In this document: positions 1-47,303 of the stretch, one piece after another
Layout: the number at the start of each line of letters is the position of its first letter
Numbering within the stretch: position 1 is the first letter of the stretch
NCBI GenBank assembly: GCA_944354535.1
Contig: CALVPY010000018.1
Coordinates: 1 to 47,303, forward strand
DNA length: 47,303 nucleotides
Source: an uncultured Clostridia bacterium
Lineage (GTDB): Bacteria; Bacillota; Clostridia; Christensenellales; Borkfalkiaceae
Direction: 5' to 3'
Position numbers and translations under genes: made by a program
The notes under the pieces: model-generated
The model's input: only the letters and a program-made list of their open reading frames with translations
Told to the model about the DNA's origin: nothing
Databases searched by the model: none

Positions 1-2252
<2,252 letters not shown>

Positions 2253-2370
2253 CCGTCAAAATACTCCTTCTTGTTTCGTTGTTTATCCACCCACGATCTA
2301 CCGAGTATATCTTTTCATCGATAAAAATCGAAATGTCTGAAATTGTGCCGCAAAAAGCTCCCCTTCCCCC

Positions 2371-2399
2371 TTTACAAGCGCCGCAAAATGCGGTATAAT
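2371..2399 (+). promoter_or_regulatory. sigma-A promoter of rqcP-ispDF
   Basis: On the plus strand TTTACA (2371-2376) and TATAAT (2394-2399) are 17 bases apart. The predicted start near 2406 leaves a leader of about 180 bases before rqcP. The promoter lies inside the rpoB leader, so the two transcripts should overlap in antisense over about 2406-2503. Confidence 0.75.
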
Positions 2400-2509
2400 A
2401 CTGGGAGCAGGCGGGAAAAAACTTCCCGCAAAGCCCATGCGATCGTGCCGTTTTTGCACCCTTTTCAAGGCGCAGCGCACAATCGCCGAGCATAATGATA
2501 CAGTATGTC

Positions 2510-2538
2510 ATTATAACCCGCCCGCAAAATTTTGTCAA
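2510..2538 (-). promoter_or_regulatory. sigma-A promoter of rpoB
   Basis: On the minus strand TTGACA (2538-2533) and TATAAT (2515-2510) are separated by exactly 17 bases, a perfect consensus. The predicted start near 2503 leaves a leader of about 250 bases before rpoB. That leader contains a short hairpin at about 2412-2429 (7-bp stem GCGGGAA/TTCCCGC). Confidence 0.85.
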
Positions 2539-2588
2539 CGGGTTTTGCAAGAGAAATCAGAAAAAATTTTCACATTCGGGAGAAATCT

Positions 2589-2831
2589 ATGCGCATCGAC
2601 AAATTCTTAAAGGTATCGCGCATCTTGAAGCGCCGCACCGTCGCGCAGGAGGCGGCGGACGCGGGGAAGATCAGCGTCAACGGCAAGCAGGTCAAGCCTT
2701 CCTACCGGCTGAAAGTAGGCGACGAGGTGGAACTTTCCTATGCGGCGGGGGCGATGCGCTTCCGCGTGCTCGAACTCAAAGAGACGGTGAAAAAGGACGA
2801 AGCGAGCTCTCTTTACGAGGTGCTGCCGTGA
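2589..2831 (+). CDS. rqcP: RqcP-type S4-domain RNA-binding protein
   Basis: This 80-residue protein is essentially one S4 RNA-binding domain. It begins MRIDKFLKVSRILKRRTVAQ and continues with GKISVNGKQVKPSY and a VGDEV turn, matching Bacillus YabO/RqcP along its whole length. In that family it binds the 50S subunit with RqcH and supports C-terminal alanine tailing of stalled nascent chains; that role is taken from the family. The start at 2589 is chosen because homologues begin MRLDKFL and GGGAGA lies just upstream. Its stop overlaps the GTG of ispDF (GTGA), so the two are translationally coupled. Confidence 0.88.
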   Translation: MRIDKFLKVSRILKRRTVAQEAADAGKISVNGKQVKPSYRLKVGDEVELSYAAGAMRFRVLELKETVKKDEASSLYEVLP

Positions 2832-3940
2832 TCTCCGTCATCCTCTGCGCGGCGGGGTCGGGCTCGCGCGCGGGCTTTCCCGAGAATAAAATATTGCGCG
2901 AGCTCAACGGGCTGCCCGTGCTTTCATACAGCCTTTCGGCGTTCGGGGAGGCGGACGAGATCCTCATCCCCTGCCGGGAGGAGGACGAAGCGCGCATCGG
3001 GGCGCTCCTCTCCCCCTTCCCTCAGGCCCGCACCGTGCGCGGCGGCAAGACGCGCGAGGAGAGCGTTTGGAATGCCCTCCAAGAAGTCAAGGGCGACATC
3101 GTGCTCATCCACGACGCCGCCCGCCCCTTTGTCACCGCGAAGATCGTAAACGACTGCATCGAAAGCGTACAAAAATACGGCAGCGGCGTCTGCTCCCTGC
3201 CCGCGACGGACACCACCGTGCTCGCCAAGGACGGCGCCGTTGCAGCCGTGCCGCCGCGCGAGATGGTGTTTACCGTGCAGACCCCGCAGGGCTTTTTCAG
3301 CGGCGAACTCAGGCACGCCTTTGCCTCGGCGGAGCGCGAAGGAAAGCTTTCTTCCTTCACGGACGAGAGCAGCCTCTATGCCGCCTACATCGCCCCGCCC
3401 CACCTCTTTGAGTGCGACCGCCGCAACAAAAAACTCACCTATCCCGAAGATTTTGCCCCCTGCGAGCGCGCGGGCTTCGGCATCGACACGCACGCCTTCG
3501 GAAAAGCGCAGGACTACATCACGCTGGCGGGCGTCAGGATCCCTTCGGAGAGCGGGCTTGTCGCGCACAGCGACGGCGACGTGCTCGTCCACGCCGTGAT
3601 GGACGCCCTGCTTTCGGCGGCGGGACTTTTTGACATCGGGCATTACTTTCCCGATACCGACGCACGCTTTGCGGGCGCGGACAGCATGAAACTGCTGGAA
3701 AGCGTCATGGAGCTCGTGAAGGCGGAAGGCCTTGCGCCCGCGAACGTGAGCGTTTCGGTGCTTGCAGAGCGCCCCCGCCTTGCGCCTTATATTGACGCGA
3801 TGAAGGAAGCATTGGCTATGGCGCTCGGCATCCCCCCTTCCGCCGTCGGCATCGCCGCCGGCACCAACGAAAAGTTAGGTTACGTCGGCGAAGGCAAGGG
3901 CATCACCGTCTATGCCATGGTTTTATTGAAAAAGATCTGA
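2828..3940 (+). CDS. ispDF: bifunctional IspD/IspF isoprenoid enzyme
   Basis: This 370-residue fusion carries two steps of the MEP isoprenoid pathway. Residues 1-215 are IspD (2-C-methyl-D-erythritol 4-phosphate cytidylyltransferase), with VILCAAGSGSRAG for nucleotide binding and VLIHDAARPF. Residues 216-370 are IspF (MEcDP synthase), with the metal ligands in GIDTHAFG, then HSDGDVLVHAVMDALL and FPDTD. The start is a GTG that overlaps the rqcP stop. An ispD/ispF neighbourhood with radA is typical of Firmicutes. The last 17 codons and 34 bases of flank are duplicated downstream (see 3887-4160). Confidence 0.95.
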   Translation: MISVILCAAGSGSRAGFPENKILRELNGLPVLSYSLSAFGEADEILIPCREEDEARIGALLSPFPQARTVRGGKTREESVWNALQEVKGDIVLIHDAARPFVTAKIVNDCIESVQKYGSGVCSLPATDTTVLAKDGAVAAVPPREMVFTVQTPQGFFSGELRHAFASAEREGKLSSFTDESSLYAAYIAPPHLFECDRRNKKLTYPEDFAPCERAGFGIDTHAFGKAQDYITLAGVRIPSESGLVAHSDGDVLVHAVMDALLSAAGLFDIGHYFPDTDARFAGADSMKLLESVMELVKAEGLAPANVSVSVLAERPRLAPYIDAMKEALAMALGIPPSAVGIAAGTNEKLGYVGEGKGITVYAMVLLKKI

Positions 3941-4160
3941 TGCCCTTCGCCGAGCCGACGTACAGGGCTCCCGCAAAAATCGCGCAGCGAGTTTTGTGGG
4001 AAAAGGAGCGGCGGGCATCAAAGCAAAGCCGCGAACGAAGTAAGCGGCTTGCAAAATTTGCCCCGCCGCGACAAGGCGAAGGCAAGGGCATCACCGTCTA
4101 TGCCATGGTTTTATTGAAAAAGATCTGATGCCCTTCGCCGAGCCGACGTACAGGGCTCCC
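3887..4160 (+). repeat. 86-bp direct duplication of the ispDF 3' end with a 102-bp insert
   Basis: Positions 3887-3972 and 4075-4160 are identical over 86 bases. Each copy carries the codons GEGKGITVYAMVLLKKI, the stop and the following 34 bases. Between them lie 102 bases (3973-4074) of unrecognised sequence. A small frame can be read from 3940 through the insert into the second copy (62 codons), but it has no clear ribosome site and is not called as a gene. The layout resembles what is left when an element inserts into a gene end and restores it. Confidence 0.85.
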
Positions 4161-4199
4161 CCATCCATCCAAAGATCACGCCATAAATAAGGAAACACT

Positions 4200-5558
4200 A
4201 TGCCGAAAACGACGACACAATTTGTATGCAGCGAGTGCGGGTACGCCTCGCCCAAGTGGCTGGGGCGCTGCCCCGAGTGCGGGAAGTTCAATACCCTCAT
4301 CGAAGAGGCCGTCTCCCCCGCGCCCGCAAAAAAAGCGCAGAGCGCCTTCCGCCTCAATTCCACCCGCCCCACCCCCCTTCGCGAGGTGCAGTACGAGCGG
4401 TATGAACGCATCTCTTCGGGCATCGGCGAGCTCGACATCGTCCTCGGCGGCGGCATCGTAAGGGGCTCTCTCGTGCTCGTCGGCGGCGATCCCGGCGTGG
4501 GCAAATCCACCCTCCTCACACAAGTCGCGGCGCATCTTGCAGAGGAGCACAAAGTCCTCTATCTTTCCGCCGAGGAGAGCTGTTCGCAGGTCAAGCTCCG
4601 CTGCGAGCGCCTCGGCGTGGGCGGCGGCGGGATGCTGCTTCTGAACGAGACCTGCCTCGACAACGCCGAGGAGGCGATCTGCGAAGCGGAATACGTCATC
4701 ATCGACTCCATCCAGGCGGTCTACACCGAAGCGCTGAGTTCGGCGGCGGGCAGCGTCGGGCAGGTGCGCGAATGCGCCGCAAAGCTCATGCGCATCGCAA
4801 AGTCGCGCGGGATCACCTTCTTCCTCGTCGGGCACGTCACCAAAGAAGGCACGCTCGCGGGGCCCAAAGTGCTCGAACACATCATGGATACCGTCCTCTA
4901 CTTCGAGGGCGAGCGCACCGAGAACTTCAAGATCCTCCGCGCCGTCAAAAACCGCTTCGGCTCCGTGCAGGAAGTGGGCGTCTTCGAGATGAGCGATCGC
5001 GGCGTGTTGGGCGTGAGCGACTATTCCTCCCTCTTCCTCTCCGAATCGCGCGGCGAGGCGGCGGGCGCCGCCGTCACCCCCAGCGAGACGGGCAACCGCT
5101 GCATGATGGTGGAGATCCAGACGCTGATGACCAAGACTTCCTACGGGCTGCCGAGGAGGATGTCGCTCGGCATCGATCTCAACCGCCTCATCGTGCTCAT
5201 CGCCGTGCTCGAAAAGCGGTGCGGCCTCCCCTTGGGCAGCCAGGATATCTACCTCAACGCAATGGGCGGCATCAAACTGAACGAGCCGAGCGCCGATCTT
5301 GCCGTGTGCGCCGCCCTTGCGAGCGCCGAACGCATGAAACCCGTCGACCGCTATACCGCCCTCTTCGGCGAAGTGGGGCTCACGGGCGAAGTGCGCAGCG
5401 TGAGCTTTGCGGAAAAGCGCGTCAACGAATGCGTGAAGATGGGCTTTAAGCGCGTCGTCCTCCCCGCGAAGAACGCCAAGGCGTGCGAAAAGTTCAAAGA
5501 TAAGATCGAGCTCGTGCCCGTTTCCTATGTTTCGCAGACGATCAAAGCGCTGTTCTGA
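4200..5558 (+). CDS. radA: DNA repair protein RadA
   Basis: RadA is a hexameric, RecA-like branch-migration ATPase acting in homologous recombination. The 452-residue product has the N-terminal zinc finger (CSECGYASPKWLGRCPECGK, residues 10-29), Walker A GGDPGVGKST (about 97-106), the RadA-specific KNRFGS motif (about 248-253) and a C-terminal Lon-protease-like domain. Length and order fit the family. AAGGAAA precedes the ATG at 4200. A strong terminator follows the stop. No separate promoter is obvious, so transcription may come from rqcP-ispDF. Confidence 0.97.
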   Translation: MPKTTTQFVCSECGYASPKWLGRCPECGKFNTLIEEAVSPAPAKKAQSAFRLNSTRPTPLREVQYERYERISSGIGELDIVLGGGIVRGSLVLVGGDPGVGKSTLLTQVAAHLAEEHKVLYLSAEESCSQVKLRCERLGVGGGGMLLLNETCLDNAEEAICEAEYVIIDSIQAVYTEALSSAAGSVGQVRECAAKLMRIAKSRGITFFLVGHVTKEGTLAGPKVLEHIMDTVLYFEGERTENFKILRAVKNRFGSVQEVGVFEMSDRGVLGVSDYSSLFLSESRGEAAGAAVTPSETGNRCMMVEIQTLMTKTSYGLPRRMSLGIDLNRLIVLIAVLEKRCGLPLGSQDIYLNAMGGIKLNEPSADLAVCAALASAERMKPVDRYTALFGEVGLTGEVRSVSFAEKRVNECVKMGFKRVVLPAKNAKACEKFKDKIELVPVSYVSQTIKALF

Positions 5559-5565
5559 ATGAGAA

Positions 5566-5608
5566 AGGCGGGCTTTCGCACGACGAAGCGAAAGCCCGCT
5601 TTATTTTA
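5566..5608 (+). terminator. terminator after radA
   Basis: A 12-bp perfect stem (GCGGGCTTTCGC at 5568-5579 with GCGAAAGCCCGC at 5588-5599) is followed by TTTATTTTAT. The T-rich tail is on the radA side, so it ends the plus-strand unit. Confidence 0.85.
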
Positions 5609-5609
5609 T

Positions 5610-5639
5610 GCGCGCCCTGCGGCATGCCGCAGGGCGCGC
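5610..5639. repeat. perfect 30-bp GC-rich palindrome
   Basis: The 30 bases from 5610 to 5639 are a perfect palindrome starting GCGCGCCCTGCGGCA. It lies between the convergent radA and ABC permease genes and lacks a T-run on either side. It resembles the GCGCGCC hairpins at 24656 and 29358. Confidence 0.8.
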
Positions 5640-5657
5640 GTATGCTTCGAAAAACGT

Positions 5658-6740
5658 CTATTCTTCCTTCTCTTCCGAAGGGCTCCCGTTCCGCTCTTCC
5701 GCACGGGGCTTTGCCGCGGCTTCCTCGCCGCCCGCAAACGTACCCGCCGCGATACTGTGCTGTTTGCGGCGTTTTTTGCCTACGCCGAGAACGGCGGCAA
5801 GGCGCTTCCCCGAGAAAATATTGAGGACAAGGAAGAAGAGGATGAACACGGCGAGCGCGACCGCCTGGAAGCCGACGTCCACCTGCACATGGAAGAATTC
5901 GAGCTGATAGCCGAACGTGCCCGTGAGCTCCGCGATGAGCGTTTCGCCGCCTTCGAGCTGCATGACGCCGACGACATAGTGCGTGAGCTCGGCAAGCGGC
6001 GTCGCCATGAAGGAATAGCGCAGCAACGAGCAGGCGTACGTCCCCGGGATGAAGGCGCATACCCACTGCACACCGCTCGGGAGCATGCCGAGCGGCATGT
6101 ACGCGCCGATGAGGAACCCGACCGCCGTCGAAAATACGGCGATGAGGCTCGCCATCGTGCCTTCCGTCTTGATGAAGGAGCAGATGAACACCGTCATCAA
6201 TGTGGAAGAGACCGTCGCATAGAGCAAAATGCCGAAGATCTGCAAAAAGTCGACAACGCCTAAGAAGAACTCGTTCATGCAGGCGAGGTAGACGAGGCAG
6301 ATGACGAGATAGACGAGGCAGATGAGCAGCGTCACCACGAAGTTGAACAAGATATAGCTGCCGATGAGAACGTTTTTATTGATGGGCGAGGAAACGAAGT
6401 CGCGGTTGACCCCGTTCTGCTTATCCTCGACAAACACCGTATTCGTTTGCAGGGAGACGGTGATGGTCGAAAGTGCCGCGATGCCCGAGAGCATCCACGA
6501 ATCGACGAGCGTCTGCAAATACTTCGTGAGCGACGCGTCGGCGGCGATGCCCAGATCGTGCAGCGTGTTTCGCACCGCCGAAAGTTCCAGCTCGCGCAAA
6601 AAGAAGATATACACCGCAAAGATGATGACGGGCACGAGCAGCGTATACATCACCCGCACTTTATTTTTGAAAAAGACGAGGAGATGACGGCGGGTCAGCT
6701 GAAAAAAGATCTCCGTTCCCCTATGCTTTGTTTTCTCCAT
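5658..6740 (-). CDS. ABC-2 type transporter permease
   Basis: This 360-residue integral membrane protein has about six predicted membrane helices, including one near residues 30-50 and several between 130 and 300. It has a large loop after the first helix, as in ABC-2 exporter permeases (DrrB/NodJ type). The tail after residue 305 is charged and low in complexity (KKRRKQ then an E/A-rich stretch) and is probably cytoplasmic. The start overlaps the 3' end of the ATPase gene by 20 bases. With that ATPase it should form an exporter; the substrate (drug, lipid or polysaccharide) cannot be told from sequence. Confidence 0.85.
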   Translation of the reverse strand: MEKTKHRGTEIFFQLTRRHLLVFFKNKVRVMYTLLVPVIIFAVYIFFLRELELSAVRNTLHDLGIAADASLTKYLQTLVDSWMLSGIAALSTITVSLQTNTVFVEDKQNGVNRDFVSSPINKNVLIGSYILFNFVVTLLICLVYLVICLVYLACMNEFFLGVVDFLQIFGILLYATVSSTLMTVFICSFIKTEGTMASLIAVFSTAVGFLIGAYMPLGMLPSGVQWVCAFIPGTYACSLLRYSFMATPLAELTHYVVGVMQLEGGETLIAELTGTFGYQLEFFHVQVDVGFQAVALAVFILFFLVLNIFSGKRLAAVLGVGKKRRKQHSIAAGTFAGGEEAAAKPRAEERNGSPSEEKEE

Positions 6741-7668
6741 GCTCCTCTCCCGTGACGATATCCCTGCCCGTGACGTTCAAAAACACGTCGTCCATCGTCC
6801 CTTTGATGATCTCGATATCCGTCGTATATCCGTCAAATCTCTGCATGAGGCGCTTGGCGGCCTCGCTGTTTTCAATGACGATGCGGTAAGCCCGTTTTTC
6901 GCCGTCATAGGAAAAACGGTATCCCTCCGCCAAGAGCCCTTTCTCGAACGTCTCATCCCGCTTGCAGTAGCTTAAAAGGCTGTCGTAGCTATAACGGTTT
7001 TTGAGCTCGTTGGGCGTCCCTTCGGCGATGATCTGCCCCTTGTCCATGATGACGACATACCCCGCCTTTTCCGCCTCTTCCAGATAATGGGTGGTGAGGA
7101 AGACGGTCATGCCCGTTTCGGCGCGGATGCCGTCGATGAGCGACCAGACCGCAAGGCGCGCCTTGGGATCGAGACCCGTCGAAGGCTCGTCGAGCATCAG
7201 AAGGCGCGGATCGTGCACCATGGCGCGCGCGATGTCGACGCGGCGCTGCTGCCCGCCCGAAAGATTGCCGACGGGGCGCTTCAGGATGGGCTGCAACGAC
7301 AAAAGTTCGACGATGCGCTCCACGTTTTTCTTCCGCGCCACCCTGGAAAGCCCGTAAAAGGAGGCGCGCAGATCGAGGTTTTCGGCAACGGTGAGCTGTT
7401 TGTCGAGCACGCTCGTCTGAAAGACGATGCCGATCTCTTCCTTGATGCGGTCGCTCTCGCGGTCGAGGTCGTGCCCGCACACAGTCACCCTGCCCGCATC
7501 CTTTTTCAGGATGGAACAGATGATGTTGATGGTCGTGCTCTTTCCCGCGCCGTTGACGCCGAGAAAGGCAAAGAGCGAGCCCTGCCTGACGCGGAAAGAA
7601 ATATCGTTGACCGCCTTCACTTCGCCGTAAGATTTAGAGAGATGTTCGACTTCTACCGAATGATCCAT
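6721..7668 (-). CDS. ABC transporter ATP-binding protein (DrrA/NodI type)
   Basis: This 315-residue ATPase has Walker A GVNGAGKST (about 37-45), the signature LSGGQQRR (about 135-142), Walker B LLMLDEPST (about 155-163) and the H-loop TTHYLEEAE. A C-terminal extension after residue 225, ending in the pattern TMDDVFLNVTG, is characteristic of the DrrA/NodI exporter subfamily. It pairs with the overlapping permease gene at 5658-6740. It starts 10 bases after the glycosyltransferase stop, so the exporter is probably cotranscribed with it. Confidence 0.93.
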   Translation of the reverse strand: MDHSVEVEHLSKSYGEVKAVNDISFRVRQGSLFAFLGVNGAGKSTTINIICSILKKDAGRVTVCGHDLDRESDRIKEEIGIVFQTSVLDKQLTVAENLDLRASFYGLSRVARKKNVERIVELLSLQPILKRPVGNLSGGQQRRVDIARAMVHDPRLLMLDEPSTGLDPKARLAVWSLIDGIRAETGMTVFLTTHYLEEAEKAGYVVIMDKGQIIAEGTPNELKNRYSYDSLLSYCKRDETFEKGLLAEGYRFSYDGEKRAYRIVIENSEAAKRLMQRFDGYTTDIEIIKGTMDDVFLNVTGRDIVTGEEHGENKA

Positions 7669-7678
7669 AGGCAGGCTC

Positions 7679-9007
7679 CTATTTTTGCAGCGTTTTGGGC
7701 GGGAGGTTGCGCGTCACCTTGCCCCAACTCGGTTTGGAACAGGCGCCGACGAGCAGTGTGACGCCGTACAACACCAAAAAAGCGGGGAAACCGAGCACCG
7801 TTCCCACAAGCTCGCGGCGGCGGGAGGCGCCCAGCTTTTTATAATCGGAAACGGCAAGGAAGATCCCCTGCACATAGCCGAAGAGGATAAACAGCCCCAC
7901 CGCAATGCCGAGCGCGGAAAAGAGCGTGTTCCACACCATCGACTGATAGTATGCCGCAGTTTGCAGCGAAAGCGCCATCCCGCCCCAGCCCGCAAACCCG
8001 CAGTAGAGGAAGTGATAGATATAATAAAGGGGCAGCCACACGCCGATGAGCACGTTGAGAAGGCTCAGCGAGAAGAGAAAGTACACTTCGAGGAAGGAAA
8101 AGTCTCCCGTGCGGAAGAAGTACTTCCAGAGCTTTCCCGCATTCTTTTTGAAGAGTCCCGAAGCCCCGCTGCCCATGCGCTTATTGCGGTTATATGTATC
8201 GCGGTAAGAAGACGGCATATCCTCGTAGACGACGGCGTCCTCGACAAAGTGCCCTTTATAGCCGTCGAACATGCGCTTCATGTTGAATTCGGCGTCGTCG
8301 CACACCAGCTCGCAGTCGTATCCGCCCGTCTTTTGCAGCATCCGCACGCTCATCATGGCGCCGGAGCCGTTGACGTGTGCCGAAAGGTGCAGGCGCTCTC
8401 TGACACGGCTGCCGTAACGAGAATCGAAAGCGTAGATCATGGCGCTCGCCTTGCTGTAAAAATTTTGCGTACCGTTGAGCGCTCCTTCATAAGGACGCGC
8501 GAAATCGACGCCCGTCTGATAGGCATCGTTCATCCGCGCGGAGAAGGCAGGGTCGATGCGGTTATCGGCGTCGAGATGCACCACAAAATCATACGCTCCT
8601 TCCCCCTCCTGCGCCAGGATGTGCGCGATGCCGTGCTTTAAGGGATAGAGCGCCATGCGGTGCGCGGGATCGGGATCGTTCAGAACGAGCACATTCGCGC
8701 CCGCCTTTTCGGCAAGCTCCGCCGTGTCGTCCGTGCAGTTGTGAGCAACGACAAAGACATCGAACTTTTCCCGAGGATAGTCCTGCCCTTCCAGCAGGTC
8801 TTTCACCGTTCCGTAGATGACGTCCGCCTCGTTGTGGGCGGGGATGAGATAGGCGATGCGCCCTTTCTTTTCGCTCTTGGGATAGGTCTTCTTGGGCAGG
8901 AACCCGAGCACGATATACAAGACCTGCAAAAGGACGGGGATCGCAACGATGATGAGCACGACATAGTTGACGATGCTTAGAACACGGAACAAAATTTCAT
9001 GCCACAT
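7679..9007 (-). CDS. membrane glycosyltransferase, family 2
   Basis: This 442-residue GT-A type transferase begins with one or two membrane helices (about residues 8-37). The catalytic domain has AYLIPAHNEADVI (52-64) and the metal-binding DAD within HLDADN (146-148). The C-terminal part (about 310-420) contains several further helices, as in processive or polyprenyl-sugar transferases. The acceptor is unknown. GGAG lies seven bases before the ATG. It sits directly before an ABC-2 exporter, which fits a role in making a glycan or glycolipid for export; this is inference from context. Confidence 0.88.
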   Translation of the reverse strand: MWHEILFRVLSIVNYVVLIIVAIPVLLQVLYIVLGFLPKKTYPKSEKKGRIAYLIPAHNEADVIYGTVKDLLEGQDYPREKFDVFVVAHNCTDDTAELAEKAGANVLVLNDPDPAHRMALYPLKHGIAHILAQEGEGAYDFVVHLDADNRIDPAFSARMNDAYQTGVDFARPYEGALNGTQNFYSKASAMIYAFDSRYGSRVRERLHLSAHVNGSGAMMSVRMLQKTGGYDCELVCDDAEFNMKRMFDGYKGHFVEDAVVYEDMPSSYRDTYNRNKRMGSGASGLFKKNAGKLWKYFFRTGDFSFLEVYFLFSLSLLNVLIGVWLPLYYIYHFLYCGFAGWGGMALSLQTAAYYQSMVWNTLFSALGIAVGLFILFGYVQGIFLAVSDYKKLGASRRRELVGTVLGFPAFLVLYGVTLLVGACSKPSWGKVTRNLPPKTLQK

Positions 9008-9020
9008 GGCTTTCTCCGGG

Positions 9021-9058
9021 AAAGGGCGCGGTCAAACCGCGCCCTTCGTTTTTTTTCA
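9021..9058. terminator. GC-rich hairpin with an eight-T tail on the plus strand
   Basis: The arms AAGGGCGCGGT and ACCGCGCCCTT form an 11-bp stem, followed on the plus strand by CG and eight T. Flanking genes are all on the minus strand, where it lies between the alcohol dehydrogenase stop and the glycosyltransferase ribosome site and is followed only by TTT. It may attenuate read-through on the minus strand or block antisense transcription. Confidence 0.6.
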
Positions 9059-9091
9059 TGATCGAACGGGCGGTTTCCGCGCCGCCGCTTC

Positions 9092-10204
9092 TTACGCTTC
9101 GTCGGCGTCGCGGCCGAAGGAGCGGAGATAGATACGGCGCACCTCGTCGGGGGTAGGCTCGTACACCGATTTTTGGATATTCTTATTCTGTGCGGCTTGA
9201 ACGGCAAAGGCTTCGAGTTCTTCCTTCCCGATCTCCTCGCGCTTGCCGACGAGCGAATCGAGCAGGAAAGTCACGCCGTCGAGCGTCATGCGGCAAGCTG
9301 CAAGGATGCGCGGCAGCGCGCGCACCTTCTTTTCTTCGCACAGCCGCAGCGTCTCGCCGAGCAGCAGCGCGTTCGCCCTGCCGTGCGGGATATTGTGGAA
9401 ATAGGTGAGCGCATAGCCCATGCCGTGAACGGCGGTCGTACCCGATTGGGCAATCGCCATGCCCGCAAGCGTGGAGGCATACAGCATCGTATCGCGCTCT
9501 TCGAGCGTCATGCTCCCGTTCTGCGCCTTGCAAAGAAGGGGCACGATGAGTTCGATCGCCTCCTCCGAGAGCGTATCGGAGAGCGGGATCGCGCTTCTGG
9601 AGAGCATACTTTCCATTGCGTGCGAGAGGGCGTCGAGCGCCGTATTCAGAGAGATCTCGGGCGAAAGCCGCGCCATGTATTTGCCGTCGAGGAAGGCGAC
9701 GCGCGGAAAGAGCGCGGGCGAAGAGAGGCTCGTCTTGGTCTGACGGACGTCGTTGGTGAGGACGGAGTAGGGCGTGACTTCGCTGCCCGTACCCGCCGTC
9801 GTGGGGATGTGCGCCATGGGGAGCGCTTCGGGCGCGTAGCCCCCGTCAAAGATGTGTTCGTCCGTCCGCTCCTGCACGGAAAGAAGAGCGATCGCCTTTG
9901 CGGCGTCCATCGGCGAGCCTCCGCCGATCGCCACGACAAAGTCCGCGCCCGCACTCTTCAGGAGCGCGATCCCCTCCCTGATGCACGGGATGCCGGGGTT
10001 GGGCGTGACGCGGCAAAACACCGTCGCCTGCTGCCCGTTCGCACCGAGCGCGGAGAGCACGTCGTCGAGCGCGCCGTTCTCTTCGGCGCTCCTGCCCGTG
10101 ACGATGAGCGCGTGCCTGCCGAGCGGGGCAAGGAGCCCTGCCTGCTTCTTTACGCAATCTCTGCCCATGACCACTTTGGTCGGCATATAGTATTCGAAAT
10201 TCAT
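9092..10204 (-). CDS. iron-containing alcohol dehydrogenase
   Basis: This 370-residue group III (iron-dependent) alcohol dehydrogenase has the NAD(P)-binding motif GGGSPMDAAKAIA (about 95-107). The metal-ligand motifs are ALDALSHAMESM and HGMGYALTYFHNIPHG, which together supply the usual Asp and three His. The substrate is unknown; relatives act on butanol, ethanol, 1,3-propanediol or sugar-derived aldehydes. Its ATG overlaps the trmB stop (ATGA), so it is coupled to dut-trmB although the functions are unrelated. A second member of the family is at 35736-36905. Confidence 0.93.
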   Translation of the reverse strand: MNFEYYMPTKVVMGRDCVKKQAGLLAPLGRHALIVTGRSAEENGALDDVLSALGANGQQATVFCRVTPNPGIPCIREGIALLKSAGADFVVAIGGGSPMDAAKAIALLSVQERTDEHIFDGGYAPEALPMAHIPTTAGTGSEVTPYSVLTNDVRQTKTSLSSPALFPRVAFLDGKYMARLSPEISLNTALDALSHAMESMLSRSAIPLSDTLSEEAIELIVPLLCKAQNGSMTLEERDTMLYASTLAGMAIAQSGTTAVHGMGYALTYFHNIPHGRANALLLGETLRLCEEKKVRALPRILAACRMTLDGVTFLLDSLVGKREEIGKEELEAFAVQAAQNKNIQKSVYEPTPDEVRRIYLRSFGRDADEA

Positions 10205-10896
10205 TCGGATCCCTCCATTCGGTTGAGCCGGGCGACGAGACGGAAGATAGGCTTCCCCTGCCCGGCGAACTGACGCTCGTACTCGGTGACGATATTGTCC
10301 TTCGCGGCGTCGCTGTTATGAAGGTCGCGCGTGACCTCCTCCACCGCAAAGCCGTTCAACAGGAACTGCTCGATGGAATAGTCGAAAAAATCTTCGCTGT
10401 CCGTCTTCTGGACGATGGTGCCGCCCTCCTTCAGAAGTTCGCGGTAGATCACAAGGAAGCGGGGCGACGTGAGCCGCTGGCGGGCGTGCGTACTTCCGGG
10501 GAGCGGCGTCGAAAAGTTGAGATAGATGCGCTCGACGCTCTTTTCGGGAATAAAACAGGGGAGCACTTCCGCGGGGACGTTCAGAAAGCGCACGTTTTTG
10601 ACATCCTCCTTCTTGATGCGCTCCATCGCCGTGACGATGACGTTCGAGATGATCTCCACCGCAAGGAAGTTGATGTCGGGCTCGCGCCGAGCGGCCTCTA
10701 AAACAAAGCCGCCGTTGCCGCAGCCGATCTCGAGCCTGACAGCGTTCCCGTTGCCGAACAGTTCGCTGTAATCAAAGAGGGCGCGGTACTCTTCCGCCGC
10801 CTTTTTGAGATCCTTCATGGGGACGCCGCGCGCCGCCAAAATATCCGAGCAAGCCTCGAGCCTGGGCTCGAGGTTGCGTTTCCTGCGCATTCTCAT
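10201..10896 (-). CDS. trmB: tRNA (guanine46-N7) methyltransferase, variant
   Basis: The 231-residue product fits TrmB, which methylates N7 of G46 in tRNA with S-adenosylmethionine. The SAM site LEIGCGNGGFVLEAA (about 55-69) and the C-terminal TEYERQF motif are clear. The usual core motif with the sequence SDPWPKxRHxKRRL reads STPLPGSTHARQRL here (residues 129-142), so the Asp regarded as catalytic is Thr130 and the Trp is Leu. The enzyme may be a lineage variant or altered in activity. The start overlaps the dut stop by one base (TGATG). Confidence 0.88.
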   Translation of the reverse strand: MRMRRKRNLEPRLEACSDILAARGVPMKDLKKAAEEYRALFDYSELFGNGNAVRLEIGCGNGGFVLEAARREPDINFLAVEIISNVIVTAMERIKKEDVKNVRFLNVPAEVLPCFIPEKSVERIYLNFSTPLPGSTHARQRLTSPRFLVIYRELLKEGGTIVQKTDSEDFFDYSIEQFLLNGFAVEEVTRDLHNSDAAKDNIVTEYERQFAGQGKPIFRLVARLNRMEGSE

Positions 10897-11333
10897 CAGT
10901 TTTTCCCCGTCGAACCGAACCCGCCCGCGCCGCGCACGGTCTCGGAGAGCGTTTCCGCCTCTTCAAATTCCGCATGGAAAACGGGCGCCACGACGAATTG
11001 GGCGATGCGGTCGCCGCTCTCGACGGTGCGCGCCTCCTTCCCGTGATTGTGGAGGGCAACGAGCACTTCGCCGCGGTAATCGCAGTCGATGACCCCCACC
11101 TTATTGGCGGGCGCGAGATCCTGCCTGCACGAAAGGCCGCTCCTTGCGTACACGAGCCCCACCGTGCCCTCCTCAAGTTCGACGGCGATGCCCGTGCGGA
11201 TAAAGCGCGTCTCCCCCGCAGGGATGACGACGGGCTCCTCCTCCAGCGCGTAGAGGTCGGCTCCCGCCGCGTATTCCGAACCATAGACGGGAAGACGCGC
11301 GCCCTCCCGCAGTTTTTTTACATTGACTTTCAT
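10896..11333 (-). CDS. dut: dUTP diphosphatase
   Basis: This trimeric dUTPase hydrolyses dUTP to dUMP, keeping uracil out of DNA and feeding dTMP synthesis. All five family motifs are present in 145 residues: AGADLYA, the P-loop-like ARSGLS, GVIDCDYRGE with the catalytic Asp, RIAQFVV and the C-terminal RGAGGFGSTG, which closes over the substrate. It is the first gene of the run dut-trmB-alcohol dehydrogenase. The ribosome site is weak (GGAAG farther than usual from ATG). It starts 64 bases after the glutamine synthetase stop. Confidence 0.96.
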   Translation of the reverse strand: MKVNVKKLREGARLPVYGSEYAAGADLYALEEEPVVIPAGETRFIRTGIAVELEEGTVGLVYARSGLSCRQDLAPANKVGVIDCDYRGEVLVALHNHGKEARTVESGDRIAQFVVAPVFHAEFEEAETLSETVRGAGGFGSTGKN

Positions 11334-11397
11334 AGTTTTTTGCAGATCTTCCGAGAAAAAACTCCGCGCAAAAATGGGCGCGCAAAGTCCCCGGCTG

Positions 11398-13476
11398 TTA
11401 TTTTACGCTGTACAGAATATCCGTATAGGTGGGATAGGGCCAATAGTCGGACGAACACAGCTGCTCCATGCCGTCGGCAATCGTACGGACGTGCTCCATA
11501 TCGGGCAGCACGACGTGCGCCATTTTCTGCGAGGCGGGACGTTCGCCCTCGGGCATCTCGGCAAGGTCGCGCTCGAGCTTGGCGACCGCCGCCATCATGG
11601 CGTCGTTCATCGTCGCGAGCTTTTCCGCGAGCTTGACGTCCTCCGCGACGGGCAGCCTGTCGCTGACGGCGCGCTTGGAGGCAATGGAGCCGCACAGCTC
11701 CGCAAGGTACCCGTTGACGGCGGGATAGATGTCCTGCCGCGCCATTTCGATCATCGTGAGCGCCTCGATGCGGATGCTCTTGATATAGTTTTCGAGCTGG
11801 ATGTTGGCGCGGGCGACGATCTCCTTCTCGGTATATACGCCCTGATGCACGAAGACGTCGATGTTTTCCTGCTTGAAGAGTTCGGGCACGGCGTCAGCGG
11901 TCGTCTTGTTGTTGAGGAGTCCCCTCCTCTCCGCCTCGGGCTCCCAATCGGGCCCGTAGCCGTTATAGTTGAAAATGATGCGGTAGTGCTTCTTCAGAAG
12001 CTTTTCGGTGAACTTCCTGCACTCCGCATCGAAATCTTTGGCGTGCGAAAGCGCGTCGACTGCCTCCGAGAAGAGTTCTGCCGCGATCGTGTTGAGGACG
12101 ATGTTGGGGTCGGCGACGGACGCCATGGAGCCCAGCATACGGAACTCAAACTTGTTGCCTGTGAAGGCAAAGGGCGAAGTGCGGTTCCGATCCGTCGTAT
12201 CGATGGGGAAGATGGGCGATTCGGGAACGCCGATGGAGCCCGGGATGGCCTTTTTCGGCACATATTCCCGCCCCAGGACGATGGAATCGACGATGGCGCC
12301 CAGCTGATCGCCGAGATACACCGAGACGATGGCGGGCGGCGCTTCGTCTGCGCCCAGGCGATGATCGTTGCTCGCCGAGGCGACGCAGGCGCGCAGGATG
12401 CCCTGATAACGATCGACCGCCGCGATGACGCAGGCGAGAACGAGCATGAAGAGGCGGTTGTTTTCGGGCGTTTCGCCGGGGTCGAGCAAATTGAGCCCCG
12501 TATCGGTGGAGACCGACCAGTTGTTGTGCTTGCCCGAACCGTTGATGTATTCGAAGGGCTTCTCATGAAGCAGGCACACAAGGCCGTGGCGCTTGGCGAC
12601 CTTCTTCATGATCTCCATCGTGAGCTGATTGTCGTCGACGGCGACGTTGGTCGTCGTGAAGATAGGCGCGAGCTCGTGCTGCGCGGGCGCGACTTCGTTG
12701 TGCTTGGTCTTGGCGAAGATGCCGTACTTCCACAGCGTCTCGTCGAGATCGCGCATATAGGCGGAGATGCGGGGCTTGAGCGAGCCGAAGTAATGATCTT
12801 CCATCTCCTGTCCGCGCGGCGGGCGCGAGCCGAAGAGGGTGCGGCCCGTTAAGATGAGGTCCTTCCTCGCCTCATAGACCTTTTCGTCGATGAGAAAGTA
12901 TTCCTGTTCGGGGCCGACGGTCGTGGAGACCTTCTTGCACTCGATGCCGAACAACCTCAGAAGGCGCTTTGCCTGCGCGTCGATGGCGGTCATCGACTTC
13001 AGAAGCGGCGCCTTTTTATCGAGCGTTTCGCCCGTGTAGGAGACGAACACCGTGGGGATATACAGCGTCCCCTCCTTGACGAAAGCGGGAGAAGTGGGAT
13101 CCCACGCCGTATAGCCTCGCGCGGAGAACGTCGCCCGCGTCCCGCCCGAAGGGAAGGAAGAGGCGTCGGGCTCGCCCACGATGAGGCTCTTGCCCGTCAG
13201 CTGCATGATGACCCGATCCCCCGAAGGCTCGATGAAGCTGTCGTGCTTTTCCGCCGTCAGGTTGGTGAGGGGCTGGAACCAGTGCGTGTAGTGCGTCGCG
13301 CCCTTGCTCACCGCCCAGTCTTTCATGGCGTTTGCGACGACGCTCGCGATGGAGGAATCGAGAGGCGCACCCGTATCGATGGTCCTGCGCAGGGAGTGAT
13401 AGACCTCCTTGGGCAGCAGGTTTTTCATGACTTCGTCGTTAAATACATTGCTCCCGAAGATCTCGGTCACATTCAT
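11398..13476 (-). CDS. glnN: glutamine synthetase type III
   Basis: This is the large (692-residue) GSIII form that makes glutamine from glutamate, ammonia and ATP. Diagnostic segments include the N-terminal FGSNVFND, VGPEQEYFLID, NEVAPAQHELAPIF, the ATP/glutamate site NGSGKHNNWS and the C-terminal NGYGPDW. Length fits the roughly 700-residue family. The ATG at 13476 is preferred over one seven codons upstream because GGAAGGA lies seven bases before it. It has its own consensus promoter. No nitrogen regulator is adjacent. Confidence 0.96.
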   Translation of the reverse strand: MNVTEIFGSNVFNDEVMKNLLPKEVYHSLRRTIDTGAPLDSSIASVVANAMKDWAVSKGATHYTHWFQPLTNLTAEKHDSFIEPSGDRVIMQLTGKSLIVGEPDASSFPSGGTRATFSARGYTAWDPTSPAFVKEGTLYIPTVFVSYTGETLDKKAPLLKSMTAIDAQAKRLLRLFGIECKKVSTTVGPEQEYFLIDEKVYEARKDLILTGRTLFGSRPPRGQEMEDHYFGSLKPRISAYMRDLDETLWKYGIFAKTKHNEVAPAQHELAPIFTTTNVAVDDNQLTMEIMKKVAKRHGLVCLLHEKPFEYINGSGKHNNWSVSTDTGLNLLDPGETPENNRLFMLVLACVIAAVDRYQGILRACVASASNDHRLGADEAPPAIVSVYLGDQLGAIVDSIVLGREYVPKKAIPGSIGVPESPIFPIDTTDRNRTSPFAFTGNKFEFRMLGSMASVADPNIVLNTIAAELFSEAVDALSHAKDFDAECRKFTEKLLKKHYRIIFNYNGYGPDWEPEAERRGLLNNKTTADAVPELFKQENIDVFVHQGVYTEKEIVARANIQLENYIKSIRIEALTMIEMARQDIYPAVNGYLAELCGSIASKRAVSDRLPVAEDVKLAEKLATMNDAMMAAVAKLERDLAEMPEGERPASQKMAHVVLPDMEHVRTIADGMEQLCSSDYWPYPTYTDILYSVK

Positions 13477-13529
13477 GGTTTTGTCCTTCCGCCGCATCTT
13501 CTGCGGCGATCATACGTTTTCTCGACCCC

Positions 13530-13558
13530 ATTATAGTTTTTTTTCAGCGGCAAGTCAA
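13530..13558 (-). promoter_or_regulatory. sigma-A promoter of the glutamine synthetase
   Basis: On the minus strand TTGACT (13558-13553) and TATAAT (13535-13530) are 17 bases apart, with an eight-A tract in the spacer. The transcript would start about 50 bases before the ATG. Confidence 0.8.
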
Positions 13559-13601
13559 TCATTTCATGAAAATTTTCCCCTTGCCCCGCTCAAAAGCGCA
13601 C

Positions 13602-13629
13602 AAAAAACGGAGCCGAAGCTCCGTTTTTG
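13602..13629 (-). terminator. terminator after the GH51 gene
   Basis: The stem ACGGAGC/GCTCCGT has a four-base loop and is flanked by A-runs and T-runs on both sides, so it can work in both directions. It lies 40 bases past the GH51 stop. A smaller GCCGC/GCGGC hairpin lies beside it at about 13630-13644. Confidence 0.8.
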
Positions 13630-13668
13630 CCGCCGAAAGCGGCATAAGACGGCAAATGCCGTTCAGAC

Positions 13669-15594
13669 TTATTTGTGGAAGATGAGCACATGAAAACTGT
13701 GCGGCGGGAGCGTCAGAGAGCGCGGCGACGCGGGCGCGACGTCCTCGGGTACCAGCCGTTCGGGCTCGTCGGCGGTGTTATAGACGGCAGGATCGCCCGC
13801 CATGCGGATGATGCGCGTGAGTTCCCCGAAATCGAAATCGCCCTCAAATTCCGCCTCGGCCTCCTTGTCGGACGGGTTGACCACTTTGACATAGACGAGG
13901 CCTTCGAGCTCGGTCGCCGAGGCAAAGAGCCCTCCTTCCGCCTCGGTATTGAGCACCACGTTGCCCGTGTAGATGCTGAAGAGCTGCTGCACATAGTAGT
14001 TGACCGTCGCAAACGACCGCTTGCCGTCAAACCAGATGAGGTCGGGGCTCCACTGGGAATAGCCCAGCCTGCCGAAGAGGGGCGCGTAGGAGGACATGAC
14101 GACGACGTCGGAATTGCGCTCCATGCCCGTCATGAAGGCAGCCTCGGCGAGCGCGCCCTCCCACACGTTCGCCTGCGGCCCGTTGGGGATCGTGCCGTCC
14201 GGGCCGGCAGCGTGCGCGGCATACTCGCCCGCATACACGCGGCAGTTGGAGGGATAGCCGTCGTACATGGCCGCGTGGCTGTACAGCCATTCGGGGGAGA
14301 CATAGAAGTGCTCGTCGGAAGCATACACGAAATCGGGGTTCTTTGCAAGATTTTCCTTCGTCCACTCCCATGCGCTCCTGTGAGTGGGGGTATCCACCGT
14401 CGGGCCGACCGTGCCGATGATCTTGAGCGAGGGGTACTTCTCGTGGATGCGCTTTTCAAACAGTTCGAAGCGCTTATAAAATTCGTTGCCGTTCTCCTCC
14501 CACTGCTCATTGCCGACGCCGATGTATTCCAGCCCGAAGGGCTTGGGATGCCCCATCTCGGCGCGCACTTTGCCCCAGACGGTATCGGCGCCGCCGTTGG
14601 CAAATTCGACGAGGTCGAGCGCATCCTGGATGAAGACCTCAAACTTGGGATCATCGACCGGCACGCACTCCGAGGACATGAACTGGCAGGCGATGCCCAT
14701 CCCGACGACGGGAAGCGGCTTTGCGCCCAGGCACTCGCAGAGGAGGAAATATTCGTAAAACCCCACGCCCAGCGTCTGCCCGTAGTGCGAGAAGGGCGTT
14801 CTGAAGTTGTTCTCGGCGCAGGCGCCGTGTACTGCCCAGCGGTTCCAATTGTGGCGGCGGCGCTCCTTCTGCCCCACCGAACGCTTCCAGAGATAGCGGT
14901 TCTCGAGGGTGTTCCCCTCTACGACGCACCCGCCCGGGAAGCGCACGAACTTGGGCTTTAGGTCGCGCACGAGTTCGGCAAGATCGCGGCGGAAGATGCC
15001 CTTCACCGCGTTGTCCGGCATCATCGAGAAGCAGTCGAGGTGGATGGCGCCCGCTTCCGTCATGCGCACTTCGAAGGAGGCCCTGTCGAGCTCCGTGCGG
15101 CTCTTCAGGTGAAATTCATAGCGGTGCCAATTGCCGTCGGCGCGCAGGCGCACCTTCTTGGCGAGCACGGCCTTGCCGCCATCGAACACGCCCACCAAAA
15201 GCTTCTTCCTGTAATCGTAGGAGCGGGCATAGAAGGAAACGGTATAGCCCATCCCCTTTTGGAGATAGATGCCGTCGTATGCCTTGTTTTTGACGCCTTC
15301 TCCCGCCTTTTGAACGGTGAGGCGCAGATAGTGCGGGTTTTCGATGAAGAGCGGGCGATCCCACTTGATCTTCAGAGCGACGCCCTCGACCGTGGGCGTC
15401 CAGCCGTAGCTGCCGTCGTTTTCTATCGTAAATCGATCGCGCTCGCCGCGGACATCCTTTGCCTCAAAGTTGCGGTTTTCCAGCATCTCGGCATACAGGC
15501 CGCCGTCGAGGCTGTAATTGAGGTCCTCGAAAAAGACCCCCACGCCTTCGCCCGGGACCGGGTACTTTCCTTCCTCGCGGATGGTGATCTTCAT
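13669..15594 (-). CDS. GH51 alpha-L-arabinofuranosidase, probably intracellular
   Basis: This 641-residue glycoside hydrolase releases terminal arabinofuranose from arabinan or arabinoxylan fragments. The acid/base residue is Glu363 in VGNEQWEE and the nucleophile is Glu457 in YAGEYAAH, both in a TIM barrel. An N-terminal carbohydrate-binding-like beta domain covers about residues 1-185 and a beta-sandwich about 540-641. There is no signal peptide, so it should act on imported oligosaccharides. The ATG at 15594 is chosen because GGGAG precedes it and homologues start near MKITI. No sugar transporter or regulator is adjacent. Confidence 0.92.
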   Translation of the reverse strand: MKITIREEGKYPVPGEGVGVFFEDLNYSLDGGLYAEMLENRNFEAKDVRGERDRFTIENDGSYGWTPTVEGVALKIKWDRPLFIENPHYLRLTVQKAGEGVKNKAYDGIYLQKGMGYTVSFYARSYDYRKKLLVGVFDGGKAVLAKKVRLRADGNWHRYEFHLKSRTELDRASFEVRMTEAGAIHLDCFSMMPDNAVKGIFRRDLAELVRDLKPKFVRFPGGCVVEGNTLENRYLWKRSVGQKERRRHNWNRWAVHGACAENNFRTPFSHYGQTLGVGFYEYFLLCECLGAKPLPVVGMGIACQFMSSECVPVDDPKFEVFIQDALDLVEFANGGADTVWGKVRAEMGHPKPFGLEYIGVGNEQWEENGNEFYKRFELFEKRIHEKYPSLKIIGTVGPTVDTPTHRSAWEWTKENLAKNPDFVYASDEHFYVSPEWLYSHAAMYDGYPSNCRVYAGEYAAHAAGPDGTIPNGPQANVWEGALAEAAFMTGMERNSDVVVMSSYAPLFGRLGYSQWSPDLIWFDGKRSFATVNYYVQQLFSIYTGNVVLNTEAEGGLFASATELEGLVYVKVVNPSDKEAEAEFEGDFDFGELTRIIRMAGDPAVYNTADEPERLVPEDVAPASPRSLTLPPHSFHVLIFHK

Positions 15595-15668
15595 AATCTT
15601 TCGCTCCCTGCCCCCGCCTTGCTCCGCGAGAGCATCAAAATGCGGCACGGAAGCTCCGCGCCGCTTTC

Positions 15669-15697
15669 ATTATACCATCTGCCCCCGTCAAAATCAA
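15669..15697 (-). promoter_or_regulatory. sigma-A promoter of the GH51 gene
   Basis: On the minus strand TTGATT (15697-15692) and TATAAT (15674-15669) are 17 bases apart. The start would lie about 70 bases before the ATG. Confidence 0.7.
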
Positions 15698-15742
15698 GGG
15701 GTTTTCTCTTTATTGAGGCAAAAGCGCAGCCCTTTTGTGCCG

Positions 15743-17098
15743 TCAGCGCGAAAAATGCACGGTGAACGTGGAGCCTTTCCCCTCTTCGCTCTCGACGCCG
15801 ATCCACCAGCCCGCCTTTTGGCACAGTTTTTTGACGACGGAAAGCCCCAGCCCGAAGCCGCCGTTCTTGCCGCTGTGCGACTTATCCACCGTGAAGAAGC
15901 GGTCGAAAATGCGCTCCAAATTTTCTTTGGCGATGCCGATGCCCGTATCCCGAACGGAGAACTGGGACTTCGTCAGAGAGATGGTAAGGCTCCCCTCGTC
16001 GCGGTTGTAGCGGATGGCGTTACGGATGAGATTGCCGAAGATCTCGGTGACGCGCTCCTGACGGCTCATGAGGAGCACGTCGGGCTCGATGTGCGTATAG
16101 AGCGTGATGTGCCGCTCGTCAATGGAGGGACGCAGCGTCTCCAGAAGCTCCAGCGCCACTTTGGAGGCGTTCACCTCGTAGGTCGGCAGGTCGTCGCTGT
16201 CGATCTCGTTGTAGTTGATGATGGAGGCGACGAGGCTGGTGAGGCGCTCGCTCTGCCGGAGCACCGTCTGCGCCGCGCGCTGCGCCGCCTCCCCCGAGAG
16301 CGCCCCCGCCGCAAGGAGCTCGGCAAACCCCTTGATGGAAGTGAGCGGAGTGTTCATCTCGTGCGTGATATTGGCGATGAAATCGTTCTTGGACTGCTGC
16401 GCCTTAACGACGAGCTCCTTTTCGTCGGCGATCTGCTTCATCTGCCGGTCGGCGTCGTCGTTCATGCGGTTCATGAGCGCCGCCAGTGTTTCGAGCTCGG
16501 GGCAGGACGCCGTGATGCGCTTTCTCCGCGCCGCGTCCATCGCGAGCTTTTCGACGGGCTTCAAGACGGTATCCGTCAGAAGATAGGTCGCGAGCAGGCA
16601 GACGGCAAGATCGAGGAGCAAAAAGGTGAAAACGACGGGAAAGGAATTTAAGTACACGTCGACGAGCGACTGCGTGGGGATGGCGATGCGCACATAATAC
16701 GCCCCGCCCTGAAACTGACGGCAGTAGTAGGAATAGTCTTCCCTGAGCGTCTGAGAGGCGCGGGCGTCGAAGCCCTCCCCCTCCCGCATCGCCTCGACGA
16801 CTTCGGGGCGGTCGGCACGGGTATCTTCCTCCCCCTCCACCGAATCGGCGAGGATGGAACCGCTCTCGTCGAGGAAGGTGACGCGCGCCCCGAATAGCTC
16901 ATCGGAAAGGGAGCGGGCGTATTCTTCTGTAAGCCCCTCTTTGGAAAGCGTCGCGTCGAAGCGCTCCATATACGCTCTCAGATCGTTTTCGGTGTAGCGG
17001 AGGCTGCTCTTGTAGTAAAGCTCTGCGGAGATCAAAGAAAAGACGAGGAGCGCGATCGCACTGATCAGCACTCCCGTCCAGAGGATACGTTTTCTCAT
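15743..17098 (-). CDS. sensor histidine kinase, PhoR-like
   Basis: This 451-residue membrane kinase has two helices (about 7-27 and 152-175) enclosing an extracellular sensor of about 125 residues. A HAMP-like linker follows. The phosphoacceptor His246 is in ITHEMNTPL. The ATPase domain shows the N-box NAIRYN, G1 box DTGIGI, the F box FDRFF and the G2 box GFGLGLS. It lies 11 bases after the response regulator and third in an operon with a Na/Pi cotransporter, which with the Pho-box-like sites suggests phosphate sensing. No PAS domain is evident, unlike Bacillus PhoR. Confidence 0.9.
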   Translation of the reverse strand: MRKRILWTGVLISAIALLVFSLISAELYYKSSLRYTENDLRAYMERFDATLSKEGLTEEYARSLSDELFGARVTFLDESGSILADSVEGEEDTRADRPEVVEAMREGEGFDARASQTLREDYSYYCRQFQGGAYYVRIAIPTQSLVDVYLNSFPVVFTFLLLDLAVCLLATYLLTDTVLKPVEKLAMDAARRKRITASCPELETLAALMNRMNDDADRQMKQIADEKELVVKAQQSKNDFIANITHEMNTPLTSIKGFAELLAAGALSGEAAQRAAQTVLRQSERLTSLVASIINYNEIDSDDLPTYEVNASKVALELLETLRPSIDERHITLYTHIEPDVLLMSRQERVTEIFGNLIRNAIRYNRDEGSLTISLTKSQFSVRDTGIGIAKENLERIFDRFFTVDKSHSGKNGGFGLGLSVVKKLCQKAGWWIGVESEEGKGSTFTVHFSR

Positions 17099-17109
17099 CT
17101 CGCCCCCCC

Positions 17110-17760
17110 TCAGCCCGCGATAAAGCGGTATCCGACGCCGAACACCGTCTCGAAATTCAGCCCCAGCTTGCGGAGCCGTGCGATATGGTTGTCGAGCGTG
17201 CGCGTTTCGCCGTCGTCATAGCCCCACACCTCGGTGAGGAGCGTATCGCGCGGGAGCACCTTGCCCTCGTTGGCGGCGCAGAATTTGAGGAGCTGAAATT
17301 CCTTGTTGTTGAGAGTGAGCGGCTTTCCGCGGTAGACAACGGTCATGTTGTCGAAGTTCATCTCGAGCTCCCCCACTTTGAGGACGGAGGACTTGGCGGT
17401 GCGCCGAAGCGCTGCATTGACGCGCGCCACGAGCTCGAGAACGCCGAAGGGCTTGGCGATGTAGTCGTCCGCGCCCGCATTGAGGCCGCGCACTTTGTCC
17501 GTCTCCTTAGAGAGCGCCGAGAGCATGATAGCGCTCACTTCGGGGTGATGCGTCTTGACCTCTTTTAAGACCTCCACGCCGTCCCCGTCCGTGAGCATGA
17601 TGTCGAGGAGCACGACGTCGGGCGTCTCCCGCTCCATCGCCTCCCGAAATTCCTTCACCGTCGTGAAGTACTCGCAGGAAATGCTGCTTAAGTCCAGCGT
17701 ACACTTCACGAGCTCGCAGATGCTCTTGTCGTCTTCAAGCAGAAAGACTTTGTTTGCCAC
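17110..17760 (-). CDS. OmpR/PhoB-family response regulator
   Basis: The 216-residue protein has a receiver domain with the acidic pocket EDD (9-11), phosphoacceptor Asp53 in LLDIMLTDG and the conserved Lys in AKPFG. A winged-helix DNA-binding domain follows (about 125-216), with LNNKEFQLLKF and the recognition region TRTLDNHIARLRKLG. It is the partner of the kinase downstream and lies 27 bases after the phosphate transporter gene. It most likely binds the repeated half-sites at 19576-19623, giving a self-regulated operon; that link is inference. Confidence 0.92.
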   Translation of the reverse strand: MANKVFLLEDDKSICELVKCTLDLSSISCEYFTTVKEFREAMERETPDVVLLDIMLTDGDGVEVLKEVKTHHPEVSAIMLSALSKETDKVRGLNAGADDYIAKPFGVLELVARVNAALRRTAKSSVLKVGELEMNFDNMTVVYRGKPLTLNNKEFQLLKFCAANEGKVLPRDTLLTEVWGYDDGETRTLDNHIARLRKLGLNFETVFGVGYRFIAG

Positions 17761-17787
17761 GTTACCCCTCCAAAACGCCGAGTGGCG

Positions 17788-19464
17788 TCACTGATTTTGT
17801 TCGATGGAATGGGCGATGTATGTGATGTGGTCTGCGGCGCGTTCGAGGTTGCCGACGAGGTTGATGAAGACGCTCGAATTCTGCGGCTGGCACTTGCCTT
17901 CGTTGAGGCGCTGGATGTGCGTCTGAACGAGGCGGCGGCGCTCGTTGTCGATCTCGTCTTCGAGGGCGTCCACTTCGCGCAGCTTCATGAAGTCCTTCTT
18001 TTCAAAGGCTTCGAGGGAAAGGCCGTAGAGCTTTTGGATCTTTGCATACATCTCTTTGAGCATCTCCAAAAACTCCGAAGAGAAGTGCAGCCCGTCATTC
18101 ACATAATGCCCGGTATATTTGGTGACGTTGTCGGCAAGTTCGCCGATACGCACGATGTCGTTCAGGACGTAATGGAGGGAAGAGATGGTCTTTTCTTCCT
18201 CCATGACGAGGGAATTTGCAGAGAGTTTGACAAGGTAGGCAACTTCCTGGCGGCTCATCTGCGCGATCTCCCCGTTGCGCTCGTTGATCGACTGAGAAAC
18301 GGAGGTGTCCTTCGCAAGGAAGGCGTTGAACGCCCTATCGAGCGTATCCATCGAGAAGGCGAACACCTTGCCCGTCTCCTGATAAAGATATGCAAGACCG
18401 ACGGAAGGGTTGCGCAGAAGGCGCTCGTCGGGATGCGTGATGAGCTCTTCTTCGGGCGTCGGCTCCCCCTTCTTGCTGCGAAGAAGGTTGTTCGCGAGCC
18501 ACACGAAGCCCTTCGCAAAGGGAAGGAAGAGGATGGTGCAGGTCACGTTGAAGAGCGTATGGAAGAAGGCGATCTGGAACTGATAGTTCTCGGGGAAGAT
18601 GACGTTTAAGACGACGTCCTGGAAGGAAGTGCCGAACCAGCCCCAGAAGAGAAGGAATATCGTGAAGATAACGGCGCCGAAACAGTTGAAGAGAAGGTGG
18701 ATGATGGCGGCTCTCCTTGCATTGGGCTGCGCGCCGATGGAGGAAAGGAGCGCCGTCACGCAGGTACCGATGTTGGAACCGATGACAACGTAATATACGC
18801 CGTCGCCCGTGCCGCCGATGAGCACGCCGCTCGTCGCAAGGACGACGACGATACTCGTGACCGCCGAAGAGGACTGGATGATGCCCGTCGCCACCGCGCC
18901 GATGAGAAGGAGAAGGAAGGGATTTTTGACGACTTCGAGCGCCTGTTTGATGACGCCCATCATCTCGGGGTGCAGGTCGGGGTCCATCGCGCTCGACATG
19001 ACGGAAAGCCCCACGAACACAAGGCCGATGCCCGTCAGCGTATCGCCGATGAGCTTGACGTTCTCGCGCTTGGAGAGCATCTTCATGAACACGCCGACGA
19101 CGGCGAAGAGGAGCAGGAACGCGGAGACGTCCAGACTCCCGAGCGAGGCGATCCACGCCGTGATGGTGGTACCGATGTTGGCGCCCATGATGATGGCGGT
19201 CGCCTGGAAGAGCGTTAAGATGCCCGCATTGACGAGGCCGACGACCATGACGGTCGTAGCGGACGAGCTCTGGATGATCATCGTGACGGCGGCGCCGATC
19301 CCGACGCCCGCAAAGCGGTTGCCCGCCGTCTTGTTGAGCATGCGCCTCAATCCCCCGTGGGCGAGGCGGGACATGCTCTCGGACATGATCTCCATGCCCG
19401 CGAGGAAGGCGCCCAGGCCGCCCAGGAGCAGCATAACGGTTTCTAAGACTTCTGTTACCGGCAT
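17788..19464 (-). CDS. Na/Pi cotransporter with PhoU-like domain
   Basis: This 558-residue protein belongs to the NptA/YjbB family of sodium-dependent phosphate carriers. The transport part (about 1-310) has the inverted duplication typical of the family, with QSSSATT (about 66-72) and QSSSAVTS (about 198-205) as the two half-sites, and many membrane helices. The C-terminal part (about 340-558) is a helical PhoU-like domain thought to tune transport. AAGGAG precedes the ATG. It leads an operon with a two-component pair, and the promoter region has Pho-box-like repeats, so expression on phosphate limitation is likely. Confidence 0.92.
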   Translation of the reverse strand: MPVTEVLETVMLLLGGLGAFLAGMEIMSESMSRLAHGGLRRMLNKTAGNRFAGVGIGAAVTMIIQSSSATTVMVVGLVNAGILTLFQATAIIMGANIGTTITAWIASLGSLDVSAFLLLFAVVGVFMKMLSKRENVKLIGDTLTGIGLVFVGLSVMSSAMDPDLHPEMMGVIKQALEVVKNPFLLLLIGAVATGIIQSSSAVTSIVVVLATSGVLIGGTGDGVYYVVIGSNIGTCVTALLSSIGAQPNARRAAIIHLLFNCFGAVIFTIFLLFWGWFGTSFQDVVLNVIFPENYQFQIAFFHTLFNVTCTILFLPFAKGFVWLANNLLRSKKGEPTPEEELITHPDERLLRNPSVGLAYLYQETGKVFAFSMDTLDRAFNAFLAKDTSVSQSINERNGEIAQMSRQEVAYLVKLSANSLVMEEEKTISSLHYVLNDIVRIGELADNVTKYTGHYVNDGLHFSSEFLEMLKEMYAKIQKLYGLSLEAFEKKDFMKLREVDALEDEIDNERRRLVQTHIQRLNEGKCQPQNSSVFINLVGNLERAADHITYIAHSIEQNQ

Positions 19465-19529
19465 TGTGTTTCTCCTTCTGTTTCTTTGGTAAGAGGATCC
19501 GGGGTCGTTCTTAATTTCCCATTATGCTT

Positions 19530-19559
19530 ATTATAGCAATTATAGCACCTGTTTGTCAC
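19530..19559 (-). promoter_or_regulatory. promoter of the Na/Pi transporter operon
   Basis: On the minus strand GTGACA (19559-19554) and TATAAT (19535-19530) are 18 bases apart. A second TATAAT (19544-19539) lies nine bases upstream but has no good -35. The imperfect -35 fits a promoter that needs an activator. Confidence 0.65.
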
Positions 19560-19575
19560 TTGTTTTGCATGAATT

Positions 19576-19623
19576 TGTAACCAAAAGGTAAAATTTTGTA
19601 AAATGTACGAGACAAGTGTAAAA
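19576..19623 (-). promoter_or_regulatory. Pho-box-like direct repeats
   Basis: Read on the minus strand, half-sites TTTACA (19623-19618), TTTACA (19603-19598), TTTACC (19592-19587) and GTTACA (19581-19576) occur, the last three at exact 11-base steps and the first 20 bases away. This matches the TT(A/C/T)ACA repeats bound by PhoP in Gram-positive bacteria. They lie just upstream of the -35. Confidence 0.65.
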
Positions 19624-19649
19624 TTTCGCGGTTTTCGCACTGATTTTAC

Positions 19650-19676
19650 AAAAAAAGCGGCTCAAAGCCGCTTTTC
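19650..19676 (-). terminator. terminator after the P-type ATPase
   Basis: A 10-bp stem, AAAAGCGGCT (19653-19662) with AGCCGCTTTT (19666-19675), is followed on the minus strand by a run of seven T. It lies 15 bases past the ATPase stop. Confidence 0.85.
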
Positions 19677-19690
19677 TTCGGATGCAAATT

Positions 19691-21748
19691 TCAGATGCGC
19701 CCGCGCATGCGCAGGGAGTTGAGGACGGCGAGGAGCATGACGCCGACGTCGCCGAACACCGCCGCCCACAGCGGCACGAACCCCTTGATGGATAAGACCA
19801 TGAGCGCCGCCTTGATGGCGATGGAACCGACGATATTCTGCATGACGATGCGCCGCGTCTTTTTCGCCGTCCGCATGGCTTTGGGGAGCCCTTTGAGGGA
19901 ATCGGATGCGAGCACCATGTCGCTCGCTTCGATGGCGGCATCGCTCCCGAGCCCGCCCATCGCCGCGGCGATGTCGCTTTCCGCCATCACGGGCGTATCG
20001 TTGATGCCGTCGCCCACATAGAGGAGCGCGCCCTCCCCCTTGAGCGCCCGCGCGGCGAGCGGCTTTTCTTCGGGCAGGAGCCCCGCTTTGAGCTCGTCCA
20101 CGGGGAGCCCCGAAAGGGCAGCCTTCGCCCGCTCTTCGGTGTCGCCCGAAAGCACGGCGATCTTCTTGACGCCCGCCACTTTGAGCCCTTTGAGCGCCTC
20201 TTCGGCGTCCGGGCGCAGCTTATCTTCGAGCTCGGCATAGCCGACGAATGCCCCGTCCTCCGCGCAGAACACGACGGCGTGCGGGCTATGGAGTTCGGGA
20301 AGGACGACAGAATGCTCTTCCATCAGCCGTCTGCTCCCCACGAGCACCTCTCTTCCTTCGATGTCGGCGGCAAGCCCCATGCCCGCGATCTCCTGAACGT
20401 TCTTCGCATGGAAGGGCGTCTCCGCATAGCGGAAGGCTTCGGCGAAGGGATGGGAAGACGCGCGCTCCACGGCGGCGATGAGCGACAATGCGCGCTCCGA
20501 CGAGCAGCCCGCGAGCGTGAATTTGCCCTCGGTGAGAGTACCCGTCTTATCGAAAGCTGCCGTCTGCACTTTGGAGAGCGTATCGAGGCACACCGCCCCT
20601 TTGCAGAGCACACCGTGCTTTGCGAGCACGCCCACGCCCGAAAAATAGGTGAGCGGCACCGAGATGATGAGCGCGCACGGGCAGGAGATGACGAGGAAGT
20701 TGAGCGCCCGCATGATCCACGGCGCGAAATCAAAGCCCGTAAAGAGCGGCGGCACCACGGCGAGCAGGACGGCAAGCCCCACGACGACGGGCGTGTAGAT
20801 GCGCGCGAATTTGGTGATGAATTTTTCGGGCTTCGCCTTCTGCGAGGAAGCGTTTTCCACCATCTCCAGAATTTTAGCGACGGCGCTCTCCTCGGAGGGG
20901 CGTTCGACGCGCGCCGTCACGGCGTTGCCCGCGTTGAGGAAGCCCGCCAGAAGCTCCGCCCCCTCGCCGCACTCGCGGAGATAGCTCTCCCCCGTGATGG
21001 ACTTGGTATCGAAGGCGCTCTCGCCCGAAAGCAGGGTGCAGTCGGCGGGCACCTTATCCCCCTTGCGCAGAAGGATGACATCCCCTCTCTTTAATTCCTC
21101 GGGCGCGACTTCGCGCTGCTCCTCCCCTTCGAGGAGGATGGCGCTGTCGCTCTTGAGCTCCATGAGTTTTGCGATCGCCCCGCGCGACGAACCGACGGCG
21201 ACCGCCTGCAAGAGCTCGCCGATCTCATAGAGCAGCATGACGGCGGCGCCCTCCATGCCCTCGCCGAGGGCGAACGCCCCCACCGCCGCGATAAGCATCA
21301 AGAAGTTTTCGTCAAAGAGAAGGCTCAGGCGGAAGGAGCGGAAGAGTTTTACAAAATTCTTGCAGACGGTGAGAACGACTTCCCACCCCGCCGCCGCAAA
21401 GGAAGCGAGAAAGAGCGCAAGCGGCAGCCATTCGGGCACGCCGCCCACGAAATGCAAAACAAGCCCCGGCACAAAGAAGAGCGCCGAGATCGCAATGGAG
21501 ACGATCTCTTTTACATGGCGCTCCTTCTTGCGGGGGGCGCTGCCGTCGACGATCTCCACCTCTTCAAAGCCCGCGATAAGCTCAACGGCGCCCGAGAACG
21601 CCTCGGGCGTATTGTAGGAGAGCGTCACGCGCTGGTTGATGAAGTCGACCGCCGCCTCCTCGATGTCTTTGAGCTCTTCGAGCTCCTCTTTGAGTTCCGC
21701 CGCACAGGCGGCGCAATCCAGATTTTTGATGCGAATGACACGACGCAT
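19691..21748 (-). CDS. heavy-metal P1B-type ATPase (Zn/Cd/Pb efflux type)
   Basis: This 685-residue pump has an N-terminal metal-binding domain with DCAACAAEL (11-19), about eight membrane helices, the metal-site motif SCPCAL (355-360), phosphorylated Asp400 in DKTGTLT, the P1B-specific SHPFAEA and VGDGINDTP. CPC with the HMA motif and membrane layout fits the ZntA/CadA group, but copper cannot be excluded. The ATG at 21748 has GAAGGAG six bases upstream. The promoter overlaps an ArsR/SmtB-type operator, so induction by a divalent metal is expected; the repressor gene is not in the window. Confidence 0.93.
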   Translation of the reverse strand: MRRVIRIKNLDCAACAAELKEELEELKDIEEAAVDFINQRVTLSYNTPEAFSGAVELIAGFEEVEIVDGSAPRKKERHVKEIVSIAISALFFVPGLVLHFVGGVPEWLPLALFLASFAAAGWEVVLTVCKNFVKLFRSFRLSLLFDENFLMLIAAVGAFALGEGMEGAAVMLLYEIGELLQAVAVGSSRGAIAKLMELKSDSAILLEGEEQREVAPEELKRGDVILLRKGDKVPADCTLLSGESAFDTKSITGESYLRECGEGAELLAGFLNAGNAVTARVERPSEESAVAKILEMVENASSQKAKPEKFITKFARIYTPVVVGLAVLLAVVPPLFTGFDFAPWIMRALNFLVISCPCALIISVPLTYFSGVGVLAKHGVLCKGAVCLDTLSKVQTAAFDKTGTLTEGKFTLAGCSSERALSLIAAVERASSHPFAEAFRYAETPFHAKNVQEIAGMGLAADIEGREVLVGSRRLMEEHSVVLPELHSPHAVVFCAEDGAFVGYAELEDKLRPDAEEALKGLKVAGVKKIAVLSGDTEERAKAALSGLPVDELKAGLLPEEKPLAARALKGEGALLYVGDGINDTPVMAESDIAAAMGGLGSDAAIEASDMVLASDSLKGLPKAMRTAKKTRRIVMQNIVGSIAIKAALMVLSIKGFVPLWAAVFGDVGVMLLAVLNSLRMRGRI

Positions 21749-21786
21749 AACTGCTCCTTCGGACGAAGACCGTCCGTCAAACAAAT

Positions 21787-21806
21787 ATATGAACAACTAT
21801 TCATAT
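21787..21806. promoter_or_regulatory. ArsR/SmtB-type operator
   Basis: The 20-base inverted repeat ATATGAACAACTATTCATAT matches the consensus bound by SmtB, CzrA and CadC repressors. It covers the -10 and transcription start of the metal ATPase, the usual place for repression relieved by zinc, cadmium or lead. Confidence 0.75.
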
Positions 21807-21833
21807 AATAGCACAAAGAAAGAGCGACGTCAA
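21805..21833 (-). promoter_or_regulatory. promoter of the metal ATPase
   Basis: On the minus strand TTGACG (21833-21828) and TATTAT (21810-21805) are 17 bases apart. The -10 runs into the operator at 21787-21806. Confidence 0.7.
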
Positions 21834-21841
21834 GCGCTTTT

Positions 21842-22654
21842 TCAAAAATAAATGGACTTTTCCGAAAAAAAACGGACGCCTTCGATGGCAGGAAGGCCCT
21901 TGACCCCCGTAAAGCACAGTTCCTTTGCGATGAGCTTTTGCCGCGTGAGGTGCTTTTCGCGGTTGAGGGCGCCGTCGCCGTACTTGGTGTCGCCGAGGAC
22001 GGGATGCCCGATATGCGCAAGGTGGGCGCGGATCTGGTGCGTCTTGCCCGTGTGCAGGGTGACTTCGAGAAGGCTCAGCCCCTCTTTTTCTTTGAGGACG
22101 CGGTATTCGGTGACGATGGGCTCCCCGCGGGGGCGGTCGAAGATGCGCACGCGGGAAGAGGCGGCATCCTTTTGAAGATAGGCTTTAAGGACGGCGTGCT
22201 TTTCTTGGAAGCTCCCCCTGACGAGGGCGAGATAGCGCTTTTCGGCGCGCCGCTCGCGGAAGGCTTTCAAAAGCTCGTCGGCGGCAGCCCGGGTTTTCGC
22301 GAAAATGAGAAGGCCTTCCGTATTGCGGTCGAGGCGGTGCAGGAAGAAGCACTCCCCCTGCCGCAGGAGCGCCGAAAAGACGGCCTCCGACTGCACGCCG
22401 CTCTCCTTATCGCAGACGACGACGTTTTCATCCTCGTAAAGGACGGAAAACGCCTTCTTCCCTTCCTCGGCGGGCGTCAGGAAGTACTGCACTTTATCTC
22501 CCGCATGAAGGGGCACGTCCTCCCCCACTTTGCCGCCGTTGACGCGCACGTCGCGGCGCTTCAAGAGGGTGCGGAAGGCAAAGGACGCCTGGGCGTCATG
22601 CGCGTCGGTGAAGTTTTTGAGCGAAGTATCCTCGCTGACGGTGTATTCCCGCAC
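21842..22654 (-). CDS. RluA-family pseudouridine synthase with S4 domain
   Basis: This 270-residue enzyme has an N-terminal S4-like RNA-binding region (about 1-60, with LLKRRDVRVNGGKV) and a catalytic domain with the HRLDRNTEGLL motif carrying the catalytic Asp, then HTGKTHQIRAHL. It should convert uridines in rRNA or tRNA to pseudouridine; the target cannot be read off. A GTG start at 22654 is preferred, because GGGAGG lies seven bases upstream and the product begins VREYTVSEDT as in relatives. The gene overlaps the 3' end of feoB by 59 bases. Confidence 0.88.
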   Translation of the reverse strand: MREYTVSEDTSLKNFTDAHDAQASFAFRTLLKRRDVRVNGGKVGEDVPLHAGDKVQYFLTPAEEGKKAFSVLYEDENVVVCDKESGVQSEAVFSALLRQGECFFLHRLDRNTEGLLIFAKTRAAADELLKAFRERRAEKRYLALVRGSFQEKHAVLKAYLQKDAASSRVRIFDRPRGEPIVTEYRVLKEKEGLSLLEVTLHTGKTHQIRAHLAHIGHPVLGDTKYGDGALNREKHLTRQKLIAKELCFTGVKGLPAIEGVRFFSEKSIYF

Positions 22655-24410
22655 GGAAGGTCCTCCCAAAGACAGAGATGAGGATAAGGGCGGCGATGAG
22701 CGGCAGGATCGCCGAAGCGCCGAGGCCCGTCAGAAAATAGACGAGATAGCAAAGAAGGAGCGCGCCCGCCGTCTCTGCAACGGCATAGAGAAGGGCGAGC
22801 TTTACGCCTACTTCGCGCGCGGCAGCCGCCACGGCAGAGACGCAGGGCGAGGAAGCGAGCACGAACACGGCAAGGGCGAACGCGCTCCTCGCGCCGTAGG
22901 GAAAGACGGGGAAGAAGAGTTCCAAACTTGCCGCGACGTTCTCTTTGGCGACGAGCCCCGAGAGCGCCGCATAGGCGATGCGCCAATCTTCCATGCCGAC
23001 GGGCGCGAACAGCCATTTGAGCCCGCCGCACAGATGCGCGAGCATGCTCTCTTCGACGGGAACGAAGCGGAAAGCGAAGTCGAAGGAAGAGAGCAGCCAC
23101 GAGGCGATGAAGAACGCCAAAATGACCGTCCCGAGCTTTATTATAAACTGTTTGAGCTGAAAACACAAGGCTTTTGCAACAGTCTTCGCCTCGGGAAGGC
23201 GGAGCGGCGCAAATTCGAGCACGAGAGGCGCGCCCTTCTCCCCGCTCATCAGAAGGAGCAGGGCAAAACTCAGCCCCGCGCCGAGCACATACAAAAGGAG
23301 CGCCGCCAAAAACTGATCTTGAAAAAAGGACGAGGCGAGCGTGAGATAGACGGGGAGCTTTGCGCTGCACGAGAGATAGGGAAGACACCAAATGACGCGG
23401 CGCTGCATCTTTTTGTCGTCGAGGCCGCGCGTCGAGAGGATGGCAGCCGCCGTACAGCCGAAGCCCATCAGCAGGGAAAAGACCGCCCGCCCGCTCAGGC
23501 CCGCGCGCGAAAGAGTGCCGTCCGTAAAGAAGGCAAGGCGGGACAAGAGCCCGCTCTCTTCGAGCAGCGTCAGGAAGAGAAAGAGCATCGCGATCTGCGG
23601 CACAAAGCACAGAACGCCGCCCACGCTCCCGACGATCCCCTCCCCCACGAAGGAGCAAAGAACGGGCGACGGGATATGCGTTTGAAACGCCTCCTTGATC
23701 CGGATCATCAGCGCCTCGACGAGCCCCTTCAGAAGCCCGCCCGGCCCCACGGGGGAAAAGGTGAGAAAGAACGCCGATGCAAGCAGGAATGCGAACAGCG
23801 CGAACGCCGCCGCAGGGTACAGGAGAAGGCGGTCGAATTTCGTAAGGCGCATGGGGGCGCGCGTGTAGGCCTCTTTCGGAAGCGAGCGTCCTTCTTCCGA
23901 AGCCCCGCGCAGCCGTCCTGCCCGCAGCAGCGCCTCCCCCACCCTTTCGCGCAGAACGCGGGGAGGAACGCCCTCCGTACTCACGACGGGGATGCCCAAA
24001 CAGCGTTCGAGTTCGCGTTCTTCCAGCGTTCCCCCCTGCCGCACGAACTGCCGCTTTTTCGTGAGCACCAAAATGGCACGCCAACCCTTCGCGAGTTCGG
24101 AAAGGAGCGCAAGGCTGCGGGGAAGCGCCGCGCATTCCGAGACGAGGCACACGACGCCCTCGGGATGCTCCTTGAGATAGGCGCAGGCGGCGCGCTCCTC
24201 CATGCTGAGACCGTCGGCGGAATAGACGCCGGGAAGATCGGCTATCTGCACCCTGTTCCCCAAAAGCAGCGCTTCCCCTTCGAGCGCGCTCACCGTGACC
24301 CCGTGCCAATTTCCGACGCGCGCGTGTCCTCCCGTGAGCGCGTTATAAAGCGTGCTCTTGCCCGCGTTGGGATTGCCGAAAAGAAGGAGCTTCAAAGGCG
24401 CCTCTTTCAT
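22596..24410 (-). CDS. feoB: FeoB-like ferrous iron transporter, divergent
   Basis: This 604-residue protein has an N-terminal G domain and a membrane domain of Gate-type helices, taking up Fe(II). G1 GNPNAGKST (12-20), the G2 Thr in NWHGVTV and G3 DLPGVYS (58-64) are intact. The position of the G4 NxxD motif reads TKKR (117-120), so the Asp that selects guanine is missing. In the membrane part the usual GCNVPAI reads GCTAAAI, while PYLSCSAKLPVY is retained. The start at 24410 forms an ATGA overlap with feoA. It is shorter than many FeoB proteins (650-770). Confidence 0.88.
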   Translation of the reverse strand: MKEAPLKLLLFGNPNAGKSTLYNALTGGHARVGNWHGVTVSALEGEALLLGNRVQIADLPGVYSADGLSMEERAACAYLKEHPEGVVCLVSECAALPRSLALLSELAKGWRAILVLTKKRQFVRQGGTLEERELERCLGIPVVSTEGVPPRVLRERVGEALLRAGRLRGASEEGRSLPKEAYTRAPMRLTKFDRLLLYPAAAFALFAFLLASAFFLTFSPVGPGGLLKGLVEALMIRIKEAFQTHIPSPVLCSFVGEGIVGSVGGVLCFVPQIAMLFLFLTLLEESGLLSRLAFFTDGTLSRAGLSGRAVFSLLMGFGCTAAAILSTRGLDDKKMQRRVIWCLPYLSCSAKLPVYLTLASSFFQDQFLAALLLYVLGAGLSFALLLLMSGEKGAPLVLEFAPLRLPEAKTVAKALCFQLKQFIIKLGTVILAFFIASWLLSSFDFAFRFVPVEESMLAHLCGGLKWLFAPVGMEDWRIAYAALSGLVAKENVAASLELFFPVFPYGARSAFALAVFVLASSPCVSAVAAAAREVGVKLALLYAVAETAGALLLCYLVYFLTGLGASAILPLIAALILISVFGRTFRAGIHRQRGYFAQKLHRRA

Positions 24411-24637
24411 CGTTCCACTTTCACGCACGATGCCGCCTCCTTTCCGAGCGCGAAGATGGTATCCTGCGTTTCAACGAGATAGGTGCGCCTGAGGGGAGAG
24501 ACGCGAAGGAGCGTTATCTCTTCCCCGAGCCGCACCCCGAGCGCCGCAAGACGGGAGCGGAGCGCGCCATCCCCTTCCACCCCGGCAACTTTGGCGCGCA
24601 TCCCCTTGGAAAGCGAAGTGATCGGGCAAACTGACAT
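24407..24637 (-). CDS. feoA: FeoA-domain protein
   Basis: FeoA is a small SH3-like cytoplasmic protein that works with FeoB in ferrous iron uptake. The 76-residue product has the family pattern LSKGMRAKVAGVEG, then LRSRLAALGVRLGEEITLLR and a C-terminal IFALGKEAASCVKV. GGAGG lies seven bases before the ATG. Its stop overlaps the feoB start, so the two are coupled. No Fur box is recognised upstream. Confidence 0.9.
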   Translation of the reverse strand: MSVCPITSLSKGMRAKVAGVEGDGALRSRLAALGVRLGEEITLLRVSPLRRTYLVETQDTIFALGKEAASCVKVER

Positions 24638-24655
24638 AAGCTACCTCCAAACGCT

Positions 24656-24692
24656 GCGCGCCCGCCGCGGCATTTTGCCGCGGCGGGCGCGC
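24656..24692. repeat. perfect GC-rich hairpin upstream of feoA
   Basis: Two perfectly complementary 17-base arms, beginning GCGCGCCCGCCGCGGCA, enclose a three-base loop. No T-run follows on either strand. It lies between the DUF378 terminator and the feoA ribosome site and shares the GCGCGCCC...GCGGCA arm with the palindrome at 5610. Confidence 0.8.
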
Positions 24693-24693
24693 C

Positions 24694-24740
24694 TCAAAAA
24701 TAAAAAATGCGGGAAAGACAATTTTTATGCCCCTCCCGCA
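24694..24740 (-). terminator. terminator after the DUF378 gene
   Basis: On the minus strand the stem TGCGGGA/TCCCGCA (24740-24734 with 24714-24708) is followed by TTTTTTATTTTT, 19 bases past the stop of the small membrane protein. Confidence 0.75.
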
Positions 24741-24758
24741 CTTTTCATGCCCGTTTTT

Positions 24759-25004
24759 TCAGTGACTGTGCTGTTCGCGCGCCACGCGGTCGCCCTGCAA
24801 TTTGAGCATCCCGTTCGTGATGATAGGCGAGATGATCAGCCAGATCGCAGCGAGCGCGATGAGCGAATAGACGATGATAGAACCGATCGTGCGGGGGCCC
24901 TGGAAGACTGCCGAGACCAGATTGAAGTCGAACAGCCCGAAGATGCCCCAGTTGAGCGCTCCCACGAGCACCAGAATATAAGAGATCAAGTTTGCAATGA
25001 CCAT
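24759..25004 (-). CDS. DUF378-family small membrane protein
   Basis: This 81-residue protein has two membrane helices (about 4-24 and 41-63) and the family signature VLVGALNWGIFGLF near the N-terminus, followed by FDFNLVSAVF. The function of DUF378 is unknown. The start at 25004 is set by AGGAGGT six bases upstream and by the family N-terminus; an open frame extends 49 codons further but through GC-rich non-homologous sequence. The upstream stretch (25005-25149) holds a GC-rich quasi-repeat (GCGGGAGCGCAT twice on the minus strand) and no clear promoter. Confidence 0.88.
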   Translation of the reverse strand: MVIANLISYILVLVGALNWGIFGLFDFNLVSAVFQGPRTIGSIIVYSLIALAAIWLIISPIITNGMLKLQGDRVAREQHSH

Positions 25005-25149
25005 CGGATACCTCCTGCCATGCAGTTTGCGCCCGACGGCGAAAATTATGCGCTCCCGCCCGCGCACGCCCGCACACGCCCGTTCCGAACTCTCCCGCCC
25101 CATGCGCTCCCGCTTGCACGCTCCCGACCGTGCGCCCGTTCCGCAAAGC

Positions 25150-25182
25150 AAAAGAGGCGCCGCACGCAGCAGCGCCTCTTTT
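25150..25182 (-). terminator. bidirectional terminator after the surface-protein gene
   Basis: An 11-bp stem, AAAAGAGGCGC with GCGCCTCTTTT, encloses an 11-base loop and ends in T-runs on both strands. It lies 32 bases past the stop at 25214. Confidence 0.85.
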
Positions 25183-25213
25183 CATTTCACGATAGGAGCT
25201 TCCCCGTCAAGGG

Positions 25214-27463
25214 TCAGTCTTTCTTTTCTTCGTCGCTTTCAGTCTTCTTCGCGCCCTTGAGCGACTTCATATCCACTTCGTCGACGCTCTTCTTGGGCTT
25301 GACCACAAAGAGAGCCACGAGGATGATGAGCAGCACGCCGGAGATGCAGAACAGCACGACGGCCGCCACGTTGTTCTCCAGCCAATAGGTGGCATCGGGG
25401 AGCGTATCGATGGGGTTGCGCACGTCGATGACCTGATAAGCGGTCACGCTCTTGCCGGGGATGGAGGGCTCGGTCACGGTGACCTTGACCACATAGTACC
25501 CTGCCTCGTTGGGAACGAAGGAAAGATCTTCGGCATCCCAATAATAGCGGTTGTCCGTGCGGTCCCAAAGAGCGTCGTCCTCATCGATCTCGCTGTTGAA
25601 GGGATCGATGCCGACGAGATACTGCGCCCAATCGCCGTCAAAGTATTCCTTCGCGTTCTTGACGAGAGAGGAATAGGAAACGCTCTGCAATTCGGCGGGG
25701 AGCTTGTCCTCATCGAGGCGGAAGAGCTCGTACTCCGTCTCATAGCCGGGAACGGCGATGATCTCGAAATCTTCGACGCTGTACGTCGTATCGCGGTAGC
25801 CGAGATCCTGTTCTTCGGGATCGGTGATGCGCGCCCCGTCATAGCCGACGGTGAAGGAGAATTCGGGGATCTCTTCGATATCCCAAATATTTCCGGAAGC
25901 GACCGAAACGAGCTGGCCGTCAAGATAATACATCATGCCGTTGCCCGCATTGTCGCTCGCGATCACGCGGAAGACGTACTTGCCGGGCTCGTCGATCTCA
26001 AACCGCAAGCGGTTATAGGCAAGGGAGGTCGCGGAAGAAGCCGTATCGGATTCCGTCTGGCTCTGCGAATAGAAATAGATGTTGAAGGTAAGATCGCGGT
26101 AATCGCAGCTGTCGCTCACGATGAGATTACGCAGGGAGGGCAGATAGAAGTAAGCCCCTTCGCCGGCGCTCGCCTTTTCCGCCGCGCGCTCTACCGCCGC
26201 CTGATACTCCGCGGCAAGCACGTCGAGGAGGGATTCCTCCGTGTCGCCGTTGCCGTTGACGTCCGCCTCGTCGGCGGTCTTGACATTCTCGAGCGTCTCG
26301 TCATCGGCGGCAAGCCCGCTGTAGGAAGGGCCTTCCTCCGCGCGGTCCACAAGGATATAGTCGAGCGCGTTCTCGCCCTCGCCGAGCGTCACGGATGCGC
26401 CCTCTGCGGCATACCAGACGAGATAGACGGGCTCTTCCTCTGCGTCGTCGCGGCCGTCGTCCAGCGTAAAGCGGATGGAGACGTACTGCACTTCCTCTTC
26501 GTTGTCGTCATTGGAAGGCATGAACCAGGTGGAAGTGGTGAGCGAATTGTAATCGTCGTCCTCGGGAAGGGTATAGCTGCCGTCCTCGCCCGCAGCCGCC
26601 ATGTAGTACTCGCGCGTGACGGTGACGGTGTTGTCGCACACGTCGATCGCCTCGTAGTCGAGAGAGAACTTCTTGCCGAGGCGGAAAGGATAAACTTCGC
26701 TGTTCACGACGAGTACGGGCGCGGTGTCATCGACGACTTTGCCGTTCTCGTTGAGGGCGAAGGACTGACCGTTGAGCTGTTTGACGAGGACGACCTGCTC
26801 CTCGCCCGAAAGCGTCGTGGCTTCGAAGGTGATGGGCGTTCTGGGGGTATCGGAAGCCGAGGAATGATATTCCATGAAGAATCCGCCGATGTTGGTGAAG
26901 GTACCCACCTTCGTGCCGTTCACATAGACGGAGAACTCGCCGTATGCGCAGTCCACTTCGTCGAGCGTGATCGCGACATCGCCCGAAAGGTCGACTGCGA
27001 CCGTTTCGCTCTTTTCGCCTGCCGCATTGACGACATAGGCGAAGGATCCCTCCTCCCCGTTTGCAAAGACGAGCGCATTTTCGGCAAGCTCGTCCTCGGT
27101 GACGTTCTCTTCCGCACTTTCAAAGGAGATCGTGTATTCGGAGAAAGCGACCTCGGGGAAAGCGACGGTCAAGGAGAAATAGTTCGCCTCCTCGGCGGAA
27201 GCAAACCACTTGAGCGCGAGGTCGCGGCGAAAGTACGCTGCCGCGCCGTTCCCTTTCTGCGTGAAGGAGATGTAGTCGCTCTCGCCCTCTTCGGTATGGG
27301 AGACGGTCGTATCCGTTCCCGCCGAGAAGATATTCGTGGGCGTGTACTCCTCTGCCGAAGCGGACGAACGGGGCATGACCATGCCCGCCGCAAGGCTCAA
27401 AAGCAGCACCAGGAGAAAGCTGAGCGCCGCGATGGTGATCGTTCTGAATTTACTCTTAGTCAT
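25214..27463 (-). CDS. secreted, membrane-anchored surface protein of unknown function
   Basis: I do not recognise a family for this 749-residue protein. It has a signal peptide (about 1-37, ending SSASAEE), a very acidic extracellular part of about 655 residues rich in Asp, Glu, Ser and Thr, one C-terminal membrane helix (about 697-721) and a 28-residue charged cytoplasmic tail starting KPKKS. Patterns such as APVLVVNSEVYPFRLGKKF and GKYVFRVIASDNAGN look like bacterial Ig-like or cadherin-like beta domains. It is a single-gene unit with its own promoter and terminator. A role in adhesion or envelope structure is inference only. Confidence 0.8.
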   Translation of the reverse strand: MTKSKFRTITIAALSFLLVLLLSLAAGMVMPRSSASAEEYTPTNIFSAGTDTTVSHTEEGESDYISFTQKGNGAAAYFRRDLALKWFASAEEANYFSLTVAFPEVAFSEYTISFESAEENVTEDELAENALVFANGEEGSFAYVVNAAGEKSETVAVDLSGDVAITLDEVDCAYGEFSVYVNGTKVGTFTNIGGFFMEYHSSASDTPRTPITFEATTLSGEEQVVLVKQLNGQSFALNENGKVVDDTAPVLVVNSEVYPFRLGKKFSLDYEAIDVCDNTVTVTREYYMAAAGEDGSYTLPEDDDYNSLTTSTWFMPSNDDNEEEVQYVSIRFTLDDGRDDAEEEPVYLVWYAAEGASVTLGEGENALDYILVDRAEEGPSYSGLAADDETLENVKTADEADVNGNGDTEESLLDVLAAEYQAAVERAAEKASAGEGAYFYLPSLRNLIVSDSCDYRDLTFNIYFYSQSQTESDTASSATSLAYNRLRFEIDEPGKYVFRVIASDNAGNGMMYYLDGQLVSVASGNIWDIEEIPEFSFTVGYDGARITDPEEQDLGYRDTTYSVEDFEIIAVPGYETEYELFRLDEDKLPAELQSVSYSSLVKNAKEYFDGDWAQYLVGIDPFNSEIDEDDALWDRTDNRYYWDAEDLSFVPNEAGYYVVKVTVTEPSIPGKSVTAYQVIDVRNPIDTLPDATYWLENNVAAVVLFCISGVLLIILVALFVVKPKKSVDEVDMKSLKGAKKTESDEEKKD

Positions 27464-27557
27464 GGAAACCTGCTCCGTGCGGGTACGAGTACCCGCAAAG
27501 TGTTCTTATCTTGGGAATGATCCCGCCAAATACGCCCGAAAGCGCATTCACCCAACT

Positions 27558-27586
27558 ATTTTACACAAAATTTTTGCGCCCGTCAA
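27558..27586 (-). promoter_or_regulatory. sigma-A promoter of the surface-protein gene
   Basis: On the minus strand TTGACG (27586-27581) and TAAAAT (27563-27558) are 17 bases apart. The leader of about 90 bases has a perfect 8-bp hairpin, GCGGGTAC/GTACCCGC, at about 27480-27497, close to the ribosome site. Confidence 0.75.
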
Positions 27587-27664
27587 GCGGTAACAACCCG
27601 TCTCGGGGAAGAAAATTAAAATTTCACCCGACCGCCGCAGGGAAGGGCGCCCGAACACACTTAC

Positions 27665-28393
27665 TCACTCCACCGCCATCGCCCGCGTAATGTCGAAGCG
27701 GTTCCAGGGCGTTTCGTTCTTGGGCGGCTCGCACAAAAAGCGCATCCGCTCCCTGGTGACGGGGTGCGTGAAGCTCAGAGAGTACGCCCAGAGGGCGAGC
27801 TTGCCCTTCTGCGCGCGTTCGCCGCCGTAGCGCATATCGCCGTAGACGGGGTGCGCGATGCCCGCCATCTGCACGCGGATCTGATGGCTCCTGCCCGTAT
27901 GCAGCGTGATGTCGCACAGGGCGAGCGGCTCCTTCTTCTCCAGAATGTGATAGTCGAGCGAGGCGAGCTTTGCCCCGTCCGTGCCCTGCGTGCAGAGATA
28001 CACCATGTTGTTGACGGTGTTCTTTTTGAGGTAGTTGACGAGCGTGCCCTGCTCGCTGTGCGGGCTGCCGTTGAGGACGGCGAGATACTTCTTTTCGAAG
28101 TCGCCCGTCTTCATCTGCTCGCCGAGGCGGCCTGCCGCCTTGCTCGTCTTGGCAAAGACCATGACGCCGCCCGTGGGACGGTCGAGACGGTGCACGAGCC
28201 CCACATACACGTTGCCGGGCTTGTTATACGCCGTGCGGATGTATTCGCGCACCTTATCGAGAAGGTTTTGATCCCCGCTCTCGTCGGGACAGGACGCGAT
28301 GTTCTGCGGCTTTAAGACCACGATGATATGATTGTCTTCATAGAGGATGGTAAGCTCCTCTTCGGGAGCCCCCGTCTTTTCGATGTCAGTCAT
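27665..28393 (-). CDS. RluA-family pseudouridine synthase without S4 domain
   Basis: This 242-residue RNA pseudouridine synthase starts directly with the catalytic domain (LTILYEDNHIIVVLKP) and has GLVHRLDRPTGGVMVF with the catalytic Asp, and HTGRSHQIRVQMA. It lacks the S4 domain of the 21842-22654 paralogue, as in the YhcT/RluC-like short forms. The RNA target is unknown. Its ATG overlaps the methyltransferase stop by eight bases, so it is the second gene of that transcript. About 75 bases follow before the next promoter, without a clear terminator. Confidence 0.9.
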   Translation of the reverse strand: MTDIEKTGAPEEELTILYEDNHIIVVLKPQNIASCPDESGDQNLLDKVREYIRTAYNKPGNVYVGLVHRLDRPTGGVMVFAKTSKAAGRLGEQMKTGDFEKKYLAVLNGSPHSEQGTLVNYLKKNTVNNMVYLCTQGTDGAKLASLDYHILEKKEPLALCDITLHTGRSHQIRVQMAGIAHPVYGDMRYGGERAQKGKLALWAYSLSFTHPVTRERMRFLCEPPKNETPWNRFDITRAMAVE

Positions 28394-29264
28394 TGACGTA
28401 CATTCCTCCCGCGCCGCAGGGAAGGGCGATGCCCTCTTCGGTGGGCAGCCCCACTTCGTAGGAGTCGATGCTCCCCTTAAACCCCTTGAGGCACAGCGTT
28501 AAAATATTGTTCAGAACGGCAGGCTGCAGACCCGTCGTATAACTGTTGATGAGAAAGAACAACGGCTCGTCCGAAAGGAGCTCGCGGCACTGTTTCACAA
28601 AGGGAAAGAGCTCCGATTCGATCTTCCAGAGCTCGCCCCCGGGGCCGCGCCCGTAAGAGGGAGGGTCCATGACGACGGCGTCGTAACGGTTGCCCCGCCT
28701 TATCTCCCGCGCGACGAACTTCTTGCAGTCGTCCACGATATAGCGGATGCCCGTCCGGATGCCCGAGAGCCGCGCGTTCTCGCCCGCACGCTCCACCATG
28801 TTCTTGGCGGCGTCGACGTGCGTCACTTCCGCGCCCGCCTTCGCCATCGCGACGCTCGCCCCGCCCGTGTAGGCGAAGAGGTTGAGGACTTTGACCTTCC
28901 TCCCCTTCTCGGCCGCCCCGCGGATGAGAGAGCTCGTCTTATCCCAATGCACCGCCTGTTCGGGAAAGAGCCCCGTGTGCTTGAAGTTCATGGGATGCAC
29001 GCGGAAGGTGAGATCGCGGTAGGAGATGTTCCACTCGGAGGGGAGCTCCTTCTTATATTCCCAGAAGCCGCCGCCCCCGCCGCTGCCCTTGTTCCTGCGG
29101 TAGACGGCAGCAAGCCCGGGATAGGAGAAAAGATCGCGCTGCGCGCTCCAGATGACCTGCGGGTCGGGGCGGAGCAGCACGACGTCCTTCCAGCGTTCGA
29201 GCTTGTAGCCGTCGCCCGTCGCAATGACGGAATAGTCCTTCCAATTGTCGGCAAGTGCTATCAT
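28386..29264 (-). CDS. class I SAM-dependent methyltransferase, RlmI/RlmK-like
   Basis: This 292-residue enzyme has the SAM site VLNLFAYTGGASVAMAKAGA, then HVDAAKNMVERAGENA and the catalytic-loop motif VVMDPPSYGRG. That DPPS(Y/F) pattern is seen in 23S rRNA cytosine methyltransferases of the RlmI/RlmL type, so an rRNA target is likely. The start MIALADNWKDYSVI fits relatives, which begin around the WKDY segment. An upstream in-frame Met at 29399 would put the promoter inside the coding sequence and adds nothing homologous. The -10 ends eight bases before this ATG, so the mRNA appears leaderless. Confidence 0.85.
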   Translation of the reverse strand: MIALADNWKDYSVIATGDGYKLERWKDVVLLRPDPQVIWSAQRDLFSYPGLAAVYRRNKGSGGGGGFWEYKKELPSEWNISYRDLTFRVHPMNFKHTGLFPEQAVHWDKTSSLIRGAAEKGRKVKVLNLFAYTGGASVAMAKAGAEVTHVDAAKNMVERAGENARLSGIRTGIRYIVDDCKKFVAREIRRGNRYDAVVMDPPSYGRGPGGELWKIESELFPFVKQCRELLSDEPLFFLINSYTTGLQPAVLNNILTLCLKGFKGSIDSYEVGLPTEEGIALPCGAGGMYVND

Positions 29265-29271
29265 ACCGAAA

Positions 29272-29300
29272 ATTATAAAGCAAAACGCCGCCTTTGTAAA
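29272..29300 (-). promoter_or_regulatory. sigma-A promoter abutting the methyltransferase start codon
   Basis: On the minus strand TTTACA (29300-29295) and TATAAT (29277-29272) are 17 bases apart. The predicted first base (about 29265) is next to the ATG at 29264, leaving no room for a ribosome site. Confidence 0.75.
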
Positions 29301-29353
29301 GTGTTTTGGCGCGCTATTTTCGTGTGCCGAAACGCTCTGCTCCCCGCAAGAAA

Positions 29354-29386
29354 GGGCGGCGCGCCCGCTTTGGCGGGCGCGCCGGG
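29354..29386 (-). terminator. terminator after sigK
   Basis: A perfect 11-bp stem, GGCGCGCCCGC with GCGGGCGCGCC, has a TTTG loop (29358-29383). On the minus strand it is followed by GCCCTTTCTT. It lies just past the sigK stop. Confidence 0.65.
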
Positions 29387-29388
29387 CT

Positions 29389-30087
29389 TCATTCGCCAAA
29401 AAAGTCTTCCCGTTTCAGCCCCTCGCGCAGTTTAAGAAGCGCCCGCTTTTCGATGCGGGAGACGTAGGAGCGGGAAATTTTCAGCTTCTTTGCGACTTCC
29501 CGCTGCGGGAGAGGCGCGCCGCCCGTCAGTCCGTAGCGCAGGCAGACGATCTCACTCTCCCGCCCGTTCAGAAGCTCCCGCACCGCCGAAAGGAATTTTT
29601 CCTGCATGAGCGACTGCTCCACGCCACGGAAGACGGTGTCCTCCTTTTCATAGAGAAGGTCCATGAGGGTGAGTTCGTTGCCGTCCTTGTCGGTGCCGAC
29701 GGGGTCGGAGAGCGAGAGCGTATTTTTATGCTTCTTGCCCGCGCGGATGAGCATCAGAATTTCATTCTCCACGCAGCGGGCGGTGTACGTTGCAAGGCGG
29801 GTGCCGCGCCCCGGTTCGTAAGTGTTGATGGCTTTGATGAGCCCGATGCTCCCCACCGAGATCATGTCGTCCGTCTCCGCCGCGCCCGTATATTTTTTGA
29901 CGATATGCACGACGAGCCGCATGTTGTGGCGGATGAGCTTCTCGCGCGCCGCCGCATCTCCCGCGCGGCTAAGTCGCAGGCAGCGCTCCTCCTCTTCGGG
30001 AGGGAGCGGCTTCGGGTAGCTCCCCTCCCCCACGGCGCCCGTAAAAAAGAACAGCTTGCAAAGGACGGCATACAACAGCGAAAACAT
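29389..30087 (-). CDS. sigK: sporulation sigma factor SigK, uninterrupted
   Basis: Sigma-K directs late mother-cell transcription in sporulation. The 232-residue product has region 2 (TDDMISVGSIGLIKAINTYE, then GTRLATYTARCVENEILM), the family-specific LSLSDPVGTDKDGNELTLMD and region 4 with QREVAKKLKISRSYVSRIEKRAL. The first 20 or so residues, FSLLYAVLCKLFFFTG, are hydrophobic like the pro-sequence of pro-sigma-K. The ATG at 30087 has AAGGAGG just upstream. The gene is in one piece, with no skin element. No clear sigma-A promoter is seen in the 115 bases upstream, as expected if a sporulation sigma transcribes it. Confidence 0.93.
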   Translation of the reverse strand: MFSLLYAVLCKLFFFTGAVGEGSYPKPLPPEEEERCLRLSRAGDAAAREKLIRHNMRLVVHIVKKYTGAAETDDMISVGSIGLIKAINTYEPGRGTRLATYTARCVENEILMLIRAGKKHKNTLSLSDPVGTDKDGNELTLMDLLYEKEDTVFRGVEQSLMQEKFLSAVRELLNGRESEIVCLRYGLTGGAPLPQREVAKKLKISRSYVSRIEKRALLKLREGLKREDFFGE

Positions 30088-30164
30088 TTCCCCCTCCTTC
30101 CGCGGCGTCATGCCGCCTTGTTTAGCTTATGAAAAAGGGGCGTTGTCCTATCTCTCTTCTACGC

Positions 30165-30190
30165 AAAAACGGCGCCCGAAGCGCCGTTTT
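30165..30190 (-). terminator. terminator after aspS
   Basis: A 10-bp stem, AAAACGGCGC with GCGCCGTTTT, has a five-base loop and ends in five T on the minus strand, 12 bases past the aspS stop. Confidence 0.85.
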
Positions 30191-30202
30191 GTCGGAATTT
30201 GC

Positions 30203-31957
30203 TTATTTTTTCTGTTCGACGATCTTGATATGCACGTCGTCGAGCTGCTTTTGCTCCACGGGCGAGGGCGCGTTCATCAGAAGATCGCGCGCCTTGGCGT
30301 TCATGGGGAAGGCGATGACTTCGCGGATGTTGACGGTATCCGAGATGAGCATGACCATGCGGTCGACGCCGGGCGCCACACCCGCGTGGGGAGGCGCGCC
30401 ATACTCGAAGGCGTGATAGAGCGCGGGGAACTTCTTGACGACGTCCTCCTTGCCCATGCCCACGAGCGAGAAGGCTTTGAGCATGATCTCGGGGTCGTGA
30501 TTTCTCACAGCGCCCGAGGAAAGCTCGACGCCGTTGCAGACGATGTCGTACTGGTAGGCGAGCACTTCGAGGGGGTCCTGCTCTTCGAGCGCCTTCATCC
30601 CGCCCTGCGGCATGGAGAAGGGATTATGGCAGAATTCGAGCTCGCCGCTCTCCTCGCCGATCTCGTACATGGGGAAGTCGACGATCCAGCAGAAGCGGTA
30701 GACGTTCTTTTCGAGAAGGTCGAGCCCCGTGCCGAGCATGGTGCGCAAAATCCCCGCGCGCTTCTGGACGAGGGAGAGCTTGTCCTCTGCGACGAGGGCG
30801 ACGAACGCGCCGTTTTGAAGGGCGAGCCGCTCTTTGAAGGCTTCGACGCGCTCTGCAACGAACTTTGCGATGCCGCCTGCCGCCGCGCCGTTCTCGTCCA
30901 GTTTGAACCAGAACATGGCGCCGCCCTCCGTCTTGACTTTGAACTCCTCGGCGGTCTTATCGATCCACTTGCGGGCGACGGAAACGCCGTTGACGGCGAT
31001 GGCTTTGACTTTCTTGCCTTCGAAGGCGGCAAACCCGCAGCCTTCCGTAAGGTCGGAGACGTCCTTGATGACAAGGGGATTGCGCAGGTCGGGCTTATCC
31101 GAGCCGTACGTTTCGAGCGCTTCGCGGTAGGCGACGCGGCGGAACGGGGGCTTATCGGCATCCCAGCCCGAATACTTGGCAAAGACGGGCGGAAGCACCC
31201 CTTCGAGCACTTCGAAGACGTCCTCCTGCGTCGCGAACGCCATCTCGATATCCAGCTGATAGAACTCACCGGGCGAACGGTCGGCGCGGGCGTCCTCGTC
31301 GCGGAAGCAGGGAGCGATCTGGAAATACTTATCGAACCCCGAGCACATCAGGAGCTGTTTATACTGCTGAGGCGCCTGCGGGAGCGCATAGAACTCGCCG
31401 GGATAGATACGGCTGGGGACGATATAATCGCGCGCGCCCTCGGGCGAAGAGCTCGTCAGAATAGGCGTGTTGATCTCATAAAAGCCGCGCTCGGTCATGA
31501 GCTTGCGAAGATCGGCAACGATCTGAGAGCGCAGAATGATCTTGTCGCGCACGGCGGGGTTGCGCAGATCGAGGAAGCGGTATTTGAGGCGCGCGTCCTC
31601 GCCCGCTTCGGTGGAGTGCGAAACTTCGAAGGGAAGCGCCTGCACGGAGCGGCGGCCCAGCACTTCGATGCGCTCGGGGATGACCTCGACAAGGCCCGTA
31701 GGGAGCTTATCGTTGGGGGAAGAGCGCAAAACGACGGTGCCTTCGACGCTGACCGTCGATTCGGTGGGGATGTCGCGCATCTGCGAAAGGCAGGGCTCTT
31801 CCGAGCAGACGACCTGCGTGGTGCCGTAAAAATCGCGCAGGACGGCAAAGAGCAGCCCGCCCTTGTCGCGCTTGCTGTCGAGCCAGCCCGAAAGTTTGAC
31901 GCGCTTGCCCGCGTCCGTTTCGCGCAGCTCGCCGCAGTTATGAGTTCTGAAATACAT
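30203..31957 (-). CDS. aspS: aspartyl-tRNA synthetase
   Basis: This 584-residue class II synthetase charges tRNA-Asp. It has the N-terminal OB-fold anticodon domain (about 1-100, with VKLSGWLDSKRDKGGL), the class II core with FYEINTPILTSSSPEGARD and LPQAPQQYKQLLM, the bacterial GAD insertion (about 280-410) and the ATP motif GVAPGVDRMVML near the C-terminus. This is the bacterial long form. Whether it discriminates Asp from Asn tRNA cannot be judged; no gatCAB genes are visible. The ATG at 31957 has AAAGGA seven bases upstream. Confidence 0.96.
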   Translation of the reverse strand: MYFRTHNCGELRETDAGKRVKLSGWLDSKRDKGGLLFAVLRDFYGTTQVVCSEEPCLSQMRDIPTESTVSVEGTVVLRSSPNDKLPTGLVEVIPERIEVLGRRSVQALPFEVSHSTEAGEDARLKYRFLDLRNPAVRDKIILRSQIVADLRKLMTERGFYEINTPILTSSSPEGARDYIVPSRIYPGEFYALPQAPQQYKQLLMCSGFDKYFQIAPCFRDEDARADRSPGEFYQLDIEMAFATQEDVFEVLEGVLPPVFAKYSGWDADKPPFRRVAYREALETYGSDKPDLRNPLVIKDVSDLTEGCGFAAFEGKKVKAIAVNGVSVARKWIDKTAEEFKVKTEGGAMFWFKLDENGAAAGGIAKFVAERVEAFKERLALQNGAFVALVAEDKLSLVQKRAGILRTMLGTGLDLLEKNVYRFCWIVDFPMYEIGEESGELEFCHNPFSMPQGGMKALEEQDPLEVLAYQYDIVCNGVELSSGAVRNHDPEIMLKAFSLVGMGKEDVVKKFPALYHAFEYGAPPHAGVAPGVDRMVMLISDTVNIREVIAFPMNAKARDLLMNAPSPVEQKQLDDVHIKIVEQKK

Positions 31958-31989
31958 GGCTGTGTCCTTTTGTGGTTTTATTCCTGAAA

Positions 31990-32018
31990 AGCATAGCACA
32001 TCCGCCCCTTTTCGTCAA
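31990..32018 (-). promoter_or_regulatory. sigma-A promoter of aspS
   Basis: On the minus strand TTGACG (32018-32013) and TATGCT (31995-31990) are 17 bases apart, giving a leader of about 25 bases. Confidence 0.75.
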
Positions 32019-32054
32019 GTATTTCGCGCATATGCAAAACTAGCCTGCCGCAAA

Positions 32055-32080
32055 AATAACGGGCGGCAGCCGCCGCCCGT
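32055..32080 (-). terminator. terminator of the trpB transcript
   Basis: A 9-bp stem, ACGGGCGGC with GCCGCCCGT, is followed on the minus strand by TATTTTT. It lies about 300 bases past the trpB stop, with the repeat element at 32102-32376 in between. Confidence 0.75.
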
Positions 32081-32101
32081 CAGGATCGCTACAACTTTAC
32101 T

Positions 32102-32376
32102 TCGCGGAAAGATTTTTCCGAAGGAAAAAGATTTTCGCGAAATCTCCTCACGACTTTTTGTGCTCGCACAAAAAGTCGTGAACTCAAATTCACTGAGCCA
32201 AGCAGGGTTCCCCTGCGCCGGCTCCCCCAATTTGTACCCGCAGGGCATAAATGCCATACTTGGCACTTAGTGTCCGATAAGGACAACAGGGTGCGCGGCT
32301 GATAAAACAAGTTAAAATCAATCGTCTCCACCCCTCGCGGAAAGATTTTTCTGAAGGAAAAAGATTTTCGCGAAAT
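32102..32376. repeat. 275-bp intergenic element flanked by 42-bp hairpin direct repeats
   Basis: Positions 32102-32143 and 32335-32376 are direct repeats with one mismatch in 42 bases, and each is itself an imperfect hairpin of about 19 bp around GAAGG. Inside lie a perfect 15-bp hairpin, CACGACTTTTTGTGC with its complement (about 32147-32178), a GAGCC...GGCTC hairpin (about 32194-32223) and a TGTCC/GGACA hairpin (about 32271-32285). The right end touches the trpB stop codon. No credible gene is inside. It may be a small non-autonomous mobile element or a structured RNA. Confidence 0.75.
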
Positions 32377-33743
32377 TATATTTGTGGAATGGTAGCAAAC
32401 CCCTTCGCAAGGTCTTCGTCGGTGGGAATGGTATCCGTCATGTTGCCGTCGTTGAAGTTCTTGTAGGCGGTCATGTCGAAATACCCCGTGCCCGTGAGCC
32501 CGAAGAGGATGACCTTCTTTTTGCCCTCCTCGCGGCACTTCACGGCCTCGTCCATTGCGACGGCGATGGCGTGCGAGCTCTCGGGAGCGGGCAGGATGCC
32601 CTCGCAGCGGGCGAACTTGACCGCCGCCTCGAAGACTTTGGTCTGCTCGACGCTCGTCGCACGCAGATACCCGTCGTGATAGAGCTTGGAGAGCACGGGG
32701 CTCATGCCGTGATAGCGCAGCCCGCCCGCATGGTTGGGCGAGGGCATGAACCCGCAGCCCAGCGTGTACATCTTGGCAAGGGGAGTGATGCGCGCCGAAT
32801 CGCAGAAGTCGTAGGCGTACTTGCCGCGCGTGAGGGAGGGGCAGCTTGCAGGCTCGACGGCGAGGAAGTCGATGTTGTTTTTACCTTCGAGCTTTTCCCC
32901 CATAAAGGGCGAGATGAGGCCGCCCAAATTAGAGCCGCCGCCCGCGCAGCCGATGATAAGATCGGGCTGCACGCCGTATTTTTCGAGCGCGATCTTGCAC
33001 TCCTGCCCGATGATGGACTGATGAAGAAGGACGTGATCGAGCACGGAGCCCAAAACATAGCGGCAGTTGGGCGTTTGCGTCGCCTTTTCGACGGCTTCGG
33101 AGATGGCGCAGCCCAACGAGCCGCCCGTGCCGGGGTGCTCTTCGAGGATCTTCCTGCCCGCCGCCGTCGTCATGGAAGGAGAGGGGATGACGTTCGCGCC
33201 GTAGGTACGGATGACCTCGCGGCGGAAGGGCTTCTGCTCGTAGGAGACCTTGACCATATACACGTCGAGGTCGAGCCCGAAGTAAGCGCACGCCATCGCA
33301 AGAGCGGTGCCCCACTGACCTGCGCCCGTCTCCGTCGTGACGGAGGTGAGCCCCTGCTTCTTCGCATAGTACGCCTGCGCCGCCGCCGAGTTGAGCTTGT
33401 GCGAGCCCGAGGTGTTGTTGCCCTCGAATTTATAGTAAATTTCGGCGGGCGTATCGAGCAGCTTTTCGAGGCAGTACGCGCGTACGAGGGGGGACGGACG
33501 GTACATCTTATAGAAATTCCTGATCTCTTCGGGGATCTCGATGAGTTCGTCCTTGTCGTTGAGTTCCTGATCGACGCACTCTTCGCAGAATACACCGCAA
33601 AGGTCTTCTTTCGTGCAGGGCTTGCCCGTCGCGGGGTTCATGAAAGGCTCGTGCCCCCCCTTCATGTGAGCTTTGACATTATACCAGGTACGGGGCATCT
33701 CGTCTTCCGAGAGATAGATCTTGTAAGGGATGTTGGTGTTCAT
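32376..33743 (-). CDS. trpB: TrpB2-type tryptophan synthase beta subunit
   Basis: This 455-residue PLP enzyme condenses indole with serine to make tryptophan. It has the long N-terminal extension of the TrpB2 branch (IYLSEDEMPRTWYNVKAH), the PLP lysine in GSHKLNSAA, ETGAGQWGTALA and the phosphate-binding CAGGGSNLGG. No trpA is nearby, which is usual for TrpB2, so it probably salvages indole. AGGAGGA lies just before the ATG at 33743. A T-box leader reading tRNA-Trp precedes the gene, so expression should rise when charged tRNA-Trp is low. Confidence 0.93.
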   Translation of the reverse strand: MNTNIPYKIYLSEDEMPRTWYNVKAHMKGGHEPFMNPATGKPCTKEDLCGVFCEECVDQELNDKDELIEIPEEIRNFYKMYRPSPLVRAYCLEKLLDTPAEIYYKFEGNNTSGSHKLNSAAAQAYYAKKQGLTSVTTETGAGQWGTALAMACAYFGLDLDVYMVKVSYEQKPFRREVIRTYGANVIPSPSMTTAAGRKILEEHPGTGGSLGCAISEAVEKATQTPNCRYVLGSVLDHVLLHQSIIGQECKIALEKYGVQPDLIIGCAGGGSNLGGLISPFMGEKLEGKNNIDFLAVEPASCPSLTRGKYAYDFCDSARITPLAKMYTLGCGFMPSPNHAGGLRYHGMSPVLSKLYHDGYLRATSVEQTKVFEAAVKFARCEGILPAPESSHAIAVAMDEAVKCREEGKKKVILFGLTGTGYFDMTAYKNFNDGNMTDTIPTDEDLAKGFATIPQI

Positions 33744-33775
33744 GGTTTGTTCCTCCTGAATTAAAATTTGTAACA

Positions 33776-34040
33776 AAAAACACGGAAGCCATCCGTTCGG
33801 GACGAATGTTCTCCGTGTTGCCACCCGATTTCGCGGCCGATGCCGCCTCATTGCAAGCACACTCTGATGCTCTCCCCCTGTAACGGGAGGGTCCCCGTCG
33901 GAAGCTACGCAGGGCTCTTGCCCCTTCACCCCCGCCCTCGGTGATCCATTCACGCGCCGCGGACTGCCTTCATCCCACCGCCGAAGGCTCTCTGCAAGTC
34001 CGTGTAGCCGCACGCTACTCCTTCACCTCATCGGTTATGT
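33776..34040 (-). ncRNA. T-box riboswitch, Trp specifier
   Basis: The minus-strand leader has the T-box motif GGGTGGCAACACGG (about 33834-33821), then a terminator whose arms pair ACGGA with TCCGT around CGTCCCG and which ends in six T (about 33776-33820). The distal part of stem I has GAATGGA, placing UGG (Trp, 33948-33946) in the specifier position. Uncharged tRNA-Trp should favour the antiterminator. The predicted function matches the gene it controls. Confidence 0.9.
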
Positions 34041-34044
34041 GCTC

Positions 34045-34073
34045 ATTTTACAACTTTCGTCTGCATTTGTCAA
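34045..34073 (-). promoter_or_regulatory. sigma-A promoter of the T-box/trpB transcript
   Basis: On the minus strand TTGACA (34073-34068) and TAAAAT (34050-34045) are 17 bases apart, with a predicted start near 34038. Confidence 0.8.
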
Positions 34074-34160
34074 CTGTTTGCACGCCCTTTTCCCCATTCA
34101 AAATATAATCATTGCTTATCTCCCCTATTTGTTCCGTTGATAAGAGGACGGCAAAATCGC

Positions 34161-34189
34161 TTGACTTCTTTCAGACAAACAAGCATAAT
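34161..34189 (+). promoter_or_regulatory. sigma-A promoter of the MATE gene
   Basis: TTGACT (34161-34166) and CATAAT (34184-34189) are 17 bases apart, and the start would lie about 20 bases before the ribosome site GAGGTGA. Confidence 0.7.
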
Positions 34190-34216
34190 CGTGCAGTACT
34201 TCCTCTGAGGTGAACG

Positions 34217-35548
34217 ATGAAACTTTCCCGTCCCGCCAAAGACGCTTCCGTCCTTAACGCCTTTTTCAAATATGTCGTGCCTTCCGTGCTCGCCTTCGCG
34301 CTTTCGGGCGTGTATGCCATCGTCGACGGCTTCTTCGTCGGGCAAAGCATCGGGGATCAAGGCCTTTCCGCCATCAACGTCGCCTTCCCCGTCGTCTCGC
34401 TCATCCAATCGCTCGGCACGGGCATCGGCATGGGCGGCGCGGTGCTGTGGTCGGTGCGGCGGGGCGAAAAGGACGGCTCTGCCGACAGCTATCTCCGCGC
34501 GACCTTGTGGATGCTGCTCTTTGCGAGCGCCTTTATGACCGCCTTCTTCTTTCTGAACGGGCCCGTCCTTCGCCTCTTCGGCGCGGAGGGCGACATCTAC
34601 GCCTACGGGAAGGAGTATCTCGACGTCATCGTCTTGGGCTCCGTCTTTCAGATCTTCGCGACGGGGCTCGTGCCCGCCATCCGCAACAACGGCGGGGCGA
34701 CGTTCGCCTTTATCACCATGCTCTCGGGCTTCGGCTCCAACATCGTGCTCGACTATGTGTTCGTATGGGTGCTTGAAGGCGGCACGGCGGGCGCTGCCGT
34801 TGCGACCATCCTCGGGCAGGCAGTCACGGCGATCGAAGCGCTCATTTACTTCCTTGTCAAAAAGCTCCCCCTCTTCGGCTCCTTCCGCCGCTTCGGCCGC
34901 TGCGCCGCTTCCATCGTGCGCGTGGGCGTCGCCCCCTTCGGGCTCACCCTTTCGCCCATGATCTCCCTCATGCTCATCAACAAGTTCTGTATGCTGCACG
35001 GCGGAGAGAGCGCCGTCGCGTGCTATGCGTGCATCGCGTATGCAATTACCATCGTGCAGATGCTCGTGCAGGGCGTGGGCGACGGGAGCCAGCCGCTTGT
35101 GAGCACCTTCTACGGCGAAGGCCGCCCCGAAAAGAGCGCCAAAGTGCGCTTCTTGGCCTATCTTTCCGCCATTTTGTTGGCGCTTTTGTGCGGCGTGCTG
35201 CTCTTTGCGCTCAGGAAGCTGATCGGGCCTTTGTTCGGCTCTTCCGAAGAGGTCGCGGGAGACGTCGCCGCCGTTCTGCCGATCTTCCTTGCAGGGCTCG
35301 TCTTTTACGCCTTCTCGCGCGTGGCGACGGCGGGCTTCTACGCAACGGAACGCACCCTCTTTTCCTATCTTTCGGTGTATTCCGAGCCCGCGCTCATGCT
35401 CGTCCTGCTCTTCATCCTCCCCGTATTCTGGGGGCAGACGGGCGTATGGTGGAGCGCCGTTTCCGCGCAGGTCTTAACGGCGGGGCTGTGCCTTCTTCTC
35501 ACCCTTCTCACCCGCCAAAAAGAGCGCCGCACCCCGAACGCCGTCTGA
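34217..35548 (+). CDS. MATE-family multidrug exporter
   Basis: This 443-residue membrane protein has about 12 helices arranged in two homologous halves, starting around YVVPSVLAFALSGVYAIVDGFF, typical of Na+- or H+-driven MATE exporters of the NorM/DinF-like Clostridial group. The substrate is unknown. GAGGTGA precedes the ATG. It stands alone, with its own promoter and terminator, divergent from the trpB T-box. Confidence 0.9.
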   Translation: MKLSRPAKDASVLNAFFKYVVPSVLAFALSGVYAIVDGFFVGQSIGDQGLSAINVAFPVVSLIQSLGTGIGMGGAVLWSVRRGEKDGSADSYLRATLWMLLFASAFMTAFFFLNGPVLRLFGAEGDIYAYGKEYLDVIVLGSVFQIFATGLVPAIRNNGGATFAFITMLSGFGSNIVLDYVFVWVLEGGTAGAAVATILGQAVTAIEALIYFLVKKLPLFGSFRRFGRCAASIVRVGVAPFGLTLSPMISLMLINKFCMLHGGESAVACYACIAYAITIVQMLVQGVGDGSQPLVSTFYGEGRPEKSAKVRFLAYLSAILLALLCGVLLFALRKLIGPLFGSSEEVAGDVAAVLPIFLAGLVFYAFSRVATAGFYATERTLFSYLSVYSEPALMLVLLFILPVFWGQTGVWWSAVSAQVLTAGLCLLLTLLTRQKERRTPNAV

Positions 35549-35613
35549 CTTTTGAACACCCGACCCCTCGGGCGCCCGCTGTCCGTGAGCGCCCGCCAAC
35601 ACCCCGCCCTCTC

Positions 35614-35643
35614 TCCCGCCCGAAAACAGGGCGGGATTTTTTT
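35614..35643 (+). terminator. terminator after the MATE gene
   Basis: An 8-bp stem, TCCCGCCC with GGGCGGGA, has a seven-base loop and is followed by seven T. Confidence 0.85.
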
Positions 35644-35653
35644 CGGAAAACCG

Positions 35654-35682
35654 TTGACACCGTGTCAGAACCGTGCTATACT
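35654..35682 (+). promoter_or_regulatory. promoter of the alcohol dehydrogenase-TetR operon
   Basis: TTGACA (35654-35659) and TATACT (35677-35682) are 17 bases apart. One palindrome overlaps the -35 and a second lies just after the -10. Confidence 0.85.
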
Positions 35683-35703
35683 ATATCCGCTGACAGCGTG
35701 TCA
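35655..35703. promoter_or_regulatory. two TetR-type operators
   Basis: TGACACCGTGTCA (35655-35667) and TGACAGCGTGTCA (35691-35703) are near-identical palindromes 36 bases apart centre to centre, about 3.4 helical turns. They flank the promoter core. The TetR-family gene is second in the operon, so it is the likely ligand and the loop would be self-repressing. Confidence 0.8.
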
Positions 35704-35735
35704 GTACAAACTTTAACCTATCGGGAGGAACATTT

Positions 35736-36905
35736 ATGCTCGGAAACTTTACCTACTGCAACCCCACCAAACTCTATTTCGGCGAAGGCTCCGTCAAGTA
35801 CCTGAAGGAGGAACTTCCCAAATACGGCAAGAACGTCGTACTCGTCTACGGCGGCGGCTCGATCAAGAAGAACGGCATCTATGATGCGGTCACTGCTATC
35901 CTCAAAGAATGCGGAAAGGACGTCGCGGAGATCTCGGGCGTCATGCCCAACCCCACTTACGACAAGCTGTGCGAAGGCATGAAAATTGCCCGCGCGCACA
36001 AGGCAGACCTGCTCCTTGCCGTGGGCGGCGGCTCGGTGTGCGACTACACGAAGGCGCTCGCCGTCTCCGTCCACTGCAATGAAGACCCGTGGGAGAAGTA
36101 CTATCTCCGCTTCGAGGAGCCCGACTGTGAGATCGTTCCCGTCGGCTGCGTTCTGACGATGGTCGGCACGGGCAGCGAGATGAACGCGGGCGCCGTCATC
36201 ACCAACACGGCGCAGAAGCTCAAGATCGGGCACGTGTTTGCCGATGAAAGCGTGATGCCCCGCTTCTCGGTGCTCGACCCCGTCTACACGCTCACCCTGC
36301 CCCGCTATCAGATGGTCGCGGGCATCTACGACATTTTCAGCCACATCTGCGAGCAGTACTTCTCGGGCTCGGACGACAACACGAGCGACTATCTCGCCGA
36401 AGGGCTCATGCACTCGCTCATTCATTCCTCGCGCATCGCCGTCCGCGATATGCAGAACTACGAGGCGCGCAGCAACATCATGTGGACGGCGACGTGGGCG
36501 CTCAACACCCTCATCGCCTGCGGCAAGACGACCGACTGGGAAGTGCATATGCTCGGGCAGGCGGTGGGCGCGCTCACCAATGCGACGCACGGCATGACGC
36601 TCGCCGCCGTCTCCCTTCCCTACTACCGCCATATCCTTCCTTACGGGCTTGCAAAATTCGTGCGCTTTGCCAAAAACGTGTGGGGCGTCGACCCCGCGGG
36701 CAAGAGCGACGAGGAGATCGCAAACGAGGGCCTTGCCTGCATGGAAGGTTGGATGAAGGAGCTCGGGCTCGTGATGAACATCACGGAGCTGGGCGCGAAC
36801 GAGGGCATGATCGAGGACATCGCCAAGGCGACGCTCATCATGGAGGGCGGCTATAAGGTGCTGACGCACGAGGAGATCGTCGATATCCTCAAAAAGAGTT
36901 TATGA
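35736..36905 (+). CDS. iron-containing alcohol dehydrogenase, butanol dehydrogenase-like
   Basis: This 389-residue group III dehydrogenase of the YqhD/BDH branch begins NFTYCNPTKLYFGEGSV. The NADP-binding motif is VGGGSVCDYTKA, and metal ligands lie in YDIFSHICEQYF and in the segment around THGMTLA. Relatives reduce aldehydes such as butanal, methylglyoxal or short-chain aldehydes. The ribosome site is GGGAGGA. It is repressed, by inference, by the TetR encoded by the overlapping next gene, so the enzyme is probably induced by a toxic aldehyde or similar compound. Confidence 0.93.
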   Translation: MLGNFTYCNPTKLYFGEGSVKYLKEELPKYGKNVVLVYGGGSIKKNGIYDAVTAILKECGKDVAEISGVMPNPTYDKLCEGMKIARAHKADLLLAVGGGSVCDYTKALAVSVHCNEDPWEKYYLRFEEPDCEIVPVGCVLTMVGTGSEMNAGAVITNTAQKLKIGHVFADESVMPRFSVLDPVYTLTLPRYQMVAGIYDIFSHICEQYFSGSDDNTSDYLAEGLMHSLIHSSRIAVRDMQNYEARSNIMWTATWALNTLIACGKTTDWEVHMLGQAVGALTNATHGMTLAAVSLPYYRHILPYGLAKFVRFAKNVWGVDPAGKSDEEIANEGLACMEGWMKELGLVMNITELGANEGMIEDIAKATLIMEGGYKVLTHEEIVDILKKSL

Positions 36906-37561
36906 TGAAGCCGCCCGTGAGCGAAAATAACAGGGAGCGGGAGAGCTCTGACGCCCTCGCCGCCGCCCGCCGCGAAGAGATCGTCGACGCCTGCGCGCAG
37001 CTGTATGAGGAGATGCCCTTCAAGGACGTCACTATTTTGAAGATCGGGGAAAAGACCTCGTTCACGCGCACATCCGTTTACAACTACTTCCGCACCAAAG
37101 AGGAGATCTTCCTCGCCCTGCTCGAACGGGAATACCGCACCTGGACGAAGGAGCTTGACGCCCTCGCCGAGGCGGAGTTTGCACCAAAAGAGTTCCCCGC
37201 GCGGTTTGCTCAGCTTTTGGAGCGCCGCCGTTGCATGCTCAAACTACTCTCCATGAATTTATACGATATGGAAGCGGGCAGCAGGATGGAAGAGCTCACC
37301 GCGTTCAAGCGGACGTACGGAAAGTCGATGCAGGCGGTCAGGCGGTGCTTAAAAGCGCACACCCGCGCCACGGACGAGGAGGCGGAGGAATTCCTCTATG
37401 CCCTCTATCCCTTCCTCTTCGGGCTGTACCCCTATGCGGAGGTGACCAAAAAGCAGAAGGAGGCGATGGCGCTTGCCGAAGTGCCCTACCGCCGCTGCAC
37501 GGTCGCAGAGCTCGCGCGTTCCCTCGTCGAAAAACTCGTCCTCCCCTTCAAGGGGGAGTGA
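36902..37561 (+). CDS. TetR/AcrR-family repressor
   Basis: The 219-residue protein has an N-terminal helix-turn-helix (TILKIGEKTSFTRTSVYNYF, then RTKEEIFLALLEREY) and a ligand domain of helices with no specific relatives recognised. Its start overlaps the dehydrogenase stop (ATGATG), and two initiator Met codons follow each other. It most likely binds the two palindromes at 35655-35703. The inducer is unknown. Repeat DNA starts at its stop codon. Confidence 0.88.
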   Translation: MMKPPVSENNRERESSDALAAARREEIVDACAQLYEEMPFKDVTILKIGEKTSFTRTSVYNYFRTKEEIFLALLEREYRTWTKELDALAEAEFAPKEFPARFAQLLERRRCMLKLLSMNLYDMEAGSRMEELTAFKRTYGKSMQAVRRCLKAHTRATDEEAEEFLYALYPFLFGLYPYAEVTKKQKEAMALAEVPYRRCTVAELARSLVEKLVLPFKGE

Positions 37562-38335
37562 GAAAGCGCTTCTATGATAGCCTCCCTCTTGAGGGAGGTG
37601 GCGGCGCATTCGCTGTAAGCGATGCGACGACGGAAGGAGTTTTCCCGGTTGGCTCGCCGCACTTCCGAACAACTCGGCGGCTGTGGTTCAAACCCTGTGC
37701 GCCTTTGGCGGCGCGCCCTCGTCGGAGCAAGACATCGATCTCAAGCCTCCCCTGTGCAAGGGGGTGAGCCGCGCATGATACGCATCGCCACGGTGTGGCG
37801 TGCGCGCGCGGCGAACTGAGGTTTTTGCCATTGTGGGCAAAAACCGCGACCGAGGCGGCGTTTCCCTTGCGCCGCCGAGACGGTGGCAGGCGAGGAACGA
37901 GCCTGACGGAGGGGTTGTTGAGTTCGCTTGACACCAGCCTTACAACCCTCCCGCCTCGCTTCGTTCGGAAACCTCTCTGCGTTCGGCACCCTCCCTTACA
38001 CAGGGAGGGCTAAAATTATGACAGCTCCCTCATTGAGGGAGCCGAGAAAGCGCTTCTATGATAGCCTCCCTCTTGAGGGAGGTGGCGGCGCATTCGCTGT
38101 AAGCGATGCGACGACGGAAGGAGTTTACCCGGTTGGATCGCCGCACTTCCGAGCAATTCGGCGGCTGTGGTTCAAAATCAGGCGCAGAGACAAGCGCAGA
38201 GACAGGGATTCAGCCGACACCCCGAAGGGGTCCCCTCGGCTGAGCGTCGTCGCTTCGCTCCTCGCGTGAACCGACAGCCGAGAAAGCCTCACTGCATCCT
38301 CAAACAATTCGGCGGCTGTGGTTCAAACCCTGTGC

Positions 38336-38377
38336 GCCAAAAAAAGACGAGGTGAAATCACCTCGTCTTTTTTTGGC
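38336..38377. terminator. perfect hairpin with A- and T-runs next to a tRNA 3' fragment
   Basis: Two 22-bp perfectly complementary arms centred on GACGAGGTGA/TCACCTCGTC, with seven A and seven T inside the arms, can terminate in either direction. On the minus strand it follows directly after the tRNA-Ser 3'-end copy at 38374-38394. Confidence 0.75.
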
Positions 38378-38394
38378 GCAGAGACAGGGATTTG
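38374..38394 (-). pseudogene. copy of the tRNA-Ser 3' end
   Basis: The 21 bases are identical to 38574-38594, the acceptor, T-arm and CCA end of tRNA-Ser, exactly 200 bases away and in the same orientation. The 5' part of a tRNA is missing. Shorter pieces of the same end lie at 38181-38192 and 38194-38210. Confidence 0.75.
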
Positions 38395-38536
38395 CGCCTT
38401 TGGCGGCGCGCCCCGGTGAACAGCCCACCGGGCTGTTCAGTTTGCGCCGAGCTGATTTGTCAACAGGCAATTCGCGCGCAAACCGTTTGCTCCCGCAAAC
38501 GCCTCCACCCTCAAATCCCTGTCATATTTGTGTAAC

Positions 38537-38573
38537 GGAAAACGGAGCCGACCAAAGTCGACTCCGTTTTCCG
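38537..38573 (-). terminator. terminator after tRNA-Ser
   Basis: On the minus strand GGAAAACGGAG pairs with CTCCGTTTTCC, with an additional GAC/GTC pairing around a CAAA loop, directly after the CCA end of the tRNA. Confidence 0.75.
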
Positions 38574-38663
38574 TGGCGCAGAGACAGGGATTTGAACCCT
38601 GGTAGACATCACTGCCTAACACGATTTCGAATCGTGCGCGTTCAGCCGCTCCGCCATCTCTGC
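38574..38663 (-). tRNA. tRNA-Ser (anticodon CGA)
   Basis: The 90-base gene folds into a cloverleaf with acceptor arms GCAGAGA/TCTCTGC, discriminator G, an encoded CCA, a long variable arm typical of serine tRNAs, T-loop GGTTCAAAT and anticodon loop TTCGAAA with CGA. It reads UCG codons. Upstream lie a promoter (38730-38758) and a GCATCTG/CAGATGC hairpin (38707-38722). Confidence 0.95.
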
Positions 38664-38729
38664 AAAGGAGGGGGACACACGGATGCAGAAGCCGTGCGCC
38701 CCAAATGCATCTGAACAGATGCGAACATC

Positions 38730-38758
38730 ATTTTACAGGAAATCGGCGAAAAAAGCAA
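38730..38758 (-). promoter_or_regulatory. promoter of tRNA-Ser
   Basis: On the minus strand TTGCTT (38758-38753) and TAAAAT (38735-38730) are 17 bases apart, about 60 bases before the mature tRNA. Confidence 0.6.
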
Positions 38759-38811
38759 CCGATTTTGCGCCCTCGCGGGAGATTTTTTATTAGATGAATA
38801 CAATATAGGAA

Positions 38812-41800
38812 TCAAGCATCATATTCTATCAGAGATATAGCTGTCTTTAATACAATTTTTGTTAATCGGTTAAACGCTCTCTCATTAGACCCATTATAAT
38901 AAACATTTTCATTTAAGTCAGCATCATTATTGTCATTACTCGTTCGGCCGATCTGTGTGTAATGATAAGTGAATGTCCAATCATAATTATACTCTCTGCT
39001 ACAAATCGCATCACTCTGATTTGTAGTATCTTCTCGATAACAAACAGTATTAACTCCGAGTATTTTTCCTGTTGAAATACTCCCCGAGCTATTAGCATTT
39101 ATCGCGCCGTTAGAACCTTCATACGTCCCGCCGGAAAGTTGAACATTGCTCCCGGGATTAACCTCGAAGTACAACCCGGAAGTATTACTTCCCGTAAAGA
39201 TACCATTTTGAATAATCAGCTTATCTTGTGAGCAACCATACCAAACGCCAAAGCCGTTTGCTGTATAGGTGCCGCCGTTGATAGTCACATTAGAAGATCT
39301 GCCACCATCCTTAGAAAAAAGTAGATCATCCTGAAGCGCTACAGCCGCACGATCTATTTCTGAAGTTACAGATACGTTAATATTTTGATTATTAGTAGAA
39401 GTATCTTCAAATGTTATATCCGTATAACGGAAAGTTGCGACTGCGTCGGTGTTCTTGCTATAAAAATTACCCTTTTCAATTTTAATTTTCGATTCTTCAT
39501 CGGGTAACCCCATAAAGAATGCGCTGCCATTGGTACTAACAACTTCAGAACTTCCAAACGTTCCGCCGTTGACAAGAACATCTCCTCCGATTATCTTGAT
39601 CCCGTAAGATTGAGCAGGGCCTGTCAAATTAGCATTTTTGCCATACTGAACACTATTGTATCCGAGGAACGTACCTCCGCTGATTTCGACGGCGTAATCG
39701 TCCCCCTCCGCTGCCTGTGCGCCGCGCACGAATATGCCATTCCCGTGAGCCGTTTGATACTGACCCCCACGCACTTTTAATGTGCCGCCATCGATTTTAA
39801 CGGCGTCACCGCCCGTTGTCGTACAACGATAATTCCATGCTCCACCGTTTATAAGTTCGATGGTTGTAGTTTCCAAGCCATAACCGGTTGTTTCAATCGT
39901 TAACCCACTTGAATTTTTATTCGCATCGACCGTATAGGCGCCTTCCCCCTCTTTTCCCAGCGTCACCGTGCCGCCATTGACCAGCACGCCGCCGCCGACC
40001 GAGTTTGTGATCGACCCCGAAGCGATTTCGACGCTGGTACCCGTAGAGCCCTCCACGCGCACGGCATAACTCTTGGTCTTAAACATATAATATGCATTAT
40101 CTGGCTTTAAATTTTCATTATCACCGTTTCCAAACGCATCATTCACCACGCCCGTATGCTCGACGTAGAGCGTTCCCGTCGAGTTCAGCGACCCGCCGTT
40201 GACGAAAATCCCGTTGAAGCGGCTCGTCTTGAACGAAGCATTTTCAAAGTCTGCGCCCTCGTTTTCCCAAGAGGAGCTGATCGTACTCGTCACGTCGAGC
40301 TCGCCGCTGTTCGTCACGGTGCCGCCCTGCACATACACGCCCGTCGCGCGGGAGGCGTTCACCCTAACGGCTGCGCCCTGTGCGATCGAGACGGTATCTC
40401 CCTCGCCTCCGCTGCCGACGGCGACAATGCCGAGCGCCGCACAATCTACATTGACCGTGCCATACAGCACCGCCTTACCGTTATCGGCAAAGACGCCTGC
40501 GCCATAGGTGCCGGCTGATGTATCGATCGCATTGCCGTTCAGGCTGCCCGTTTTGATCGCAACCGTTCCATTCCCGACGACGTTGTCGTTTTCATCGTAC
40601 TGAGCGCCCAGCACGACATCGCCGCCATGTACATATACGCCGCCCGCCTGCGCCGCATTGAGCGCGCCTTGACGGATGCTTGCATAGGTGTTCGTCGTCT
40701 CCGTTGCGCCGTCATCCGACGAATTGGTGACATAGACGGCATAGCTCTTGGTGGCACTACTCACGGAAGAAGGTGTATCCCCTGCAGCCCCCTTGAAGGT
40801 GACGTTGAGGATGCTGGATACCCCTTCCGACACGAGCGAACCGCCGTTGACGAAAATCCCGTTATAAATATTGCCGCCTGCCGTGCTCGAGCCGCCGAAG
40901 TCTGCCCCGGCGCTCGTGTAGAGGGCGTCGCTATCATCGAAGAGGTCGCTCGTCACTTCGAGCTCGCCGCTGTTCGTCACGGTGCCGCCCTGCACATAGA
41001 TGCCCGTGGCGCGCGTCGCCGTGACGGAAGATGTGCCTTCCGTCGTGAAATTGCCGCCCAGCACCGCCACCCCGAGCGCCGTCGAATAAATTTTCGCGCC
41101 GCTCAATCTGACCGTGCCTTTCTTCACCAAAACGCCCGCCGCATAAGTCGGATCATTTGCGGTAAAAGTATCATCCGAGACCGTGCCGCCCGCGCTGACC
41201 GTAACGGCGCCCGCCGTGAGCTCGCCGCCCGAGACGTAGATGCCGCCCGCGCTGTTCCCCGCGATCGCACCGCTTCCGAGCGTAACGTCTCCGCTTTCCA
41301 CGGACACGGCATAGCTCGAATAGTGGTTTGCTGCATTCGTATCCGACGCCTCGCCCGTATGCTCGACGTTGAGCGTGCCTTCGGACGTGATCGAGCCGCC
41401 CTGCACATACACGCCGTTGTAGATATTGGGCGCATTGACCTCGCTTGACTCCGGAGGGGTCGCCCAGGAAAAGCCCGACTTCACCGTGCTCTCCACGCTG
41501 ATGGTCGCGTCTTTTTTGACATTGAACTGACCGTTGTTCACATAAATGCCCGTGCCGCGCGTCGTTTTCACGATCGACTTTCCGCCCGTCACGTTCACCA
41601 CGCCGCGCGCCGTGATGCCGAGCCCGTTGGAATCGATCGTCACGTTCCCCGAAATGTTCACGGGATTCTCCTCATTCCCGGAAGCCTGCTCCGAACTCAC
41701 CCCCGCAGAAGTGAGCAGAATATTATGATTTGCATCCTTTTCATCGCTCTGCTGCACGTTGATGACGGTATCATTGCCGAGATCGATCGTGCCGTCGTAG

Positions 41801-43380
41801 GAGAGCACGCCCGCCGAATAATCGCCGTAAATATGGAAGCTGACGCCCTTCGTCGTGACCGTGCCGCCGCCGTCGGCGCGGATGCCGAACACGTTTTCAA
41901 GCGTGCTGTTTTCCGCTCCCGCCGTCATCGTCACGTCGCCCGTTTTCGCGCCGCTGACATTCAGCGTACCGCCCAGGAGGGAAATGATGGCGGTCTGATT
42001 CTCAAGCTGCTTATCTCCCGTGCCTTGCTTGCAGCCCGTCTTGATGAATGAGCCCTTCGTGACGGTCATATTGCCGTCCAGCATCTCGATCGTGTTGCCG
42101 ACCTCGGATGAAAAGTCGCCGCCGGAGATCGTGAGCTCTGCGCTCTCCCCGCTGCTTCGGATGCAGACGCCCTCTCCGCCCGAGGAGAAGGTCGTCTCGA
42201 ACGTGGTATTGCGGGAGACGGAGAGCCTGCCGCCCTCCGCATAGATGCCGTAGGTATTGGCTACGTCGAAATGGTTATAGAAAGTGCCGCCGCGCACGAT
42301 GCCTTCGCCCTCCACCATGCGCACCGCGCCGTAGGGGTAAACGAGGCCTTTTTCCCGAAGGTTTTCCGCCGTGCTGCCGTCATTGCTCGCCAGCTTCATG
42401 ACATCCCAATAGCCGTAGATGACAGCGTAATCTTCATAACCGTCATTATCATCATCCCCGATGGGATAGTAGTAATAAAAATCGCAGGAGGCGACGTCGC
42501 AGAGCGGCGTCGTAAATTCCGAGGCCGTGATGATAGTATCATTGCCGACCGTTTCCTTTTCGGCATCGACATAGAGCTTGCCCTCCTCGAATGTGACGCC
42601 CCCCGAAGACGTGCCGTCGCCGATAAAGCAGTTTTGCGCCTCCGTGTAGACGAGGAAGGTATCGGCGGGAACGAAATCATAGCCGGAGCCTGCCGTCTCC
42701 TGATAGTATCTGCCCGTCGTTTTAGGAACGAGACCCGAGGAAGCTTCGATCTCTTGATAAAAAAGCTGGTTGGCCCGATCGACTTTATCAGGAGACGTAA
42801 TGCCGCCCCTTGTGAAAATGGCGACATCGGAAGGCTGTGAAGTCAGCTCGCCCGCAGCCGTTCCGTTTTCATACTCCTCCGCGCGCGGGCCGCTCTCGTA
42901 GCCGCCCGAGCCGACCGTCAGAGAGCCGCCGCTCGCCATCAGGGAGCTGCCGACGGGGTTGTAGAATGCGCCCGTATTTTTAGAATCGTACACGAGCACG
43001 ACGGAGACGTTGGTCTGCACGTCGAGCATGGGGTTGCGGCTGTTCCGCACGACCACATTGCCGTTGAGGTTGAGCACGAGGTTTGCCTCGACATCCGTGA
43101 CGCCCTCCGTGATGACGAAAGGCTGCTCGGCGTCTTCTGAGATGACGATGTTGGAGTAGCCGTCCTCAATGGCCTGGATGAGCTCTTCGGGCGAACGCAC
43201 CGTATATTCGCGCGCGCCGACAAATTCGATGAGGTCGTCGTACGGGCTGTTCTCGGAATCGAACTTGCCGCCCGTATAGAGCCCGTAAGTGAAAGTATAG
43301 GTAAGCGACGCCGCCATCAGACAGATGATGAGCGCCGCCATGACAATCATGATGAGAGTTTTGCGCATCTTATGCGTCAT
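38812..43380 (-). CDS. giant exported beta-helix surface protein
   Basis: The 1522-residue product has one N-terminal membrane helix or signal anchor (about 7-28) and then a very long right-handed parallel beta-helix. The repeated units read like GIYVQGGTVTNSGELEVTS and GIFVNGGSLNSTGTLYV. At least three near-copies of a larger module are visible; for example, DNA at about 40292-40353 and 40951-41012 is nearly identical. No sortase motif or C-terminal anchor is seen. AAAAGGAGG precedes the ATG at 43380, 22 bases after the upstream gene. The last 850 or so bases (38812-39700) are clearly AT-richer than the rest. An adhesin or matrix role is inference. Confidence 0.85.
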   Translation of the reverse strand: MTHKMRKTLIMIVMAALIICLMAASLTYTFTYGLYTGGKFDSENSPYDDLIEFVGAREYTVRSPEELIQAIEDGYSNIVISEDAEQPFVITEGVTDVEANLVLNLNGNVVVRNSRNPMLDVQTNVSVVLVYDSKNTGAFYNPVGSSLMASGGSLTVGSGGYESGPRAEEYENGTAAGELTSQPSDVAIFTRGGITSPDKVDRANQLFYQEIEASSGLVPKTTGRYYQETAGSGYDFVPADTFLVYTEAQNCFIGDGTSSGGVTFEEGKLYVDAEKETVGNDTIITASEFTTPLCDVASCDFYYYYPIGDDDNDGYEDYAVIYGYWDVMKLASNDGSTAENLREKGLVYPYGAVRMVEGEGIVRGGTFYNHFDVANTYGIYAEGGRLSVSRNTTFETTFSSGGEGVCIRSSGESAELTISGGDFSSEVGNTIEMLDGNMTVTKGSFIKTGCKQGTGDKQLENQTAIISLLGGTLNVSGAKTGDVTMTAGAENSTLENVFGIRADGGGTVTTKGVSFHIYGDYSAGVLSYDGTIDLGNDTVINVQQSDEKDANHNILLTSAGVSSEQASGNEENPVNISGNVTIDSNGLGITARGVVNVTGGKSIVKTTRGTGIYVNNGQFNVKKDATISVESTVKSGFSWATPPESSEVNAPNIYNGVYVQGGSITSEGTLNVEHTGEASDTNAANHYSSYAVSVESGDVTLGSGAIAGNSAGGIYVSGGELTAGAVTVSAGGTVSDDTFTANDPTYAAGVLVKKGTVRLSGAKIYSTALGVAVLGGNFTTEGTSSVTATRATGIYVQGGTVTNSGELEVTSDLFDDSDALYTSAGADFGGSSTAGGNIYNGIFVNGGSLVSEGVSSILNVTFKGAAGDTPSSVSSATKSYAVYVTNSSDDGATETTNTYASIRQGALNAAQAGGVYVHGGDVVLGAQYDENDNVVGNGTVAIKTGSLNGNAIDTSAGTYGAGVFADNGKAVLYGTVNVDCAALGIVAVGSGGEGDTVSIAQGAAVRVNASRATGVYVQGGTVTNSGELDVTSTISSSWENEGADFENASFKTSRFNGIFVNGGSLNSTGTLYVEHTGVVNDAFGNGDNENLKPDNAYYMFKTKSYAVRVEGSTGTSVEIASGSITNSVGGGVLVNGGTVTLGKEGEGAYTVDANKNSSGLTIETTGYGLETTTIELINGGAWNYRCTTTGGDAVKIDGGTLKVRGGQYQTAHGNGIFVRGAQAAEGDDYAVEISGGTFLGYNSVQYGKNANLTGPAQSYGIKIIGGDVLVNGGTFGSSEVVSTNGSAFFMGLPDEESKIKIEKGNFYSKNTDAVATFRYTDITFEDTSTNNQNINVSVTSEIDRAAVALQDDLLFSKDGGRSSNVTINGGTYTANGFGVWYGCSQDKLIIQNGIFTGSNTSGLYFEVNPGSNVQLSGGTYEGSNGAINANSSGSISTGKILGVNTVCYREDTTNQSDAICSREYNYDWTFTYHYTQIGRTSNDNNDADLNENVYYNGSNERAFNRLTKIVLKTAISLIEYDA

Positions 43381-43402
43381 TCCCGTCCTCCTTTTACGAG
43401 GG

Positions 43403-45028
43403 TCAAGCGCCCGCCTGTACGGGCAGTTCGCTGTGCTGCTCGAAATAGACGGCGAACCGGACGGCATACCCCTTTTCGGCGGCAACGCAATATTCGGTTT
43501 CATCTATTTTAGTCGTCTCAAATTCCGAAGAGGAGAACGAGCCGTCGTATTTACTGCTTCCCAAAACGCCGTCAGCGATCGTTACGGAAGGATCGCCATC
43601 GCAATCGTAAGAGCCATCCGTCTGCGCTATAAGCGGGTGCGGATAGGCGCCTTCGCCCGAATTGATCGAAGCGATGTGCTCCCATGCGATCGTAGGAGTT
43701 TTAAGTTTATTCCATGTGCCGCTCTCATTCCGTTCCTTGACCGTCTTATTCATGCGCACGGTGGTGAGAATGTCCTGCACGTTCCCCGCTTCATCCTTCT
43801 GCTTGGCAGGCACGTCGTTGTAGTTGAAGTGATAACCGATGACCTGAGCGCCGTTGAATGTGTCGTTGAATGTGTCGTTGAATGTGTCGCCGGCCGTCGC
43901 AATCGTCACCAAATCCTCAGGCGTCCGCGCGACGTCCGTTTTCAGATCGGACGAAGGCAGGGAATTCGTCCATGTGAGGAAGAGAAGCAGGGAATCTTCT
44001 TCCCCTTTCTCTCCTTGCGCAGTCTTGGCGCCCAGAACGAAGTACGGGTCGCTCTCATCCGATACGGTGTAATTATCGGGCAGGGTGATCTCGATCGTAT
44101 AATAGGGGACCTGCTTGACGCAATCGAGGTAGAATGCGGGCATCGAATGGGTACCCTCCCGACGGACAAAACCCACCGAGTACTGCACTTCCTGCATGCT
44201 CGCCGTAATGGTGATGGTGAGGTCTTGAAAGTCATCCGTTCCGCTGCCAAAGAAGGGAGTGCCCGGGGAGTCTTCTGTTTTTGTTGCGGTATCCGTTGCC
44301 GATGTGCGCACGGCGGTCACGCTGCCGCTGAACGTTTCATTTCCGCTTTCATCTTTGGTCTTAATGCCGCCCGACATCAGGAAGGTCTCTTCGATGCTGC
44401 CGCGCTGGCCGAACTCATCGGAGAACTTGGTATCGAAGAAGACGGTATCGAACTCGCCGACGCTTGCGCCAATTACCGGCGCATTCGTGTTATCCCAATC
44501 AATATAATCACCATACTTATAGTTGTGCCTTTCGTCGCTTGTCGAGCCATCGGCCGTATCGCCGCCATATCTTACCCGCAGAAAATCGGCGAGGACGTAC
44601 TGCGTCGTCACGACTTCGCCCGCCGCATAGCCCGTTTCGGATTCGCTCTCCTCCTTTACGGTCGTGAGCTGCAGGGCGATGTTCTCCCAAAACTCGGCAG
44701 GGCCTTCCATCGTGAGGGTATGCGCGTGCGCGTCGATATCGCTGTTGTTGTACATCCCGACGCGAACGGTACGCGAACCGCCCTGTGCATACCAGCCGCC
44801 CGCCAGCTGCTGCCAGTAGCTCTGATTGCCGAAGGTGAGCGAGTTGACGCCGTCGATGGTATAGGAGACGTCGAACTTGGCGATGCCGGCGCCCATGCCC
44901 GTATCGCGGTAGAGCGCAAAGCGTGCAAAAGTGACGCCCGTAAACAACAGCGTCACCGCGAGGAGCAAACTCAGATACCGCATCAGCGGATAGTTCCATT
45001 TAGTTGTTCTCGCCTGCTTCTTGCTCAT
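43403..45028 (-). CDS. TasA/camelysin-like SipW-type exported protein (tentative)
   Basis: The 541-residue product has a hydrophobic N-terminal segment LSLLLAVTLLFTGVTFARF (about 19-37), with an Ala-Arg-Phe junction like the cleavage region of SipW substrates, then a large beta-rich domain starting IAKFDVSYTIDG. It lies directly after the SipW-type peptidase gene and overlaps it by 29 bases, which supports it as the peptidase's substrate. AAGGAT lies five bases before the ATG at 45028. A 12-bp tandem repeat (43853-43888) encodes three copies of DTFN. No known family was recognised with certainty. Confidence 0.75.
   Translation of the reverse strand: MSKKQARTTKWNYPLMRYLSLLLAVTLLFTGVTFARFALYRDTGMGAGIAKFDVSYTIDGVNSLTFGNQSYWQQLAGGWYAQGGSRTVRVGMYNNSDIDAHAHTLTMEGPAEFWENIALQLTTVKEESESETGYAAGEVVTTQYVLADFLRVRYGGDTADGSTSDERHNYKYGDYIDWDNTNAPVIGASVGEFDTVFFDTKFSDEFGQRGSIEETFLMSGGIKTKDESGNETFSGSVTAVRTSATDTATKTEDSPGTPFFGSGTDDFQDLTITITASMQEVQYSVGFVRREGTHSMPAFYLDCVKQVPYYTIEITLPDNYTVSDESDPYFVLGAKTAQGEKGEEDSLLLFLTWTNSLPSSDLKTDVARTPEDLVTIATAGDTFNDTFNDTFNGAQVIGYHFNYNDVPAKQKDEAGNVQDILTTVRMNKTVKERNESGTWNKLKTPTIAWEHIASINSGEGAYPHPLIAQTDGSYDCDGDPSVTIADGVLGSSKYDGSFSSSEFETTKIDETEYCVAAEKGYAVRFAVYFEQHSELPVQAGA
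43853..43888. repeat. 12-bp tandem repeat, three copies
   Basis: GTTGAATGTGTC occurs three times without mismatch inside the coding sequence and encodes DTFN units. The unit is a multiple of three, so copy-number slippage would keep the frame. Confidence 0.9.
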
Positions 45029-45560
45029 CAATATCCTTCTTTTTGCCTCCCGGGATGAGGTCGATCAGGAGCCACACGCCGACGGCCGCAATGAGCAGCA
45101 CGCAGATGCCCGCAGGGGAGCGGAAAAATGCGGCGACCTTCCCGAAGCCGTGCCATACGGCAAAGACCTTCCCCACCACCTGTTCGGGAGAGACGGGGTC
45201 GATGTCGGCATCCTGATTGTTGACGCCTTTTGTAATATAATTTCCGTTTTCGTCGATTTCTATGATCTGATGCGTAACGGCGATCGTCTCGCCGTACGAG
45301 CCCGTCGTCTGATACATGACGATATCGCCCACGGCGTAGCTGTCCTGCGCACGGGTAAAGACGAAGTCATCCTCGTTGATGAGCGGCTGCATACTGCCCG
45401 TTTCCACATTTGCCGAGGCAAGCCCGAACACGGTGGGCGTCGGGTCATGGAACGCATAGCGCCGGATGAGCAGATAGACGTTGACGACGACGAGGATGCC
45501 CACGAGCACCATGATCGCGATGCGCAGCACCTTCGCCGCAATGTACAGAGTTTTCTTCAT
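45000..45560 (-). CDS. sipW: SipW-type signal peptidase I
   Basis: This 186-residue membrane protease has a helix at about 10-32, the catalytic Ser56 in ETGSMQP, and His97 (THQII) and Asp117 or Asp119 in place of the Ser-Lys dyad, as in the ER-type SipW branch. It ends with another helix (about 153-170) and a charged tail. SipW enzymes process TasA-like proteins that form extracellular fibres. It lies between two candidate substrate genes. The upstream ribosome site is weak (GGATC), and 320 bases of repeats separate it from the gene before it. Confidence 0.9.
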   Translation of the reverse strand: MKKTLYIAAKVLRIAIMVLVGILVVVNVYLLIRRYAFHDPTPTVFGLASANVETGSMQPLINEDDFVFTRAQDSYAVGDIVMYQTTGSYGETIAVTHQIIEIDENGNYITKGVNNQDADIDPVSPEQVVGKVFAVWHGFGKVAAFFRSPAGICVLLIAAVGVWLLIDLIPGGKKKDIDEQEAGENN

Positions 45561-45594
45561 ATTGGATCCATTTTGTTGAGAATGCCCGCAAACT

Positions 45595-45850
45595 GCCGAA
45601 CCCTTCCCATTTCAGGCGCCCTCAGGAGGGAGGCTATCCTCATTTTCGGCTCCTCCTCGGGGGAGCTGGCAAGGCATTCGGCGTTTTGCCGATGCCTTGA
45701 CTGAGGGAGTTGCTTCTCTACTCCTTCCGTCGCGGCATCGCCTGCGGCGAATACCGCGCCACCTCCCTCAAGAGGGAGGCTATCCTCACTTTTGGCGCCC
45801 TCACCGAGGGAGCTGTCACCGAAGGTGACTGAGGGAGTTACCTCATTTCA
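45595..45850. repeat. palindromic repeats between sipW and the upstream gene
   Basis: This gap holds a GAGGGAG...CTGAGGGAG repeat with a GGCATTCGGC/GCCGATGCC hairpin (about 45662-45719), the core also found in the 37.6-kb island (45720-45780), and a GAGGGAGCTGTCACCGAAGG repeat (45806-45839). The same units are found in frame inside the coding sequence at 46860-47303. No promoter is obvious. Confidence 0.8.
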
Positions 45851-45880
45851 GGCGCGTGCCGGAAGCTTACGGATGTCCTT

Positions 45881-47303
45881 TCAGGAGGCGGAAGCAGCGA
45901 CTTCACCGATGAGCTCGATATTCATCTGATACTCGCCGCCCTGTTGGGTGAAATTGGTATCCTTCTCATCGTCGTCCACCCACTTCCAATAGAGGGTGAA
46001 TTCCGCCGTCTTGCCGGGCTTCAGCGAGATACTGCCGAGCTCAAAGTCTTCGTGATCGGTATATTCTTCGGGGGTGAGGTATTCGCCGTCCATCGTCAGC
46101 ATATAGCGCATCTCGATGTCCGCATCGTTGTCCTCGAGAAAGGCAAAAGAACAGACGACGGGCATTTCGACAAAGTTGCTGGCGGTGAAGGTAAAGACCC
46201 CCATATCGCCGGGATAGACGTAATCCAACGCCTCGCCGTCACCGTCCACGAAGTGTACGGGATTTTCGATGATAAAACTCCATTTGCCGTTTTCGGCGCT
46301 GTCCTCGACAAAGGAATAGTTATCGGGAAGGTCCAGCCCGACCCGCTCCGCAAAGGGAGAGAAGCGCAGGGTAAGACCCGCCGAAAGCAGCCAGAGGAAG
46401 ATGAAGGCAAAGAGAAAGAAGAAGATCGGCAGCCGCGCGAAGAAGGGGCGCAGGCTCGCGATATATTCGGAAGAGAGCGTCCGGACATTGCGGTGTTTGT
46501 CGAGATACCCCACGCGCTCGCCGCCGAGTTCCAGAAAGACGCCGTCCTTTTCCCGAACGAACGTACCGCGGAGATTGCCGTCGCGGTCGAACCACGCATG
46601 GCGGCGCACGCTGCCCGCATGGTTGCCGTAGCGATCGACGGCATCGGTGCGCTTAGGAGCCCTGCCCATGTGGGGCGGATCCGCTCTCCGCCGCCGCTCG
46701 CAGGCAAGACGCCGCTTTTCACGGCGCTTTTCGAGGCGCGCCGCCTCCTTTTCCGTTCGCCTCCGACGCTTCGCCTCTGCTTTGGCGATGCGCCTTTGAC
46801 GCCTTGCATCCCGCCGCGCCCTGCGGTTTTTGGGCGCCTTGCTCGGAGGAGTTTCCTCATTTGAGGCGCCCTCGGGAGGGAGGCTGTTTGGGGATTCCTC
46901 ATTTGAGGCGCCCTCACCGAGGGAGCTGTCACCGAAGGTGACTGAGGGAGTTTCCTTATTTTTAGGCTCCTCCTCGGGAGGAAGGCTATCCTCATTTTTG
47001 GCGCCCTCACCGAGGGAGCTGGCAAGGCATTCGGCGTTTTGCCGATGCCTTGACTGAGGGAGTTGCTTCTCTACTCCTTCCGTCGCGGCATCGCCTGCGG
47101 CGAATCCCGCGCCACCTCCCTCAAGAGGGAGGCTGTTTGGGAGTTCCTCACTTGAGGCGCCCTCGGGAGGGAGGCTATCCTCACTTTTGGCGCCCTCACC
47201 GAGGGAGCTGTCAAGGCATTCGGTGCTTTGCCGATGCCTTGACTGAGGGAGTTGCTTCTCTACTCCTTCCGTCGCGGCATCGCCTGCGGCGAATCCCGCG
47301 CCA
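45881..47303 (-). CDS. TasA-like membrane-anchored protein with repeat-derived N-terminus (5' end outside the window)
   Basis: The frame is open from the window edge to the stop at 45881, giving 473 visible residues. Residues 1-152 are encoded by the palindromic repeats, with units such as LPQSRHRQNAECL and SSLGEGAKNEDSLPPE. About 153-207 is an Arg/Lys/Glu-rich likely coil (KNRRARRDARRQRR). A membrane helix is at about 285-308 (PIFFFLFAFIFLWLLSAGL) and a C-terminal beta domain ends with LKPGKTAEFTLYWKWVDDDE, like camelysin/TasA relatives. No ATG, GTG or TTG occurs in frame before 46669; starting at that ATG leaves only a weak, distant ribosome site. It precedes sipW and is a likely partner or substrate. 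Confidence 0.65.
   Translation of the reverse strand, partial: GAGFAAGDAATEGVEKQLPQSRHRQSTECLDSSLGEGAKSEDSLPPEGASSEELPNSLPLEGGGAGFAAGDAATEGVEKQLPQSRHRQNAECLASSLGEGAKNEDSLPPEEEPKNKETPSVTFGDSSLGEGASNEESPNSLPPEGASNEETPPSKAPKNRRARRDARRQRRIAKAEAKRRRRTEKEAARLEKRREKRRLACERRRRADPPHMGRAPKRTDAVDRYGNHAGSVRRHAWFDRDGNLRGTFVREKDGVFLELGGERVGYLDKHRNVRTLSSEYIASLRPFFARLPIFFFLFAFIFLWLLSAGLTLRFSPFAERVGLDLPDNYSFVEDSAENGKWSFIIENPVHFVDGDGEALDYVYPGDMGVFTFTASNFVEMPVVCSFAFLEDNDADIEMRYMLTMDGEYLTPEEYTDHEDFELGSISLKPGKTAEFTLYWKWVDDDEKDTNFTQQGGEYQMNIELIGEVAASAS
46860..47303. repeat. repeat block inside the coding sequence
   Basis: Two copies of a larger unit lie 189 bases apart (cores 47073-47133 and 47262-47303, the second cut by the window edge), so the step is 63 codons and keeps frame. 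A GAGGGAGCTGTCACCGAAGG unit lies at 46919-46952. All are also found as non-coding DNA at 45595-45850. Confidence 0.85.

What the first reader, a model, noticed from the sequence alone, without database searches (positions are those of the whole stretch)
46650..47303. Palindromic intergenic repeats apparently recruited as protein-coding sequence
The repeats that are non-coding at 37562-38573 and 45595-45850 also lie upstream of the TasA-like gene, where they read through in its frame with no stop for about 150 codons to the window edge. The larger unit steps by 189 bases, exactly 63 codons, and differences between copies are mostly amino-acid changes such as N/S and A/D without stops. They then lead into an Arg/Lys-rich segment that looks like real protein. 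This suggests that a mobile-type repeat has extended a surface protein. Caution: in GC-rich DNA other frames are also open here, and the ribosome start is not visible.
Basis: partly seen in the sequence, partly recalled or inferred. Interest (0 to 1): 0.7.

Follow-up and report, generated by a model that had tools for sequence, protein, structure and literature searches.

The report
Palindromic repeats translated inside a protein
In an uncultured clostridial bacterium, short dispersed palindromic DNA repeats that mostly sit between genes have very probably become part of a membrane protein's reading frame, lengthening its floppy inner end; similar in-frame insertions are known from Rickettsia and some other bacteria.

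Summary
The minus-strand frame 45881-47302 stays open through the repeats to the window edge. The window's right end equals, over 43 bases, the start of another contig of the genome (C36). There the frame continues to an ATG with a good ribosome site and an in-frame TAA 18 nt upstream: 555 codons. A second species (G055, public contig CALVTT010000035.1) has the gene on one unbroken contig, with the same start, leader, Arg/Lys segment and a 99% identical core, but a 44-residue repeat block instead of 190. Coding copies keep the frame: TGA stands at the linker site in 0 of 10 coding and 7 of 12 non-coding copies; both coding units are 147 nt to the next palindrome, and the five comparable non-coding units are one base shorter. 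The same palindrome, in the same frame, sits in a linker of an XRE-type regulator. A distant orthologue (G090, 29% identity) carries two other dispersed palindromes in frame. Corrections: the repeat part is probably cytoplasmic and disordered, and 'TasA-like' is unproven. Translation was not measured. Closest precedent: Rickettsia palindromic elements. Side finding: DUF559 endonuclease genes in this genus are often flanked by shared repeats.

The parts
45881..47302 (-). Part of the gene inside the window (codons 82-555 of the joined gene; the first 81 codons and part of codon 82 lie on contig C36, ATG at C36:288 minus)
   Evidence: Open frame; continuation, start and ribosome site on C36
46838..47303 (-). 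Palindromic repeat block read as protein, window part (190 residues in all in the joined gene)
   Evidence: Repeat families; block limits; hairpins with z below -2.9 in 3 of 4 stretches folded here
46972..47114 (-). Long unit, second in reading order
   Evidence: 97% identical to 47161-47303
47161..47303 (-). Long unit, first in reading order, cut by the window edge
   Evidence: last 43 nt shared with the start of C36
46670..46837 (-). Arg/Lys-rich segment, 56 codons, predicted long helix
   Evidence: 4 silent and 1 amino-acid change against G055
45881..46669 (-). Core: short beta-rich domain, membrane helix (about 46361-46471), beta-rich outer domain
   Evidence: Model; 13 orthologues over most of the length in 103 genomes of the genus; weak Bflower_2 match in 4 of 12 aligned members
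45595..45850 (.). Non-coding array of the same palindromes between this gene and the signal peptidase gene
37562..38573 (.). Related palindromes in the other orientation, non-coding
45000..45560 (-). SipW/archaeal-type signal peptidase I next to the gene
   Evidence: TIGR02228, 79 bits against cut-off 52

Best explanation
The block is translated. It is the N-terminal, cytoplasmic, disordered part of a membrane-anchored protein encoded beside a SipW-type signal peptidase. Dispersed palindromic repeats, mostly intergenic, entered the frame at a place that tolerates changes of length, just upstream of an Arg/Lys-rich helix. Once a unit sat there in frame, further units were added at existing palindromes, and only additions that keep the frame survived. 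The amino-acid sequence seems little constrained, so the block works as a spacer of variable length. Shown from sequence: open frame, start site, a relative with fewer repeats, stop and frame differences between coding and non-coding copies, a second host protein. Inferred: translation, topology, spacer role, mode of growth.
For: Start with AGAAGGAG and in-frame TAA 18 nt upstream. The contig join rests on a 43-nt exact overlap and on G055:C35, one contig collinear with both. G055: same start, leader, Arg/Lys segment and core, repeat block 44 instead of 190 residues. Coding frame is the only one of six without stops in 568 nt; every same-sense frame (12 of 12) of four non-coding arrays has a stop. 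Linker TGA 0 of 10 coding, 7 of 12 non-coding, Fisher p 0.005. Both coding units read GAGGGCGCC where five of five comparable non-coding units are one base shorter. Same palindrome in the same frame in an XRE-type regulator's linker, in 4 of 7 orthologues read. G090's orthologue carries two other dispersed palindromes in frame, two copies each. Repeat part modelled as coil with pLDDT about 30-45, Arg/Lys segment as helix near 90.
Against: Leader, repeat and Arg/Lys parts score below zero on codon usage in the coding frame (-0.23, -0.07, -0.29 per codon; core +0.29), and in the repeat part one reverse frame scores slightly higher (0.018). The leader's 2 differences from G055 both change the amino acid. 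Repeat copies are not independent, so p 0.005 is only a guide. The linker count goes by motif, not by each array's own frame. The coding units carry a different palindrome variant at the one-base site, and that variant also occurs in the intergenic array (45796), so it need not have arisen under selection. The join runs through a repeat, so copy number is uncertain and more units may be missing. The opposite strand of non-coding arrays is open in 2 of 12 frames. No peptide data.
Confidence: 0.8

Rival explanations
1. The protein starts at ATG 46669 or close to it. The upstream block is an ordinary non-coding repeat array that happens to be open because the palindromes themselves have an open frame.
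For: Non-coding single units are open over 44-46 codons in the same frame; codon usage of leader, repeats and Arg/Lys part is not coding-like; ATG 46669 exists.
Against: A start with ribosome site and a 47-codon leader in frame in two species; no spaced ribosome site at 46669; coding copies lack the stops and the one-base shortening of non-coding ones; 4 of 5 differences in the Arg/Lys segment are silent; 12 orthologues other than the window gene have open frame upstream of the core.
Confidence: 0.13
2. The long version is an assembly artefact: contigs of this draft genome were wrongly extended through repeats, and the real gene has a short block as in G055, or is broken.
For: Both contigs end inside the repeat; draft genome of 53 contigs.
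Against: The window alone carries more than one long unit in frame and its own distinct sequence differences. G055, a separate assembly, confirms everything outside the long units.
Confidence: 0.05
3. The repeat began as an ordinary coding tandem repeat of this protein, and the intergenic copies are spilled from it.
For: Some orthologues carry low-complexity or tandem repeats at the same place (G048, G039).
Against: Related copies lie on many contigs, 25 of 27 checked between called genes; G090 holds different palindromes; the XRE gene has the element without the rest of this protein.
Confidence: 0.02

Closest known systems
Rickettsia palindromic elements (RPE) in protein-coding genes (Ogata 2000 and 2002, not read; passages seen in PMC2229807, PMC10969869, PMC3767692)
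   Same: Short palindromic repeats, intergenic and also in frame inside protein genes, without breaking the frame
   Different: Here an uncultured clostridial genus; modular arrays that grow by whole units (42 and 189 nt) inside one gene; different palindromes in the same protein of different species. No sequence comparison with RPE was made
Bacterial MITEs with open frames fused to genes: ERIC/RU-1, RU-2, RU-3, 107-bp Correia (passages of PMC2229807)
   Same: Small non-autonomous repeats with an open frame, fused in frame to other frames
   Different: No terminal inverted repeats or target-site duplications were shown here; units are chains of short hairpins
REP/BIME arrays with RAYT transposases (recalled)
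   Same: Short hairpins in modular intergenic arrays
   Different: No Y1 transposase found in this genome; DUF559 genes are associated instead

Membership tests
RPE-like in-frame palindromic insertion (as a kind, not as the RPE sequence family) | Element dispersed, with copies outside genes | tested here: met
   44 matches in the genome, window copies included; 25 of 27 checked copies on other contigs lie between called genes
RPE-like in-frame palindromic insertion (as a kind, not as the RPE sequence family) | Palindromic, hairpin-forming | tested here: met
   5 of 8 stretches folded with z below -2.9; 3 did not (42-nt unit 0.33, first G090 palindrome -0.59, XRE copy -1.74)
RPE-like in-frame palindromic insertion (as a kind, not as the RPE sequence family) | In frame in more than one unrelated protein, absent from some orthologues | tested here: met
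   This gene and an XRE-type regulator; XRE element in 4 of 7 orthologues read, absent in 3
RPE-like in-frame palindromic insertion (as a kind, not as the RPE sequence family) | Translated product shown | not testable with these tools
   No peptide data
RPE sequence families of Rickettsia | Sequence similarity to RPE | not tested
   No RPE sequence was fetched
REP/RAYT system | Y1 transposase (PF01797) in the genome | tested here: not met
   0 matches in G000, a draft 92.8% complete; control rings in 5 of 14 genomes
TasA/CalY family | Match to a family model or solved structure | tested here: not met
   No TasA-type match in Pfam, NCBIfam, PDB sequences or Foldseek; the model is poor in the outer domain

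The most novel reading that the evidence does not exclude
In this clostridial genus a system of dispersed palindromes, spread together with DUF559 endonucleases, is a standing source of new in-frame disordered protein segments. Different species feed different palindromes into the same linker of the same protein, and units already in frame are landing sites for more, so that the protein grows in steps.
Probability: 0.3. Interest if true: 0.75.

Novelty: new variant of a known kind. Interest (0 to 1): 0.6.

Why it matters
It extends in-frame recruitment of palindromic repeats beyond the groups named in the passages that I read (Rickettsia, Wolbachia, enterobacteria, Neisseria and a few others). 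It offers a before-and-after pair of the same gene (44 against 190 residues), so that the cost or use of such segments can be tested. The DUF559 link gives a testable candidate for how palindromic repeats spread where no RAYT-type transposase is found.

Tried and rejected
Rfam scan of the window: a T-box and a tRNA, nothing on the repeats. RAYT/Y1 transposase as mobiliser: not found. Foldseek on the single-sequence model: matches to many beta-sandwich folds at low TM-score, not used. Tandem Repeats Finder on 45500-47303 reported two 12-nt repeats in the Arg/Lys segment and not the array. Codon usage did not help the coding claim.

Further host proteins: the genus-wide peptide search matched in 23 of 103 genomes. 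Of 15 places that I checked (in 14 loci), 8 lay between called genes and 7 overlapped a called ORF. I judged 6 of the 7 to be chance matches inside ordinary proteins (five of them look, from recall, like RecJ twice, UvrA, RecO and DAHP synthase) and 1 a spurious N-terminal extension. No new host protein was accepted. In this genome 2 of 27 checked copies overlapped a called ORF (27 of the 30 matches on contigs other than C18 and C36); one is the XRE regulator, the other a spurious N-terminal extension.

Mistakes mended: one search read the loci whose match is on the minus strand on the wrong strand; seven were redone, the weak partial matches L031-L033 were not. In one search the G090 copies were taken at the centre of each locus, wrong for loci cut by contig ends; five were redone (4 between genes, 1 touching the start of a called ORF). 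The first G055 linker search used wrong coordinates (2 matches) and was redone (44 matches). A first DUF559 test by hairpins alone was weak (both flanks 11 of 24 against 3 of 17 controls, p 0.10; any flank 18 of 24 against 11 of 17, p 0.51); the shared-sequence test was made after it.

Full report
What was checked. The window is a whole contig, C18 of a 1.93-Mb draft genome in 53 contigs. On the minus strand a frame runs from 47302 to its stop at 45881 without interruption (473 codons). Its upstream part is made of repeats that also lie between genes at 45595-45850 and, in the other orientation, around 37562-38573. The two long copies in the frame are 189 nt apart, and 143 nt of each align at 97%.

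The missing start. The last 43 bases of the window equal the first 43 bases of contig C36. Into C36 the frame continues to an ATG preceded by AGAAGGAG, with an in-frame TAA 18 nt upstream. The joined gene has 555 codons: leader 47, repeat block 190, Arg/Lys segment 56, core 262. The join is supported by G055, another genome of the genus: its contig C35 (public record CALVTT010000035.1, 'uncultured Clostridia bacterium isolate BRZ_KS__bin81') is collinear with both contigs. There the same start, leader, Arg/Lys segment and core stand on one contig with a repeat block of 44 residues. ATG 46669 has no well-spaced ribosome site.

Is the frame kept? In the 568-nt coding block of the joined gene the coding frame has 0 stops in 189 codons; the other five have 18, 2, 8, 2 and 2. 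In four non-coding arrays (one in the window, two on C36, one in G055) 12 of 12 same-sense frames have a stop; of 12 opposite frames 2 are open. At the linker between palindromes (GCC-xxx-A) TGA stands in 0 of 10 coding and 7 of 12 non-coding copies (p 0.005). Two more non-coding TGA copies (window 45853, G055 14032) were left out by the context rule of that count. The copies are related to each other, and the count goes by motif, not by each array's frame. In an alignment of two coding and six non-coding units, both coding units read GAGGGCGCC where the five non-coding units that cover the place are one base shorter, which would break the frame. The coding units have another palindrome variant there, also present in the intergenic array (45796). 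The Arg/Lys segment differs from G055 by 4 silent changes and 1 amino-acid change, the leader by 2 amino-acid changes. The first 54 codons of the two long units differ by 4 amino-acid changes and 1 silent one. So the frame looks kept, the amino-acid sequence less so. Codon usage gives no support: leader, repeats and Arg/Lys part score -0.23, -0.07 and -0.29 per codon, the core +0.29.

Relatives. Of 103 genomes searched in the genus 15 matched the core, 13 of them over most of its length. I read the N-terminal parts of these 13. They differ in length and content; several hold low-complexity or tandem repeats. Three (G000, G055, G090) hold palindromes that I could tie to dispersed copies; the other ten were not tested for this. 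G090, 29% identical in the core, has two other palindromes in frame, each twice; in its genome they have 19 and 31 matches, these included. Of 22 such G090 loci, 4 are in this gene, 17 lie between called genes and 1 touches the start of a called ORF. So the orthologues share a tolerant place rather than one element.

A second host gene. Of 30 matches on contigs other than C18 and C36 I checked 27; 25 lie between called genes. One of the other two is a real in-gene case: an XRE-type regulator (HTH_3) with TPSVACGDSSLQEGA in its linker, the frame of TPSVTFGDSSLGEGA in the window gene. Of seven orthologues read, four have element-derived sequence there (G000, G084, G154 with a partial second copy, G055 with a longer and different block) and three do not (G034, G058, G017). 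The G055 linker matches 44 places in its genome, itself included.

How it most likely works. A model from the single 473-residue sequence (mean pLDDT 55) leaves the repeats as coil at about 30-45, makes the Arg/Lys segment a helix near 90, and shows a membrane helix followed by a poorly modelled beta-rich domain. With so many positive charges before the membrane helix the N-terminus should be inside (positive-inside rule, recalled). The block is thus best seen as a cytoplasmic spacer of variable length. Growth seems to start from palindromes already present: between two genes on C36 about 1.15 kb of array is missing from G055, which has a single palindrome at that place. In the coding gene the extra 49-codon pieces of G000 also stand between short palindromic units.

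What is known. Passages of PMC2229807, PMC10969869 and PMC3767692 (no paper read whole) describe Rickettsia palindromic elements in frame in many genes, and open frames in ERIC and one Correia type that fuse with genes. This case works like those. I compared no sequence with them and do not call it a member. Eight library searches listed, by title and start of abstract, no report of such insertions in Clostridia; that is no proof of absence.

A side finding. The array on C36 encloses a 122-residue DUF559 protein (PF04480, E 1e-27). DUF559 occurs in 57 of 103 genomes of the genus at E 1e-8 and in 1 of 14 control genomes. I gave 29 of 31 loci (30 fetched, one per genome, best scores first, plus C36) to a flank test; 25 had enough flank. 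In 15 of 25 the left and right 300-nt flanks share an exact stretch of 18 nt or more, against 1 of 18 usable XRE control loci of 23 (p 0.0003). In a second test, 26 loci given and 22 usable, it was 14 of 22 against 0 of 45 shifted positions in the same loci. DUF559 flanks were counted from the domain match and XRE flanks from the whole open frame, a small asymmetry; the shared stretches were not each shown to be palindromes; and a first test by hairpins alone was not significant. DUF559 genes may travel with such repeats or help to spread them; which is open.

Noticed in passing
L001 (contig C36) 2743-3111 minus; loci L132-L161: A DUF559 endonuclease-like gene sits inside the palindromic array. 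In the genus, DUF559 flanks share exact stretches of 18 nt or more in 15 of 25 loci against 1 of 18 controls, and 14 of 22 against 0 of 45 shifted positions.
   Followed up: partly
L001 (contig C36) about 2740-2765 minus: The DUF559 reading frame ends inside a palindrome (KDSLSHLR-stop): the repeat supplies the last codons and the TGA, in another frame than in the window gene.
   Followed up: no
L001 (contig C36) 2216-3364 against L034 about 10553-10562: About 1.15 kb of array with the DUF559 gene is missing from G055, which has one short palindrome at that place.
   Followed up: partly
window 45884-46669 against L020: The core is 99% identical between the two species although window 41546-46929 as a whole is 87% identical to G055: local exchange or strong constraint.
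   Followed up: no
L005 5127-6398 minus; L077-L083: XRE-type regulator with repeated LAPFLS segments and the palindromic element in its linker; in G055 the linker holds a longer, different block of dispersed repeat.
   Followed up: partly
window 38812-45560 and L001 560-5637: Cluster with a SipW-type signal peptidase, large unnamed proteins and a second possible signal-peptidase-like protein on C36 that matched no family model.
   Followed up: no
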